From Owenia fusiformis (Eukaryota; Annelida; Polychaeta; Sabellida; Oweniidae): 64,000 nucleotides of DNA. The DNA is taken from NCBI GenBank assembly GCA_903813345.2, contig CAIIXF020000008.1, forward strand, positions 34,248,867-34,312,866, given 5' to 3'. Position 1 is the stretch's first letter. The number at the start of each line of letters is the position of its first letter. Positions 1 to 64,000 of the stretch are shown one piece after another. Both the position numbers and the translations under genes were made by a program. The notes under the pieces are model-generated. The model was not told the origin of the DNA, made no database searches, and was given only the letters and a program-made list of their open reading frames with translations.

Positions 1-851
1 AATTTTTATTTACATAAACTTTATATTAGAGCTTGAAAATGTAAAAACAATATATGTCAACATATTGCGTTTTGGAGCGATGTGCAGGTTTAAATAATCC
101 AAACACTTTCAATGTCTTATATTCAGATTTTAGAAACTTTAACATTCATTTTTTACAACTTATCTGTTTATCTTTCCTTCAACAATTATTACTAATGTAC
201 TTTTGTAAATTGGAGAATCAAATAAAAAATATGGAAAAACATTATTTTGAGTATGACACTTCATGTTAGAAAATTGACGCAAATTACGCCCATTAATGAC
301 AATAACATGATTACTCAGATGGCTTGTAGATTTGCATGGCGTGATATCCAAACAATAAGCCCCGAAGGACTTCTGGGCGGACAAGATAATAGCCACTAAT
401 GATTATAATAATGACAATCTGCAAATTATTACAGCCAGTATAATATTTACTGTACCTAATAGTGAATCACACCCAAGTCAATATTTTCAAAACTGATTTT
501 CTCTCAATAATATCTCATCAACCTCAAAACATGTACAAGGTGTCAACTAAATATGTAGCTCCCTTAATTTCAAGAGAATGAACTTTTGTGCATAAAAGTG
601 CATCTAGTTGAGCTAGATGCCAAAAACTTCTTGTGGAGTTGCTTTGTGAAGCCTAGTTTTGATGTGCTAAAGTGCAATTCAGATATCATGTAGAGAATAA
701 AAGTTATCCAACATTATGTGGGTGTTAAAGCTAAGGAGGAGAACATATTTATTTGACACCCTGTACATGTATAGAAAGAGTAATTTCATAATTTCTTATA
801 TGTGCTGCAACTTTAATTAGATTAATTTTACAATATGAACATGGGTGGAGT

Positions 852-1655
852 ATGGTAGGAGTAGGTGAGGCAACTACGAGGGAGGAAACTACAGGTGAGG
901 CAACTAAAGGTGAGGTAACTACAGGTGAGGCAACTACAGGCGAGGCAACTTCAGGTGAGGGAACTACAGGTGAGGCAACTACCAGTGAGGCAACTACAGG
1001 TGAGGGAACTACAGGTGAGGCAACTACAGGCGAGGCAAATACAGGCGAGGCAACTTCAGGTGAGGGAACTACAAGTGAGGCAACTACCAGTGAGGCAACT
1101 ACAGGTGAGGGAACTACAGGTGAGGTAACTACAGGCGAGGCAACTACAGGCGAGGCAACTTCAGGTGAGGGAACTACAGGTGAGGCAACTACAGGCGAGG
1201 CAAATACAGGTGAGGCAACTACAGGTGAGGGAACTACCAGTGAGGCAACTTAAGGTGAGGGAACTACAGGTGAGGCAACTACAGGCGAGGCAAATACAGG
1301 TGAGGCAACTTCAGGTGAAGGAACTACAGGCGAGGCAACTTCAGGTGAGGGAACTACAGGTGAGGTAACTACAGGTGAGGCAACTACAGAAGAGGCAAAT
1401 ACAGGTGAGGCAACTACAGGTGAGGGAACTACAGGCGAGGCAACTTCAGGTGAGGGAACTACAGGTGAGGCAACTACAGGCAAGGCAAATACAGGTGAGG
1501 CAACTACAGGTGAGGCAACTACAGGCGAGGCAACTTCAGGTGAGGGAACTACAGGTGAGGCAACTACAGGTGAGGGAACTACAGGTGAGGCAACTTCAGG
1601 TGAGGGAACTACAGGTGAGGTAACTACAGGCAAGGCAACTACAGGCGAGGCAACT
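852..1655 (+). repeat. 15-bp minisatellite (GGTGAGGCAACTACA)n, long allele
   Basis: About 54 tandem copies of a 15-bp unit, varying mainly at GGT/GGC, GCA/GGA and ACTACA/ACTTCA. The unit is a multiple of three, so long frames stay open: Gly-Glu-Ala-Thr-Thr from 852 to 1253 on the plus strand and a Val-Ala-Ser-Pro frame on the minus strand. No start context, splice sites or nonrepetitive coding sequence flank it, so I read it as a noncoding minisatellite. The paralogous array at 30575-30785 has only about 14 units. Confidence 0.9.
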
Positions 1656-2336
1656 GCCTTTCCAAAAAATACATTTCCTCAGATGTTTTTCAAATAAAAC
1701 TACATATAAAGAAATGAAATCCAATGCAGAAATAAACCTTATCGATCCTTATCAAAATTTTTCAGCTAATGTTTTTATCCTCACACTCTTGATGAAATGA
1801 TAGCCAGAATTATACATGTAAAATATAAAAGTGTCTTGCATATATTTTTATATCCAAAACTCGATTGACTCGATTTCTTTTAATTAATTTAATTAACGGG
1901 AATTTTTTGATGATTACTTATCGGCTGTTAACATCCTTAGGTTAAAATCTGAATTATTATTCAATTTACTATTCAAAGCACTTGTTTTTTAAATTCATGA
2001 AGTGTCTGAATTTTAAATCCATACTTCATACTAATTGAGTTCTTCGGAATTATCTAAATTCCACTTGTGATACCATGACAACCATGTCATGTTTCACATG
2101 GTAACCATGGCATTTTTATTGAAGAGGTTAAAAAACTATGTGATATTATTGCAATGTATTTTAATCTCATAGACCTCAATTTCAGCCATGATGGTTTCAA
2201 AATTTCCGTAAATAATTTGCACTAAAATGTTACATCAGAACACAAACTTGAATGTTCATGATCAGTGATGCCATCTTTCCTATGATGTTACTAATAATTT
2301 AATAAGAGAATATTTATATTATGGATTTTCATTTAA

Positions 2337-3353
2337 AGGAACATTCCTGGCCAAACCTTTTCTATCCTGATGTGATAGCTATAATCATATATATACTTTC
2401 CATATTTAGCAAAACATGGGGAAATGTTTTAATATAGTCAATATTGATAATTTAAGAATGTAGTGCTCATTTCCAGTAAGCTGCCATCTTTTAAGATTTT
2501 ACTCAGGAAGTGATGTCATCGACTCTCAACTTTCATGACCTTGCATATAACAGTATAGGAAAATATCACAATATCACTTCTAGATGAGTGATCCTTACTT
2601 TATGCGCAAAACTATGTTCAGAGCTTGTCAGCTTAGAATAAAAGAAGAGACTTTTAGAAGGATTAAATCATAGACAAAATTGAAAAAGAATATTCAGCTG
2701 CTTTTGTAATTCTTAATAGCTCCTTATAGTGTTATATGCAAAGTTGAGAGTCGATGACATCACTTCCTGAGTGAAATATTAAAAGATGGCAGCCAACTGG
2801 AATTCGGCACTACATTTTCAAGTGATCAATATTGACCATATCAAAACATTTTTCCCTGTTTTGCTAAATATGGAAAGTATATATATGGTTATAGCTACCA
2901 TATTAGGGGAGGCATCAAAAGATCAATGTCTGATAGAAAACTAAATAAATCTAGTTTGGGGGGGAGGGGGTCAAAGCTATTTCAGTTTGCTATCCGACAA
3001 ATTTCAACATTTAAATTTTTCGCAATTTCGACTCGAAATGCCTTGGAATGGTTTAAAAATAAAGACTTTACCAGATGCCTTCTTCACCAAGATGCATGCA
3101 ACATGGAATATTATGCCTATTGTTGTTGGCACATGTTTTAAGAATCATAAATAAGTTATAGTACTGGCCCCATGAAAGTCCAAATTGAGTCGCTAAAACA
3201 TGTGAAAAGTCCGCGATCAACTTTCACTGTATTTAGTTTTGAGGGGGAGGGGGGGGGGTCCAACTCAAAACTAGATTTATTTAGTTTCCTATCAGACATT
3301 GAACTTTTGATGCCTCCCCTTAGGAGAGAAATGGTCTGGCCAGGAATATTCCT
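2337..3353. mobile_element. TTAA-flanked nested-palindrome element (1017 bp)
   Basis: Ends are AGGAACATTCCTGGCCA and its near-complement TGGCCAGGAATATTCCT, flanked by TTAA on both sides (2333-2336, 3354-3357). Copy B has a single TTAA at the matching place (about 31467), so the empty site is seen directly. Inside are two further inverted pairs: about 2385-2555 against 2725-2905 (around AGATGGCAGC and GTCGATGACATCACTTCC), and about 2903-2965 against 3255-3325 (around AAACTAAATAAATCTAGTTT). The TTAA target is typical of piggyBac-type mobilisation. No transposase is encoded. Confidence 0.85.
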
Positions 3354-3779
3354 TTAAACCAAACATTAACTGAGCTCCATAAATTTAGCCATTTAATGTT
3401 GAAAATCTCCCTTTGAAATTTGAGGGAAATTTTTAAAATCGAAAAATTTTATGTGTATCAATCTCAATGTGATGGAAATAATGTTAGTAATTATCAATCA
3501 ATAAATTTTCTCTTTTTTGTCATCATAAAAGTTGACATAATGTATTTTTCTTGTTTAAAATTGATGAAAAGGCTGGTGAAATAGTTGCTGGGAATGGATC
3601 GGGGTGGCAGACGTCATGCAGGAACAACATTTATCTCAGTACCCACTGCCCACCTTTTAGACTATAAGACTACTGTATCCTTTTGAATTTCCATAAGTTT
3701 AGAACATCCAAGGCTAAAAAGAAAATGTTGACATTTTACCTAATTGTTGCTACTCACCTATAAGACTACCTTTCTGGGA

Positions 3780-6216
3780 TCATGCATAGTAGTTTGGAGA
3801 AACGAGTAAATCGGTAAGCACGACTAGCTGATCATCAGTGAATTTCTGCTTATGGTCCTGCCAGTTATCGTGATGAGTACGCCTAAAATCTGACAAAGTC
3901 TTTTTCACTGTCATCTGAAAATATATAAAGACAGCACTAAATTACTTATTTTTCTTACTAGTGGTACTTTATTGTTACTTGACATTATACTTTTATATGC
4001 CATTTAATGTCAGTATTAGTCATGACATTATTGTAAATAAACCTTTTCCGGATAAAACAAAAAAAGAAAAAAGTGGGCATATTGGGGATAAGTTTCCAAG
4101 AAACTGTCTCAAATTGACAATAAAGCTTTCATTATTCCACGTAATAACTATTTTCTAAAAAGCCCAATACTTGCTTCAGCTTTATCTTGGTTAAACCTTT
4201 TAGTTTTTAGTGCTTATCTGTCAGATTAATTATGTTAAATTAGGACTGTGCTTTTTGAAAATATTTTTCTGACACTTAACACTCTCTGTCAAGTCTACTT
4301 CCTTCATCATCACACTATTAATTTATTATAATGAAAGCAACAAAAGTACTTTGCAGTACTGTAAATACACAACAACAAATGAAAAGTTTATCAGTGAAGG
4401 CTTTTTCCATAAGAAATCTATTTCAGATCTACGTTTACAGAAACACTTTTCACGAAAATATCAATGCTGCATCGATTGTGTTTCAATTGTGTTTTATTGG
4501 AAATGATTTCTAAATTTCTAAATAGGAGACATCTATTTATAATTTTCATAATTTTCTAGAATTTCCTTACAATGGATCTTTCCAAAAAATCATGAAAAAG
4601 GAGATTCAGACAAAAAAGCATGTTTTGAATTTTATTTAGTTCATAAGTAATTAAGTTTATTTTTGGTTATATTTTAATTAAGCCTCTCATGGTTCGCTCT
4701 TTAATCGAGAAGGTACGAAAATATGTACTTAAAAAGCCCTCAAAAAGGACAAAAGGTGTGAAAATCCCCATGTTAAACCTATGGGGGAAAACAAGGAAGT
4801 ATGAATTTGTTCCTCAGCAAACTGCATCATGGGAAATATATTGACCTTATAAGGAAAATCTTTCACATCTCCTCTTTTGAAGAGGGAACAACGAATACAA
4901 CAATTAGACTAACCTGAATTGGTTGTGGGTCATCTAGGTGGTTACTAAGGTCCATTAAAACTTGTGGCATAAATTCTGGAACATCGTAAGGATACGCCTG
5001 AACAAGTGCACTCAGGCCGAGTATCCCAGCATGCCTCTTGATAAGGGATTCTATCGAGATGGGAACTTGTTGCTGACGTTTCTGTTTCTTCACCTTTGTG
5101 CTGCTTAGCTTCTCAAAGTGTGTCTAAAAATTATAAATTAATAGAGGCATTAAGGTAGGTGCAGTATAGTGAGTAATCTGCTTAATAATCCTGAGGACTA
5201 AAAATAGATGGCATTATACTCAGTGGATACAATAAAATCTTACACGGCAGGAAACACCATGCAATCCACTTGTGATGTGCCATCTATATTTGTCACCAAG
5301 TGTGAAGTTTCTACAAGTTAGCTTTATATTTTGATGATACATCCCAAATATGTCCCATCTTTTATTTTACCAATTCAATGTTAGATCTTTATCAACTAAA
5401 CTAAATATTTTAGCTTCATATCCTCATATGACAATACAAAAATTCAATATCTTTTTAATGTTCATTAACACAATTCATTATGTCACTCCTTTTAAGGACT
5501 AACAAACCTACCAGCATTTGTTTATCAATCTTCAGGTATCCACAGTGTAAAAATCCACCAAGAGTCACTGCTGCAGCTTCCCTGACCTCCAACTGATCAT
5601 CCACCAATAGATGGAGCACAACGTCCTTGATCTGGTCAAGGTGTTCTGTTTGGAGAACAGTAAATAGATTGTAGAAGACAAATGCCTGGATGAACGTCAA
5701 TACAGCAGTTCTTGCACGCCAGATTCCAAGTCCAGATATCTGAAATATGAACAGATACTGTTCAATTTTGACATATTTGACAAGATTTTAAGTGAATAAT
5801 ATGACTCTAAGAATTTATGCCATGAACCATCATAGATCATTTTAACTTATACTGTGAAAGCATAGAATACACAAAGTGTAACAATTTCAATCAATCTTCC
5901 AATTTGCGATAGAAAATCAAGATGAACAAAAGTAAACTATAATCACAACACATGCTCTTTCTTGCTCCCTTTTATTGTGATTTAGAATTTATTTTCTTGA
6001 CATAAAGTACCTCTTTAATGACATGTAGTACATGTTGAACATTCTCTGTTCTCTGGAGTGTATGGGCCATTAGATGTAGGGCAGTTTGGCACTCAGCTTT
6101 AAGCTCATCATCTGTAGTGTCTTGGACATAGATACAGATCAATGGCAAGAACTTCAACATATCTGGTGGTAAGGTGTACAGCATGCGCCCCATACTACCA
6201 CTGATCCATTTAAGGG
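3780..6216 (-). CDS. PSME4: Proteasome activator subunit 4 (PA200), last four exons, copy A
   Basis: The product family is PA200/Blm10, a large HEAT-repeat ring that caps the 20S proteasome and opens its gate with a C-terminal Tyr-Tyr-X tail. Four exons read on the minus strand: 6216-6011, 5739-5512, 5123-4914 and 3914-3780, each with AG/GT borders and one continuous frame. They encode [25 protein letters not shown], the [20 protein letters not shown] segment and a final exon, with FRRTHHDNW in its middle, that ends LVSPNYYA then stop, a close match to animal PSME4 C-termini as I remember them. The tail YYA is intact. No further 5' exon is visible between 6217 and the LTR element at 7859, so this is either the end of a gene with a very long intron or a duplicated 3' fragment. 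Exon lengths (206, 228, 210, 135) equal those of copy B. Confidence 0.85.
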
Positions 6217-7858
6217 CTGAAATCAGATAAATACGACATTAATATAATAGATAAAAACTTCAACATATCTGGTAGTAAGGCGTACAGCATCAATATTACA
6301 TAACATTAATGTGTTTTTGCAAAATATGTTGTTAATCCAAACTACAGGTATTAAATTCAAATAAAGTCAGAAAATATATTACTCTATTTATTGCTCTTAT
6401 CGATGTCACTAAGCGCCAAATTAAAGCATAAATCAAATACAAAACAAACATGTAAAATTCAACTGAACAAACAAAGATACAAAACTTTTTTAATACAGAT
6501 CACTTGGTCTTAACACTTCTGTGTGAGAATAAATCGCTCCAATAATAATATACATCGGAGGAGATTTTACATTTCACTAAGGAAATTAGGAAAGGTAATT
6601 AGGAAAACAATAATAACTTTTGTAACATTTAGTACGCTGCTCCAATTGGATTCGTTCAACAAATTCCGTAAGTAGAAATACAAAATTAACTTTTAAGAAA
6701 CTACTTCAAATTCACTGGTAAAAATAACTAAGAGAAACTTATCCATTTCAGGGCTGAAATCAACTTATCAAGTGAAGGTATTGGCCATTACCTTTGCATC
6801 AAACATGGCGAACAGTAATTGTCGATTTCGATATTTTTAGATTTCATTGAATTAAACTACTTTATAGTTAACGTTATGCTTTGATATTTTAACCAAACCA
6901 AGGTCATATTTATGCTAATATAGGTTGAATTTATTGCCATGTTTATACACCTTAAGGTCACACAAATACTTGGGCATTCTCCAGTAGTACTTGTCACTTC
7001 CATAATACATTTCTTGCAAATGAAAAATCAATTCAATTGATCTAAGGAGCCCTCTCTCAGGAGCCTCTTTCTACTCCAACAACAAGAAGGATGCTTTAAC
7101 TGTGAGAGTGCTTCATCTCATGCAATCTTACATTTCCTTTACATTTTCTTACAGTTGAAAAGACAAGATTTTAAGAGAAAAATCCAATGTGGCCACCTTA
7201 ACATTTAGCAGGACTTAGCCTAAAGACTAAGTAGTTTGAGATTTTCACACAAAAAACCATTCCTGGAAATTTAAATCGATCTGTCAACTGCTTTGCCAGG
7301 AAAAGTGTAGACAATACTTTACAGAGAGGATTCCAAGATGGAAAATCCAAAATGACCACCTTAAAATTTACCCAGAATGCAGAAAAACTAATAAGTTCCA
7401 AGATTTTCATACTACCCTGAAAATTTAAAAAGAAAGTTTAGCTCTCTGGAGTCGAACAAGTTTATTTTGGTCAGTCAAAACCTGCTTGTGAAATCCTTGA
7501 AACATTTGAACTCTTAATCATTTTTATTTATTCAATATACTGATGTATTTGTATTAAGCCTATTTGCTATTCTTCTTTGACCAAACGGTGGTGAGTTGAC
7601 AGTAGATTTGGATATTTTATCTTTCACTTTCACTTGGTGCATTGCCCTACCCCTCTTTTTATCTTTTCTGTGATATGTATATCTTCTAATCTATAACGAC
7701 ACTCTATGAACCGTTGAAATGGCACAAAATCCTCCAATTTCTTTCTGCAAGACTTCTTTTGTTCAAATAATGTTATAATTTTTTCCATTTCCCTATTTGA
7801 TAAGCTTGGCATCTTGTCTCATTGAAATGACCTTTACAACTGACTGATTTCATACACT
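6217..7858. other. PSME4 upstream/intron region with decayed exon-start fragments
   Basis: No gene is supported here. Positions 6245-6290 repeat part of the PSME4 exon start (ACTTCAACATATCTGGTAG, then GTACAGCAT), and about 6744-6770 carries another short piece (CCATTTCAGGGCTGAAATCA). These look like one or two decayed units of the 105-bp array that is expanded in copy B at 34373-36770. An open frame at 7630-7812 (minus) begins MPSLSNREMEKII and vaguely resembles a transposase helix-turn-helix, but it is too short to name. Confidence 0.6.
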
Positions 7859-8202
7859 TGTTGTGCTTGGCTTTGAGAGGATTTGTGGATTGGTACTAAT
7901 AGGTATCAGAGTCGGTAATTAGCATGATTTGGCTAACAAACTGAACAGAAGAACATTAATTGGGTTTCTTAATTGAGCTTCATTCTCAGACTCCGACTCA
8001 ATATACGCCCCTCAGCACCTGGGTTATATTCTATATTCACTGATAAGTCTTTACAATATCTCAAGTTTTATGGTTTTATTACCTTTAGCTGAATAGGAGC
8101 CTTATCAGTGAAGATAGATCAAAGGGAGCAAATATGCTGTTTCATAACCTTAACTTATAAAATATGATGTAAAAATACATGTTGTTCTTTTATGACACAA
8201 CA
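7859..8202 (-). repeat. 3' LTR
   Basis: 344 bp, TG...CA ends, adjacent to a polypurine tract on its inner side when read on the minus strand. It differs from the other LTR at three sites: G/T in AATTGGGTTTC, G/A in ATACGCCCC and T/A in TACATGTTG. Confidence 0.93.
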
Positions 8203-11200
8203 ATACTCCCCACTTCGCTATGGTGAGCTCCTGCGAGCCTCAATGGAAGGGGAACTATTGGTATGGTTTTCTCTAAGGATATGAGGTGCTTTGGACACGC
8301 ATTAATTTATTCTTAATGTAATATATTTTTTACAAAGTCACAGAAATTTAGTGCCGTGTTAATATTCTTCTAAAAAATCTAAAATAATGAAATACTTAGT
8401 CTCAAACGAATTAAAAAAATGTAGATTTAACGTATCATAGATGTTTTGCTTTTTGAAATTAAACTCAACTAACAGAACCCTTGTGCCATATAGTGTTTTA
8501 AAGTCCTTAGTGTTCATGTGCCTTGTATTGGTCACAGAATATCTGCTTTGTTGTTGTTGCTGTTGTTGGTATCTTCTTTTGGCACTAGTAAACAGTATTA
8601 GTATGCAGTTGACACGTACAAAACTTAGGAAATGTAAGAGTACATACCAGCTGTTTTCCTTTCTATGAACTGAGAGTGAAAAAATATATAATCTTATAAA
8701 TGGGGAAAAATTATAAGCTCTGTCACACTTTTGTTCTTACTGCATAACCATAACGTTTTTATAATGGTGAATACTTTAACTTCTCAACATGACCTAGATA
8801 TATTTACATGTAGCTTGCACTTTTCCTATTTTCCTGTATGCCTAGATCTATATAGCGATTGGGCCATAAGGTAAATATTAATTTCCACTTAGGTATTATA
8901 TTGTGGAGTGCAGCCTATTATTTTTTATTGTTATGTGTTCCTATTGTTGAGAGTAAAAGATACGATTTAAAATCTTATAAATAAATGCTGCAGTATTTAT
9001 GACACGTGCTGAGAAGCTTATTCCTCTACAAAAAATGACTTGTTTCGTTTATTTTACAAAATGTTTTACAGCTAGTAGGTAACTCTTAGGTATTTCTTTG
9101 TTTTAATTTGTTTACTTAAATGTCCGACGGGTTTCTGTTAGCATTTTTTTCATTTCTTTTACAAAAAATATTACAATCATGAATTCTCAAGTTGATTTCT
9201 ATTGGCACTTTACAATGTGTTATATACCTTAACTATATTACCAATATATTTATATGACTACTCTAGTGGTTATAAATAGACCCCACTTAACAACTTTACA
9301 ATCCACCAATTAAATTTATTATTTACACCTCTTCAGGTTTTAAGTTTAAGTCAGTAATCTTTCTTATCAATTAAATTTGAAATATGCGCATATTTTCTAA
9401 ACTATCTGTGAGGCAATATGTGCTTTCACAGTACTAAAAAACACAAAAATTGTTTGTTATAATTAGATATTAGGGTAGAAATAACTTACTTTATAACTCT
9501 ACAATTTCAGGCCATATAACCTTGCAAGATTTACAATGGTAACATTTACTTGTTTCACTTAAAGGCGGAAACTTGTAGACTCTAAGCACCAGTCCACTTC
9601 TACCCACAAAAATATGTGTTGGGACTCATGTCCTTAAACAGTTAATTCAGTTTTCATATAATACAATTGGTCATATATATAATTACACGAAAAAATATGT
9701 AACAAATAGTCCTCTAATACACATCATATACATTTTAACAAATACTTTCTCATACACCACTTGCATACGCACTATACCTATCCACTCATATTTCCATCCT
9801 ACATTCCATATTCTACATTCAACATTCTACAACATTTTACATTCTCCCCCACTTTCTTAAAGTGAAATTAAAGATTTCACTAGGAGAAAGGGTGGAAAGA
9901 GTACTTAAGTAATTAAAGTGTGTGTGCAGATAGATTGGAGCCTTCATGGCCAATGTCATCATCTATAGGTTCATCATCTACAGGGATGTCATTATCATTC
10001 TAATGTTTACAGTACTTAACTAAAAATTTCTTAACTACTGAAAATAAAGATTTAGATAGAATTAAAGATATATCCTAAAAGGATAATTCAAAAAAACATA
10101 AGACCAGTCTGATTTACGGGCCTGATGCATGCCGGTCGAAGCGTGAAAAAAGTATTTTTTCCCCTAATAATTGCAATGAAATGAATGAATTTTCAAATGA
10201 AATCGCTTTAATTGGGAAGTCAATATAATCCGCCATATGAGCAAGACCGTAATCAACACGCATAAAATGAGTACAGGGGAAAAATCACAGAATATGCCCA
10301 TTGTTGCATATATTTGGTCAAAATCGGTCCTGTATTTGAAACGAAATGCAAAAAAAGATTAAAACGTTGCATCTCCAATAGGATACTAATTTCTTGCCCC
10401 TCTTCAAAATCAAATTTATTTTAATGTTAGTAGCGAATAAGTACTCACAAGCGTGAATTGTATTCAATTACCATTTTATTTAGGCCAATACAGTCATAAA
10501 TATAACAATGGAGAATTTGAACAGTTAAGTGTTTGAGTTTAATCTTGAATTGGCCTTTATTGATCATTCTACAAACTTTATATGTCTCTTCAGGGTAATG
10601 GTGAGATAAAATGCGAAGTAGTGAATGATGGTGTAACCAAATGGACTTCAAATATATACACAATCAGTGGATAAGACGTTTATGGTTTCACAATAGGAAG
10701 GACGTCTCTTCACTATGATCAGCACATAAACCGTTTTATGATCCCCCAATTACTGATATAATACTGAAGCCAATTGGTAACACATCTCATTCCCTGACTT
10801 TTTCAATTTTGGGCTTTATCTATTTAACAGAAATTAGAAGCTACTTTTGTTGTCAAAAAATAACCTCAATTGTCGGTATTGTACTAAATATCATACATGT
10901 ATATTATCTGAAAACAATTTTAACTTTGGAAAAAAAGATAACACTCTCCTACTTACTTAATATAACTCAATTTTTAATTTGATTTCATATTAATTTTAGC
11001 TTATTTTGTAGCTTGACACCGTCTCTCCCCTGCCTTCTGCAAGTTGTATGTAGTGTAGTATGGTGCATCTAATAATTGAAATTGTTTGTACTATGGACAG
11101 TATGAACCAATTACTTTACAATCTAAGTAATTACCATAAACCGTTTGCTGTGGGTATTGAAGTTTTCATTCATAAAAATATCATACAATATAAATCTTTC

Positions 11201-12680
11201 TCGCATTCTTTGTAATATCAACATTTTGCCTCAATACATATCCATTTCATCTTAAAAGGGAATGTAGAATTAATAACGGGTTACTGTTTATGGCGTCTAC
11301 TCCCCCATAAACACCCGGTCCATGCAACCATTAGGAGTTTTAACTAAATTTTAAGTGGTAAGTTGTACAGTTTGTAATTGGACTTTTACACGTAACCTAC
11401 TTTACCCCCCTTTTGGTCGCCGCTACTTGGGTCTATCTCTTTTTACAGAAAAATTGAACTAGACGGGCCCTTCTAAGTTCAAATTACCAAGTAGGTCATC
11501 ATTGTGACTAGGTAGCTTATACCATAGTCTAAGTACGTACTTCTAGAAAAATCCTCATAATATGTCCATGTCCCTTATCTATTTACCAAAATATCCTTCA
11601 AATTTACGCCTTTAGGGTAACGTACTAACCTAATAGTTCTCAAAATTGATAAGTAGTCCAGTACAGATCTTAGTGAAATGACAGGGCTCAATACATTAAA
11701 CAAGACAGACATAACCTCCCCAATCAACCACGGTCTGCTGTAAACAGTATAAGGTCTTTGTTTGTTTATCAATATTTACTTTTAACAGATTTAAATTATC
11801 GATTATGTCAAGACACCACAGGGTAGCTGTTCATATGGACTTCAAAATTGAATGGAGTAGGTTATACCCTAATTCGGCTCTAGTATGTTGATACTACAAA
11901 AAATGGTCTCAATATCGCCTCAAGATAATCTTAAAATAATCCAACATAATCTCAATATAATCTCAATTTCCCTTACTAATGTGTGCGTCCTACCCACAAC
12001 ACTTTCTACCACTAATTTTTCCTATAATTTCTCATATCTCATTTTCTAATTTGTCAAGCAAATACCAGGTTTGAAATGGTAATCTATAACTATAATTTCA
12101 AGCTATACAAAAGAGCAAGTATTGCAAGGGTATTCATCAAGCGCAGAGATGGTATAAAATTACTACCATGACCCTCATATTTCATTATCTAGTACCTAAG
12201 CAGATCGTTCTCAGGTAATAAAATTATGACAAAACATAATGACCAATGCCACTGAACAAAAAAACATACACTTGTTTCAATCAAAGACGGAAATGATAGA
12301 GAACCTTTATATTCTAACCTAGCTGTTTTCATCAAGCAAAAATATAATTCATGTCCTGTCCATTGTATACATTGCTTATCTGTAATTTTCATTATCTAAA
12401 ATATACAGAATATAAAGATTAATACATATAATTGGCCATGGAAACATTGCATTATTTTTCATTATTGTTATCTGCTTTGGTTCCAGGGCCGTCAATAATA
12501 ATATAATAGTGTTGCATATCGACACACTACAGTTTTCAGTTTACCTTATTTTTTTATTTTGTTTTTTTTATATTTGCATGTTTTCCTCGCTGAGTAGGGG
12601 CTGCCATATATCTTCTTTATTTACTTCATTTCAACATTTTATACTTAACATTTCTTTCTTTGTATTTTTGTTACCCTCAT
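8203..12680 (-). other. Noncoding interior of the LTR element
   Basis: I find no open frame above about 80 codons here and no RNase H or integrase signature. A short CTG/TTG-rich run lies near 8555. The stretch looks like spacer carried between good LTRs, as in large retrotransposon derivatives. Another unrelated insertion inside it cannot be excluded. Confidence 0.55.
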
Positions 12681-12884
12681 TTACATACTTTTACTTTGAT
12701 GCAGTCTTATTAACTCATTTTCTAATAACTTTGAAACTTCTTCTTTGATTATATCTCCACATTTGGAATCAGTCCGATATGGTACGGACCTAAATGGTCT
12801 AGAGCCTGGTTTTAACAGATCAATGGTATGTTCAACACCGCTAACAAGTTTTGGGAGCAGGTGCAAAAATATCTTCACATTCAA
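12681..12884 (-). pseudogene. Truncated Ty3/gypsy reverse transcriptase N-terminus
   Basis: The frame contains VEHTIDLLKPGSRPFRSVPYR followed by an EEVSKLLENELI segment. This is the conserved stretch just before the RT palm in Ty3/gypsy polyproteins (His-Thr-Ile-Asp, then Pro-x-Arg-x-x-Pro-Tyr-Arg). It stops right after the position where the catalytic palm should begin, and no YxDD motif follows, so the enzyme cannot be made from this copy. Confidence 0.75.
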
Positions 12885-13020
12885 CTAGTTAGGTTTTCAA
12901 TTTCAAAACTTGTTCAAATTCTAAGGTATTCGACAGTTTTTAATAATTTTGAGAAAATTCTGAATTTCTGGGAGAGGCCAAAATACATTTTTCGCCAGGC
13001 TCTCGATCATATTTTTTGAT

Positions 13021-13371
13021 TTACTGTCCTCCGAGACATAATGGTCCCGGGAGGTTGGAGTTTAAAGGATCTTTCTTCCTTTTGTTGCAATAATACCTAA
13101 TATGACCTTTTTCATTGCAAGAAAAACAAGTTCTATCTGCATGGGCTTGACGGATGCGGCATCTTTGACGATCGTGGCTTGGTATCCCACAATATTCACA
13201 TTTTTGTGTTTTCCTATTAACAAAAGGTGACTTACCCCGTTTTGTCTGTGTTACGCCTACTGCCTCCTTTTGTACAATAATAATGGTGCGGCGGTCTCCA
13301 TTTGCTGTTATTGTCACCTCCAGTCCTTGTTCTTTTACGTTAGCAGTATCGCCACTCCTTGTAGTCGTCAT
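13021..13371 (-). CDS. Gag-like protein with two CCHC zinc knuckles
   Basis: A 116-codon minus-strand frame just inside the 5' LTR. Two retroelement zinc knuckles follow each other: C-E-Y-C-x4-H-x4-C and C-F-S-C-x4-H-x4-C, with basic residues around them. This is the nucleic-acid-binding nucleocapsid end of a Ty3/gypsy Gag. The matrix and capsid part is missing or too short to see, and no protease follows. The next coding trace, the RT fragment, is in a separate frame about 140 bp away, so an internal deletion is likely. Confidence 0.75.
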   Translation of the reverse strand: MTTTRSGDTANVKEQGLEVTITANGDRRTIIIVQKEAVGVTQTKRGKSPFVNRKTQKCEYCGIPSHDRQRCRIRQAHADRTCFSCNEKGHIRYYCNKRKKDPLNSNLPGPLCLGGQ

Positions 13372-13465
13372 TCTAAATTTCCTCCTTTTCTATCTTCCTA
13401 TCCAGTCGTCAACCAATTTGTCTGCAAAAACTTTCCCTGATCCTATCCGGCTGCTTTCCACCAAT

Positions 13466-13809
13466 TGTTGTGCTTGGCTTTGAGAGGATTTGTGGATTGG
13501 TACTAATAGGTATCAGAGTCGGTAATTAGCATGATTTGGCTAACAAACTGAACAGAAGAACATTAATTGTGTTTCTTAATTGAGCTTCATTCTCAGACTC
13601 CGACTCAATATACACCCCTCAGCACCTGGGTTATATTCTATATTCACTGATAAGTCTTTACAATATCTCAAGTTTTATGGTTTTATTACCTTTAGCTGAA
13701 TAGGAGCCTTATCAGTGAAGATAGATCAAAGGGAGCAAATATGCTGTTTCATAACCTTAACTTATAAAATATGATGTAAAAATACAAGTTGTTCTTTTAT
13801 GACACAACA
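13466..13809 (-). repeat. 5' LTR
   Basis: 344 bp, identical in ends and length to 7859-8202. On the minus strand it is followed by TTGGTGGAAAGCAGCC, starting with the TGG expected of a tRNA primer-binding site. The tRNA is not identified. Confidence 0.93.
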
Positions 13810-13930
13810 CACTTAGATTGTTGATTTGTTCATTCTAAAAGTAGAGTTGGTATCTATGTAGGTGTGCTATTTTTAGCATATTTATTCGGCACCGTTTATT
13901 CAAGCATGCTCATTTTCCCAGACACACCAG

Positions 13931-14242
13931 AATAGCCTGACAACGGTTAAGTCAGATACTGTTGTCACAAATGGCGGACATAACCGTCTCTCCAAATAGA
14001 TTTTCATGAACTGTATGTTTAACAATCAATCAAAGTGTCTTTATACTCATTGACCAGTTAATAATGTTCTACAATCGAAGTAAAGTCTTTAATTTAACCA
14101 ATCAAAATGAGATACGGGACAACGGACACTGCATTGTGGTGATTCACGACCCAATTTGATCAAAATTAGAAGATGATAAAGTCCCATGAAATGAGGACCA
14201 AGTGATTGAAAAGTTGAAGCGATTTACCGTTGTCAGGCTATT
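13931..14242. mobile_element. MITE with AATAGCCTGACAACGGT ends
   Basis: Terminal inverted repeats AATAGCCTGACAACGGTTAA (13931-13950) and TTTACCGTTGTCAGGCTATT (14223-14242) bound a 312-bp noncoding segment. Downstream, 14243-14838 holds nothing that I recognise. The first partial copy of the 2A exon starts at about 14840. Confidence 0.8.
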
Positions 14243-14839
14243 CCGATGTGAGAGTGATTACAAATTGATTGTTCTTCAAATCTAAGCTGGTTTGAACAGT
14301 TATAAATAACAAATTGAGAGCATATCAAAAAGTGTCCCATCTATAGTGGGCAACCCTGTATTCATGTTTATTTGGCTTAAAACAAACATTTCATAATTGA
14401 ACAACTTACAAATTAGAGACAATGTGATGCCAATATTTGTTTTACAGATGAAAACAGTAAAACTCTAGATAAGATTAATGGCAATATTTCACAATGAAAT
14501 TGTTTTTATGAGGAAACGTTTTTTAAAATCAAAGAACTACCAAGACACCTATCACCTTGAGACAAATTGTGATAATTGTTTGGTAAGAGTCCTTCAAATT
14601 CTAAAGTTAAAACAAACATAAAAAACTTCAACATTCAGAGTGCAATGGTCAATGCCTTTGATGTTTTGTTTTCTTTACTTTCTTACATTTTCATCTTATA
14701 TGTGTATTCAAAATCCCTGTATTTAAAAAACTCCCTTTAATAGATGACTCACCACCTACTTGATTGACACTTGTACATGGTTCAAGTTGTTTTTATTAAT
14801 GTTTGTATCATAAATCTAAACTGTCAGTGTGTTTTGTTA

Positions 14840-15640
14840 CTTTTAGGTCATGGATGTGACTATGGACCAATATTGGAGTGCTATAGGCAACTTCCAACCA
14901 TATGGCCCCATCGACTCCATTACTGCAAAAGCTGAGGCCTTGAGGAATAATCCTCAATTACCAAACCATAACTGGTCCTTTAAACATAAGTGCATTTTTT
15001 ACTGTTAGGTCATGGGTGTGACAATAGACCAATATTGGAGTGCTATAGGCAACTTCCACCCACAAGGGCCCATCAACTCCAGTACTGTATAAGCTGAGGC
15101 CTTGACGAAAAATCCTCTATTGCCAAACCATAACTGGTCCTTTAAACATAAGTGCATTTTATTACTGTTAGGTCATTGGTTTGACAATAGACCAATGATG
15201 AAGCACTATAAGCAACTTCCACCCACATGGCCCCACCAACTCTTACGTAATAGCTTAGGGCTTAAGAAGCAATCCCCAATTGCCCTACCATACCTGGTCC
15301 TTTAAACATAAGTGCATTTTGTTACTTTTTGGTCATGGATGTGACAAAATCAAGGAGAGCTAGGGGCAACTTCCACCCACATAGCCCCGTGAACTCCAGT
15401 TATGAAATAGCAGAGGCCCTTAGAAACAATCCCCAATTGCCATACCATACCTGGTCCTTTAAACATGAGTGTATTTTGCTACTTTTAGGTCATGGGTGTG
15501 ACAATAGACCAATGGCGGAGTGCTATAGGCAACTTCAACCCACATGGCCCCACCTCCAGTTATGTAATAGCTGAGGCCCTGAGGAACAATCCCCAATTGC
15601 CATACCATACCTAGTCCTTTAAACATAGTGTATTTTGTTA
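14840..15640 (+). repeat. Tandem decayed copies of the 2A-gene first exon (about 160-bp unit)
   Basis: Five partial units precede the functional exon. Each starts with a TTACTTTTAGGTCATGG-like acceptor and start (ATG or its remnant near 14850, 15012, 15174, 15329, 15492). Each continues with the same coding-like stretch (SAIGNF.P.GP.NSS....AEALR.NPQL) and then diverges into an intron-like TGGTCCTTTAAACATAAGTG segment instead of the hydrophobic 2A part. Some have in-frame stops. The unit is thus intron end plus exon start, and only the sixth copy (15648-15828) carries the 2A motif and the donor. Confidence 0.85.
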
Positions 15641-15647
15641 CTTTTAG

Positions 15648-18600
15648 GTCATGGGTGTGACAATAGACCAATGGCGGAGTGCTATAGGCAACTTCCACCC
15701 ACAGGGCCCTTCCAATTCCAGTTATGTAATAGCTGAGGCCTTAAGGGGCAATCCTCAATTGTTGCTAGTGATCACCTTCCTTTTGCTGATAGGGGGAGTT
15801 GAATCCAACCCAGGTCCTGAGACACAAGGTAAAGTTATGGATAAAAGTTTTTAAATACATAAAGATATATACTAAAACGTTATACGTGGTTTATATTACT
15901 TAGTGATAAAATAACAGATGAGAAAATTAAATTTTGCTGTGATTTTATCAAATCTTGAAGCACTTAGAATCGAATGGCAGTAGAAAATCAACTTGGTATG
16001 AACTGGCAATTCCGTTTAATTTTGTTATTTCATGTTTATGTTCTGCAGAGACTACTGCTGATGCAATGCATCTGCTTGGCCAGAGAATAACAGCATGTGA
16101 TCAGAAGACAGAGCTCAAAAAGCAAGCTGGGTACATGTATAAATTGGGATTAGCTTATGCCAAACTGGCATGTGAGACATCAGATCATTGGCAGTTCATC
16201 TATGCAACAGCACTCCTCAATGCAGCACTACAACGCATTGAGAAAAAGCCAAAGGCTGTTGGAGGCATCCTAGGTAAGTGTTTACCTCTAAGTGTTAGAG
16301 GCAAACATATACTAACTGTACAATCTATAACTGACCAGTTGCAACGAATAGAGACCGACTTTCTTAAAACAGTATCTAAAGTCAACAATGAATCAACTGC
16401 AGACTGTACAGAAAGGTACAAGAATCATCTGGATCAAGTAAGGACATATTCTACTGATACCATAAATAAGATTCATAAGAATGACATGCAAGTAGATAGT
16501 GTTACATCTGAAATGAGTGATGAATGTGAAGACAGGCTAATAGTGAACAGCAAAGAGTTCTATAAGAACCTTACAGGTCAGATAAAAGAGTTTCATGGGG
16601 TAATATTTGATGAATGTGTGAAAGTACTAGGTGCTCCAATGTGTAGGTTTGTGTTTCTAGGGTTAGGTTCACTGGCTAGAAAGGAGGTGACTGCATGGTC
16701 TGATCTTGAGTCAGCAATCATTTATGATCCAAATGGCAAATCACCTTCGGAAATTGGTGAGATCAAACAGTATTTCAGGGTCCTTATGCATTATTTTCAC
16801 ATGAAAATCATCAATTTGGGTGAAACTCGTTTAAATGTTCTTGATATACCTGTCCTCAGTGATTTCAATTCACAACTTGATCAAGGTTTTGAGGACAATA
16901 ATTTTTCTGACATGGTAACAAAACAGGGTCTCTGTTTTGATGGTACCCTTCCTAAAGCAAGCAAGACACCATTTGGAAGAAAGTCCACCACTGTTGCAAA
17001 TGTAAAGTCTGACAAGCTAGAGCTTATTATGACATCTAAAGAAATGGCTAATTGTCAGTTAACAGCTATTTCAATTAAAGAAGGGTATCACCTTAGTGAT
17101 GTGCTTCTTACATCTACTTTTATTAAAGGAGACAAATTTCTATGGGAAATGTATAATATGAAGGTTCATAACACTATTGAATTGCAGTCATCATCAAATC
17201 TAAGTATCTCGATAGGTCAAGAACGTGGATATGCTACATTAAAGGATGACTTAAAAAATTATGACAGCAATCCTTTAACACCCGAGTCATTGCAAAAACA
17301 AATGCGCACAAAACACACAATTTACAGATTTGCCACAATATCTATCAACATTCTCAAACTGATATATCACTGTAAGTCAGTTAGCCCCCTTGATATCTTA
17401 GAGGAGTTGGAACAGAAACAGGTTCTGACTGAGAGAGCCAAGAAAGATTTACAAGTGATGGTTTGTCTAGCCACTAATATTAGGCATCTTGTATACAGCA
17501 GATATGACCAGCAAGAAGAGATTGTATCCTTCCTGGCTCCAAATCCTAGTCATTTGACTTCAGTTAACCCAGATGTAGTATCTGTGAGGGATTTCAATGC
17601 AATATACAGGTTCTATGCTACATTATTCCCCTGGTCTGAATTTCTAAAAACACACTCCACAGATCTAGCAAAATGCACACATCTAGCTAGATATATTGAT
17701 AACAGTGATACTACAAAGGGCCAGCTCCATGAAGAAATGCTATTCACTGATAATGCACTCAAAGCCTATATACGTGAAGAAGAGAGGCTCATATTACTAG
17801 AAGGGAAAGAAAACCAAATAAAATGCAGCAATGTGAAACAAAGCATAGGCAAGCTTTATGAATCTCAGGGAAAGTACAATCTGTCAATGAAATACCATGA
17901 ACAAAGCCTCACAATGTACAAACAGATATTTGGAGATAAGCCACATCATGGTATAGCACAATCACTTTATGGTATTGGTAAAGCGTATAAAGGAAGAGGT
18001 GATTATACCAATGCAATCAAATACTATAAGCAAGGTCTGAATATGATGAACCACATATATGAAAATCAACCACATTTAATAATAGCAAACATATTAAGTA
18101 GCATTGGAGATGTATATTTCAGGACAGCCAATTATAACACGGCAATACAATACCATAAGCAAAGTCTAGAAATGTACAAAAAGTTACTTGGGGACAAAGC
18201 ACACTCTGGAGAAGCAAATACAATCAGGAACATTGGAATTGCATACTGGAGTAAAGGTCACCATGACCAGGCTATTCAATACTACAATCAGAGTCTGGAA
18301 ATGTACAGAAAGACATATGGAGACAAGTCACATCCTGACATAGCAAATACACTAAACAACATTGATGTTGCATACAATGATAAAGGTGACCATGACAAGG
18401 CTATTCAATGCTACAATCAGAATCTGGACATGTACAGAGAGACATATGGAGACCAGTCACATCCTAGCATAGCAGTGACACTAAACAACATTGGTATTGC
18501 ATACAATGATAAAGGTGACCATGACATGGCTATTCAATACTATAAACAGAGTCTAGACATGTATAGAGAGACATATGGAGACAAGTCACATCCTAGCATA

Positions 18601-19500
18601 GCAAGGACACTAAACAACATTGGCTGTGCACACTGGAGTAAATACAGAGATAAAGGTGAACATGACAAGGCTTTTCAACACTACAATCAGAGTCTGGACA
18701 TGTACAGAGAGATATATGGGGACAAGTCAAATCCAGACATAGCAAGGACACTAAACAACATTGGTATTGCATACAGTGATACAGGTAAACATGACAAGGC
18801 TATTCAACTCTACAATCAGAGTCTGGACATGTACAGAGAGATATATGGGGACAAGTCAAATCAAGACATAGCAAGGACACTAAACAACATTGGTATTGCA
18901 TACAGTGATAAAGGTGAACATGACAAGGCTATTCAATATTACAATAAGAGTCTGGACATGTACAGAGAGACATATGGAGACCAGTCACATCCTGACATAG
19001 CAAGGACACTAAACAACATTGGTATTGCATACAGTGATACAGGTAGAGATGACAAGGCTATTCAATTCTACAATCAGAGTCTGAACATGTACAGAGAGAT
19101 ATATGGAGACAAGTCACATCCTAGAATAGCAAGGACACTAAACAACATTGGCTGTGCACACTGGAGTAAAGGTGAAGATGACCAGGCTATTCAATACTAC
19201 AATCAGAGTCTGTACATGTACAGAGAAGCATATGGAGACCAATCACACACTGATATAGCAAAGACACAACACAACATTGGTAATGCATACTCAAGGATTG
19301 GTGAACATGACAAGGCTATTCAATACTACAATCAGAGTCTGGACATGTACAGAGAGATATATGGAGACAAGTCACATCCTAGAATAGCAAGGACACTAAA
19401 CAGCATTGCCATTGCACACTGGAGTAAAGGTGAGAGGACTAAGGCAAGTGAATACTATAAACAGAGTAGAGACATGAAGAAACAATTAAACAAAAACTAG
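15648..19500 (+). CDS. 2A-peptide / nucleotidyltransferase-like / TPR protein, gene A
   Basis: Two exons, 15648-15828 (ATG at 15651, right after an ACTTTTAG acceptor) and 16049-19500, join in frame (CAA-G|AG-ACT) to give 1209 residues. Residues 1-56 are a short leader with a hydrophobic stretch (about 37-47) ending GVESNPGP. This is a 2A-like ribosome-skipping motif, predicted to release a 55-residue peptide and start the main protein at Pro56. Residues about 230-460 hold a GlnD/DUF294-type nucleotidyltransferase signature: GS at about 266-267, then SDLES with Asp278 and Glu280 as likely metal ligands, followed by helices like the DUF294 C-terminal region. From about 652 to the end are 13 kinesin-light-chain-like TPRs of 42 residues (AIQYYNQSLDMYRETYGDKS type). 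The substrate and partner are unknown. The family's 2A leaders resemble those described on invertebrate NLR-type proteins, so an immune or sensing role is only an inference. Confidence 0.88.
15759..15818 (+). other. 2A-like translational recoding motif, gene A
   Basis: The codons give a hydrophobic LLLVITFLLLI run followed by GGVESNPGP. The consensus is D-V/I-E-x-N-P-G-P. Here the first residue is Gly rather than Asp, while Glu, Asn, Pro, Gly and Pro are all present. The break would fall between Gly55 (15813-15815) and Pro56 (15816-15818). The same motif sits at the same place in gene B. Confidence 0.8.
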
Positions 19501-20460
19501 AGTCATCATACACATCAGCTTCTGTTACGCATTCACACGCTATCTAAACTAACATTGTAAATAACATTACATCGAAATTACATACATAAATTACATAAAC
19601 AACTATGAACTCTCCCTTATGAAATAAACTACAGAATAAATGATGTTGACATAATAATTATTTTAATTTTGAACATTTTAAACTCAACAATTGAAAGAAA
19701 ACATTAGTTAGCATTACATATCCAACCAGAGGAGGAATTTATTAAAATTGGGAGTATTTGGTGACACTTTTTATAATGTGATTTCAAATTACTTGTAGAA
19801 CTGGACAATCAGGAACAGTTACACAGTGATTGGTTTTAATTCACAGATACTAGTTTTCTGCATGAAAAAAATCAAAATTCTGCAAAAAATTCTGCAAGAA
19901 AAAAAGCAAATTCTGCAAGGAGAAAATCGAAATTCTGCACTTTTCCAAAAAAGCCCAAATTCTGCAATCTTTTAAAACGGAAGTCAGCTACTTTCTAGGT
20001 AAGAACTGCGCGTCATTAGCGAACTCAATTTAGCGAATTTAAACGTGATAGAATGTTGAATTTCACGGTGAAATCGTACTTGTACTCAATAATGATTGAT
20101 TGTTGGACATAAACAGACACTCTTCAAATACCCCGCAAAGGTAGGAGATCGTAAAATATGTAATTTCTGGAAATTCTGGTAATTCCGCGGGATTTTCATG
20201 AAAATCAGGGATTCTGCAAAAAATTGAAGTTTTGTCAAATTCCGTCCACGCCGCGGAATTACGGAATACTAGTATCTATGGTAATTTCAAAGTTCATTTT
20301 GAATTAATTTGCATTACACATCCAACCAAAGGACTTATTTATTGAAATTGGGTGATACTTTTTATAGTGTGATTTCAAATTACTTGTAGAACTAGACAAT
20401 CAGGAACACAGTGATTGATTTGTAATGTTGAAACTTTAGTATATGTCAAAATTAATTTCT
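19501..20460 (+). repeat. Duplicated 3' UTR of gene A with an inserted MITE
   Basis: After the stop codon come GAGTCATCATACACATCAGC-type sequence and an AATAAA-rich 3' flank that recurs at 21665-22080 and 43598-44040. A second partial copy starts at about 20281 and runs until AATTAATTTCT, where it joins directly to the middle of a TPR unit (ACAATCAGAGTCTGG at 20461). That junction marks the breakpoint of a local tandem duplication. Between the two copies lies the element at 19845-20277. Confidence 0.75.
19845..20277. mobile_element. Short TIR element rich in ATTCTGCA
   Basis: AGATACTAGT at 19845-19854 and its exact complement ACTAGTATCT at 20268-20277 bound a 433-bp segment. Its left part repeats AAATTCTGCA several times. 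There is no coding capacity. Its class is not clear. Confidence 0.6.
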
Positions 20461-21660
20461 ACAATCAGAGTCTGGACATGTACAGAGAGACATAAGGAGA
20501 CAAGTCACATCCTGATATAGCAATGACACTTAACAACATTGGTTATGCATGCGGGGGTAAAGGTGACCATGACCAGGCTATTCAATACTACAATCAGAGT
20601 CTGGACATGTACAGAGAGACATATGGAGACAAGTCACATCCTGATATAGCAATGACACTTAACAACATTGGTTATGCATGCGGGGGTAAAGGTGAACATG
20701 ACAAGGCTATTCAATACTACAATCAGAGTCTGGACATGTACAGAGAGACATATGGAGACAAGTCACATTCTGACATAGCAATGACACTAAACAACATTGG
20801 AATTGCATACTGGAGTAAAGGTGAACATGACCAGGCTATTCAATACTACAATCAGAGTCTGGACATGTACAGAGAGACATATGGAGACAAGTCACATCCT
20901 GATATAGCAATGACACTTAACAACATTGGTTATGCATGCGGGGGTAAAGGTGAACATGACAAGGCTATTCAATACTACAATCAGAGTCTGGACATGTACA
21001 GAGAGACATATGGAGACAAGTCACATCCTGATATAGCAATGACACTTAACAACATTGGTTATGCATGCGGGGGTAAAGGTGAACATGACAAGGCTATTCA
21101 ATACTACAATCAGAGTCTGGACATGTACAGAGAGACATATGGAGACAAGTCACATCCTGATATAGCAATGACATTTAACAACATTGGTTATGCATGCGGG
21201 GGTAAAGGTGAACATGACAAGGCTATTCAATACTACAATCAGAGTCTGGACATGTACGGAGAGACATATGGAGACAAGTCACATCCTGACATAGCAAGTA
21301 CACTTAACAACATTGGTACTGCATTCAATGATAAAGGTGACCATGACCAGGCTATTCAACACTACAATCAGAGTCTGAACATGTACAGAAAGACATATGG
21401 AGACAAGGCACATTCTGACATAGCAATGACACTAAACAACATTGGAATTGCATACTGGAGTAAAGGTGAACATGACCAGGCTATTCAATACTACAATCAG
21501 AGTCTGGACATGTACAGAGAGACATATGGAGACAAGTCACATTCTGATTTAGCAATGACACTTAACAACATTTGTATTGCATACTCTGGTCTAATAGGAA
21601 AGGTGAGATGAATAAGGCAAGTGAATACTATAAACAGAGTAGAGACATGTAGAAACGATT
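20461..21660 (+). pseudogene. Headless TPR array, third NTase-TPR copy
   Basis: About nine TPR units of 126 bp, nearly identical to each other (GEHDKAIQYYNQSLDMYRET and TLNNIGYACGGK recur), make an open frame from 20523 to 21611. It begins inside a unit without a 2A exon or nucleotidyltransferase region. The first unit has a TAA (20493-20495) in place of the Tyr codon of YGDKS. The end is shifted by one base near 21590, so the normal KASEYYKQSRDMKKQ end is out of frame and followed by TAG. It is a tandem duplicate of the 3' half of gene A. The units are more alike than those of genes A or B, which suggests recent unit expansion. Confidence 0.8.
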
Positions 21661-22477
21661 AAACAAAAACTAGATTCATCATACATATCAACTTCTGTTA
21701 CGCATTCACACACTATCTAAACTAACATTAATATTGTAAATAACATAACATCGAAATTACATACATAAATTACATAAACAATTATGAACTCTCACTTATG
21801 AAATAAACTACAGAATAAATGATGTTGACATGATAATTATTTTAATTTTGAACATTTCAAACTCAACAATTTAAAGAAAAACATAAGTTTGCATTATATA
21901 TTCAACCAAAGGAGGTATTTATTGAAATTGGGAGTATTTGGTGACACTTTGTATAGTGTGAATTCAAATTACTTGTAGAACTGGACAATCAGTGAACACA
22001 GTTGTAATTTTGAAACTTAAGCATATGTCAAAATTAATTTCTGACCATTATACATAAAGGTGTTTTTCAATAAAAACTATATTCAATGGTCATAAAATTC
22101 ATCACCATTCTTGTTAATAGTACTATATTCTTATTCCAAAATATAACATTATTTTAGGAATGGAGTTCCCAATAGAAAATTGGGATATTAGTCTTGATTA
22201 TTCCATGCCTCTATTATGTACCAAAGCAGATTTTTTGGCTGATTTTCCATTTTAATTTTGGTCTATATTTTGCTCAATTATACAGAACTGTGTATAATTC
22301 ATGATATTGTAATTGTTTAATTAGCATAAGGTATAGTGTACGATTGTTTTAATTGTCAAACTTTTCTTCAGTATTGGAGGCTAAATAAATAAATAAATTA
22401 CTGTATGTAATGTCACTGTCTTAAATAAAAGCAAATAAATTATACATACATGTACATACATGCATACATACATATAA

Positions 22478-22796
22478 CTGTGTATTACATACCTAGCGAA
22501 GCATTTGTATGGAAGTCAATGGGAAAGTTAGCGAGCTATATCCACCGATATTGCCCGATTACCCCGATATAGCCCGATTACCTCGTTTTGATATTAGATT
22601 TCTTTAATAACCATGATAATATCATGACGTCACGTCATTGATACAAAGTAACCATGGGAACAAAGGCATGTAATACATCAGTTATGTCACTATGACGTGA
22701 AATATGCCTTCGTTCTTGCCCAAATATAGAGCCTCCCAAGGTCGGCCTATATTGGGAGAACTCAGGCATATTTCACGTCATAGTGACATAACCTCT
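22478..22796. mobile_element. Palindromic insertion absent from copy B
   Basis: Copy B runs straight from ATAACTGTATAT into AGAATGTTCG, while copy A has about 320 extra bases here. They include the inverted pair GTTATGTCACTATGACGTGA (22681-22700) and TCACGTCATAGTGACATAAC (22772-22792), about 30 bp per arm in all, and a CCGATATTGCCCGATTACC repeat. Confidence 0.65.
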
Positions 22797-23133
22797 AAAT
22801 ATAGAATGTTCGTTGTTTATAAATATGATATGTGAAAATTAATAAACAAATTCAGTTATATTGCACCCTGGTCAAATCTGAAAATGACATGCCATCCTGT
22901 TGAATTCTGAAAACATGCCATCCTGTTGTACATGTTGGCACCTTGTCACACGCAGTAAAATATTGAGATAGTTTGACCAAACTTGTACAATCAAGATTTA
23001 GCAACCTGTTCAAAGAATCACTGGTTTCTCCATTATCTGTAAACATGTTAAAAATCTGTCACTGATGTAAAATATATTAAAGATGCAGTGTCATAATAAA
23101 AAATTAACTTTTTTTGTATTGTAATGCTAGAAC

Positions 23134-23374
23134 ACAGGGTGTTCAATAAATGATGGCACTAGGTCCCTTATTCTGTCAAAGATTAAGCAACCTTGTTAAC
23201 CCTAACCCTAATTTTTCTGAAGAATGTCATCGTGAGTGAACTTGAAATATATCAAAGACCATGATCTACAGACAATGAAACAATGGCTGTTATAGCAACT
23301 CAGTAACATGTGCATTTGACTGTAGACTCAAATATGCCCTGGTGAAAATTTGTTTAATTTAGTGAACACACTGT
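23134..23374. mobile_element. Mariner-type MITE, copy A
   Basis: It starts ACAGGGTGTTCAATAAATGA and ends near GTGAACACACTGTAT. The paralogue at 56651-56921 has a better right end (TTTATTGAACACCCCGTAT). Copy A carries two telomere-like repeats (TAACCCTAACCCTAA, 23197-23211) that copy B lacks. Confidence 0.7.
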
Positions 23375-23424
23375 ATATGGATTTGATGCAGATGATATAA
23401 ACACTGTAGATAAGAGGATCTTAC

Positions 23425-23574
23425 TTGTTTTAAATAATTTAATTGCTGTTTTCCTTTCCTCATTGTCCTCAGGCTTCAATGCAGGTGCAACCACTATGCT
23501 GATGTCATCACTCACTGTGACATCATCAACCTCCATTGGAGTGGCTCCATCTTTTGTTGAAGTTGGTGCATCAC
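23425..23574 (-). CDS. Conserved unrecognised exon (PMEVDD exon), copy A
   Basis: A 150-bp segment bounded by a CTTTAAG acceptor and an ACAA|GTAAGA donor, with two bases of a split codon at its start. It encodes an acidic then charged stretch: DAPTSTKDGATPMEVDD, VTVSDDISIVVAPALKP and EDNEERKTAIKLFKT. The paralogue at 56966-57115 keeps length, frame and splice sites and differs by very few residues (Ser/Leu in the first part), while the flanking DNA has many indels. I do not recognise the protein. It is an internal exon, and no neighbouring exon could be identified. Confidence 0.6.
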
Positions 23575-24122
23575 CTTAAAGCAAAAATAGCAAAATTATA
23601 CATTCAGAGAATTAGGAAACTAGAAATCGGCAACGTCATGGAGTTTCAATGAACTGGCAATTGCACATTACTTATAAATTGAAAAAAAGGTCTTAATAAA
23701 ATATTCAGTATGATATAGCCATCTCCATCATGAGAATTCATGGACTTCTATATCTAAGCTTCTTTCTCGAAGACTATGAGATAGTTCAGAGATTACTTTC
23801 GATCTGGTTCCGTACAGTTTTCTTGAAAATATTGATGACCAGTCAAATCAATTACAGATATCAACTGACCAATGAGATTGTTTTAAACTTTGAAATCCTG
23901 ATGGATATCTTCACCTAAGCCTAACTGGAGTCATAAAAATAAGTGAATTGATGCAACTTGAGATTAAGTTTACAACTAATGACAGTGGCAATACAATATC
24001 ATGTAACACTATGTAATGTTTAACATTAAGGGCAATACATACATGATAAACATCACACTTAGAATGCTGTACCACTCCAATCTGAGGATACTAGGTTGCA
24101 AATGGTAACCAACTAATGTCTA

Positions 24123-24340
24123 GGTCACATTTGCTCCAGTTCATTGGCCAGCGCCCGGCTGATTGAGTATTTTGTTCAAAATTAAGGGGAAATCTCAAAT
24201 TTGAGATCAGATGTGAACTCCTGAGAACTTGTACATGATTTAAAAAAATGTTTGGTCAATTTGAAGCAAGTTAAAATCAGTTTTGAACAAAATACCGCAA
24301 TCGGCCGGGCGCTGGCGGATGAATCTGAGCAAATGTGACC
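24123..24340. mobile_element. MITE with GGTCACATTTGCTC ends, inside the UGT fragment
   Basis: GGTCACATTTGCTC (24123-24136) and GAGCAAATGTGACC (24327-24340) are exact complements. The inner arms also pair (GGCCAGCGCCCGGC.TGATTG against CAATCGGCCGGGCGCTGGC). A partial copy, broken by a mariner insertion, is at 57587-57693. Confidence 0.85.
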
Positions 24341-24782
24341 AACAAATAATATTGGAAAAAGTTGAGCTCCCGTGTAGGAATTGACCTCAAGTGATCCGCA
24401 CCGTTGTGCTTCATGACGTATTCAGCCCAGTATTTGATAGTTTGTGAAGCACTCATTGGTTGATCTCTGGCCAATGCCTGGGCTTTTAGAACATTCTGTT
24501 TATACACTGGACTCTCAGGAAGGTCATCTAAAGCATCTGAAAGTAGTTCCATATTCACTTCATCAAAGATGACAAGTCGCCCCATTTTGTGACGATGGGT
24601 GAGGATCCCGCAATGCTGACATTTGTCATAAAACAAAGGGATGCCAATGACAGGGACTCCATTATACACTGTTTCTGCAGATCCAGATGCTCCACAATAA
24701 GTCATAAACACTCGTAGGTTACCTTGACTTAGACAGGCACTAACGCAGGGAAGAGTTGCTTCAAGGCCAAAGGCTAACAATT
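24341..24782 (-). pseudogene. UDP-glucuronosyltransferase-like C-terminal fragment
   Basis: Minus-strand exon with an AATCAG acceptor at 24783-24785. The translation matches the UGT donor-binding region: FMTYCGASGSAETVYNGVPV, IGIPLF, then a YDKCQHC stretch and a WAEYVMKHNGADHLR..FFQYYLL end leading to the usual membrane anchor. UGTs transfer sugar acids to lipophilic compounds at the ER membrane. Two signature positions are unusual: Tyr for the usual His in HCG/HGG, and Lys for Gln in the DQ pair that contacts the sugar. The frame runs into the MITE at 24340 just where the membrane segment should start and ends 21 codons later at 24277. No UGT N-terminal exon is visible upstream to 28 kb, so it is probably a broken remnant. 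Confidence 0.7.
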
Positions 24783-26167
24783 CTGATTTGGCAGGTCAAC
24801 ATTAAGCCTGTCCATGAACACAAGTAACTATAGTAACCAAACTCAAACAAGCAATATCAAAATTGTGTTTTTTTATTTTAAAAACTTTCCGCAGATATAG
24901 ATCTGTGTACAATTCTTTATAATTACATGTAAACACAAACAACTTCCCTTCATTTTAGTAAATTATAAGACTACCCCAGTATGTATACTTTTTTTACATA
25001 ACATAAAAAGCAGTACATAATACTATGAAATAAATGTACATTGTGTACATAATGTACATGTATATAGTAATATATATATAATGCATATATACTAATGTAT
25101 AATGCTACACACCATATTTTAAATTAATAAGATCAAAATCATATAATAATATTTAATCGAGCACTTGGATTTGATTATTTTAATTTACATTTATTTTATT
25201 TTTTTGGGACGGTGATACTTTAGTTTTCTGTTAATGTCAAATAATGTCACTGACCATAGTTAATTCAATAATAACTGTGAAGATTAAACACTGAAAATAT
25301 TGAGAGGTAATCCAATACCAAAGGTCACTGAAAATATTAAGATGAATATCATAGTTAACACAATTCATCTACTTCAGAAAAGGCTTTTAAACAGATACAT
25401 GTACCTTGTCTTGTCTCTGTAACAATTTATTTCAAGAATTGTCTACAGTTAAAATACAGGAGACAAGCTGAAGTATGTTACATTTGTGATGAAGCACTCT
25501 TTTTCATTGTTCATATTTTTTCCCATATAATGGTATTTTCAACAGCAAAAAAACATTGGTGTCTCATATGCCTAATAAACTTTAAGTCCTATTCTACACT
25601 ATTTCACTCTGAAACTCAAATTATTGTATCTTTTTTGTAGCTGACTGCATGGTTGTCCTATAATCATTGCTGATTCAATATTTTTCCAAAAGCCTTTAAA
25701 TTGCAATTTATAACACTACAATCATCCCAATGAACCGTGAACAGTACAGGTGTATTTTGGTTTCCTCGAAGAATTTGTCAATATCCTAATATCTTACATG
25801 ATAAGGAGGGTGTAGCATTATGAAAACGTGAGATTAAAACATTGTTCCTTTCAAGATCTTAAACAGTATAGCCCTGAGGAGATGCTACCCCATAATCCTC
25901 TGTTCCATGTCACATGATATTCAACTGGTAGTGTTGCATGCTGGTACCATTTTTCTGCCATCCCTGCTCCTGAAATGTACAATACATCACATTTAAAATT
26001 TTTTAAAGGTATTTCAACAGGCAGTTTCCATAAACTGAAGACCCCATGATACTGTGTTCTACTTTTACAATTTCAAATCAGAGTATCATAGGGGCTTACA
26101 CACAGAATAATGACATATGTCTATAATGTCATATGCAATGATCTCTCCTAATGAACTCGCAATCTGA
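24783..26167. other. No supported gene; AT-rich
   Basis: AT-rich sequence with palindromic TGTACAT/ATATAT runs near 25030-25090. A stretch at 25858-25966 (minus) has an acceptor and an open frame containing MAEKWYQHATLPVEYHVTW, but nothing else supports it as an exon. Confidence 0.5.
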
Positions 26168-26350
26168 TTGGCTGTCGCAACACTGCGACAGAAATCATGT
26201 ATAAGTCATTGTGCATAATTAGATCATGTGATTCAGTTTAACCGGGCGCTTCCAAATTGGCTGTCGCAACAATGCGACAGAAATAATGTATAAGTCATTG
26301 TGCATAATTAGATCATGTGATTCAGTTTAACCAGGCGGTTCCAAATTGGT
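26168..26350. repeat. Tandem duplication, about 91-bp unit
   Basis: Two adjacent copies start TTGGCTGTCGCAACA and include GTATAAGTCATTGTGCATAA and TCATGTGATTCAGTTTAACC. The short palindrome CTGTCGCAACACTGCGACAG lies at the start of each. Confidence 0.8.
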
Positions 26351-28370
26351 TATAGAAGGAGGTACGGCTTCTGGATACCTGCTTAGGTGGATGCTCAAAA
26401 ATACACTTTGCCAAGATTAAATACATGAACTAGACACACATAACACTCTAAATGGGCAAAAATGCTACAAAAGTTCAAAGTGAAATGAATTCAATCAAAT
26501 GTTAAGAACTAATTCAACTGTGACTACATCAATAGTGCCAGGACTTAATAAAAAGTACCTGAACTAAGGTCTAAACCTTTCATGTTGAATTTTACCCCAA
26601 AGTATGCATCATTATAAGTATATAGCACATACTAAATTATAAGACCCTTAGGAAAAATTGCATGTTTTGACATGCATGGAGAAAAAGGGTACATGTCCTC
26701 GCTTAGTTCTACACATTTTTACTTCAGTTCTCCAATGTGTGGCATGGCAAAATGAGGTAAAAACAGGAGATGGCAGTCTTGTTTTTACACACTTTTACCC
26801 CAGGGAAAAATGTGATTGATAATATCAATATTTTTTATCTGTAGCAAGCATGGTCAAGTGAGATTGTCACGCTTTGCTTAAAGTTTATGGGAACATATAT
26901 CAATATATTAACTTATGATCAAAAGCAAGAGTATAATTACAATAGGGAAAGATGATGAAGGGTCACATTTGTTTGCTTTGTGTTAATAACATTTCAATTA
27001 TGATCAAGGTTGAGTAGCTTTTAAAATAGAAACAAATATCTGTTCCTAATAAAGTTGTTGCCTATTTGTTTTATTTATGTATTTATTTATTTTTCCTTAA
27101 ATGTATGAAAGGATCCCACAATCACACGGACATATGGTTAAATCATATAATCTATGAAATTGTAAGCTCTATTCAGATATGTATCTGATCGTAACACTAT
27201 ACATCTGAAACCCTACTTTGCATGTACACTCCCCTTAAAAAATTTGGCAACCTTATCTCCAACATCGGACTACATGTTAACACCTCTCAGGGTTGCTGAT
27301 CTTTTGTTTTTGGAGGGGAGTGTATTCATCAATATGCTGACACAAAAATTAATTTTTGCAAAAGGACATATTTAAAAAAAGAGAAATATAAATAATGATC
27401 AGTGCAAGAGTAATTTTGATGAATGTTTATCTCCTGTCAGTTGTAACAATAGGAAAATATCAATCATGGTTGCCATTGAGAAAAATGTCATAATGCTCAT
27501 GTTTTGAAATGTAAAACAGAGTGGAAAAGAGTGGAATCAGCAAGGAATTGAGTAAATAGCCAAGTAGTGTACACTCTAAATTGTAGAGAAATGACAGAAA
27601 ATTAAGAAGTTCATTGAAATATTATGGAGAAATGGAGTGGAATAGGCATGATCAATGAGAAATTTTAGCAGACGTCTGTGAAACATGGGTGTAACCAGGT
27701 TTCTATGGTAACTCTGTATACACCTGCCTGCTCTGAAAATTCACTTTGAATATGCATTTTTAACATTTTCTCAATAAACTTTGAATGAAATGTCTGAAAT
27801 TTATACATTTTCATACAATATACAGTCCTTGCTTATTGGTTGTGAATTTTGTTCCTCCTTATATCTCTCTATTTCATGCGATATCATAATTAAAATCATA
27901 AAGGTGCTGATTTTTCAAACTGGAATTGCTCTGAATCAACCCTGCTTATTGTGGTTTTCACTATACATTAATCATTCTAGATATAAAGTTCACCACGGTA
28001 ATTTGAAATCATCAGCATCTAAATCACTTAATAATCAAATGCTTCATCTAATTTTGTATAAATCATGCAAGTCAAAAAATAATTTTAGAAAGGGGATCTT
28101 AGGTCGGCAAATCCAACAGCATAAACCCAAGAGGGATTTGAAACATTGATTTCAAAATTACTGGAATTGTCAATTTGAAAACATCAGCTGGAAATCCCTC
28201 AAGACATTGTCAAAAGAGGAGGGAAGTCAACCACTGTTATCCTTTTTTCATATTATGACAAAATGTTGAAGCTCTGAAAATTGTGGCATTGAAATGATAT
28301 GAGGGGCATTATTCATGTGTGCATGTCACACTGTACCATATTTGGATATACACAGGGAAATATGCCGATA
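26351..28370. other. No supported gene; one small hairpin element
   Basis: Intergenic or intronic. At 27226-27333 the ends TGTACACTCCCC and GGGGAGTGTA, with GGCAACC/GGTTGC inside, suggest a 108-bp MITE. A 122-codon open frame at 27781-28149 has no recognisable features and is left out. Confidence 0.5.
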
Positions 28371-28620
28371 TAAAATTAGTGCAAAATTAGTACTAAATTA
28401 GTACTCTGGCAAAAGCGCGCTCACAACACTCATGCCACGAGTGCTAATTAAGTACTAATTTTGTATTAATTGAGTACTTGGCATATGTATGAGTGCTCAT
28501 TGAGTAATGAAAAATCAATAAAATTAGCACTATTTTATCACTCATCATATGAGTACTCATTTAGTACTGAAAATGCAATAAATCAATACTCATTTAGTAC
28601 AAAATGCTACAAGTACTATA
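28370..28620. repeat. Degenerate GTACT/AGTACTCAT repeat
   Basis: The words TTAGTACT, GAGTACT and ATGAGTACTCATTTAGTAC recur about a dozen times, many self-complementary, so the DNA can fold in several registers. The style resembles the arrays at 36770-37025 and 59290-60605 but the unit differs. Confidence 0.7.
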
Positions 28621-28737
28621 CTGTATATAATGTGATTTCATGTACGGTTATCTGATGATTTAAAATGAAACTAGTAATAACTGAATTTCTTCTTCGTTTT
28701 CTTTATTTTCTTTAATAATTTCACTTCATATATATAT

Positions 28738-29725
28738 TTATCCCATACTTGGACGTGTTACAGGTACATAAAGCTGGTTTGTAAAAACTTATATTTTCAT
28801 CAGCGGGCAGATATAGCTATACGTCCCGCTCCGAGCGGGCAGATATAGTATATCTGCCCGCTACGTCATAATCGCCGCTCACATATTTGTTCATAATTTG
28901 TAATGTTCGCGTAATGACTGTACACGACAATGGAGAAAACACAGACAATCGGGATCTGTTTGATGGTTTAAAAAAGGTAAGGAGCATCCATTTAATCAAT
29001 CAAAAATTCGAGAAAATAAATGTGGGAATATTTGAGGGAACAGGAAAACCAGCCCACGGCCAAAAAAACAAAACTGGACATGAATATTCTAAAATATTTC
29101 CACGACTGAACAATGTGAACCAGATGACCAAGATTGGTATGGGATAAACATATTATCCTATAGTTGGTTCAGGATATTGGGATTATCCCTTGGCCAATAT
29201 AATATATTTTCCCTTGGGACCTGCGGCCCTCGGGCAAATATATTATATTGGCCTCGGGATAATCCCAATATCCTGAACCTCATATAGGATAATCTCTATT
29301 TATTCCATAGTTAGCATGATATTCATAGGATAACATGTGAAAATAAAAACGGTATTTTTGTAATCAGTGGTAAAATATGATATTTTTGACAAATTTTCAC
29401 TTGACCATAACATACGTTTTTTTAGCCATGACATACGACATCGTATGCGATGGTTTATGGATTTTTGCTACTTCAGACTCAAAACGAGGCCAAGTGTCAA
29501 CATCGCCGGATCATTTGGAAATTTGAATTAAATAACTTAATTTCCGACGATTCTGATGATGACTTTAACAATGGAATAAAAAGAACATCCTATGATTTAC
29601 TCGTCATATGATTTTAATCCACTCATGGATATTGATATCTGCACTCTCTCGCTACGCTCGCTCGTGCAGATATCATATCCATTCGTGGATAAAAATCATA
29701 TCACTCATAAATCATAAGATATCCT
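28738..29725. mobile_element. Truncated TATCCCATACTTGG element with long hairpins
   Basis: It starts TATCCCATACTTGGACG like the complete element at 49096-52184 and shares its CAGCGGGCAGATATAG and CTACGTCATAATCGC parts, plus a possible first exon near 28930 (ATGGAGAAA..GATCTGTTTGATG, then GTAAGG). A hairpin spans 29152-29293 (arms GGTTCAGGATATTGGGATTA and TAATCCCAATATCCTGAACC), and another spans 29610-29700 with a CTCGCTACGCTCGCTC loop. The right TIR is not present. Confidence 0.7.
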
Positions 29726-30574
29726 CTATATCTCCCTGTATATTTTTGTGACAGTCCTGCCAATTAGTACACCTGCACTGTGGACCTTAAATAATCCAAT
29801 CACTTTCAATGTCTTATATTCAGATCAGATTTTAGAAACTTTAACAATTATTTTTTACAACTTATCTGTTCATATTTCCTTCAACAATGATTATTAATGT
29901 ACTTTTGTAAATTGGAGAATCAAATAAAAAATATGGAAAAACATTATTTTGAGTATGACACTTCATGTCAGAAAATTTAAGCTTATTACGCCCATTAATG
30001 ACAATAACATGATAACTCAGATGGCTTGTAGATTTGCATGGCGTGATATCCAAACAATAAGCCCCGAAGGACTTCTGGGCGGACAAGATAATAGCCACTA
30101 ATGATTATAACGACAACATACAAATTACAACAGTATAATAAATACTGTACCTAATCATGAATCACACCCAGGTCAATATTTTCAAAACTGATTTTCTCTC
30201 AATAATACCTCCAAAACCTCAGAACATGTATAGGCAGTCAACTAAATATATTCTCTCTCTTAATTTCAAGAAATGAACTTTTGTGCATAAAAGTGCATCT
30301 AGTTGAGCTAGGCATCCAAAACTTCTTGTGGAGTTGCTCTGTGAAGCCTAGTTTTGATGTACTAAAGTACAGTTCAGATATCATGTAGAGACAAAAATTA
30401 TCCAACATTATTTGGGTGTTAAAGCTAAGGAGGAGAGAAGATATATCTATTTGACACCCTGTACGTTAGAAAGAGTACTTTCATATTTTCTTATATAAGC
30501 TGTTTTAGGCCTTCTAATATTGCAGCTTTGATAAGATTAATTTTACAATATGAACATGGGTGGAGTATGGTAGG

Positions 30575-30785
30575 AGTAGGTGAGGCAACTACAGGGAGGC
30601 AACTACAGGTGAGGTAACTACAGGCGAGGCAATTGCAGGGGAGGCAACTACAGGCGAAGCAACTACAGGAGAGGCAACTACAGGCGAGGCAATTACAGGG
30701 GAGGCAACTACAGGCGAAGCAACTACAGGAGAGGCAACTACAGGCGAGGTAACTACAGGCAAGGCAACTACAGGTGAGGTAACTG
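30575..30785 (+). repeat. 15-bp minisatellite, short allele
   Basis: About 14 units of GGCGAGGCAACTACA, partner of the array at 852-1655 and flanked by the same sequence (GGAGTATGGTAGGAGTAGG left, TGCCTTTCCAAAAA right). Confidence 0.9.
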
Positions 30786-31902
30786 CCTTTCCAAAAATAC
30801 ATTTCCTCAGATGTATTTTTCAAATAAAACTACTTGTAGATAAATGAAATCCAATGCAGAAATAAACCTTATCGATCCTTATCAAAATTTCTCAGCTAAT
30901 TTTTTTTATCCTCACACTCTTGATGAAACGAAAGCCAGAATTATACATGTAAAATATAAGAGTGTCTTGCATATATTTTTTATATCCAAAACTCGATTGA
31001 CCAATTTCTTTTAATTGATTAAATTAACAGGCAATTTTTCTGATGGTAACTGATCGACTGTTAACATCCTTTGGTTAGGATCTGAATTATTCTTCAATGT
31101 ATTACTCAAAGCACTTGTTTTTGAATTCATGAAAAGTGTCTGCTTCTTGTAATTTAAATTCATACTTCAAAAGAATGTCAATTCTTGGGAATTATCCAAA
31201 TTCCACTTGTGATACCATGACAACCATGTCATGTTTCATGTGGTAACCATGGCATTTTTATTGAAGAGGAAAATGATAAATAACTATGTGATATTATTAC
31301 AATGTATTTTCAATTTCAGCCATGATGGTTTCAAAATTTCTGTAAATAATTTGCACTAGAATGTTACATCAGAACATGAACTTGAATGTTCATGATCAGT
31401 GATGCCATCTTTCCTATGATGTTACTAATAATTTAACGAGAGATTTTTTATGTTATGGATTTTCACTTAAACCAAACATAAACTGAGCTCCATAAATTTA
31501 GTAGACATTTAATGTTGAAAATCTCCCTCCGAAATTTGAAATTTTTAAAAACCCAAATTTTTATGAGTATCAATCTAAATGTGATGGAAATTATGTTAGT
31601 AATAATAATCAATCAGTAAATTTTCTCTTAATTTGTCATCGCAAAAGTTGACATCATGTATTTTTCTTGTTTAAAATTGATGAAAAGGCTGGTGAAATAG
31701 TTGCTGGGAATGGATTGGAGTGGCAGATGTCATGCAGGAACAACATTTATCTCAGGTAAAAAGTACCACTGCCCTCCTTTTAGACTATAAGACTACTGTA
31801 TCCTTTTGAATTTCCAAAAGTTTAGAGCATCCACGGCTAAAAAGAAAATGTTGACATTTTACCTAATTGTTGCTACTCACCTATAAGACTACCTTTCTGG
31901 GA

Positions 31903-34344
31903 TCATGCGTAGTAGTTTGGAGAAACGAGTAAATCAGTAAGCACGACTAGCTGATCATCAGTGAATTTCTGCTTATGGTCCTGCCAGTTATCATGATGAG
32001 TACGCCTAAAATCTGACAAAGTCTTTTTCACTGTCATCTGAAAATATATAAAGACAGCATTAAATAGGCAGTATGTATGTAACTCAGTTACTGCATGTAT
32101 AAGAGAGATGCATCACAGTTGACCACTCCAGGAAAGGATCCGAAATGATGCAGAGTTCCAAGATTTGCTAATATTGATTGCTTAAAGAGAGTGGAAACAA
32201 TAGAGATGATGTTGATGGTTTCCAAGATATTGTCATGATTTTACAATCATTTTTCCTCTCATCATTCCATGTCAAGAACTTTCTAAAAGTCCAATAGTTC
32301 TGATTTTAGCTTTATATGGGTAACATTTGGCTTTTTTAGTGCTTTATTCTCTCAGAATAATTACGTTAAATCTCTAATATATTTTCAGAAAATAAAATTA
32401 AGACTGAGTTGCTTCCAACACTTAACATTCTCTGCCATTTCTAATTTCTAAAAGTTATAATCCATGTGTACTGGTATGTTAGAAATCTAGGTGATCATTT
32501 CCACATGCAAATATGTCATACTATGCAGTTAGTTACACAACAAGATGAATGCTTGTAGACTTTTACATACATACTTTTCGTGATAATATCAATGCTGCAT
32601 CCATTCAATTGTGTTTTATTTGAAATGATTTCTAAATAGGAGACATCTATTTATAATTTTCATAATTTTCTAGAATTTTGTTACAATGGATCTTTCCAAT
32701 AAATCACAAAAAAGGAGATTCAGACAAAAAGCATGTTTTGAATTTTATTTAGTTCATAAGTAATTTAGTTTATTTTTGGTTTTATTTTAATTAAGCCTAT
32801 CGTGGGTGGTTCGCTCTTTAATCAAGAAGGTATAAATGTACTTAAAAAAGCCCTCAAAAAGACAAAAGGTGTGAAAATACCCATGTTAAACCTATGGGGG
32901 AAAACAAGGAAGTATGATTTTGTTCCTCCACAAACTCCATCATGGGAAATATATTGACCTTATAAGGAAAATCTTTCACGTCTCCTCTTTTGAAGAGGGA
33001 ACAACGAATACAACAATTAGACTAACCTGAATTGGTTGTGGGTCATCTAGGTGGTTACTAAGGTCCATTAAAACTTGTGGCATAAATTCTGGAACATCGT
33101 AAGGATACGCCTGAACGAGTGCACTCAGGCCGAGTATCCCAGCATGCCTCTTGATAAGGGATTCTATAGAGATGGGAACTTGTTGCTGACGCTTCTGTTT
33201 CTTTACCTTTGTGCTGCTTAGCTTCTCAAAGTGTGTCTAAAAATCATAAATTAATAGAGGCATTAAGGAAGGTGCAGTATAATGAGTAATCTGCTTAATG
33301 GTCCTCAGGACTGAAAATAGATGGCATTATACTCAGTGGAGACAATAAACAATCTTACACGGCAGGAAATAATACCATGAAATCCGCATGTGATGTGCCA
33401 TCTTTATTTGTCACAAAGTGTGAAGTTTCTACGAGTAAGCTTTATTTTTAATGATACATCCGAAATATGTCCCATTTTTTATTTTACCAATTCAATGTAA
33501 GATCTTTATCAACTAAACTAATTATTTTAGCTTCATATCCTCATATGACAACACAAAAATTCAATATCTTTTTGTTGTACATTAATAAAATTCATTATTA
33601 TGTCACTCCTTTTAGGTCTAACAAACCTACCAGCATTTGTTTATCAATCTTCAGGTATCCACAGTGTAAAAATCCACCAAGTGTCACGGCTGCAGCTTCC
33701 CGGACTTCCAGCTGATCATCCACCAATAGATGGAGCACTATGTCCTTGATCTGGTCAAGGTGTTCTGTCTGGAGAACGGTAAATAGATTGTAGAAGACAG
33801 ATGCTTGGATGAACGTCAATACAGCAGTTCTTGCACGCCAGATTCCAAGTCCAGATATCTAAAAATGAACAGATACTGTTCAATTGTGACAATATTTGAC
33901 AAGATTTTTAGTGAATAGTATGACTGTAACAAGCTATGCCATTAATCATCATACATGTAGATCATTGTAACTTATACTTAGAAAGCATAGAATACACAAA
34001 GAGTAACATTTTCAATCAGTCTTTCAATTTGCAATAGAAAATCAAAAAGTAAGTAGAAAGTAAACTATAATCACAACACATGTCCATTTTTCCTCCCTTT
34101 TATTGTGATTTAGAATTTATTTTCTTGAAATAATGTACCTCTTTAATGACATGTAGCACATGTTGAACATTCTCTGTTCTCTGGAGTGTATGGGCCATTA
34201 GATGTAGGGCAGTTTGGCACTCAGCTTTAAGCTCATCATCTGTAGTGTCTTGGACATAGATGCAGATCAATGGCAAGAACTTCAACATATCTGGTGGTAA
34301 GGTGTACAGCATGCGCCCCATACTACCACTGATCCATTTCAGGG
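31903..34344 (-). CDS. PSME4: Proteasome activator subunit 4 (PA200), last four exons, copy B
   Basis: Exons on the minus strand at 34344-34139, 33858-33631, 33236-33027 and 32037-31903, the same lengths as copy A, with intact AG/GT borders and no frame break. Visible changes from copy A are few and mild (Phe to Ser and Val to Ile in the third-last exon). The C-terminal YYA tail that PA200 proteins insert into the 20S alpha ring is intact. Instead of an upstream exon, the first of these exons is preceded by a tandem array of its own acceptor and first 70 bases (34373 onward). The gene is therefore 5'-incomplete here, and it is open whether it is expressed from an upstream promoter, joined by a long intron, or a preserved fragment. 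Confidence 0.83.
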
Positions 34345-34372
34345 CTGAAATCAGATAAATACAACATTAATA

Positions 34373-36770
34373 TAATGGCAAGAACTTCAACATATCTGGT
34401 GGTAAGGTGTACAGCATGCGCCCCATACTACCACTGATCCATTTCAGGGCTGAAATCAGATAAATACAACATTAATATAATGGCAAGAACTTCCAACATA
34501 TCTGGTGGTAAGGTGTATAGCATGCGCCCCATACTACCACTGATCCATTTCAGGGCTGAAATCAGATAAATACAACATTAATATAATGGCACGAACTTCA
34601 ACATATCTGGTGGTAAGGTGTATAGCATGCGTCCCATACTACCACTGATCCATTTCAGGGCTGAAATCAGATAAATACAACATTAATATAATGGCTAGAA
34701 CTTCAACATATCTGGTTGCAAGGTGTACAGCATGCGCCCCATACTACCACTGATCCATTTCAGGGCTGAAATCAGATAAATACAACATTAATATAATGGC
34801 TAGAACTTCAACATATCTGGTTGCAAGGTGTACAGCATGCGCCCCATACTACCACTGATCCATTTCAGGGCTGAAATCAGATAAATACAACATTAATATA
34901 ATGGCTAGAACTTCAACATATCTGGTTGCAAGGTGTACAGCATGCGCCCCATACTACCACTGATCCATTTCAGGGCTGAAATCAGATAAATACAACATTA
35001 ATATAATGGAAAGAACTTCAACATATCTGGTGGTAAGGTGTATAGCATGCGCCCCATACTACCACTGATCCATTTCAGGGCTGAAATCAGATAAATACAA
35101 CATTAATATAATGGCAAGAACTTCCAACATATCTGGTGGTAAGGTGTATAGCATGCGCCCCATACTACCACTGATCCATTTCAGGGCTGAAATCAGATAA
35201 ATACAACATTAATATAATGGCACGAACTTCAACATATCTGGTGGTAAGGTGTATAGCATGCGTCCCATACTACCACTGATCCATTTCAGGGCTGAAATCA
35301 GATAAATACAACATTAATATAATGGCTAGAACTTCAACATATCTGGTTGCAAGGTGTACAGCATGCGCCCCATACTACCACTGATCCATTTCAGGGCTGA
35401 AATCAGATAAATACAACATTAATATAATGGAAAGAACTTCAACATATCTGGTGGTAAGGTGTATAGCATGCGCCCCATACTACCACTGATCCATTTCAGG
35501 GCTGAAATCAGATAAATACAACATTAATATAATGGCAAGAACTTCCAACATATCTGGTGGTAAGGTGTATAGCATGCGCCCCATACTACCACTGATCCAT
35601 TTCAGGGCTGAAATCAGATAAATACAACATTAATATAATGGCACGAACTTCAACATATCTGGTGGTAAGGTGTATAGCATGCGTCCCATACTACCACTGA
35701 TCCATTTCAGGGCTGAAATCAGATAAATACAACATTAATATAATGGCTAGAACTTCAACATATCTGGTTGCAAGGTGTACAGCATGCGCCCCATACTACC
35801 ACTGATCCATTTCAGGGCTGAAATCAGAGAAATACAACATTAATATAATGGAAAGAACTTCAACATATCTGGTGGTAAGGTGTATAGCATGCGGCCCATA
35901 CTACCACTGATCCATTTCAGGGCTGAAATCAGATAAATACAACATTAATTTAATGGCAAGAACTTCAACATATCTGGGGGTAAGGTGTACAGCATGCGGC
36001 CCATACTACCACTGATCCATTTCAGGGCTGAAATCAGATAAATACAACATTAATATAATGGCAAGAACTTCAACATATCTGGTGGTAAGGTGTACAGCAT
36101 GCGGCCCATACTACCACTGATCCATTTCAGGGCTGAAATCAGATAAATACAACATTAATATAATGGCAAGAACTTCAACATATCTGGTGGTAAGGTGTAC
36201 AGCATGCGGCCCATACTACCACTGATCCATTTCAGGGCTGAAATCAGATAAATACAACATTAATATAATGGCAAGAACTTCAACATATCTGGTGGTAAGG
36301 TGTATAGCATGCGCCCCATACTACCACTGATTCATTTCAGGGCTGAAATCAGATAAATACAACATTAATATAATGGCAAGAACTTCAACATATCTGGTTG
36401 CAAGGTGTACAACATGCGTCCCGTACTACCACTGATCAATGTCGGGGTTGAAATCAGATAAATACAACATTAATATAATGGCACGAACTTCAACATATCT
36501 GGTGGTAAGATGTACAACATGCATCCCATACTACCACTGATCCATTTCAGGGCTGAAATCAGATAAATACAACATTAATATAATGACAAAAATTTCAACA
36601 TATCTGGTTGCAAGGTGTACAACATGCGTCCCATACTACCACTGATTAATGTCGGGGTTAAAATCAGATAAATACAACATTAATATAATGGCACGAACTT
36701 CAACATATCTGGTGGTAAGGTGTACAACACGCATCCCATACTACCACTGATCCATTCACAGGGCAGAGCA
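34373..36770 (-). repeat. 105-bp satellite built from a PSME4 acceptor plus exon start
   Basis: About 23 tandem units. On the minus strand each unit reads intron end (AATGTTGTATTTATCTG, then ATTTCAG) followed by the first 70 or so bases of the PSME4 exon ([20 protein letters not shown]), then returns to the intron at the shared word TTGCCATT. Unit types are marked by GGCAAG/TTCCAAC, GGCACG/GTCCC, GGCTAG/GTTGCAAGG and GGAAAG. They recur in a fixed order of four (for example TTCCAAC at 35121 and 35541), giving a higher-order period near 421 bp. Later units (after 36380) are more diverged. Confidence 0.92.
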
Positions 36771-37025
36771 TTTGTACTGAAAGGAGCGTTTTCAGTACAA
36801 ATATGTACTGAAAAATGTACTAGTTTTGTTTCAGTACAAATTTAAGTATATTTTTGTACTGAAAAATGCACTGAATTTTTTTCAGTATATTTTTCAGTAC
36901 AAATTCATGTACTGAAAAATATACTGAATTTTAAGTACAAATTTAAGTATAAATATGTACTGAAAAATGTACTGAATTTTAAGGACAAATTTAAGTGCAA
37001 AAATATACTGAAAAATGCACTGAAA
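36770..37025. repeat. Palindromic GTACTGAAAAATGTACTG array
   Basis: Alternating CAGTACAAAT, GTACTGAAAAATGTACTG and AATTTAAGTA words in both orientations form a self-complementary patch that interrupts the satellite. Two further diverged satellite units follow at 37026-37190. Confidence 0.8.
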
Positions 37026-37190
37026 TGCAACATTAATATAATGACAAAATTTCAACATATAGAGTGGTAATGTGTACAGCATGCGCCCCATACTACCACT
37101 GATCCATTTCAGGGCTGAAATTAGATAAATACAACATTAATATAATGACAAAAACTTCTCATATCTGGTGGTAAGGTGTACAACATGCGC

Positions 37191-38526
37191 CAAAAATCAA
37201 TACAAATGATGGCACAATCAAGACATTGCATCAATTTATTGCAGTGAATCATTTAAATTCAGGCATACCTACTACAACCTCTCCAAAAGTTTGTAAACTC
37301 CAGCTCCACTTATAGACCACATGTTAAGCCTGCTTATATACATGTATAGCAATTTAAGGAAATCAGCAAAGCTGTACGTCTCTTCTTACCCTTAGTAATT
37401 AATCAAGCAAATATTAAATTCAAAGAGTGCAGGCTTCAAAAACCAAATCAAATGGGGAATCAGGGTTGTCAATCTTTCAAAGGTGTATCTTATCTCAGAA
37501 GACTTTAACTTTTTGTCTGCTTGTCTTTCTAAATCTATTTTTCTTCGAAGTAACTCAGTAAATGATTAGTCCCCAACTTCCCCAAAATAACATAAGAATT
37601 TTTATGGGATGTAAGCTTTTTAAATATAACATCAAGACTGCCTACTAAATATGGTGGCAAACAGAAGTTTTCTTTTTTCTGTTGTATTTTCTCTATAACT
37701 CATAAGAAAATGTTGTTCACCCAAGTATTATAGATATTGCAATTGCATGAACGTTCATCGAGGTTTTGGCTTGGCCTCTAATGACAACCAATTTCTATGT
37801 GTACATATAACTTATGTGCTCTAAGTCTAAACTTGCAAATAGCCTGTGTATTATTTTCATTTTGGATATTTAAATAAATTTTTCTTTCAAATAATTTCTA
37901 AATTCTACATAAGTTCTCAAAACAGAGTATTTGAGTAGCTTTTGTCTATTGAGTGTTATAATTCTGATATAGTTCTTTAATAATTGTCTTGAAAAAATAA
38001 AACGTGAAAGGGCAATTTAGCACTATTTATGGCGGAGTAATTCCTGTTGCTTCAAAGGAATATAAAACCTTCATGACCTCCTTATATTGATGTTTGTCAG
38101 GTAAATATAAAAAATTTGAAAAGCAAACAAAAAGAATAATTCAGAATGCATTACTTTAACAAGTTGCTCACGAAACACTACACATAAACAGCAACAGATC
38201 AGAAGAGATGACATTTTGAATTATCTCAAATAATTTGTAGGTAAGAAAAGAAAACTTAAAAACTTATTTATTTGAACTATAGTGTACTTTTAATAATTAT
38301 CAAGAAATTAAGCTGTATCGAACTGTAGTTTCAAGCCAAAAAGAGGTCAAACTAATTTCTATAGAACTTTTTTGAAGTGCTAAAGATACAAATGACTTAT
38401 TTAATTGGTTCTATTAATGATTATATCTAGAATTATTGGGATTGAATTTTATCAATAGTGAATCATATGTGTACAGTTGATTAGTGGGACAATTGTTGCT
38501 TTCTTACATTTTATGACCTCAATAAT
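37191..38526. other. No supported gene
   Basis: AT-rich, no long open frames, no clear counterpart in copy A. It lies between the satellite and the MITE at 38527. Confidence 0.5.
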
Positions 38527-38881
38527 AAGAGGGGGAAAACCCCAGGGTTCAAAGATGACCTATGTCTATAATGTTAATCTGTATTGAGATAACCTACCGT
38601 CTTGATTGGTCCAAATCGACAAAAAAAAGTGGCGAATTCAAAATTTTCTAATAACGCTTCGTTAATATTATGTTAATTTCGGCGTATTAACCAATATCAT
38701 AGCTTGTTATTTCACATCAAGATAAAGAAAGATGTAAGGAATATGCTTATATTGATTAAAACATCACAACGATGTGCAATGTTCCAAAACTAACTGGCGA
38801 GAATTTGCGCAAACGAAGATGGAACACAAGAGACGTAACATGTCTGTCATCTCTAAAGCTCTGGGGGTTTCCCTCCTCTTC
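38527..38881. mobile_element. MITE with AAGAGGGGGAAAACCCC ends
   Basis: AAGAGGGGGAAAACCCCAGG at the left and CTGGGGGTTTCCCTCCTCTT at the right are near-complements over about 25 bp, with GATGAC/GTCATC inside both ends. The roughly 370 bases that follow, up to the exon at 39251, hold nothing recognisable. Confidence 0.75.
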
Positions 38882-39250
38882 TCAATAATCTAAAATTTCT
38901 ATATTCATGAAATTTCCAATGATGACTCACTCATCTACAAGATGTACTGTAAAAGGGGAAGCCCATTAATAAATAAAATATAAATCTCAATCATATGTCA
39001 AATTTAGGGAGGGGTTGTAAGCAAATTTAAATATTTTTCCACTGCATACATTTTTCTACAAGTGTTTTTCTATTGATATCAACACACTGAATAAACCTAA
39101 TTTAGAAACTGTTGGAATTATTGGGATTTCAGGCCCAATTTTGAGCCCAATTGCTTATATATTAGAATGACTATAGAGCAGTGTCTCTAAAATCATTTGC
39201 CAATAACCATACATGTTCCTATAAATGTAAGTGTATTTTGTTACTTTTAG

Positions 39251-42200
39251 GTCATGGGTGTGACGATAGATCAATGGCGGAGTGCTATAGGCAACTTCCA
39301 CCCACATGGCCCTTCCAATTCCAGTTATGAAATAGCTGAGGCCCTGAGGAACGATCCTCAATTGTTATTAGTAATCACCTTCCTCTTGCTGATAGGGGGA
39401 GTTGAATCTAATCCAGGACCTACGACCTCAGATAGTGAGACACCAGGTGAGGTTATGGTAAAGAGATAAAAATACTCAAAGGTATAAATGGTGTACATAA
39501 TTACTCACTGTTGAAGTAATAGATGAAATAATTTTCCTGTGATAAACTAATTTTTTGAATATCTAATATCTGATCTTGAAAGACTAAGAATGGCAGAAAA
39601 CAGAAGAGGAGCAGAAAATAATCTTGGTATGAACTGGCAATTGCATTTAATTTTGTTATTTCATGTTTATGTTCTGCAGAGACTACTGCTGATGCAATGT
39701 ATCTGCTGGGTCAGAAAATAACTGCATGTGATCAGAAGACAGAGCTCAGAAAGCAAGCTGGGTACATGTATGAATTGGGATTAGCTTATGCCAAACAGGC
39801 ATGTGAGACATCCGATCATTGGCAGTTCATCTATGCAACAGCACTCTTCAATGCAGCACTACAACGCATTGAGAAAAAGTCAAGGACTGTTGGAGATCAT
39901 GATGATGAAATAATTGTTAAAGGTAAACTTATAACTGTAAAATCTATAACTGACCAGTTACAACAAGTAGAGACTGACTTTCTTAAAACTGTATCTAAAG
40001 TTAACAATGAGTCAACTGCAGACTGTGCAGAAAGGTACAGGAATCATCTGGATCAAGTAAGGACATATTCTACTGATACCATGAATAAGATTCATAAGAA
40101 TGACATGCAAGTAGATAGTGTTACATCTGAAATGAGTAATGAATGTGAAGACAGGCTAATAGTAAACAGCAAGGAGTACTATGATAACCTTACAAGTCAG
40201 ATAAAAGAGTTTCATGGGTTAGTATTTGATGAATGTGTGAAAATACTAGGTGCTCCAATGTGTAGGTTTGTGTTTCTAGGGTTAGGTTCACTGGCTAGAA
40301 AGGAGGTGACTGCATGGTCTGATCTTGAGTCGGCAATCATTTATGACCCAAATGACAAATCACCTTCAGAAATCGAAGAGATCAAACAGTATTTCAGGGT
40401 TCTTGTGCATTATTTTCACATGAAAATCATCAATTTGGGTGAAACTCGTTTAAATGTGCTAGATATCCCTGTGCTCTGTGATTTTAATTCAAAACTCAGC
40501 CAAAATTTTACAGACAATGATTTCCATGACACCTTCACGAAACAAGGACTTGCCTTTGATGGCACTCTACCTAAAGCAAGTCAGACACCTCTTGGCAGAA
40601 AGTCCACCACTCTTCCAAATGTAAAATCTGATGAACTGGAGCTTATTATGACACTTGAAGAAATGGCAAATTATCAGTTAACAGATATTTCAATTAAAGA
40701 AGGGTATCACCTCAGTGATGTGCTCCTTACATCTACCATTATTAAAGGAGACAAATCCCTATGGGAAATGTATAATAAGAGGGTTCATGACAAAATTGCA
40801 TTATCCAATCAAACTAGCACAATAGGTCAAGAACGTGGATATGTTACATTAAAGGATGACTTAAAAAAGTTTGACAGTAATCCTTTAACACCTGAGTCAT
40901 TTCAAAAACAAATGCGCACAAAACACACAATCTACAGATTTGCCACAATATCTATCAACATTCTCCAACTGATATATCATTGTAAGTCATTTAGCCCCCT
41001 TGATATCTTAGAGGAGTTGGAACAGAAACAGGTTCTGACTAAGAGAGCCAAGAAAGATTTACAAGTGATGGTTTGCCTAGCCACAAATATTAGGCATCTT
41101 GTATACAGCAGATATGACCAACAAGAAGAGATTGTATCCTTCCTGGCTCCAAATCCCAGTCAGGGAACAGTTAATTCAGAACTAGTATCTGTGAGGGATT
41201 TCAATGCAATATACAGGTTCTATGCTACATTATTCCCCTGGTCTGAATTTCTAAAAACTCACTCCACAGATCTAGCAAAATGTAAACATCTGGCTAGATA
41301 TATTGATAACAGTGATACTGTAAAGGGACAACTCCATGAAGAAATGCTATTCACTGACAATGCGCTCAAAGCCTATATACATGAAGAAGAGAGGCTCCTT
41401 TTACTTGATGGGAAAGAAAACAAAATTAAATGCAGCAATATAAAACAAAACATAGGCAACCTTTATGAATCGCAGGGAAAGTATGGTCTGTCAATGAAAT
41501 ACCATGAACAAAGCCTCACAATGTACAAACAGATATTTGGAGATAAACCACATCATGGAATAGCACAATCACTTTATGGTATTGGTAAAGTGCATAAAAG
41601 AAGAGGTGATTATACCAATGCAATCAAATACTATAAGCAAGGTCTGAATATGATGAACCATGTATATGAAAATCAACCACATTTAATAATAGCTAACATA
41701 TTAAGTAGCATTGGAGATATATATTTCAGGACAGCCAATTATAACATGGCAATACAATACCACAAGCAAAGTCTATACATGTACAAAATGTTACTTGGAG
41801 ACAAAGCACACTCTGGAGTAGCAAATACAATCAGGAACATTGGTATTGCATACATTGGTAAAGGTGAACATGACAAGGCTATTCAATACTATAATCAGAG
41901 TCTGGACATGTACAGAAAGACATATGGAGACCAGTCCCATCCTAGAATAGCAGATACACTAAACAACATTGGAATTGCATACTGGAGTAAAGGTGACCTT
42001 GACAAGGCTACTCAACACTACAATCAGAGTCTTGACATGTACAGAGAGACATATGGAGACAAGGCACATCCAGACATAGCAATGACACTAAACAACATTG
42101 GAATTGCATACTGGAGTAAAGGTGACCATGACCAGGCTATTCAACACTACAATCAGAGTCTGAACATGTACAGAGAGATATTTGGAGACAAGCCACATCC

Positions 42201-42837
42201 TGATATAGCAATGACACTAAACAACATTGGAATTGCATACTGGAGTAAAGGTGACCATGACCAGGCTATTCAACACTACAATCAGAGTCTGAACATGTAC
42301 AGAGAGATATTTGGAGACAAGCCACATCCTGATATAGCAATGACACTAAACAACATTGGTAATGCATACAGTGATCAAGGTGACCTTGACAAGGCTATTC
42401 AACACTACAATCAGAGTCTTGACATGTACAGAGAGACATATGGAGACAAGTCACATCCTAGAATAGCAGATACACTAAACAACATTGGAATTACATACAG
42501 GGGTAAAGGTGACCATGACCAGGCTATTCAACGCTACAATCAAAGTCTGAAGATGTACAGAGAGATATATGGAGACCAGTCACGTCCTAACAACATAGCA
42601 ACAACACTAAACAACATTGGTGTTGCATACAAAGATAAAGGTGACCATGACCAGGCTATTCAATACTACAATCAGAGTCTGAAGATGTACAGAGAGATAT
42701 ATGGAGACCAGTCACATCCTAGCATAGCAACAATACTAAACAACATTGGTAATGCATACTCTAGGAAAGGTGAGAGTTCTAAGGCAAGTGAATACTATAA
42801 ACAGAGTAGAGACATGAAGAAACAATTAAACAACTAG
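39251..42837 (+). CDS. 2A-peptide / nucleotidyltransferase-like / TPR protein, gene B
   Basis: Paralogue of gene A with the same structure: exon 39251-39446 (ATG 39254 directly after TTACTTTTAG) and exon 39680-42837, joined CCA-G|AG-ACT for 1116 residues. The leader is nearly the same as in A (IDQWRSAIGNFHPHGP, then hydrophobic residues and GVESNPGP at 39398-39421). The linker after the 2A site differs (TTSDSETPE against ETQE). The nucleotidyltransferase signature FLGLGSLARKEVTAWSDLES is identical. There are 11 TPRs against 13 in A, with a different mix of units (FGDKPHPDIAM occurs twice in a row). Only one first-exon copy is present. The stop codon is at the edge of an inserted element (42838-43597). 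Cellular role is unknown; enzymatic activity is inferred from the motif only. Confidence 0.88.
39362..39421 (+). other. 2A-like translational recoding motif, gene B
   Basis: LLLVITFLLLI followed by GGVESNPGP, with the predicted skip between Gly55 and Pro56 (39416-39421). It is identical at the protein level to gene A across the hydrophobic part and the motif, although the codons differ at several third positions. Confidence 0.8.
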
Positions 42838-43597
42838 ACAATGGCAACTCTGCGGAGTAGCAAATCCCAACGAACAAAATATCAATTACCGAATTCCAAT
42901 CAATTATACTCATTACTTTGGTTAAAATTGAAAAATTTAGATTTTAGAATTGCGAATTCCTGCACATTTTGAATTTTCTGAGGTACAAATCTGAAGAATA
43001 ATACCATAATTGTGATCTACTCCAAAATTCCTTCAATTTGAGTATAATATAGCCATACTTTGAAGGGATCGAAAAATTATTGCGAAATCGTACATTAGAC
43101 GGCCATTTTGAATTTTACGAGGCTCGAATCAGAAAAAAGATACAATATTTGCAATCTACTCTTAATTGCCTTTCATTTGAGTATAATAAAGCTATACTTC
43201 AGAAAGATCTAAAAATTAGCGAAAATTACTGTTTTCCTGACCCCCCATACAAGGCCCCTGGGGGTCAAGATGAAAAACACGGAATATATGTGAAATAGAT
43301 AGATGTTGCGAATATACTACCAAAATTTCAAACAATAATATTAATTACTTTGGTTTAGAATGAAAAATTTATGGTTTTTGCGAAAAAGTCCCGTCATTTT
43401 TAAAGCGGCGGCCATCTTGAAGAATTTTTTTTTGCGTACAACTATTCACCAATATACATCTTTCCATTCAATATGAAGAAAATCTGTCAACTCGTATTTG
43501 AGTTATCTTCCGGACGGACGGACGGACTGACGGACTGACGGATGGAGGGCTTCACTCTATCCCTACCGAACTTCGTTCGTTGGGATAGATTCGTTGG
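42838..43597. mobile_element. 760-bp insertion at the stop codon of gene B
   Basis: AACTAG, which contains the stop codon, occurs on both sides (42832-42837 and 43598-43603) and once in gene A, so it is a 6-bp target duplication. The ends carry ATCCCAACGAAC (left) and GTTCGTTGGGAT (right) as subterminal inverted repeats, and a GGACGGACGGACGGACTGAC run sits near the right end. A related sequence occurs near 58690-58990. Because the target includes the stop codon, the protein end is unchanged but a new 3' UTR is imposed. Confidence 0.85.
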
Positions 43598-44040
43598 AAC
43601 TAGATTCATCATACATATCAGCTTCTGTTACACATTCACACACTATCTAAACTAACATTGTAAATAACATTACATTAATAAATTACATAAACAATTACAA
43701 TTACTTGTATGAACTCTCACTTATGAAATAAACTACAGAATAAATGATGCTGACATAATAATTATTTTAATTTTGAATATTTCAAACTCAACAATTTACA
43801 GAAAAACATTAGTTCGCATTACACATCCAACCAAAGGAGGGATTTATTGAAATTGGGAGTATTTGATGACACTTTTTATAGTGTGATTTCAAATTACTTG
43901 TAGAACTGGACTATTAGGAACACAGTGATTGATTTGTAATTTTGAACTTTTAAACTTAAGCATATGTCAAAATTAATTTCTGACCATTATACATAAAAGA
44001 TGTTTTTCAATAAAAGCTATATTCAAGGGTCAAAAAATGA
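43598..44040 (+). repeat. Gene B 3' flank (block B2 end)
   Basis: Resumes the shared NTase-TPR 3' UTR (TTCATCATACATATCAGCTT and onward), the same as 19501-19840 and 21665-22080, including the AAATAAACTACAGAATAAAT segment that may supply polyadenylation signals. Confidence 0.75.
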
Positions 44041-44260
44041 TCATAATTAATATCAAGTTATCAATGAATCAAAATTTTATGTTGGTTTTTATATGAGTAA
44101 TGAGAACTTGAGTATGATATACCTGTAAATACATGAAAGATGTTTTTCAATACAAGCTATTTTTAAGGGTAATAAAATGATCATAATTAACATCATTATC
44201 ATTAAATCAAAATTCTATGTTGGTTTTTATATGTGTTATGAGAATGAGAACTTTGGATGC
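44000..44260. repeat. Two tandem units of about 145 bp
   Basis: AAGATGTTTTTCAATA, then ATGATCATAATTAA and TATGTTGGTTTTTATATG, occurs twice in the same order. Confidence 0.75.
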
Positions 44261-44332
44261 ACCTGTACATACTTGTAATTTATCTATATATGGCTTTAGT
44301 CTAGAATAGGCATGTATAAAATAAAATGACAT

Positions 44333-45000
44333 CTTACATTTTGACGAGCACCTTAACCATGGTTATCAAATGAAAGGTAAAGGGTTTCTTTATTGATACT
44401 GAGATTTGCCAAGATGAAAAAGGTGTCGAAGTGACTTTTTGGGTAAAAAATGTGTTTTTTGCAAAAAATCTTTTTAAATTGATAAAAAATATTTTTGAAA
44501 ACTTATTATATAAAATATTGTCTAGTTGACTCTCAAAAGTCGAAATATACCATGTTTAATCAACTTGGGGGGATTTTGGGACATTAATAGTTTTTTCTTT
44601 GGGATTTGCATGCAATATCATCTAAAACGAGTGTGTTCAAAATATGATGACAACGTTAACACATTTTGACGAGCAGCTTAACCATGGTTAATAATTGAAG
44701 AGTAAAGGGTCCCTTTGTTGATACTGAGATTTGCCAAGATGAAGTAGGTGTCGAAGTAAGTTTTTGGGTAAAAAATGAGTTTTTGCAAAAATAAGTTTAT
44801 GTTAAAAAAAAACATTTTTAGAAAAATTATTATATGAAATACAGTCTTGTTGACGAAATATACCATGTTTAATCAAGGGTTCCTTTATTGATACTGAGAT
44901 TTACCAAGATGAAATAGGTGTCAAAATGTGTTTCGGGTGAAATGCGTTTTTACAAGAGAAATTCAAAAATTGAAATATCTTTTTTGAAATTAAATTTTAA
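44333..45000. repeat. Tandem repeat of about 325 bp, two and a part copies
   Basis: CATTTTGACGAGCA, TTAACCATGGTTA, TTGATACTGAGATTTGCCAA and GAAATATACCATGTTTAATC recur in order at about 44338 and 44663. A third partial unit begins near 44873. Confidence 0.8.
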
Positions 45001-46644
45001 CAAATATAGTCCGATTGATTATAACAAGTGAGAACAACTATTTGTTATCAATTTTGAGAGATTTTCGAAGCTGTTTAAGGTATTGTCTTGTGGTTTGTAT
45101 CTTGCGAATTCAAACGCACTTGAATTAACGTTACTGCAAGGAGTTAAGGGGGTTGCGGTTGGTGCGATCTCAACCCCACCCAAAAAATACAACCAATAAA
45201 AGAGATGAGAGTTTTAGAATGCTTTTTGAAGTTTCTAGCTCAATTTTGAAGGAGTTGCACCAATTTTTAAAATAATACGATCGCAGCCTCCCCCCTCAGC
45301 TGGTAGAAAGCGGGCTATGGCCCTGCTATGTATACCCTTTGTTTTATGTATATTCCAGTTCAAACGTTAGTTAATGAAAACACCATATAATTATCTGTGA
45401 TGTAGTGGATATCTACAATGAATATTTTAATGTATCCTCTATTACAAGCTGAAGATACGTGGTCAATGAAATTTGTAAAAATTGATCATAAATAGGAAAT
45501 CCTTTGATACAAAATCTTCTTTAAAATACTTCTCTCAATCAAATTATCACTAGCACTGAAAGCATCACCATTAACAATGTTAATTGTTGATTCAAATAGT
45601 ATTTAATATTAACAATTAGCAAAGATTTGAACTGCATCAATCTGTTATCATATTTGCACCTAGCAGTACATTTGATCCTAGACACTGGGCTCATTGGCAC
45701 TGACCAATAAGCGTTGCATTCCATTGTGCAGTGTATGTCTGGTATGAATGTAGAACTCATCATTAATACAAGTACATTTGACATATATTTTAATGTGATT
45801 TTTACCTTCATCTTCTATTTCATAATTATTCTCATTTATTTATTGACTGTAATTTCATTGGTACCATCAATTTTAAATATCAAGCATGTTACGAAAACTC
45901 TTTGTTACAGTCATGGCACACAAGTCAAGATCAAGACCAAGTATCCTCTTAGCTTGGTACATCAAAATATCCTTTCTTAATTGCACTGTTGTGTGTCTAG
46001 CTCAGGCAATGTGTGAGAAGATGTTTACTCAAGTAGAGAGGGGGGGGGGTCACAGAGGCTTGAAGCAAGACTACCTTATTTAACACATAATACAACGTGA
46101 CTTGATTATGGGTTACTTACAGCAAAGTAAAATAACCATTCCGTATATCAAATAAGCATGTACTTCTGTGTGATAATTATAACAGACTTATAAATACAGT
46201 ATGAGAGAATCTGAGGAGCAGACAATGCTGCAATGCTGTAGTGTGATTCTGATTATTGGGTTTACTAGTTCAGTAAAATTAATCAAACCAGATTGAGTAA
46301 TGTAATCTATGGATTTTTCAAAACACTGGCACATGTCCAGCATGAAACAATTGACACATTGACCATATAGCTGTTTTGGCATTTAAGTGGTGATCAACAC
46401 TGGTTGTATTGATTGAACTAGTTAAGAAATGAGGAATGCTATACTAATTAATCGTCTAATTAGTGCCTTTCGACACCTCGTTCACTTTGGCAAATCTCAC
46501 AAATCGTTTGTAAGATATAAAGGATTATTTTGATACAGGTCTCTATGGTGCTCGCAAAAATGTAAGAACTCTCTCTTTCTAGAGGCTTTTATTTTGAAAA
46601 TATTCTAGACTACTTCTTATTACTGAAAATACAAGCATCACAAG
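45001..46644. other. No supported gene
   Basis: Open frames here are short, overlapping and hydrophobic without motifs. A run of G occurs at 46040. I see nothing that marks a gene. Confidence 0.5.
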
Positions 46645-46747
46645 TATTCACGGGTAGTATCTAAAGCCCCGCCATGATTTAGAAATCGCGAGCAAGTTCC
46701 CGCTGAAATCACGAGCAAAGTCCTTTTTATTTGTGTCACCTGGAAAT

Positions 46748-47506
46748 ATGGACAAAAATGGTAAGAATACGCATTACTGTTCTTTGAAACTTGAGGTATA
46801 CTTTCAGAACAGGTATATCTTCACAAACAATGACATGAACGATAAATATGTTTATCGGCATGGAAGAAACTGGCGCAAATATGCACGTTTACATAATTTA
46901 CTGTAACAAAATTACTTTTGTCGTTAAAATTGAGACAAGAACTACGATATGCATTCCTCATAATAAATATTGGATCAACATTGTATGTATTGATAAGTTA
47001 GTTTACAATAACATCTCCTGTGGGGGGTGAAATACACCATGGGAGGTGTTCCAGTGGCCCCGCTGAAATTATGAGGAAGCCCCGCTGAAAACATGAGGAG
47101 GTCCCGCTGAAATCAGGAGCAGATTTCACGAGTACCCGCTTCGATCACGAGGAAAGCTTCATTACATTCCATTAAATATTGAGGTTCTTCAAATAAACGT
47201 ACACGAAAGACCAAGTAAAGTATTTCTATTAATTATGTATCCTGTTTCATTCTAGGGCCACGTTTCAAATGTTTTTATTGCAACTTCAAGTCATCAGAGC
47301 AGAACGATTTCGTCAAACATTTTATACAGTTTCACCCATCATTGGATTTCAAAATAAACGAACCAAAATATATAGGAGAAAGATGGATATATCGTGTATT
47401 AGACTTCAACATAAATTCAAGACAACTTGATGGAAGCATGAAGTTCAGGGGAATGAGCCTTTTATTAAACAGAGACACCCCAAGTTCCAAGAAGAGGAAA
47501 TTTTGA
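46748..47506 (+). CDS. Spliced 87-residue C2H2 zinc finger protein of the TIR element
   Basis: Exon 1 is 13 bases (46748-46760, ATGGACAAAAATG) with a GTAAGA donor. Exon 2 (47256-47506) follows a TTTCATTCTAG acceptor. The joined frame begins MDKNGPRFKCFYCNFKS, has one C2H2 finger (Cys10, Cys13, His26, His31; spacing C-x2-C-x12-H-x4-H), a middle segment with ERWIYRVLDF, and ends in a basic SSKKRKF that could act as a nuclear signal. It lies just inside the left TIR of the 7.2-kb element. N-terminal DNA-binding fingers are common in transposon proteins, so end recognition or silencing control is a guess. The exon-1 call rests on the splice sites and frame only. Confidence 0.6.
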
Positions 47507-47897
47507 GAGAAAGGAGAACCACAAAGGCTACATGATAATTCAGAAGACGTTGTAGGTTTACTTTTATAATTTAACAATAACATTAAAGTTTTTGTTTTTT
47601 AAATATTTATATCAAGAATGATTTGTACACCATCAATGTAGAAAAATACGTTATTACAATACTTCAAAAAATGTGAGATGTCAGGAAGATTTCGATGGTC
47701 ATTTGATGTTTCTCCAAGTTACTAATGTCGTATCTAAGTATTCCATACCTGGCTACTGAGGTTTTGTAGGCACATAACGAGCCGATATACAATCAATATA
47801 CCATGCGTATCAAAAAACGCAACAGATTGTTATCTCGGAAAAGCGCAAATCAGTGATAACAGCATTGATTTCATTCAATGGCAGGTGTGACATAGAC

Positions 47898-48280
47898 ACG
47901 CGGTACTAACTTCGACCGTTGAATTTTTGACCTACCAGATGTTTGAAAATCAAGGATTGCGCGTCTCATACTGCACCGTTTTTCTTCAAAATTGTTCCAT
48001 TCAAAGTAAAACAAAATTGCCTTTCTGTCGGTGCATTGCTTTATTGTAAAGAGTCCCTCCTTTTAGCAGCGTTTTGGTCCCCGGGCCAGCTGTGAAATGC
48101 CGCAGAAAGTAGGGACTCTGTATAACAGAAAAATGTACCAAAGAAAGGCATTTTTGTTTTGCTTTGAATGGAACAAGTTTGAAGAAAAACTGTGCAGTAT
48201 GGGACTCGCAATCCTTGATTTTCAAAGATTTTGTAGGTCAAAAATTCAAATTAACGGTCCAAGTTAGTACCGCGTGATAG
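47898..48280. mobile_element. Long-armed foldback MITE
   Basis: The arms begin CACGCGGTACTAACTT and end AAGTTAGTACCGCGTG. Pairing continues through TTGACCTAC, AATCAAGGATTGCG, GAACAATTTTGAAG-like and AGAGTCCCT, so each arm is about 150 bp with a short centre (near 48060-48100). Confidence 0.85.
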
Positions 48281-48329
48281 ACAGCAAAGTGTTCATACTC
48301 ATGCTCTTGCAAGAATACATCCTATTCCC

Positions 48330-48665
48330 CTCCAAATTGCCACCACCTTTTGCACATAAAGATGCGCTCATCTCTCCATGTCTTGCATGGTTCAGCCCTG
48401 AGTCATCTGTGGGTTAAAGCGAAGAAAAAGCCCATTGGCAATTCTTTCTCGAAGTTTTGCAATATCTGGTGGAGGAATGATTAGCACAGATGCTCCTGAG
48501 ATAGCTCCAAAAGAAAAATTCACAACAATTCAGGTCAGGAGAACTTCCATTGGTACTCAGCCCTTGCACTGATTTTTGCAATATCTTAAACTTGGAAGAT
48601 TTTGACCCACTGTGCAAATGGAAGGATTTCTCACCCAACCATGACCACGTGTGAATGAATGACAT
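48330..48665 (-). pseudogene. Mariner-like transposase remnant
   Basis: The minus-strand frame contains GSSPDLNCCEFFFWSYL, the SPDLNPxD/EF-x-W-x-L box that surrounds the third catalytic acid of mariner/Tc1-type transposases. Downstream in other frames come IAKLREELPM, an ARHGEM-like stretch and KGGGNLEG, which match the usual C-terminal order. Frame changes break it, so it is inactive. It lies inside the 7.2-kb element. Confidence 0.7.
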
Positions 48666-49205
48666 ATCATTGCAAAGAGGAGGACGTGGCTTTATGGTAC
48701 ATTGGATGAAATTTATGGAGTCACCTCTAGTTTTGTGATTTTACGAGATAACTGCTTGTTGCGTTTTTTATTCGTCCTGTATAGTGTATGTGGGGAGTTA
48801 TCGCTAAAGTACGAGACCGGGATGGATATGGGCTGTATCCACTCCGGTACCGCTCCTGAAAATCGAACTCAATAAATACGTTTTACTCAATTTACGAAAT
48901 ATAAGTTTTTAAACTTTACTTATGCTGTATATTTGAAATTTTAATATCAATTTATTGATCTGCTCCGGCAATATATGAGTGTAAAATCAAACTTAAAAAC
49001 TACTTCTTGAGAAAATGCGTACTTTAGTATGTGTTTGAATTTTGGAAGTTAATTATCAATATGTTTATGTTTATGCTATAGAATACATCTGTTTTATCCC
49101 ATACTTGGACGTCTTACGGGTACATAAAGCCGGTTTGTAAAAACTTATATTTTCATCAGCGGGCAAATATAGCTATACGTCCCTCACCGAGCGGGCAGAT
49201 ATAGT

Positions 49206-50093
49206 GACGTGTCGCAAAAAGGTTGCGCACGCATTGTTACACATTTTCGCTTTTTAACACCACAGAATGTGACGTTTTTCGAGAAAAATGTACACATATG
49301 GAAATCCTTTCGTCCTCCACATTTCCCTCTCTGAGTCAAAACATTCAAGGCGAATAACTCTGATATCGTATATGTATTAACAATGGGATAGGAGTATCCT
49401 AAAAAAACGAATCAATTGATATTTTAGGTGAAATAAATATACGTGTTGCTGTGCTTGAAAATAGGCGAATGGCGTAAATTAGCCCTATTTTAATGAATTT
49501 TGAAAACCTTTCGTCCTCCACTTTTCCACATACAACAGAAAACACATACTTTTGCGAACAAAATATCAACTATTTATTAATGAACTAGAGTTTGAGAGCA
49601 AAATAATCATGTATGATTTATTAAAAATTGATCTCGTATTTTTGTTTAATGTACACCTGAAAAGTTGAAGGTAACAAAAAATGAGCAAAAAAGGTCGCTG
49701 TCAACAGATTCTATTTTTTAAACTCTATGACGTCACAATATGGGACGCTTACTAAAATTCATCCTTTGAAATAAAACTTCCATCTACCTTTATCAAGACG
49801 AAAAATAAGTATAATAGTCATATATTGTTTGAGTTATGAGCTTTTAAAGACGAAAAATAATTCAAAATGTAACATGTCAACAGGGGATATTTGCCAGATG
49901 TTTTGGTAAAAAACTTTTTTTTAAAAAAGAACGCGCAAGAATCGTGAACGGAGTGTAGTTCTAAAAACTTCATCGAAACAGCTTTAAAATCATGTATAAC
50001 TTTAATTAGAATATTATCTTATAATCAGGGGAATCAAAGTTACATTCACGCGATACCCTTAAAAACAAATGCGCCACCTTTTTGCGACTCGTC
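49206..50093. mobile_element. 888-bp nested element with AGT target duplication
   Basis: The ends GACGTGTCGCAAAAAGGT and CACCTTTTTGCGACTCGTC are near-complements. AGT flanks both sides (49203-49205, 50094-50096). The related element at 28738 has the uninterrupted GATATAGTATATCTGCCC, which is the empty site. No coding frame is seen. Confidence 0.85.
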
Positions 50094-50365
50094 AGTATAT
50101 CTGCCCGCTACGTCATAATCGCTGTTCCCGTATTGGTTCTTTTTTGTAACGTTCGCATACTGTGAACAACAATGGAGAAAAACGCAGACAATCGCGATCT
50201 GTTTGATGCTTTAAAGAAGGGAAGGAGCAGTATGCCCCCATAAATAATCAAAGATTTGAACAGGAAAATCTGGCTACGGACAAGAATACAAAACTGGACA
50301 TGAATATTTTAGAATAATTCCAAAGCTTTGGCCAGTTGAACAATGTGATTGGTATGGGATAAACA

Positions 50366-50505
50366 GATCATCCTATAGTCGGTTCAATATATTGGGATTA
50401 TTCCTTGGCCAATATAATATATCTACCCTTGGGACCTACGGCCCTCGGGCAGATATAATATATAGGCCTTGGGATAATCCCAATATCCTGAACCGACTAT
50501 AGGAT
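50366..50505. repeat. Long imperfect hairpin
   Basis: Arms of about 60 bp: TCCTATAGTCGGTTCA.TATTGGGATTATTCCTTGG against the complement CCTTGGGATAATCCCAATAT..GAACCGACTATAGGA, with GGGACC TAC GGCCC at the centre. It is homologous to 29152-29293. Confidence 0.85.
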
Positions 50506-51649
50506 AATCTCTATATGTACGATCGGTTTTGGATACAGAGTTTATCCTAAACCTCCCATTACATAACCCTTACAAAATTAGGATTGAAATATTTCCGTGC
50601 TCTTATATGAAATCCTATTTCTTTTTACTTTTTATTTCTGTACTATCATATAAATACAGGAATGTTTTGAAATGTCTATGAAAGTTGATTAGTCCCAAGA
50701 ACATGTTATTTGAGCGAATAATTTGAAAAAGGTTCTTTGGATTATTCTGATAGATTCATCAATTTGATATGAAAAGTAATGTTAGGCAATAAAAAGTATA
50801 TTCTTTGTTTTGCGTCCCCTTGCTTGCAGGATTTTGAGTAAATCAGAAAAAATAAACACATCCAAATATCAATCACAAGGGTCTGGACGTATCGTCGCGT
50901 TTCGTTCAATCAGAATCAGATAAACTGGCAGATAATTTGATGTGCATCAAAATTGACACTTTTATTGATTACTTTGGCATACATTGTGTATTTTTTTTAT
51001 TTTTTACAGTCGAATAATAGCTACTGTATGTTTAAATATATTGTATAAAATGTTTAGATATGTGTTTGTAATCAATGCAAATTGGTATGTCATCCCTTTT
51101 TAAGCCCATAAAATGTAAACATTTCTCAGCAATCAAGATTGTGTTTTTTATTGAGTTTGTGTTTGTTTTCCTTGTACCCTTGCATGATTTTGGATTTTTC
51201 CAGGACGCAAAACAAAGAATCTAATTCTTGTGGCCTTAGCTTTATGTTACATTAAATATAATTTGTTGCTAATTTAAGGTGAACACATGCATTTTTCATT
51301 TATTTTTCACCATTAACAATAACTTGACAAAATGATACATTTTACGAAATCGTTAATCCGATGTAAATTCTTTGGATACCCTATGATTTTAAAGAAAATC
51401 TGTTATATCTAACTAGAGATGATATTGATATCTGCACGAGAGAGCGAAGCGAACGAGTTCATATATCAATATCGTCGAGAAGATTAATATGATTTTCTGA
51501 AAAACTTATCCTTCAATTAGTGTACTAAATGGGGGAAATCATCATCGTGGCGATATCCTCTGGTTATATTCATTATGCCATGTAGCAAATTATTATTTTA
51601 TTTTCCTGCTTGATAAAGAGTGAATGTCATTCACATCTAGTTCTACTAT

Positions 51650-51860
51650 ACTGTATAAGTGGTATTTAATCCGAGTGGTTAATTTTCCGAATGGTCAAAT
51701 TTCATCATTTTCCTAATCTTAATTTTCCTAATGACAAGAAACCTCCCATTGGATAACATTATAAAGACAATATTTCCGACATTTAATTTTCCGAACCTGG
51801 CAAAAATTAGGAAATAAGCAAATTAAATGATAAGGCAAAATTACCACTTATACAGTATAT
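51650..51860. mobile_element. MITE with TACTGTATAAGTGGTA ends
   Basis: TACTGTATAAGTGGTA and TACCACTTATACAGTA are complements and bound a roughly 210-bp segment that contains TTTTCCGAATGG and TTTTCCGAACC words. A right-half copy lies at 63172-63285. Confidence 0.85.
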
Positions 51861-52463
51861 GAGAATAACAGTCAAACCTCTGATATTTCTAGTTAATTCG
51901 TTTGAAAAGTGATTGCCGTGATTGAAAATACTGTTAAGACAAAACAGCAGTGGAATTTTGTAGATTTCTATAAAAAACTAAGGAATATACACCATACTTA
52001 GCTATGTATATCGAAGTTTACAAAACGTTTTCCCGTTCTTTCCGATATCCATCCACATTTATTACTTCGAATCTTTGATTATTAACAGGGATTTCCTCCA
52101 TTGTCGTTTACAGTTATTATGCAAACGTTACAAAAGATGAACCAATATGCGAACGGCGACACATCCAAGTATGGGATACAAATATATATTGTATACTATA
52201 AATAGTCTCATAACGAATAACAAACTAAGTCAAATGGTTAGTATTGAATGATGTCAAGGTCACTGACATTGTACTCTTCAAACTATATTTGAAAATGTAC
52301 ACGTTAACAAATAGCCTAGTCCAGAAGAATACCTCACTATTTCTTACTTTAAACTGACCAGGGTTAAAAGTGCAGAAGCTATGTTTACGTAGCAAAAGCT
52401 AGATAATCTCGAGGTTTTGCACAACTTTTCTAAAAACGACGTTTGTGAAAGCCCAACTGTTCT

Positions 52464-53064
52464 AGGCTACCCAAGTGTTCTGACTCTTGCCCAACTGTTC
52501 TGACAACCCAAGTGTTCCGAGATCGCTTATTTTATCATATCTTATAATTCACAAGAGAGGGTTCAAAAATTAAAATTTTGCTGGAAAAATGCTAGGATGA
52601 AAAAAGAGAGTCCTAAAATGTTGGCTCGTTGAAAGTTTTGACCCATTTTTTAAAAATATGGACCCAATTTTTAAAATCTAGGCCCATTTTTTCTAAATGC
52701 CCATTTTCCAAAAATTAGGTATGTTCCTGAAATTGAGACCCAGCCTAATTATATTGATATATTCTGTCTAAATACTCAGGAGTGTCCCATGGTACAAAAG
52801 TCGAACAACCGGGGATTTTACATTCCCCAATGGGTATTCTGTTTATATGAATAAATGGAAAGCCTTTTGTAAACGAGGCAGCCAAATTATAAGTGGTTTC
52901 ATTAGCTTAATTTCAACAGTCATCGCTGTAGAAACCTAAAATTGATATTAGAAATTGAAAATCACCGTATCGCGTGTATTTGATAAAATAAGTAAACCCA
53001 GAATACTTGGGCCAAGTCAGAATACATCGGCAAGAGTCGGAATACTTGGGTAGCCATAATGGCC
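52464..53064. mobile_element. 600-bp TIR element with GGCTACCCAAGT ends
   Basis: Left CTAGGCTACCCAAGTGTTCT then GACTCTTGCC; right GGCAAGAGTC then GGAATACTTGGGTAGCC. The inner words AACCCAAGTGTTC and GAATACTTGGGCC also pair. No coding frame is seen. Confidence 0.8.
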
Positions 53065-53869
53065 TAAACATACGTATATGCCCCTCTTGCACTGGTAAAA
53101 CTTATCATAATAACATAATCACGTGAGACTTTTTTAAAGAATTGATAGTTGATGATGAAAGAGAGTCGTAAATAACAATGATATTATATAATATAAAAAG
53201 AGTCGCACATGTACAATGATATATGATATACATGTGCTCTGTAGAGTATCAATAATTATCATATCTATTACAATTGTGACAGATTTGCAGAGTAAAATCC
53301 GGCTTCACTCCATTTTGGAGAGACACTTGCTCCTGATTTCAGCGGGACCTCCTCATGTTTTCAGCGGGGCCTCCTCATGTTTTCAGCGGGATCTTTAGTT
53401 TATTGCTCATGTTAGAAGCGGGGCCTTGAGGGATATGATAAAAGGGAAATATATAAATTTCGGTGAAGCTTTAGGAAGTGAAACTCAGAATACCTTTATT
53501 TCATATCACTATGAACATTTCAACTGAAGGGCAATGACCTTCTTCAGCTATAAAATATAGAAATATATAGATAAAGATTTAAGATGATACATTCTCTCTC
53601 CAATTATCAAATAACGAAATTCAGAACATCAGATCGTGATACTTGTTTTGCAGCAGTTGCTTTTTAGTATCACTGCCATGTAATAATTGAATAAAATTAA
53701 ATGAAAACGCTTTGTACAACATACAATTTAAGTAAACAAAAGATACCCCTTCATTTCTTTTAATTGCTCGCGATTTCAGCGGGAACTTGCTCGCGATTTC
53801 TAAATCATGACGGGGCTTCAGATACTACCCGTGAGTATTGCTTAATTATTACTTTATTTATCACATGAA

Positions 53870-54635
53870 TAGGAGTGTCTAAGCATTTTGATTGGTCAAT
53901 TGTGATGATGTATATTCCGTATCACATGGCACGTGACTAATTTTCATGTGATACGGTGGGCTGTATCACTATGGAGTCAATAGCAACGATGTGACGTCAC
54001 TGGTTATATCACTTCCTAGCTAAGGAAATCAATATGACGTCATACTATTTCACAAACAAGTACAAATACAACGGTATGACGTCATATTGTTTCAAAGCGA
54101 AATCAAAAATTATAATAGTTACCAGGAGTACAGGGTACTGAACACAATCATAACTGACCAAATCAAAATGCTTCAGAATTCCTAGACATGTGATAAAATC
54201 GTCATCACACGTTTCAGCTTATGTGATACAGGAAATATTCCACTCGGTTAACAATGTATCACCACTCAAGCTTCGCTTTTTGGATGATACAATATTACCT
54301 TTCATGGAATATTTCCTGTATCACATGCTGGAACGTGTGATAACTGATATTATTATATCACTATCTAGCTTGCGACAGTATGATTGGTCAAAACCGGGTC
54401 ACATGTCGTGGAATATCTGGCGATATTCAATGGCAATGCTAATCAGATAAGACAACCGTGAGATATCTAGCGATATCCCACGCTCCCGGGAATTTTCAAA
54501 GAATTTTTTTCGTTCAGTGTAAATAATTTAGTTCAGTGTAAGTCAAAATGACAGACCGAGTAGATTCAATATATTTCAATGTTAACCTATGACTTAATAA
54601 TATTAGGGATGTTTAGCTAGACAGTGATATAATAA
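53870..54635. repeat. Palindrome-rich region
   Basis: Several inverted pairs: CCGTATCACATG/CATGTGATACGG (about 53917-53957), ATCACACGTTTCAGC/GCTGGAACGTGTGAT with TGTGATACAGGAAATATTCC on both arms (54204-54342), and repeated ATGACGTCATA. A stretch at 54120-54200 recurs at 55505-55590. Confidence 0.75.
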
Positions 54636-54774
54636 AACAAATATTTCACTCTATTTTCGGTGAATACCTGTAGCACTTTCACAAGGTGATATTCCACTTG
54701 CCCTTCGGGCTTCGTGGAATATCACTTGTGAAAGATGTACAGGTATTCACCTCAATAGAGTGAAATATTTGTTT
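54636..54774. repeat. Near-perfect 139-bp hairpin with TTCGGGC centre
   Basis: The arms pair from AACAAATATTTCACTCTATT through GGTGAATACCTGTA, CACTTTCACAAG and GTGATATTCCACTTGCCC, with a CTTCGGGCTTCG centre. Confidence 0.9.
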
Positions 54775-56650
54775 AGTATCAATCTTGTTAATGGTACTAT
54801 GTTCTTATTCCAAAATATAACATTATTTTAGGCATGGAGTTCTTAATAGAAAATTGGGATATTAGAGAGATTTCGGACATAAGTGAAAGTACAACTTATA
54901 CGTATATGTATACTTTAAAGGGTCATGTCGAACTATTATATTTACTAAAATCAATTTCAAATTGCACTTAATGGAACATAACTATTCCCGATATAGAAAA
55001 AGCTCCAACTAGAGACTGTGAATGCACTGTCATCTGCACGTGTATATTATGCTCATTATAATTAAATGCTTGCTTCCGTGTCCCAGTAGTTGCAGTGTAT
55101 TATAAACACGATTCTTTAAAGTGAGTCATGATCCTTTAAAGTCAGTCATTACATAAACAAGTTGATTATTTCAAAGTTTTCATGATCAGTATAAGTTCAA
55201 TGAACTTACAAAACGGTATATATACGAGATGATAAACGTATACAGTTGGATCTCCGTATAAAGCTTTACCTGCTTGTGTGTGGAACAATTGACCGCAAGC
55301 ATTCTTAAAAAATAATTGGCTGAGTAGGAACAGTATCCAATCAAATACTTTAACCATCAATTTGAAACACCAATCAAACCAGTAGATTCTAGCAATTCCT
55401 GGAAACGACCGATTCAGTAGCTCAACAAATGACATACAGGGTGTTTCATAACGAGCATCTCCAAAAAGTCAATTTGAGAAGAGATAGGTCTATAACATAC
55501 GTACTATACAGGAGTACAGGAGTACTGAACACAATAATAACTGACCAAATCAAAATGCCTCAGAATTCCTAGACATGTGATAAAATCGTCATATATATAT
55601 ATATATATATATGAGCCTATTTTATTCTAGACAAACACAATTGGATCAACTAAACATGCTACAATTCAAGAAAGAACAAATGGCATCTCTTTGACCTTTA
55701 TTTATTACAGTCCGAGAAGATCTTTCCTGACGAAAAGCCCACATTATGGAACACCTTGTAAGTTTGCTTATAAGTATAAGTATACATTATAAGTTGTACT
55801 TTCACGCCGTGCGAAAACTCACTATTTGTCTTGATTATTCCATGTAGGAATGTCTCTATTATATACCAAAGAAGATTTTTTGGCTGATTTTCCAATGTTA
55901 ATTTGGGTCTAAATTTTGCTCAATTATACAGAACTATGTAAAAATCATGATATTGTAATTGTTTAATTAGCATATGATATAGTGTAAAATTGTTTTAATT
56001 GTCAAACTATTCTTCAGTATTGGAGGCAAAATAAATAAATAAATTACTGTATGTAATGTAACTGTCTTAAATAAAAGATGCAAATAAATTATACATACAT
56101 GTACATACATACATATAGTCTTGCTCAAAGACTGTATCCACCCTCCCCCCGTCACCTTCACTCTCTTTACCTGTCAATATACAGACCCTAGAGAGAAGGA
56201 TAAAGGGGGGGGGGAGTACAGGGTCTTTTAAGCAAGACTAACATACATATAACTGTATATAGAATGTTCGTTGTATATAAATATGATAAGTGTAAATTAG
56301 TAAACAATTCCAGTTATATGGTTAGCAATGATCTCCTCAGCATTATAAAGACTGGGTATTAATTGCACTCTATTCAAATCTGAAAATGACATGCCATCCT
56401 GTTGAATTCTGAAAACAAGCCATCCTGTTGTACATGTTGGCACCCTGTTACACACAGTAAAAAATATTGAGTTAGTTTGACCAAAATTGTACAATCAGGA
56501 TTTTGAAACCTGTTGAGAGGATCACTGGTTTCTCCATTCACATTTGTCTGTAAACATGTTAAAAATCTGTCACTGATGTAAAATATATTAAAGATGCAGT
56601 GTCATAATCAAAAATTAACTTTGTTTGTTTCGTGTTTTTAATGCTAGAAC

Positions 56651-56921
56651 ACAGCATGTTCAATAAATGATGGCACTAGGTCCCTTATTCTGTCAAAGAT
56701 TAAGCAACCTTGTTGTAATTTTTCTGAAGAATGTCATCGTGAGTGAATTTGAAATGTTTCAAAGACCATGATCTACAGACAATGAAACAATGGTTGCTAT
56801 AGCAACTCAGTAACATGTGCATTTGACTGTAGACTCAAATTTGCCCTGGTGAAAATTTGTTTAATTTAGTGTTGCGTTGTAGTATTTTGGGCAAGGTGCA
56901 AAATTTATTGAACACCCCGTA
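56651..56921. mobile_element. Mariner-type MITE, copy B
   Basis: It starts ACAGCATGTTCAATAAATGA and ends TTTATTGAACACCCCGTAT, partner of 23134-23374, with a better right end. Confidence 0.8.
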
Positions 56922-56965
56922 TATGGATTTGATGCAGATGATATAAACGCTGTAGTTGATCTTAC

Positions 56966-57115
56966 TTGTTTTAAATAATTTAATTGCTGTTTTCCTTTCC
57001 TCATTGTCCTCAGGCTTCAATGCAGGTGCAACCACTATGCTGATGTCATCACTCACTGTGACATCATCAACCTCCATTGGAGTGGCTCCATCTTTTGTTA
57101 AAGTTGGTGCATCAC
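56966..57115 (-). CDS. Conserved unrecognised exon (PMEVDD exon), copy B
   Basis: Same 150-bp length, acceptor (CTTTAAG... read on the minus strand as TTAAG|GTGATGCACC) and donor (ACAA|GTAAGA) as copy A. The encoded segment keeps TPMEVDDVTVSDDISIVV and EDNEERKTAIKLFKT unchanged. The only visible residue change is near the start (Leu for Ser in DAPTxTKDG). It is probably an internal exon of a gene whose other exons are lost, lie outside the window, or are too short to see. Confidence 0.6.
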
Positions 57116-57690
57116 CTTAAACCAGAAATAGCAAAATCATACATTAAGAGAATCAGGAAACTAGAAAACGGCAACTTCATGGAGTTAAATCCCATTTAAC
57201 ACACAATATGACACATTACTCATTAATTTAAAGGCCTCACTAAATATTCAGTATAATAATAGCCATCTTTGTCATGAGAATTCATGGACTTCTATATCTA
57301 AGCTTCTTTCTCGAGGACCATGATATAGTTAGAGCTTACTTTCGATCTGGTCCCGTACAGTTTTCTTGAAAATGTTGATGACCAATCAAATCAATTACAC
57401 TATGACCAATGATTTTGTTTTAAAACTTTGAAAATCTTGATGGACATATTTATCTTAGCCTAATTGGGGTCATGAAACTAAATAAGTTGATACAACTTGA
57501 GATAGAATTTACAACTAATGCTGTACTGCTCCAATCTGAGGATACTAGATTACAAATGGTAACCAACTAATGTCTAGGTCACATATATTTGCTCCGTTTC
57601 ATCGGCCAGCGCCCGGCTGATTGAGTATTTTGTTCAAAATTGAAGGGCAAATCTCAAATTTGAGATCAGATGTGAACTCCTGAGAACTTG

Positions 57691-58200
57691 TACAGGGCGT
57701 TCAGTAAGTAAAGCTAATTTTGCTCTCAAACTTTTATTTCTTGTCTATCATCGTTCAAATTTTCAGCGGAGAAGCATCAGACACTTTTCTAACTATCCTG
57801 AAAAATTGATCAAGATATAATGAATAACAGCAAAATTGTGGTTGTCATAGTAACGCGAATATGGGTTCTGCGGAGCAATTTTATAAGTTCACAGCATAAT
57901 AGATTTTGTTAACGTTAGTTTTTGTCCTGTCTATATTTCAACCATAGTTCTGTGGCTACTCCACATTTCTACTTTCAAGTTAGCATTCTATTTCATGTTC
58001 AAAGTAGTTCCCCTTAGCTTTCACACACAGCTGATGTCGTTCTATCCACTTCTGATATATCCTGTGGAAGCCATCTGGAAAGTTCTTTGTCAGCTCATGG
58101 ATATTTGCGTGGATCTTACCACGCAGATCATTTTTCAAACATGAAAATACCCCAAAATTGCACGGTGCCTTGTTTGGTGGTCCAAAAGGTAGCAGATTTT
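57691..58200 (-). mobile_element. Mariner-like element remnant
   Basis: The left end ACAGGGCGTTCAGTAAGTAA interrupts the GGTCACA MITE of copy B. On the minus strand a frame at 58185-57980 reads PPNKAPCNFGVFSCLKNDL, then IYQKWIERHQLCVKAKG and NYFEHE before a stop, the C-terminal region of mariner/IS630-type transposases. The usual third catalytic acid in the PCDF box is Asn here. Only the C-terminal part is present, so the enzyme is dead. Confidence 0.75.
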
Positions 58201-59289
58201 ATTGGAAGGTCCATTATTCTGATCAATAATATATTTTTTCATTTAGTTTAGTCTATTTTATTTTCCCTCACCAAAAATTTCTCTATCTCTAGAGAACTCT
58301 CTAGTAGCTAGTGTTTCACTAGTGATTTCTCTAGTTCAGTGTCTCTAGTAATTCACTAGAGAATCACTAGTGACATTTCTTAGTTCTCTAGTAATCTCTA
58401 CTTTAACTAGTGAATAGCTCTCTCTAGTAAATCTCTAGTATTTCTCTAGCATTCTAAATTCAGTACATTTACCATTAGTTCACTTATTTGCCAAAGGGTG
58501 GCAGTATTATATGCAAAGATATAATCCAAAATATTAATTGCAAAATTACCACTTCAGAATCTATTGTATTTTTTATCTTGGTAAACATGTTAAAATGCTG
58601 ATATTATAAATGAGTTATGATCTTGATTTGAACTTTTATTAAGGATAACGTCTCATACACTTGTAGCAATGCAATATATTTGGTTTATATATTTATTACC
58701 CAATCAAATGAAATCCGGAGGAATATAGCGAACGCCTCCATCCATCTACACGTCTGTACATACAGCCGTTTGCACATCTGGGAGATAACTCAAATACATT
58801 TGGCCCGATTTTGTTCATATTTTGTAAACATATAGCCTATGGGGGTAGAAGTTCTGTTCAAAACCCAACTTTCAAAATTGCAGATCGTTTAAAAATGGTG
58901 GCCATTTTCACACTACCCTACCATGTGACCACATTTAAAAGGGAAATAGGGTACAGTTAAGTTGCAAATGGAGGACGTGGGTTTAATTCCATATTTCTGA
59001 ACGTAAAATACATTTTACATTTATTTCTAGTGATCTACCAAACATATAATAGATTCATCAAGCAGTTTGTAGAATATTGTTGGCAAAAACCCACTATAGG
59101 CAAAGATAGATAATAGTCGGCGCAGTGAAGCAAAACTCGAAAGTAATACAAGATGCATTTCAGTAAATTTATTAACGTACAGGTAGCATGCAAGTTTCAC
59201 TTCGAAAATATTTCTTATTTTGACATTGATATGTAACTGTAATTTAAACCGCTTGTCATTGGGTTATATTTAGATACAAAATTTAGTTT

Positions 59290-60605
59290 AAAAGATGCAA
59301 ATATGAGTACCAATCTTGGTACCCATTTGGGCATAATAGAGCTTGCCTGATTCAAAGATGAGAATATGAGTACCGTTCTTGGTACTCATTTGTGCAAAAT
59401 AAAACTTTCCTGATTAAAAGATGCAAATATGAGTACCATCATGGTACTCATTTGAGCAAAATAGAATTTTCCTGATTAAAAGATGCAAATATGAGTACCG
59501 TCATGGTACTCATTTAAGCAAAATAAAACTTTCCTGATTAAAAGATGCAAATATGAGTACCATCATGGTACTCATTTGAGCACAATAAAACTTTCTCGAT
59601 TAAAAGATGCAAATATGAGTACCATCATGGTACTCATTTGAGCACAATAAAACTTTCCCGATTAAAAGATGCAAATATGAGTACCAATCTTGGTACTCAT
59701 TTGTGCAAAATAAAACTTTCCTGATTAAAAGATACAAATATGAGTAGCATCATGGTACTCATTTGAGCAAAATAGAATTTTCCTGATTAAAAGATGCAAA
59801 TATGAGTACCATTGTGGTACTCATTTGAGCAAAATAAAACTTTCCTGATTAAAAGATGCAAATACAGTATGAGTACCATCATGGTACTCATGTGAGCAAA
59901 ATAAAACTTTCCTGATTAAACGATGCAAATATGAGTACCATCATGGTACTCATTTGAGCAAAATAAAACTTTCCGATTAAAAGATGCAAATATGAGTACC
60001 ATCATGGTACTTATTTGAGCACAATAAAACTTTCCAGATTAAAAGATACAAATATGAGTACCATCATGGTACTCATTTGTGCAAAATAAAGCTTTCCTGA
60101 TTAAAAGATACAAATATTAGCGGCATCATGGTACTCATTTGAGCAAAATAAATCCTTCCTGATTAAAAGATGCAAATATGAGTACCATCATGGTACTCAT
60201 TTGAGCAAAATAAAACTTTCCTGATTAAAAGATGCAAATATGAGTACCACTATGGTACTCATTTGAGCACAATAAGACTTTACTGATTAAACGATGCAAA
60301 TATGAGTGCCAATCTTGGTACCCATTTGGGCACACTAGAGCTTGCCTGATTCAAAGATGCGAATATGAGTACCATTTTTGGTACTCATCTGTGCAAAATA
60401 AAACATTCCTAATTAAAAGATACAAATATGAGTAGCATCATGGTACTCATTTGAGCAAAATACAATTTTCCTGATTAAAAGATGCAAATATGAGTACCGT
60501 CATGGTACTCATTTGAGCAAAATACAATTTTCCTGATTAAAAGATGCAAATATGAGTACCATCATGGTACTCATGTGAGCAAAATAAAACTTTCTTGATT
60601 AAAAT
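59290..60605. repeat. 62-bp satellite with octamer and hairpin core
   Basis: About 21 units in a 62-bp period (for example starts at 59420, 59482, 59544). Each has GATGCAAATATGAGTACC, a 4-6 base variable spacer, GGTACTCATTTGAGCA and AATAAAACTTTCCTGATTAA. GAGTACC and GGTACTC pair as a stem while the spacer varies (ATCAT, GTCAT, AATCTT, ACTAT). Nearly every unit keeps ATGCAAAT. Confidence 0.93.
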
Positions 60606-61194
60606 CATCACCATCATTATAATTAGCCTTGGTATTATCTATAATATTTGTCTGACTGTTGAAAATCAACTTCTATACTTTATAGAATATTTTCATTTCA
60701 TTTACTTATTCTGAAAGATCATATTTTCTGCTTTAAAATGGTATGTTTCTGACATTTCTAGTGAAATTATTGGATAATTTAGAAGTGTCTTTAAGAATAA
60801 TTTTCATAATTATTTGCCTTTCCAAAAGTTCTAAACTAGAGAATTTCTGACATTTCTAGTGTAATCATTGGATGATTTAGAAGGTTTTTGAAAAATAACT
60901 GTCAAACCTATTTCACCGAGTTTGAAACTAGAGACATTACAATTAGCCTTGTAGGTATTATCACACTTTTTCTGACTATTCAAAGTCAACTTGTGCATTT
61001 TCTAAAATATTTCTATATATATTTTTACTGTGCAAGATAATATTTTCTGCTTCAAAATGGTATTTATTTGAAAAGCATTGTGCAATAATTGCAAAAATTA
61101 TTTAGAAATGTATTAAAATGAAAAATGCCATACATATTCTAGCTTAATGTCTAGTTTAATATGAGAGACATTTACAAGTTGGTTTCATGGAAGA

Positions 61195-61917
61195 CAATTG
61201 CTGGAATTACACATGGCGTTTTACAAAAGCTTCTTCGGTTTTAACCAGGTTTAAGAATTAGGTGTAATCACGATTGCGGTTTTACAAAAGCGCTTTTCTA
61301 AAACTCCAAGAACCCTTGTCACTAGTAAACGGCATAAGTCGTTAGGCGTTTTAAGTGTGCAGTGTAATACCGATCGGTTTTTGTAAGAAGCCTTACCCGG
61401 GTTTCTACTAGTTTTTAACATTTGTCCTAAACGAAATATTTGATACATTTGAAACATTTGATACATGATGAGACATCCGGTCACCACGTGTGGTCACGCT
61501 GCTATCTGGCTATATCTAAATTGAAAAATGGATGATGGTCGCCAGTTCACATCGAAATCAAGTGTTATCTTCAGAGAATATGTACATGTTTTTCTTTTAC
61601 CTTTTTTATTATGATAAAGATAAATAAAAATAATGCAATGTCATGCATTTTTAATCAAATTATGGAAGATCAGTTTTGTCTTAGATGCAAAAAGAATATA
61701 TTTACAGGAGATGTACTCATATATGTATGCTGGATATTATCCATAACTACATCATTAAAAGTGCACGAAAGGCGTTTTAGAAAAAACAGGTGTAATTCCA
61801 ATATATAATTCCTAAGACGCTTTAGAAATGTTGGTGTAATCAGAATGGCGATTTTGTAAAGCGCCTTCCACTAAAACGTTTTAGCGGGTTTTGTGGTGTA
61901 ATTCCAGCAAATGTCTA
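61195..61917. mobile_element. Nested TIR element, GACAATTGCTGGAATTACAC ends
   Basis: Left AGACAATTGCTGGAATTACAC and right GTGTAATTCCAGCAAATGTCT are complements apart from one base, about 720 bp apart. Internal GTTTTACAAAAGC and GCTTTTGTAAAA-like words recur in both directions. Confidence 0.85.
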
Positions 61918-62698
61918 ATAACTGTTGAAATTAACTTTTACAAGTCATAAAATGTCTTATTTAATCTAAAAATAATATCTTCTTCTTTAAATTTATTTGA
62001 TAACTACAATGAAATCATTGTAGAAGTTTGAAGTGCCATTTGTGGTTGCTAGAGAAATCACTAGAGAACTTATAATTAGCATTGGTATTATCTAAAATAT
62101 TTGTCTGCCTGTTGAAAATCAAATTCTACATTTTATACAAAAAAGTAATTTTATCTATTTTTTCTGAAAGATCATATTTTTTGCTTTAAGATGGTGTGTT
62201 TTTGAAAAATATAGTGCAATTATTAAAGAATTTAGAAGTGTTTTTAGATATAATTGTCATAACTATTTCACCTTTCCAATAGTTTTAAACTAGAGAAATT
62301 ATAATTAGCCCTGGTATTATCTAAAATATTTGGCTGACTGTTGAAAGTCAACTCCTAGATTTTATAAAATGTTTTCATTTCATCTATCTATTTTGCAAGA
62401 TTATATTTTTTGCTTTAAAATGGTGTGTTTTTGAAAATTCTAGCACAATTATTGATAAAGTTACAAGTGTTTTTTGAAGTTTTAATCGCTTCTCATAAAT
62501 GTAAGATACAATTGTGGTAACACTCAAAATGCCAAAGTATTTCAGCTCAATAATCAAGAAAGCAATTGACATTTTGAGATATGTCATTTTATAAGACAAG
62601 GCATTAATATCTAATTATTGAAATAAAACCTTGAACCTTATACAATTGAGCCAATCAGAAGCAATATTATATTGCTATAATAGGAAAAAATAAAATGG

Positions 62699-63171
62699 CA
62701 TTGTTGAGCGCCAGATGAGCGCAAGTAAGCACAAGATGAAGAGACAAAGAATAGATTTAGAGAGTGATGATGAAGTAGATTTAGTTGACAATCTGACATC
62801 TTTGAAAGATGAATCCCTGTATAGAGGCAGTCAAATATCCACACTGGAGAGTATCCTTCTCATCATAGACCACAGTCTTAAATTCAATACTACGTATACA
62901 TTATTTTATAAAAAATCTAATAGAAATAGTTTGACTTCACCTTCAAACAACATCCAATCCTGTACATCTTCAGTCACTTCATCATTTACATAAGGCCTTC
63001 CTTATTGGAGGACATACCCACATACGATTACATCATGTGTGTGAGACCTGCAGCCAGGGTTTTGAAAATGAAGTAAGAGTTTTGTGTACTCACTGCAACA
63101 TACCCTGCCTGACTGACAAGGGCCAGCCCAGGGCTTTTTTCATTGAGATAGATGTAGAGAAACAGATACAG
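62699..63171 (+). CDS. Cysteine-pair protein remnant of the 5.6-kb element
   Basis: Two frames that may be exons or frameshifted parts of one gene. The first (62715-62993) begins with basic KHKMKRQR and acidic ESDDEVDLVDN. The second (about 63003-63171) reads GHTHIRLHHVCETCSQGF, then VRVLCTHCN and FFIEIDVEKQIQ, giving two C-x2-C pairs, as in putative zinc-binding segments of some invertebrate transposon proteins. The second frame is cut at 63172 by a MITE fragment, which supplies its last 28 or so codons. No DDE catalytic region follows. The family is not identified. Confidence 0.45.
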
Positions 63172-63285
63172 GAATATTGGATAACATTATTAAGACAATA
63201 TTTCCGACATTTCATTTTCCGAACTTGGCAAAAATTAGAAAGTAAGCATATTTAATGATTGGCAAAATTACCACTTATACAGTAT
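63172..63285. mobile_element. Right-half fragment of the TACTGTATAAGTGGTA MITE
   Basis: TTGGATAACATTATTAAGAC through TTACCACTTATACAGTA matches 51755-51860 closely. The left half is missing. Confidence 0.85.
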
Positions 63286-64000
63286 TTACTTGGTTTTTAG
63301 AATTATGTGTAATAAAATGTAATAAATCATTTTTATGTTTTCATTTCTATGATATTATCAAAATACTTGTTAAGCCATTTCTAATTGTGTTATTGTTATC
63401 ATAAAGAACAGATGTATGTAATTTACCTATGTTAAGCACAAGAAACATGTTTTGCTTTATAATAGATATATCTAGACATTCTTATTCTTACCATCAAACT
63501 AGTATTTTTTTATAAATACTAGAGAAATACTAGAGAAAATATATGGAGGTAGCAAATAGAGAAAACTAGAGACTGCTAGAGAAGTCTCTAGTAGTGACAA
63601 GAGAACTCACTAGTGACTTCTCTAGTAACATTCTCTAGTGAATCACTAGAGACATCTCTAGTGATTCTGTAGTATTTCACTAGTTAATCGCTAGATTTCT
63701 CTAGACATCTCTACTTCACTAGTGACAGGGCTAGAGACACATATTTCACTAGTGAATGACTAGAGATTCTCTAGTTTTTAGCTATGATTTCACTAGTGAT
63801 TCCTGGTAGAGATAGAGACATTTTTGGTGAGGGTTTCCATTCTCAATATTTTATACATATCAATTATGTAATATAACTGACTTCTTGATAAGCCTAATAT
63901 GCAACAAACTAGAATATAGAGGTTATAGGTAGATGTTTGAGATATTCCCAAGAATTCTTTCGAAATTAGGATTAGATAAAGTCTATTTTTGTTTGGAGAC

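Follow-up and report, generated by a model that had tools for sequence, protein, structure and literature searches.

The question raised by this locus concerns what is encoded by a gene in which a short leader exon carrying a 2A (StopGo) sequence precedes a nucleotidyltransferase (NTase) with a long TPR tail, and whether such an arrangement is an isolated case in the genome of Owenia fusiformis. The window analyzed is a stretch of 64,000 nucleotides, and all the features described below lie on its forward strand. Gene A starts at the ATG at 15651, the second codon 5' of which, read directly, is an in-frame TAG. The coding part of its leader exon (15651..15828; MGVTIDQWRSAIGNFHPQGPSNSSYVIAEALRGNPQLLLVITFLLLIGGVESNPGPETQ) consists of a head (MGVTIDQWRSAIGNF), a variable linker, a hydrophobic run and the StopGo core GVESNPG|P (15795..15818), in which Gly 55 and Pro 56 flank the predicted skip. 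This is followed by an intron of 220 bp, predicted from the sequence alone (15829..16048; GT...CAG, phase 1), with the donor CAAG|GTAAAG at 15828/15829 and the acceptor TTCTGCAG|AG at 16048/16049. Both sites are in phase 1, which leaves the reading frame uninterrupted as far as the stop codon (19498-19500), in line with the in-frame splicing noted in the initial annotation; the 15828/16049 junction is a predicted splice.

Exon 2 (16049..19500) embeds a putative GlnE/DrrA-type adenylyltransferase region, recognized from profiles and a predicted structure (16066..17530), with a G-x11-D-x-E motif at 16666-16710, in which Asp is encoded by 16702-16704 and Glu by 16708-16710, and about 13 TPR units (17830..19480), the regular ones being 43-residue repeats. 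In Pfam it matches DUF294 (PF03445; 28.9 bits vs a cut-off of 21, 1.2e-6), TPR_12 (6e-119), TPR_10 over 12 stretches and TPR_NPHP3. The figure of about 13, in agreement with the 13 TPRs first counted, is a periodic-unit count plus two earlier units judged by eye. Exon 2 also holds a donor-like GGTAAGT near 16273, which is in frame and is read through in the gene A model.

Gene A is not alone in the window. Upstream of it (14826..15650) lie tandem partial copies, of about 160 bp, of the 5' half of its leader without the 2A, with stops in two of the four copies translated. Downstream, gene B has a leader exon (39254..39446; G000:C8:34288120) with 91% identity to that of gene A and a phase-1 donor, CAG|GTGAGG, and an exon 2 (39680..42837; DUF294, 6.1e-8) with the same NTase-TPR architecture. 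An orphan TPR array (20496..21611), a frame with neither leader nor NTase whose eight compared units share a mean DNA identity of 93%, might represent either a fragment or a reservoir of repeats.

Genome-wide searches, whose counts are lower bounds, revealed at least 87 loci with an NTase of the gene A type, including 65 closely related to gene A. The pattern [DG][VI]ExNPGP occurs at 148 sites vs one for the reversed pattern, and the G-type cores alone, to which the core that had been noticed in gene A belongs, number 53 vs one in the reversed control; thus, the 2A core exceeds chance in this genome. Among the 65 close NTase loci, 41 have a G-type core on their own strand no more than 20 kb upstream, vs none of the 22 distant ones. 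Conversely, a close NTase lies downstream on the same strand within 20 kb of 40 of the 53 G-cores and within 60 kb of 45, while it is found upstream on the same strand for seven and on the opposite strand for none; about 0.07 would be expected by chance for the 65 close loci. Close loci without an upstream G-core amount to 24 of 65 within 20 kb and 19 of 65 within 60 kb; some of these are on short contigs, or have far exons or variant cores, and others may truly lack it. The distances between leaders and those between NTases co-vary (Mantel r 0.84, reached in 0 of 10,000 permutations; 15 pairs), and in the NTase tree (50 rows) all 21 leader-labelled rows fall within a single clade of 29 rows (98/96). 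The leader and the NTase are therefore linked and co-inherited across the family, in some members of which an OTU domain is located between the two.

Both this family of at least 87 loci and a second conserved module of the leader besides the 2A go beyond what had been noted initially. Two modules are constrained across the leaders, the first being a head of the type MGx(S/T)xxQWRxAIGxF and the second the hydrophobic-2A end; the pN/pS ratio is 0.18 in the head, 0.68 in the linker, 0.37 in the hydrophobic part and 0.16 in the core, values based on non-independent pairs and on heads and many cores picked out by their own motif. A scripted rule recognized the head in 35 of the 46 leader rows, a count that excludes L009, L011, L012 and L015 (stretch outside the fetched sequence, or unscored); by eye it is also present in L052 (EHW for QQW), L017 (where the fetched stretch ends at the Met), L019 (whose head was seen later in L093) and L051, which has Leu where Met is otherwise conserved. 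It is absent in L022 and in both L023 rows of the 46. A leader is usually 53-66 residues long, the longest of those examined having 119. The best donor is in phase 1 in all 43 leaders having a site (45 scored, with L003 and L042 lacking a donor under the rule and one of the two overlapping L023 rows excluded), although these are not 43 independent cases because some rows are near-copies. In N-myristoylation a small residue is wanted at position 6; this modification of the MG start was considered and rejected, most of the leaders examined having no such residue.

The core of gene A, GVESNPGP, conforms to the definition (D/G/C/N)(V/I)ExNPGP taken from PMC12846837, the same source describing for StopGo motif 5 an upstream context rich in L, with (A/G/S)G as its end at p12; by eye, this context is recognizable as LLLIGG in gene A and as LLVRAG in other leaders. 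A query devoid of the 2A retrieved 25 leaders, 23 of which have the exact core, while L092 (GVHLNPGP) carries p14=H, a variant classed as active, and L014 (GIEMDPGP) has DPGP for NPGP. The latter core (N16D) is expected to be inactive, StopGo activity being abolished by N16A (PMC12846837). According to that report, StopGo is rare in cellular genes.

The closest precedent is the sea urchin SpNLR family (PMC4981915), for which an N-terminal 2A core in a large multigene family, with a released leader and a cytosolic protein as expected products, is likewise described. The SpNLR leaders reported there are 26 residues long and precede NLR proteins (NACHT, LRR), unlike those of the gene A family, which usually have 53-66 residues, the second (head) module and a phase-1 donor immediately following the core, and which lie upstream of NTase-TPR or, at times, OTU-NTase-TPR proteins. 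It might be supposed that the leaders act in dual targeting as in the sea urchin, the skipped product being cytosolic and the unskipped fusion secretory via the hydrophobic run, a reading that we regard as rather unlikely. SpNLR2A6 shows such a behavior (PMC4981915), and the signal-led fusion on failed skipping initially suggested does fit the run of gene A (LLLVITFLLLIG), which is strongly hydrophobic (KD15 2.53). However, this run begins near residue 37, away from the N-terminus, and, with hydropathy as the sole measure, KD15 is at least 2 in 29 of the 46 leader rows and lower in 17, several of them with K/R in the run, and L041 is an example of a charged leader, so that signal-sequence dual targeting does not hold as a family-wide rule.

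The NTase domain was modeled with AlphaFold2 from 50 paralogs (pLDDT 87.6, pTM 0.89; an earlier model from 12 sequences, with pLDDT 56.7, was left unused). The model matches the N-terminal ATase of DrrA/SidM (6yx5, 3nku; Z 23.9, 296 aligned residues, rmsd 3.8) and the two halves of GlnE (1v4a, 3k7d; Z 21.1 and 20.8), with Foldseek E values from 1.3e-6 to 5.1e-6, and the next distinct fold has a Z of 7.3. The alignment runs to model residue 488, beyond the NTase core, so that the predicted structure comprises a polymerase-beta NTase core plus the GlnE/DrrA helical part. Profiles are in agreement with it: in the 50-row alignment, PF03445 matches all 50 rows and SidM_N 18 (E <= 0.01), and the profile built on it reaches DrrA weakly (E 1.8e-4); a profile search of the genome gave 53 PF03445 and five SidM_N matches, all flagged over the cut-off, and in 14 well-known control genomes PF03445 matched in four and SidM_N in none. 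The NTase region of gene A alone, used in phmmer against the PDB chains, gave no match. The nucleotidyltransferase fold first suggested is thus supported by the model, yet the enzyme, on structure and profiles, is placed with AMPylase-like (GlnE/DrrA) adenylyltransferases rather than specifically with GlnD, to which it had been likened. In GlnD, the PII uridylyltransferase, HD and ACT domains follow the NTase; both are absent among the best 25 of the 39 Pfam matches listed for gene A, and in a scan of four proteins the NCBIfam GlnD models matched only the distant paralog L089, far below the cut-off (best 3.9e-6). PADLOC gave only weak matches for four proteins (PDC-S09, 0.018 in gene A and 1.7e-5 in L089).

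The family also differs from its structural relatives. Unlike DrrA/SidM, with which it shares G-x11-D-x-acid, it is an animal multigene family with TPRs, SDxE for SDxD and only 13% identity, GEF and P4M domains being absent among the best 25 of the 39 Pfam matches listed for gene A; unlike GlnE, which also has a helical part after the NTase, gene A has a single DUF294 stretch and a TPR tail, with no tandem AT-N/AT-C.

In the 50-row alignment, G201, D213 and E215 (model numbering) of G-x11-D-x-E are invariant, and the same holds for G, E, S, D and E in GSxxRxExTxxSDxE. In DrrA, Asp249 is the third metal ligand. The family motif conforms to the AMPylase motif Gly-x11-[DE]-x-[DE] given in PMC8097203, but its second acid, Asp in both DrrA and GS-ATase, is here replaced by Glu, and the activity could therefore be altered. 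One might then speculate that the NTase is catalytically dead, a pseudoenzyme scaffold or target mimic with the TPRs doing the work. This appears doubtful, given that those residues are invariant over 50 rows and that the NTase exon is under constraint (three close paralog pairs, with pN/pS of 0.24-0.37). Quite improbable is a role in making a second messenger or modifying a small molecule, even though animals use cGAS-like receptors and the polymerase-beta superfamily includes aminoglycoside NTases (Z 5.5-6.7) and Hailong HalB (Z 4.9): these fall about 14 Z units below the larger GlnE/DrrA rows, whose alignment, moreover, continues into the helical part. The enzyme is most likely an AMPylase of protein hydroxyls. 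Finally, it is very hard to believe that the leader represents the decaying remains of a non-LTR retrotransposon with a 2A that lies upstream by chance: such elements are many in this genome (nine of nine loci examined by eye, L024-L032, with RVT_1 in all six scanned), but in these nine the core is preceded by long hydrophobic N-termini devoid of QWRxAIGxF, and leader constraint, phase-1 donors and co-inheritance with the NTase led us to reject it as the main reading.

The TPR array varies in a non-random manner. Positions 2, 9, 12 and 13, which belong to the published ligand-contact positions, have the four highest entropies of the 43 (five exact duplicates of 36 units dropped, orphan array excluded), and random five-position sets reach the mean entropy of positions 2, 5, 9, 12 and 13 in only 17 of 100,000 draws. 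Position 5 is a conserved Asn; positions 5, 33 and 34, hypervariable in the literature, are outside the top 12 here, and the excess at contact positions is absent in one (L004, 0.84) of the five genes tested singly. Variation is thus focused on the ligand-contact positions, as in a TPR sensor, and the binding face of the repeats is variable.

On the whole, gene A is a member of a large family in which a StopGo leader, an AMPylase of the GlnE/DrrA fold and a diversified TPR sensor are probably combined. Translation of its single spliced mRNA would result in two separate chains: a peptide of about 55 residues, corresponding to the leader with its conserved head and StopGo tail and freed at NPG|P, and a cytosolic protein of about 1,154 residues with Pro as its first residue, in which a TPR superhelix with diversified ligand-contact positions would follow the NTase head. 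The TPRs might bind a particular protein or peptide, thereby presenting or switching on the AMP-transferring head; the diversity of the TPR face over dozens of paralogs would provide different targets, and some members carry in addition the deubiquitinase-like OTU domain. The logic suggested here for gene A, TPRs plus an AMP-transferring head, is also that of the animal Fic AMPylases FICD/HYPE (PMC8097203), whose catalytic fold is different.

A defence or stress role may be envisaged for the family, its expansion and the variability of its TPRs being what might suggest an immune one. We may tentatively imagine, without considering it likely, an intracellular repertoire of sensor-AMPylases, in which the hypervariable TPRs would recognize foreign or modified proteins, the head would AMPylate them (e.g., small GTPases or pathogen effectors) and the conserved leader, of which each round of translation would free one copy, would serve as a partner or signal; innate immunity in animals would then include a branch based on protein AMPylation, whose fold would be shared with effectors of intracellular bacteria and may have been exchanged with them. 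Bacterial relatives (L094-L096, in MAGs titled Rickettsia, Alphaproteobacteria and Parachlamydia) share 27%, 27% and 23% identity in their best segments, over up to 371 query residues, with SDLE in L094 and L096 and DG...CKS..GR in L094 and L095; unlike gene A, L094 has only weak TPR matches and L096 is joined to ankyrin repeats. StopGo is reported to be non-functional in Escherichia coli (PMC12846837). In viral contigs, 52 stretches with the NTase pattern and 67 with the leader pattern were found, none confirmed as a relative.

We found no description of a repertoire of this type in the literature searched, subscription papers and eukaryote sequence databases being outside its scope. 2A leaders are already known from sea urchin NLRs; what is new is their combination with an NTase and a variable TPR tail, and a transferase coupled to a variable TPR sensor is the unusual design that the initial annotation had suggested. 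In 2015, DrrA-like proteins were described as very rare and confined to Legionella pneumophila (PMC4454073), and a review of metazoan AMPylation names Fic, SelO, GS-ATase and DrrA as AMPylase families, the first two being given as the eukaryotic ones (PMC8097203). Dozens of genes of the DrrA/GlnE fold in an animal would, if active, represent a third animal AMPylase type. StopGo is here a constrained and co-inherited part of a large gene family, in which the natural variants p14=H and N16D offer a ready test series, and, given the conserved head of the leader, one may ask whether the peptide regarded as a 2A "by-product" has a function in itself.

Gene A is one of a family, not a lone gene. Its leader exon and second exon had been placed in the initial annotation, and direct reading of the sequence bore this out: on the forward strand, a 56-residue leader ending in GVESNPGP starts at the ATG at 15651, NPGP is followed by ETQ (three codons) and then by a codon split at a predicted donor at 15828, and the frame is regained at the predicted acceptor at 16049, in an exon 2 open to 19500. 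The predicted full product has 1,209 residues, and ribosome skipping would yield a 55-residue peptide and a 1,154-residue protein whose first residue is Pro. The same plan is repeated in gene B (39254-39446 and 39680-42837, forward strand). On the reverse strand, the frame at 24277-24795 looks, by eye, like the C-terminal portion of a UDP-glucuronosyltransferase.

Genome-wide counts, which are lower bounds, gave 52 places for the leader query (E <= 0.001, counting upstream partial copies), 53 sites for the G-type 2A core (G[VI]ExNPGP) versus one for the reversed pattern, and 91 nucleotidyltransferase (NTase) matches (E <= 1e-8). On merging, the matches make 87 loci, of which 65 count as close (>= 41% identity) and 22 as distant. 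A close NTase lay within 20 kb on the same strand downstream of 40 of the 53 G-cores and upstream of seven, in clustered genes; on the opposite strand none was found within 20 kb of any core. The chance expectation of core linkage for close loci was about 0.07, and no G-core was found within 20 kb upstream of the 22 distant loci. An upstream G-core was not found for 24 of the 65 close loci within 20 kb, nor for 19 within 60 kb. Eight G-cores had no close NTase inside 60 kb: three belong to retrotransposons (L024-L026), one precedes a run of N (L021), two form a tandem double 2A (L023), one precedes a TPR frame (L022), and one (L019) has an OTU exon 13 kb further on. No earlier account of this family was found in the literature and sequence libraries searched, the eukaryote genome covered being this one.

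Some of these loci depart from the common plan. L023 (G000:C11:27978500-27983000) carries ...SGIEKNPGPRVIETDGIEKNPGPRVIETDG..., with an identical 23-base core DNA repeated 42 bp apart, and L022 (G000:C11:27962500-27966850) has a 2A leader (RKVSNVIKLLLIRGGVELNPGP) and then a TPR-only reading frame, near which no NTase match was found. The OTU exon of L015 exceeded the Pfam cut-off (PF02338, 2.1e-6), three other pieces falling under it; used as query, it matched 26 places. Among the 17 with E <= 1.3e-8, a same-strand NTase lay downstream within 82 kb in 15 and a 2A core upstream in nine; neither was found at any of the nine weaker places. Six D-type loci (D first in the core) and three G-type ones (L024-L032) resemble, as read, single-ORF non-LTR retrotransposons, with RVT_1 in all six scanned out of these nine and the core right before the endonuclease region, behind long hydrophobic N-termini; the consulted part of PMC4981915 cites prior work on 2A inside non-LTR elements.

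The best donor after NPGP was in phase 1 in all 43 leaders having a site (45 scored), some of them near-copies. Ahead of the NTase exon, a phase-1 (two-base) acceptor ranked among the top two sites for 10 of the 14 exons examined, L012 being left out of this scoring; such an acceptor is visible by eye at L014 and unclear at L009 and L016. Leader distances followed NTase distances (Mantel r 0.84, 0/10,000 permutations; 15 pairs picked by availability and nearest leader). In the NTase tree, the 21 leader-labelled rows all fell inside one 29-row clade (98/96), the labels of L053 and L058 depending on cores 20-46 kb off and that of L055 on the core alone; the clade includes eight close rows without a leader found, and 19 distant rows sit apart.

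Leader pN/pS was 0.18 in the first 15 codons, 0.68 in the linker, 0.37 in the hydrophobic run and 0.16 in the core, in 117 non-independent close pairs among 36 leaders, heads (MGx(S/T)xxQWRxAIGxF) and many cores having been picked up through their own motif. A 2A-free leader query retrieved 25 leaders, 23 with an exact core. Taken together, these sequence comparisons argue that the head and the 2A end are two modules, each under separate constraint. The other two of the 25 leaders carry natural variants of the core: GVHLNPGP in L092, p14=H being a tested and active variant in the part of PMC12846837 consulted, and GIEMDPGP in L014, which is probably inactive, since N16A kills 2A activity in the same excerpt. 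The hydrophobic run scored KD15 < 2 in 17 of 46 leader rows, which suggests that its signal-like character is not universal. In the L051 leader, Leu replaces the conserved first Met. Upstream of full leaders, tandem partial copies (~160-163 bp) of the 5' half of the leader exon, without 2A, show an acceptor-like TTTTAG and then GTCATGG (window 14826-15650; L003:1145-2110; L014:1-230). Five L003 copies keep 37 codons open (pN/pS 0.29), two of four window copies contain stops, and the L014 copy is degenerate; such copies may be uORFs, may serve as alternative first exons or may be relics.

Within single genes, mean DNA identity among TPR units was 81-90% in six family genes. The most variable of the 43 unit positions were 10, 13, 3 and 14 (31 distinct 43-residue units, six genes), corresponding to TPR positions 9, 12, 2 and 13 by alignment to the canonical TPR. 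There pN/pS was 1.74 versus 0.88 elsewhere, and exceeded 1 in four of five genes (3.48, 1.31, 4.15 and 1.84), L004 being the exception (0.84); saturation and concerted evolution make these ratios rough. As far as the consulted text of PMC1261162 goes, positions 2, 5, 9, 12, 13, 33 and 34 are hypervariable and 2, 5, 6, 9, 12 and 13 contact the ligand; here, 5, 33 and 34 were outside the top 12 in variability. The comparison supports the diversification of part of the TPR binding face. An orphan array at 20496-21611, 1 kb past gene A, lacks NTase and leader in its frame; its eight compared units share a mean DNA identity of 93%, and it could act as a feeder of gene conversion.

The enzyme had initially been described as a GlnD-like NTase. 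The NTase fold was supported: PF03445 was present in all 50 paralogs aligned (SidM_N in 18 at E <= 0.01) and gave 53 matches over cut-off in the whole genome (SidM_N five), the alignment profile reached DrrA among PDB sequences (E 1.8e-4), and an AlphaFold2 model (50 sequences; pLDDT 87.6, pTM 0.89) retrieved with Foldseek, at E <= 0.001, four chains, every one GlnE or DrrA. A likeness to GlnD in particular was not favoured: GlnD-type models matched one of four proteins scanned, weakly, and that one is a distant paralog, and GlnE and DrrA were best. VIA-align gave Z 23.9 for DrrA (296 residues, rmsd 3.8), 21.1 and 20.8 for the GlnE N- and C-halves, and 11.3 for the DrrA N-terminal fragment; the best-scoring different fold after these, at 7.3, was a TPR protein aligned with model residues 1-100. 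Three bacterial MAG genes (L094-L096), from MAGs titled Rickettsia, Alphaproteobacteria and Parachlamydia, match the NTase at 23-27% identity; L096 is fused to ankyrin repeats and L094 has weak TPR matches. An exchange of the NTase between animals and intracellular bacteria is possible. The G-x11-D-x-E motif inside GSxxRxExTxxSDxE is invariant throughout the NTase alignment and has the form of the Gly-x11-[DE]-x-[DE] motif stated for GS-ATase/DrrA in the portion of PMC8097203 consulted, the second acid being Glu here. By analogy with GlnE and DrrA, protein AMPylation would be the favoured activity of this NTase.
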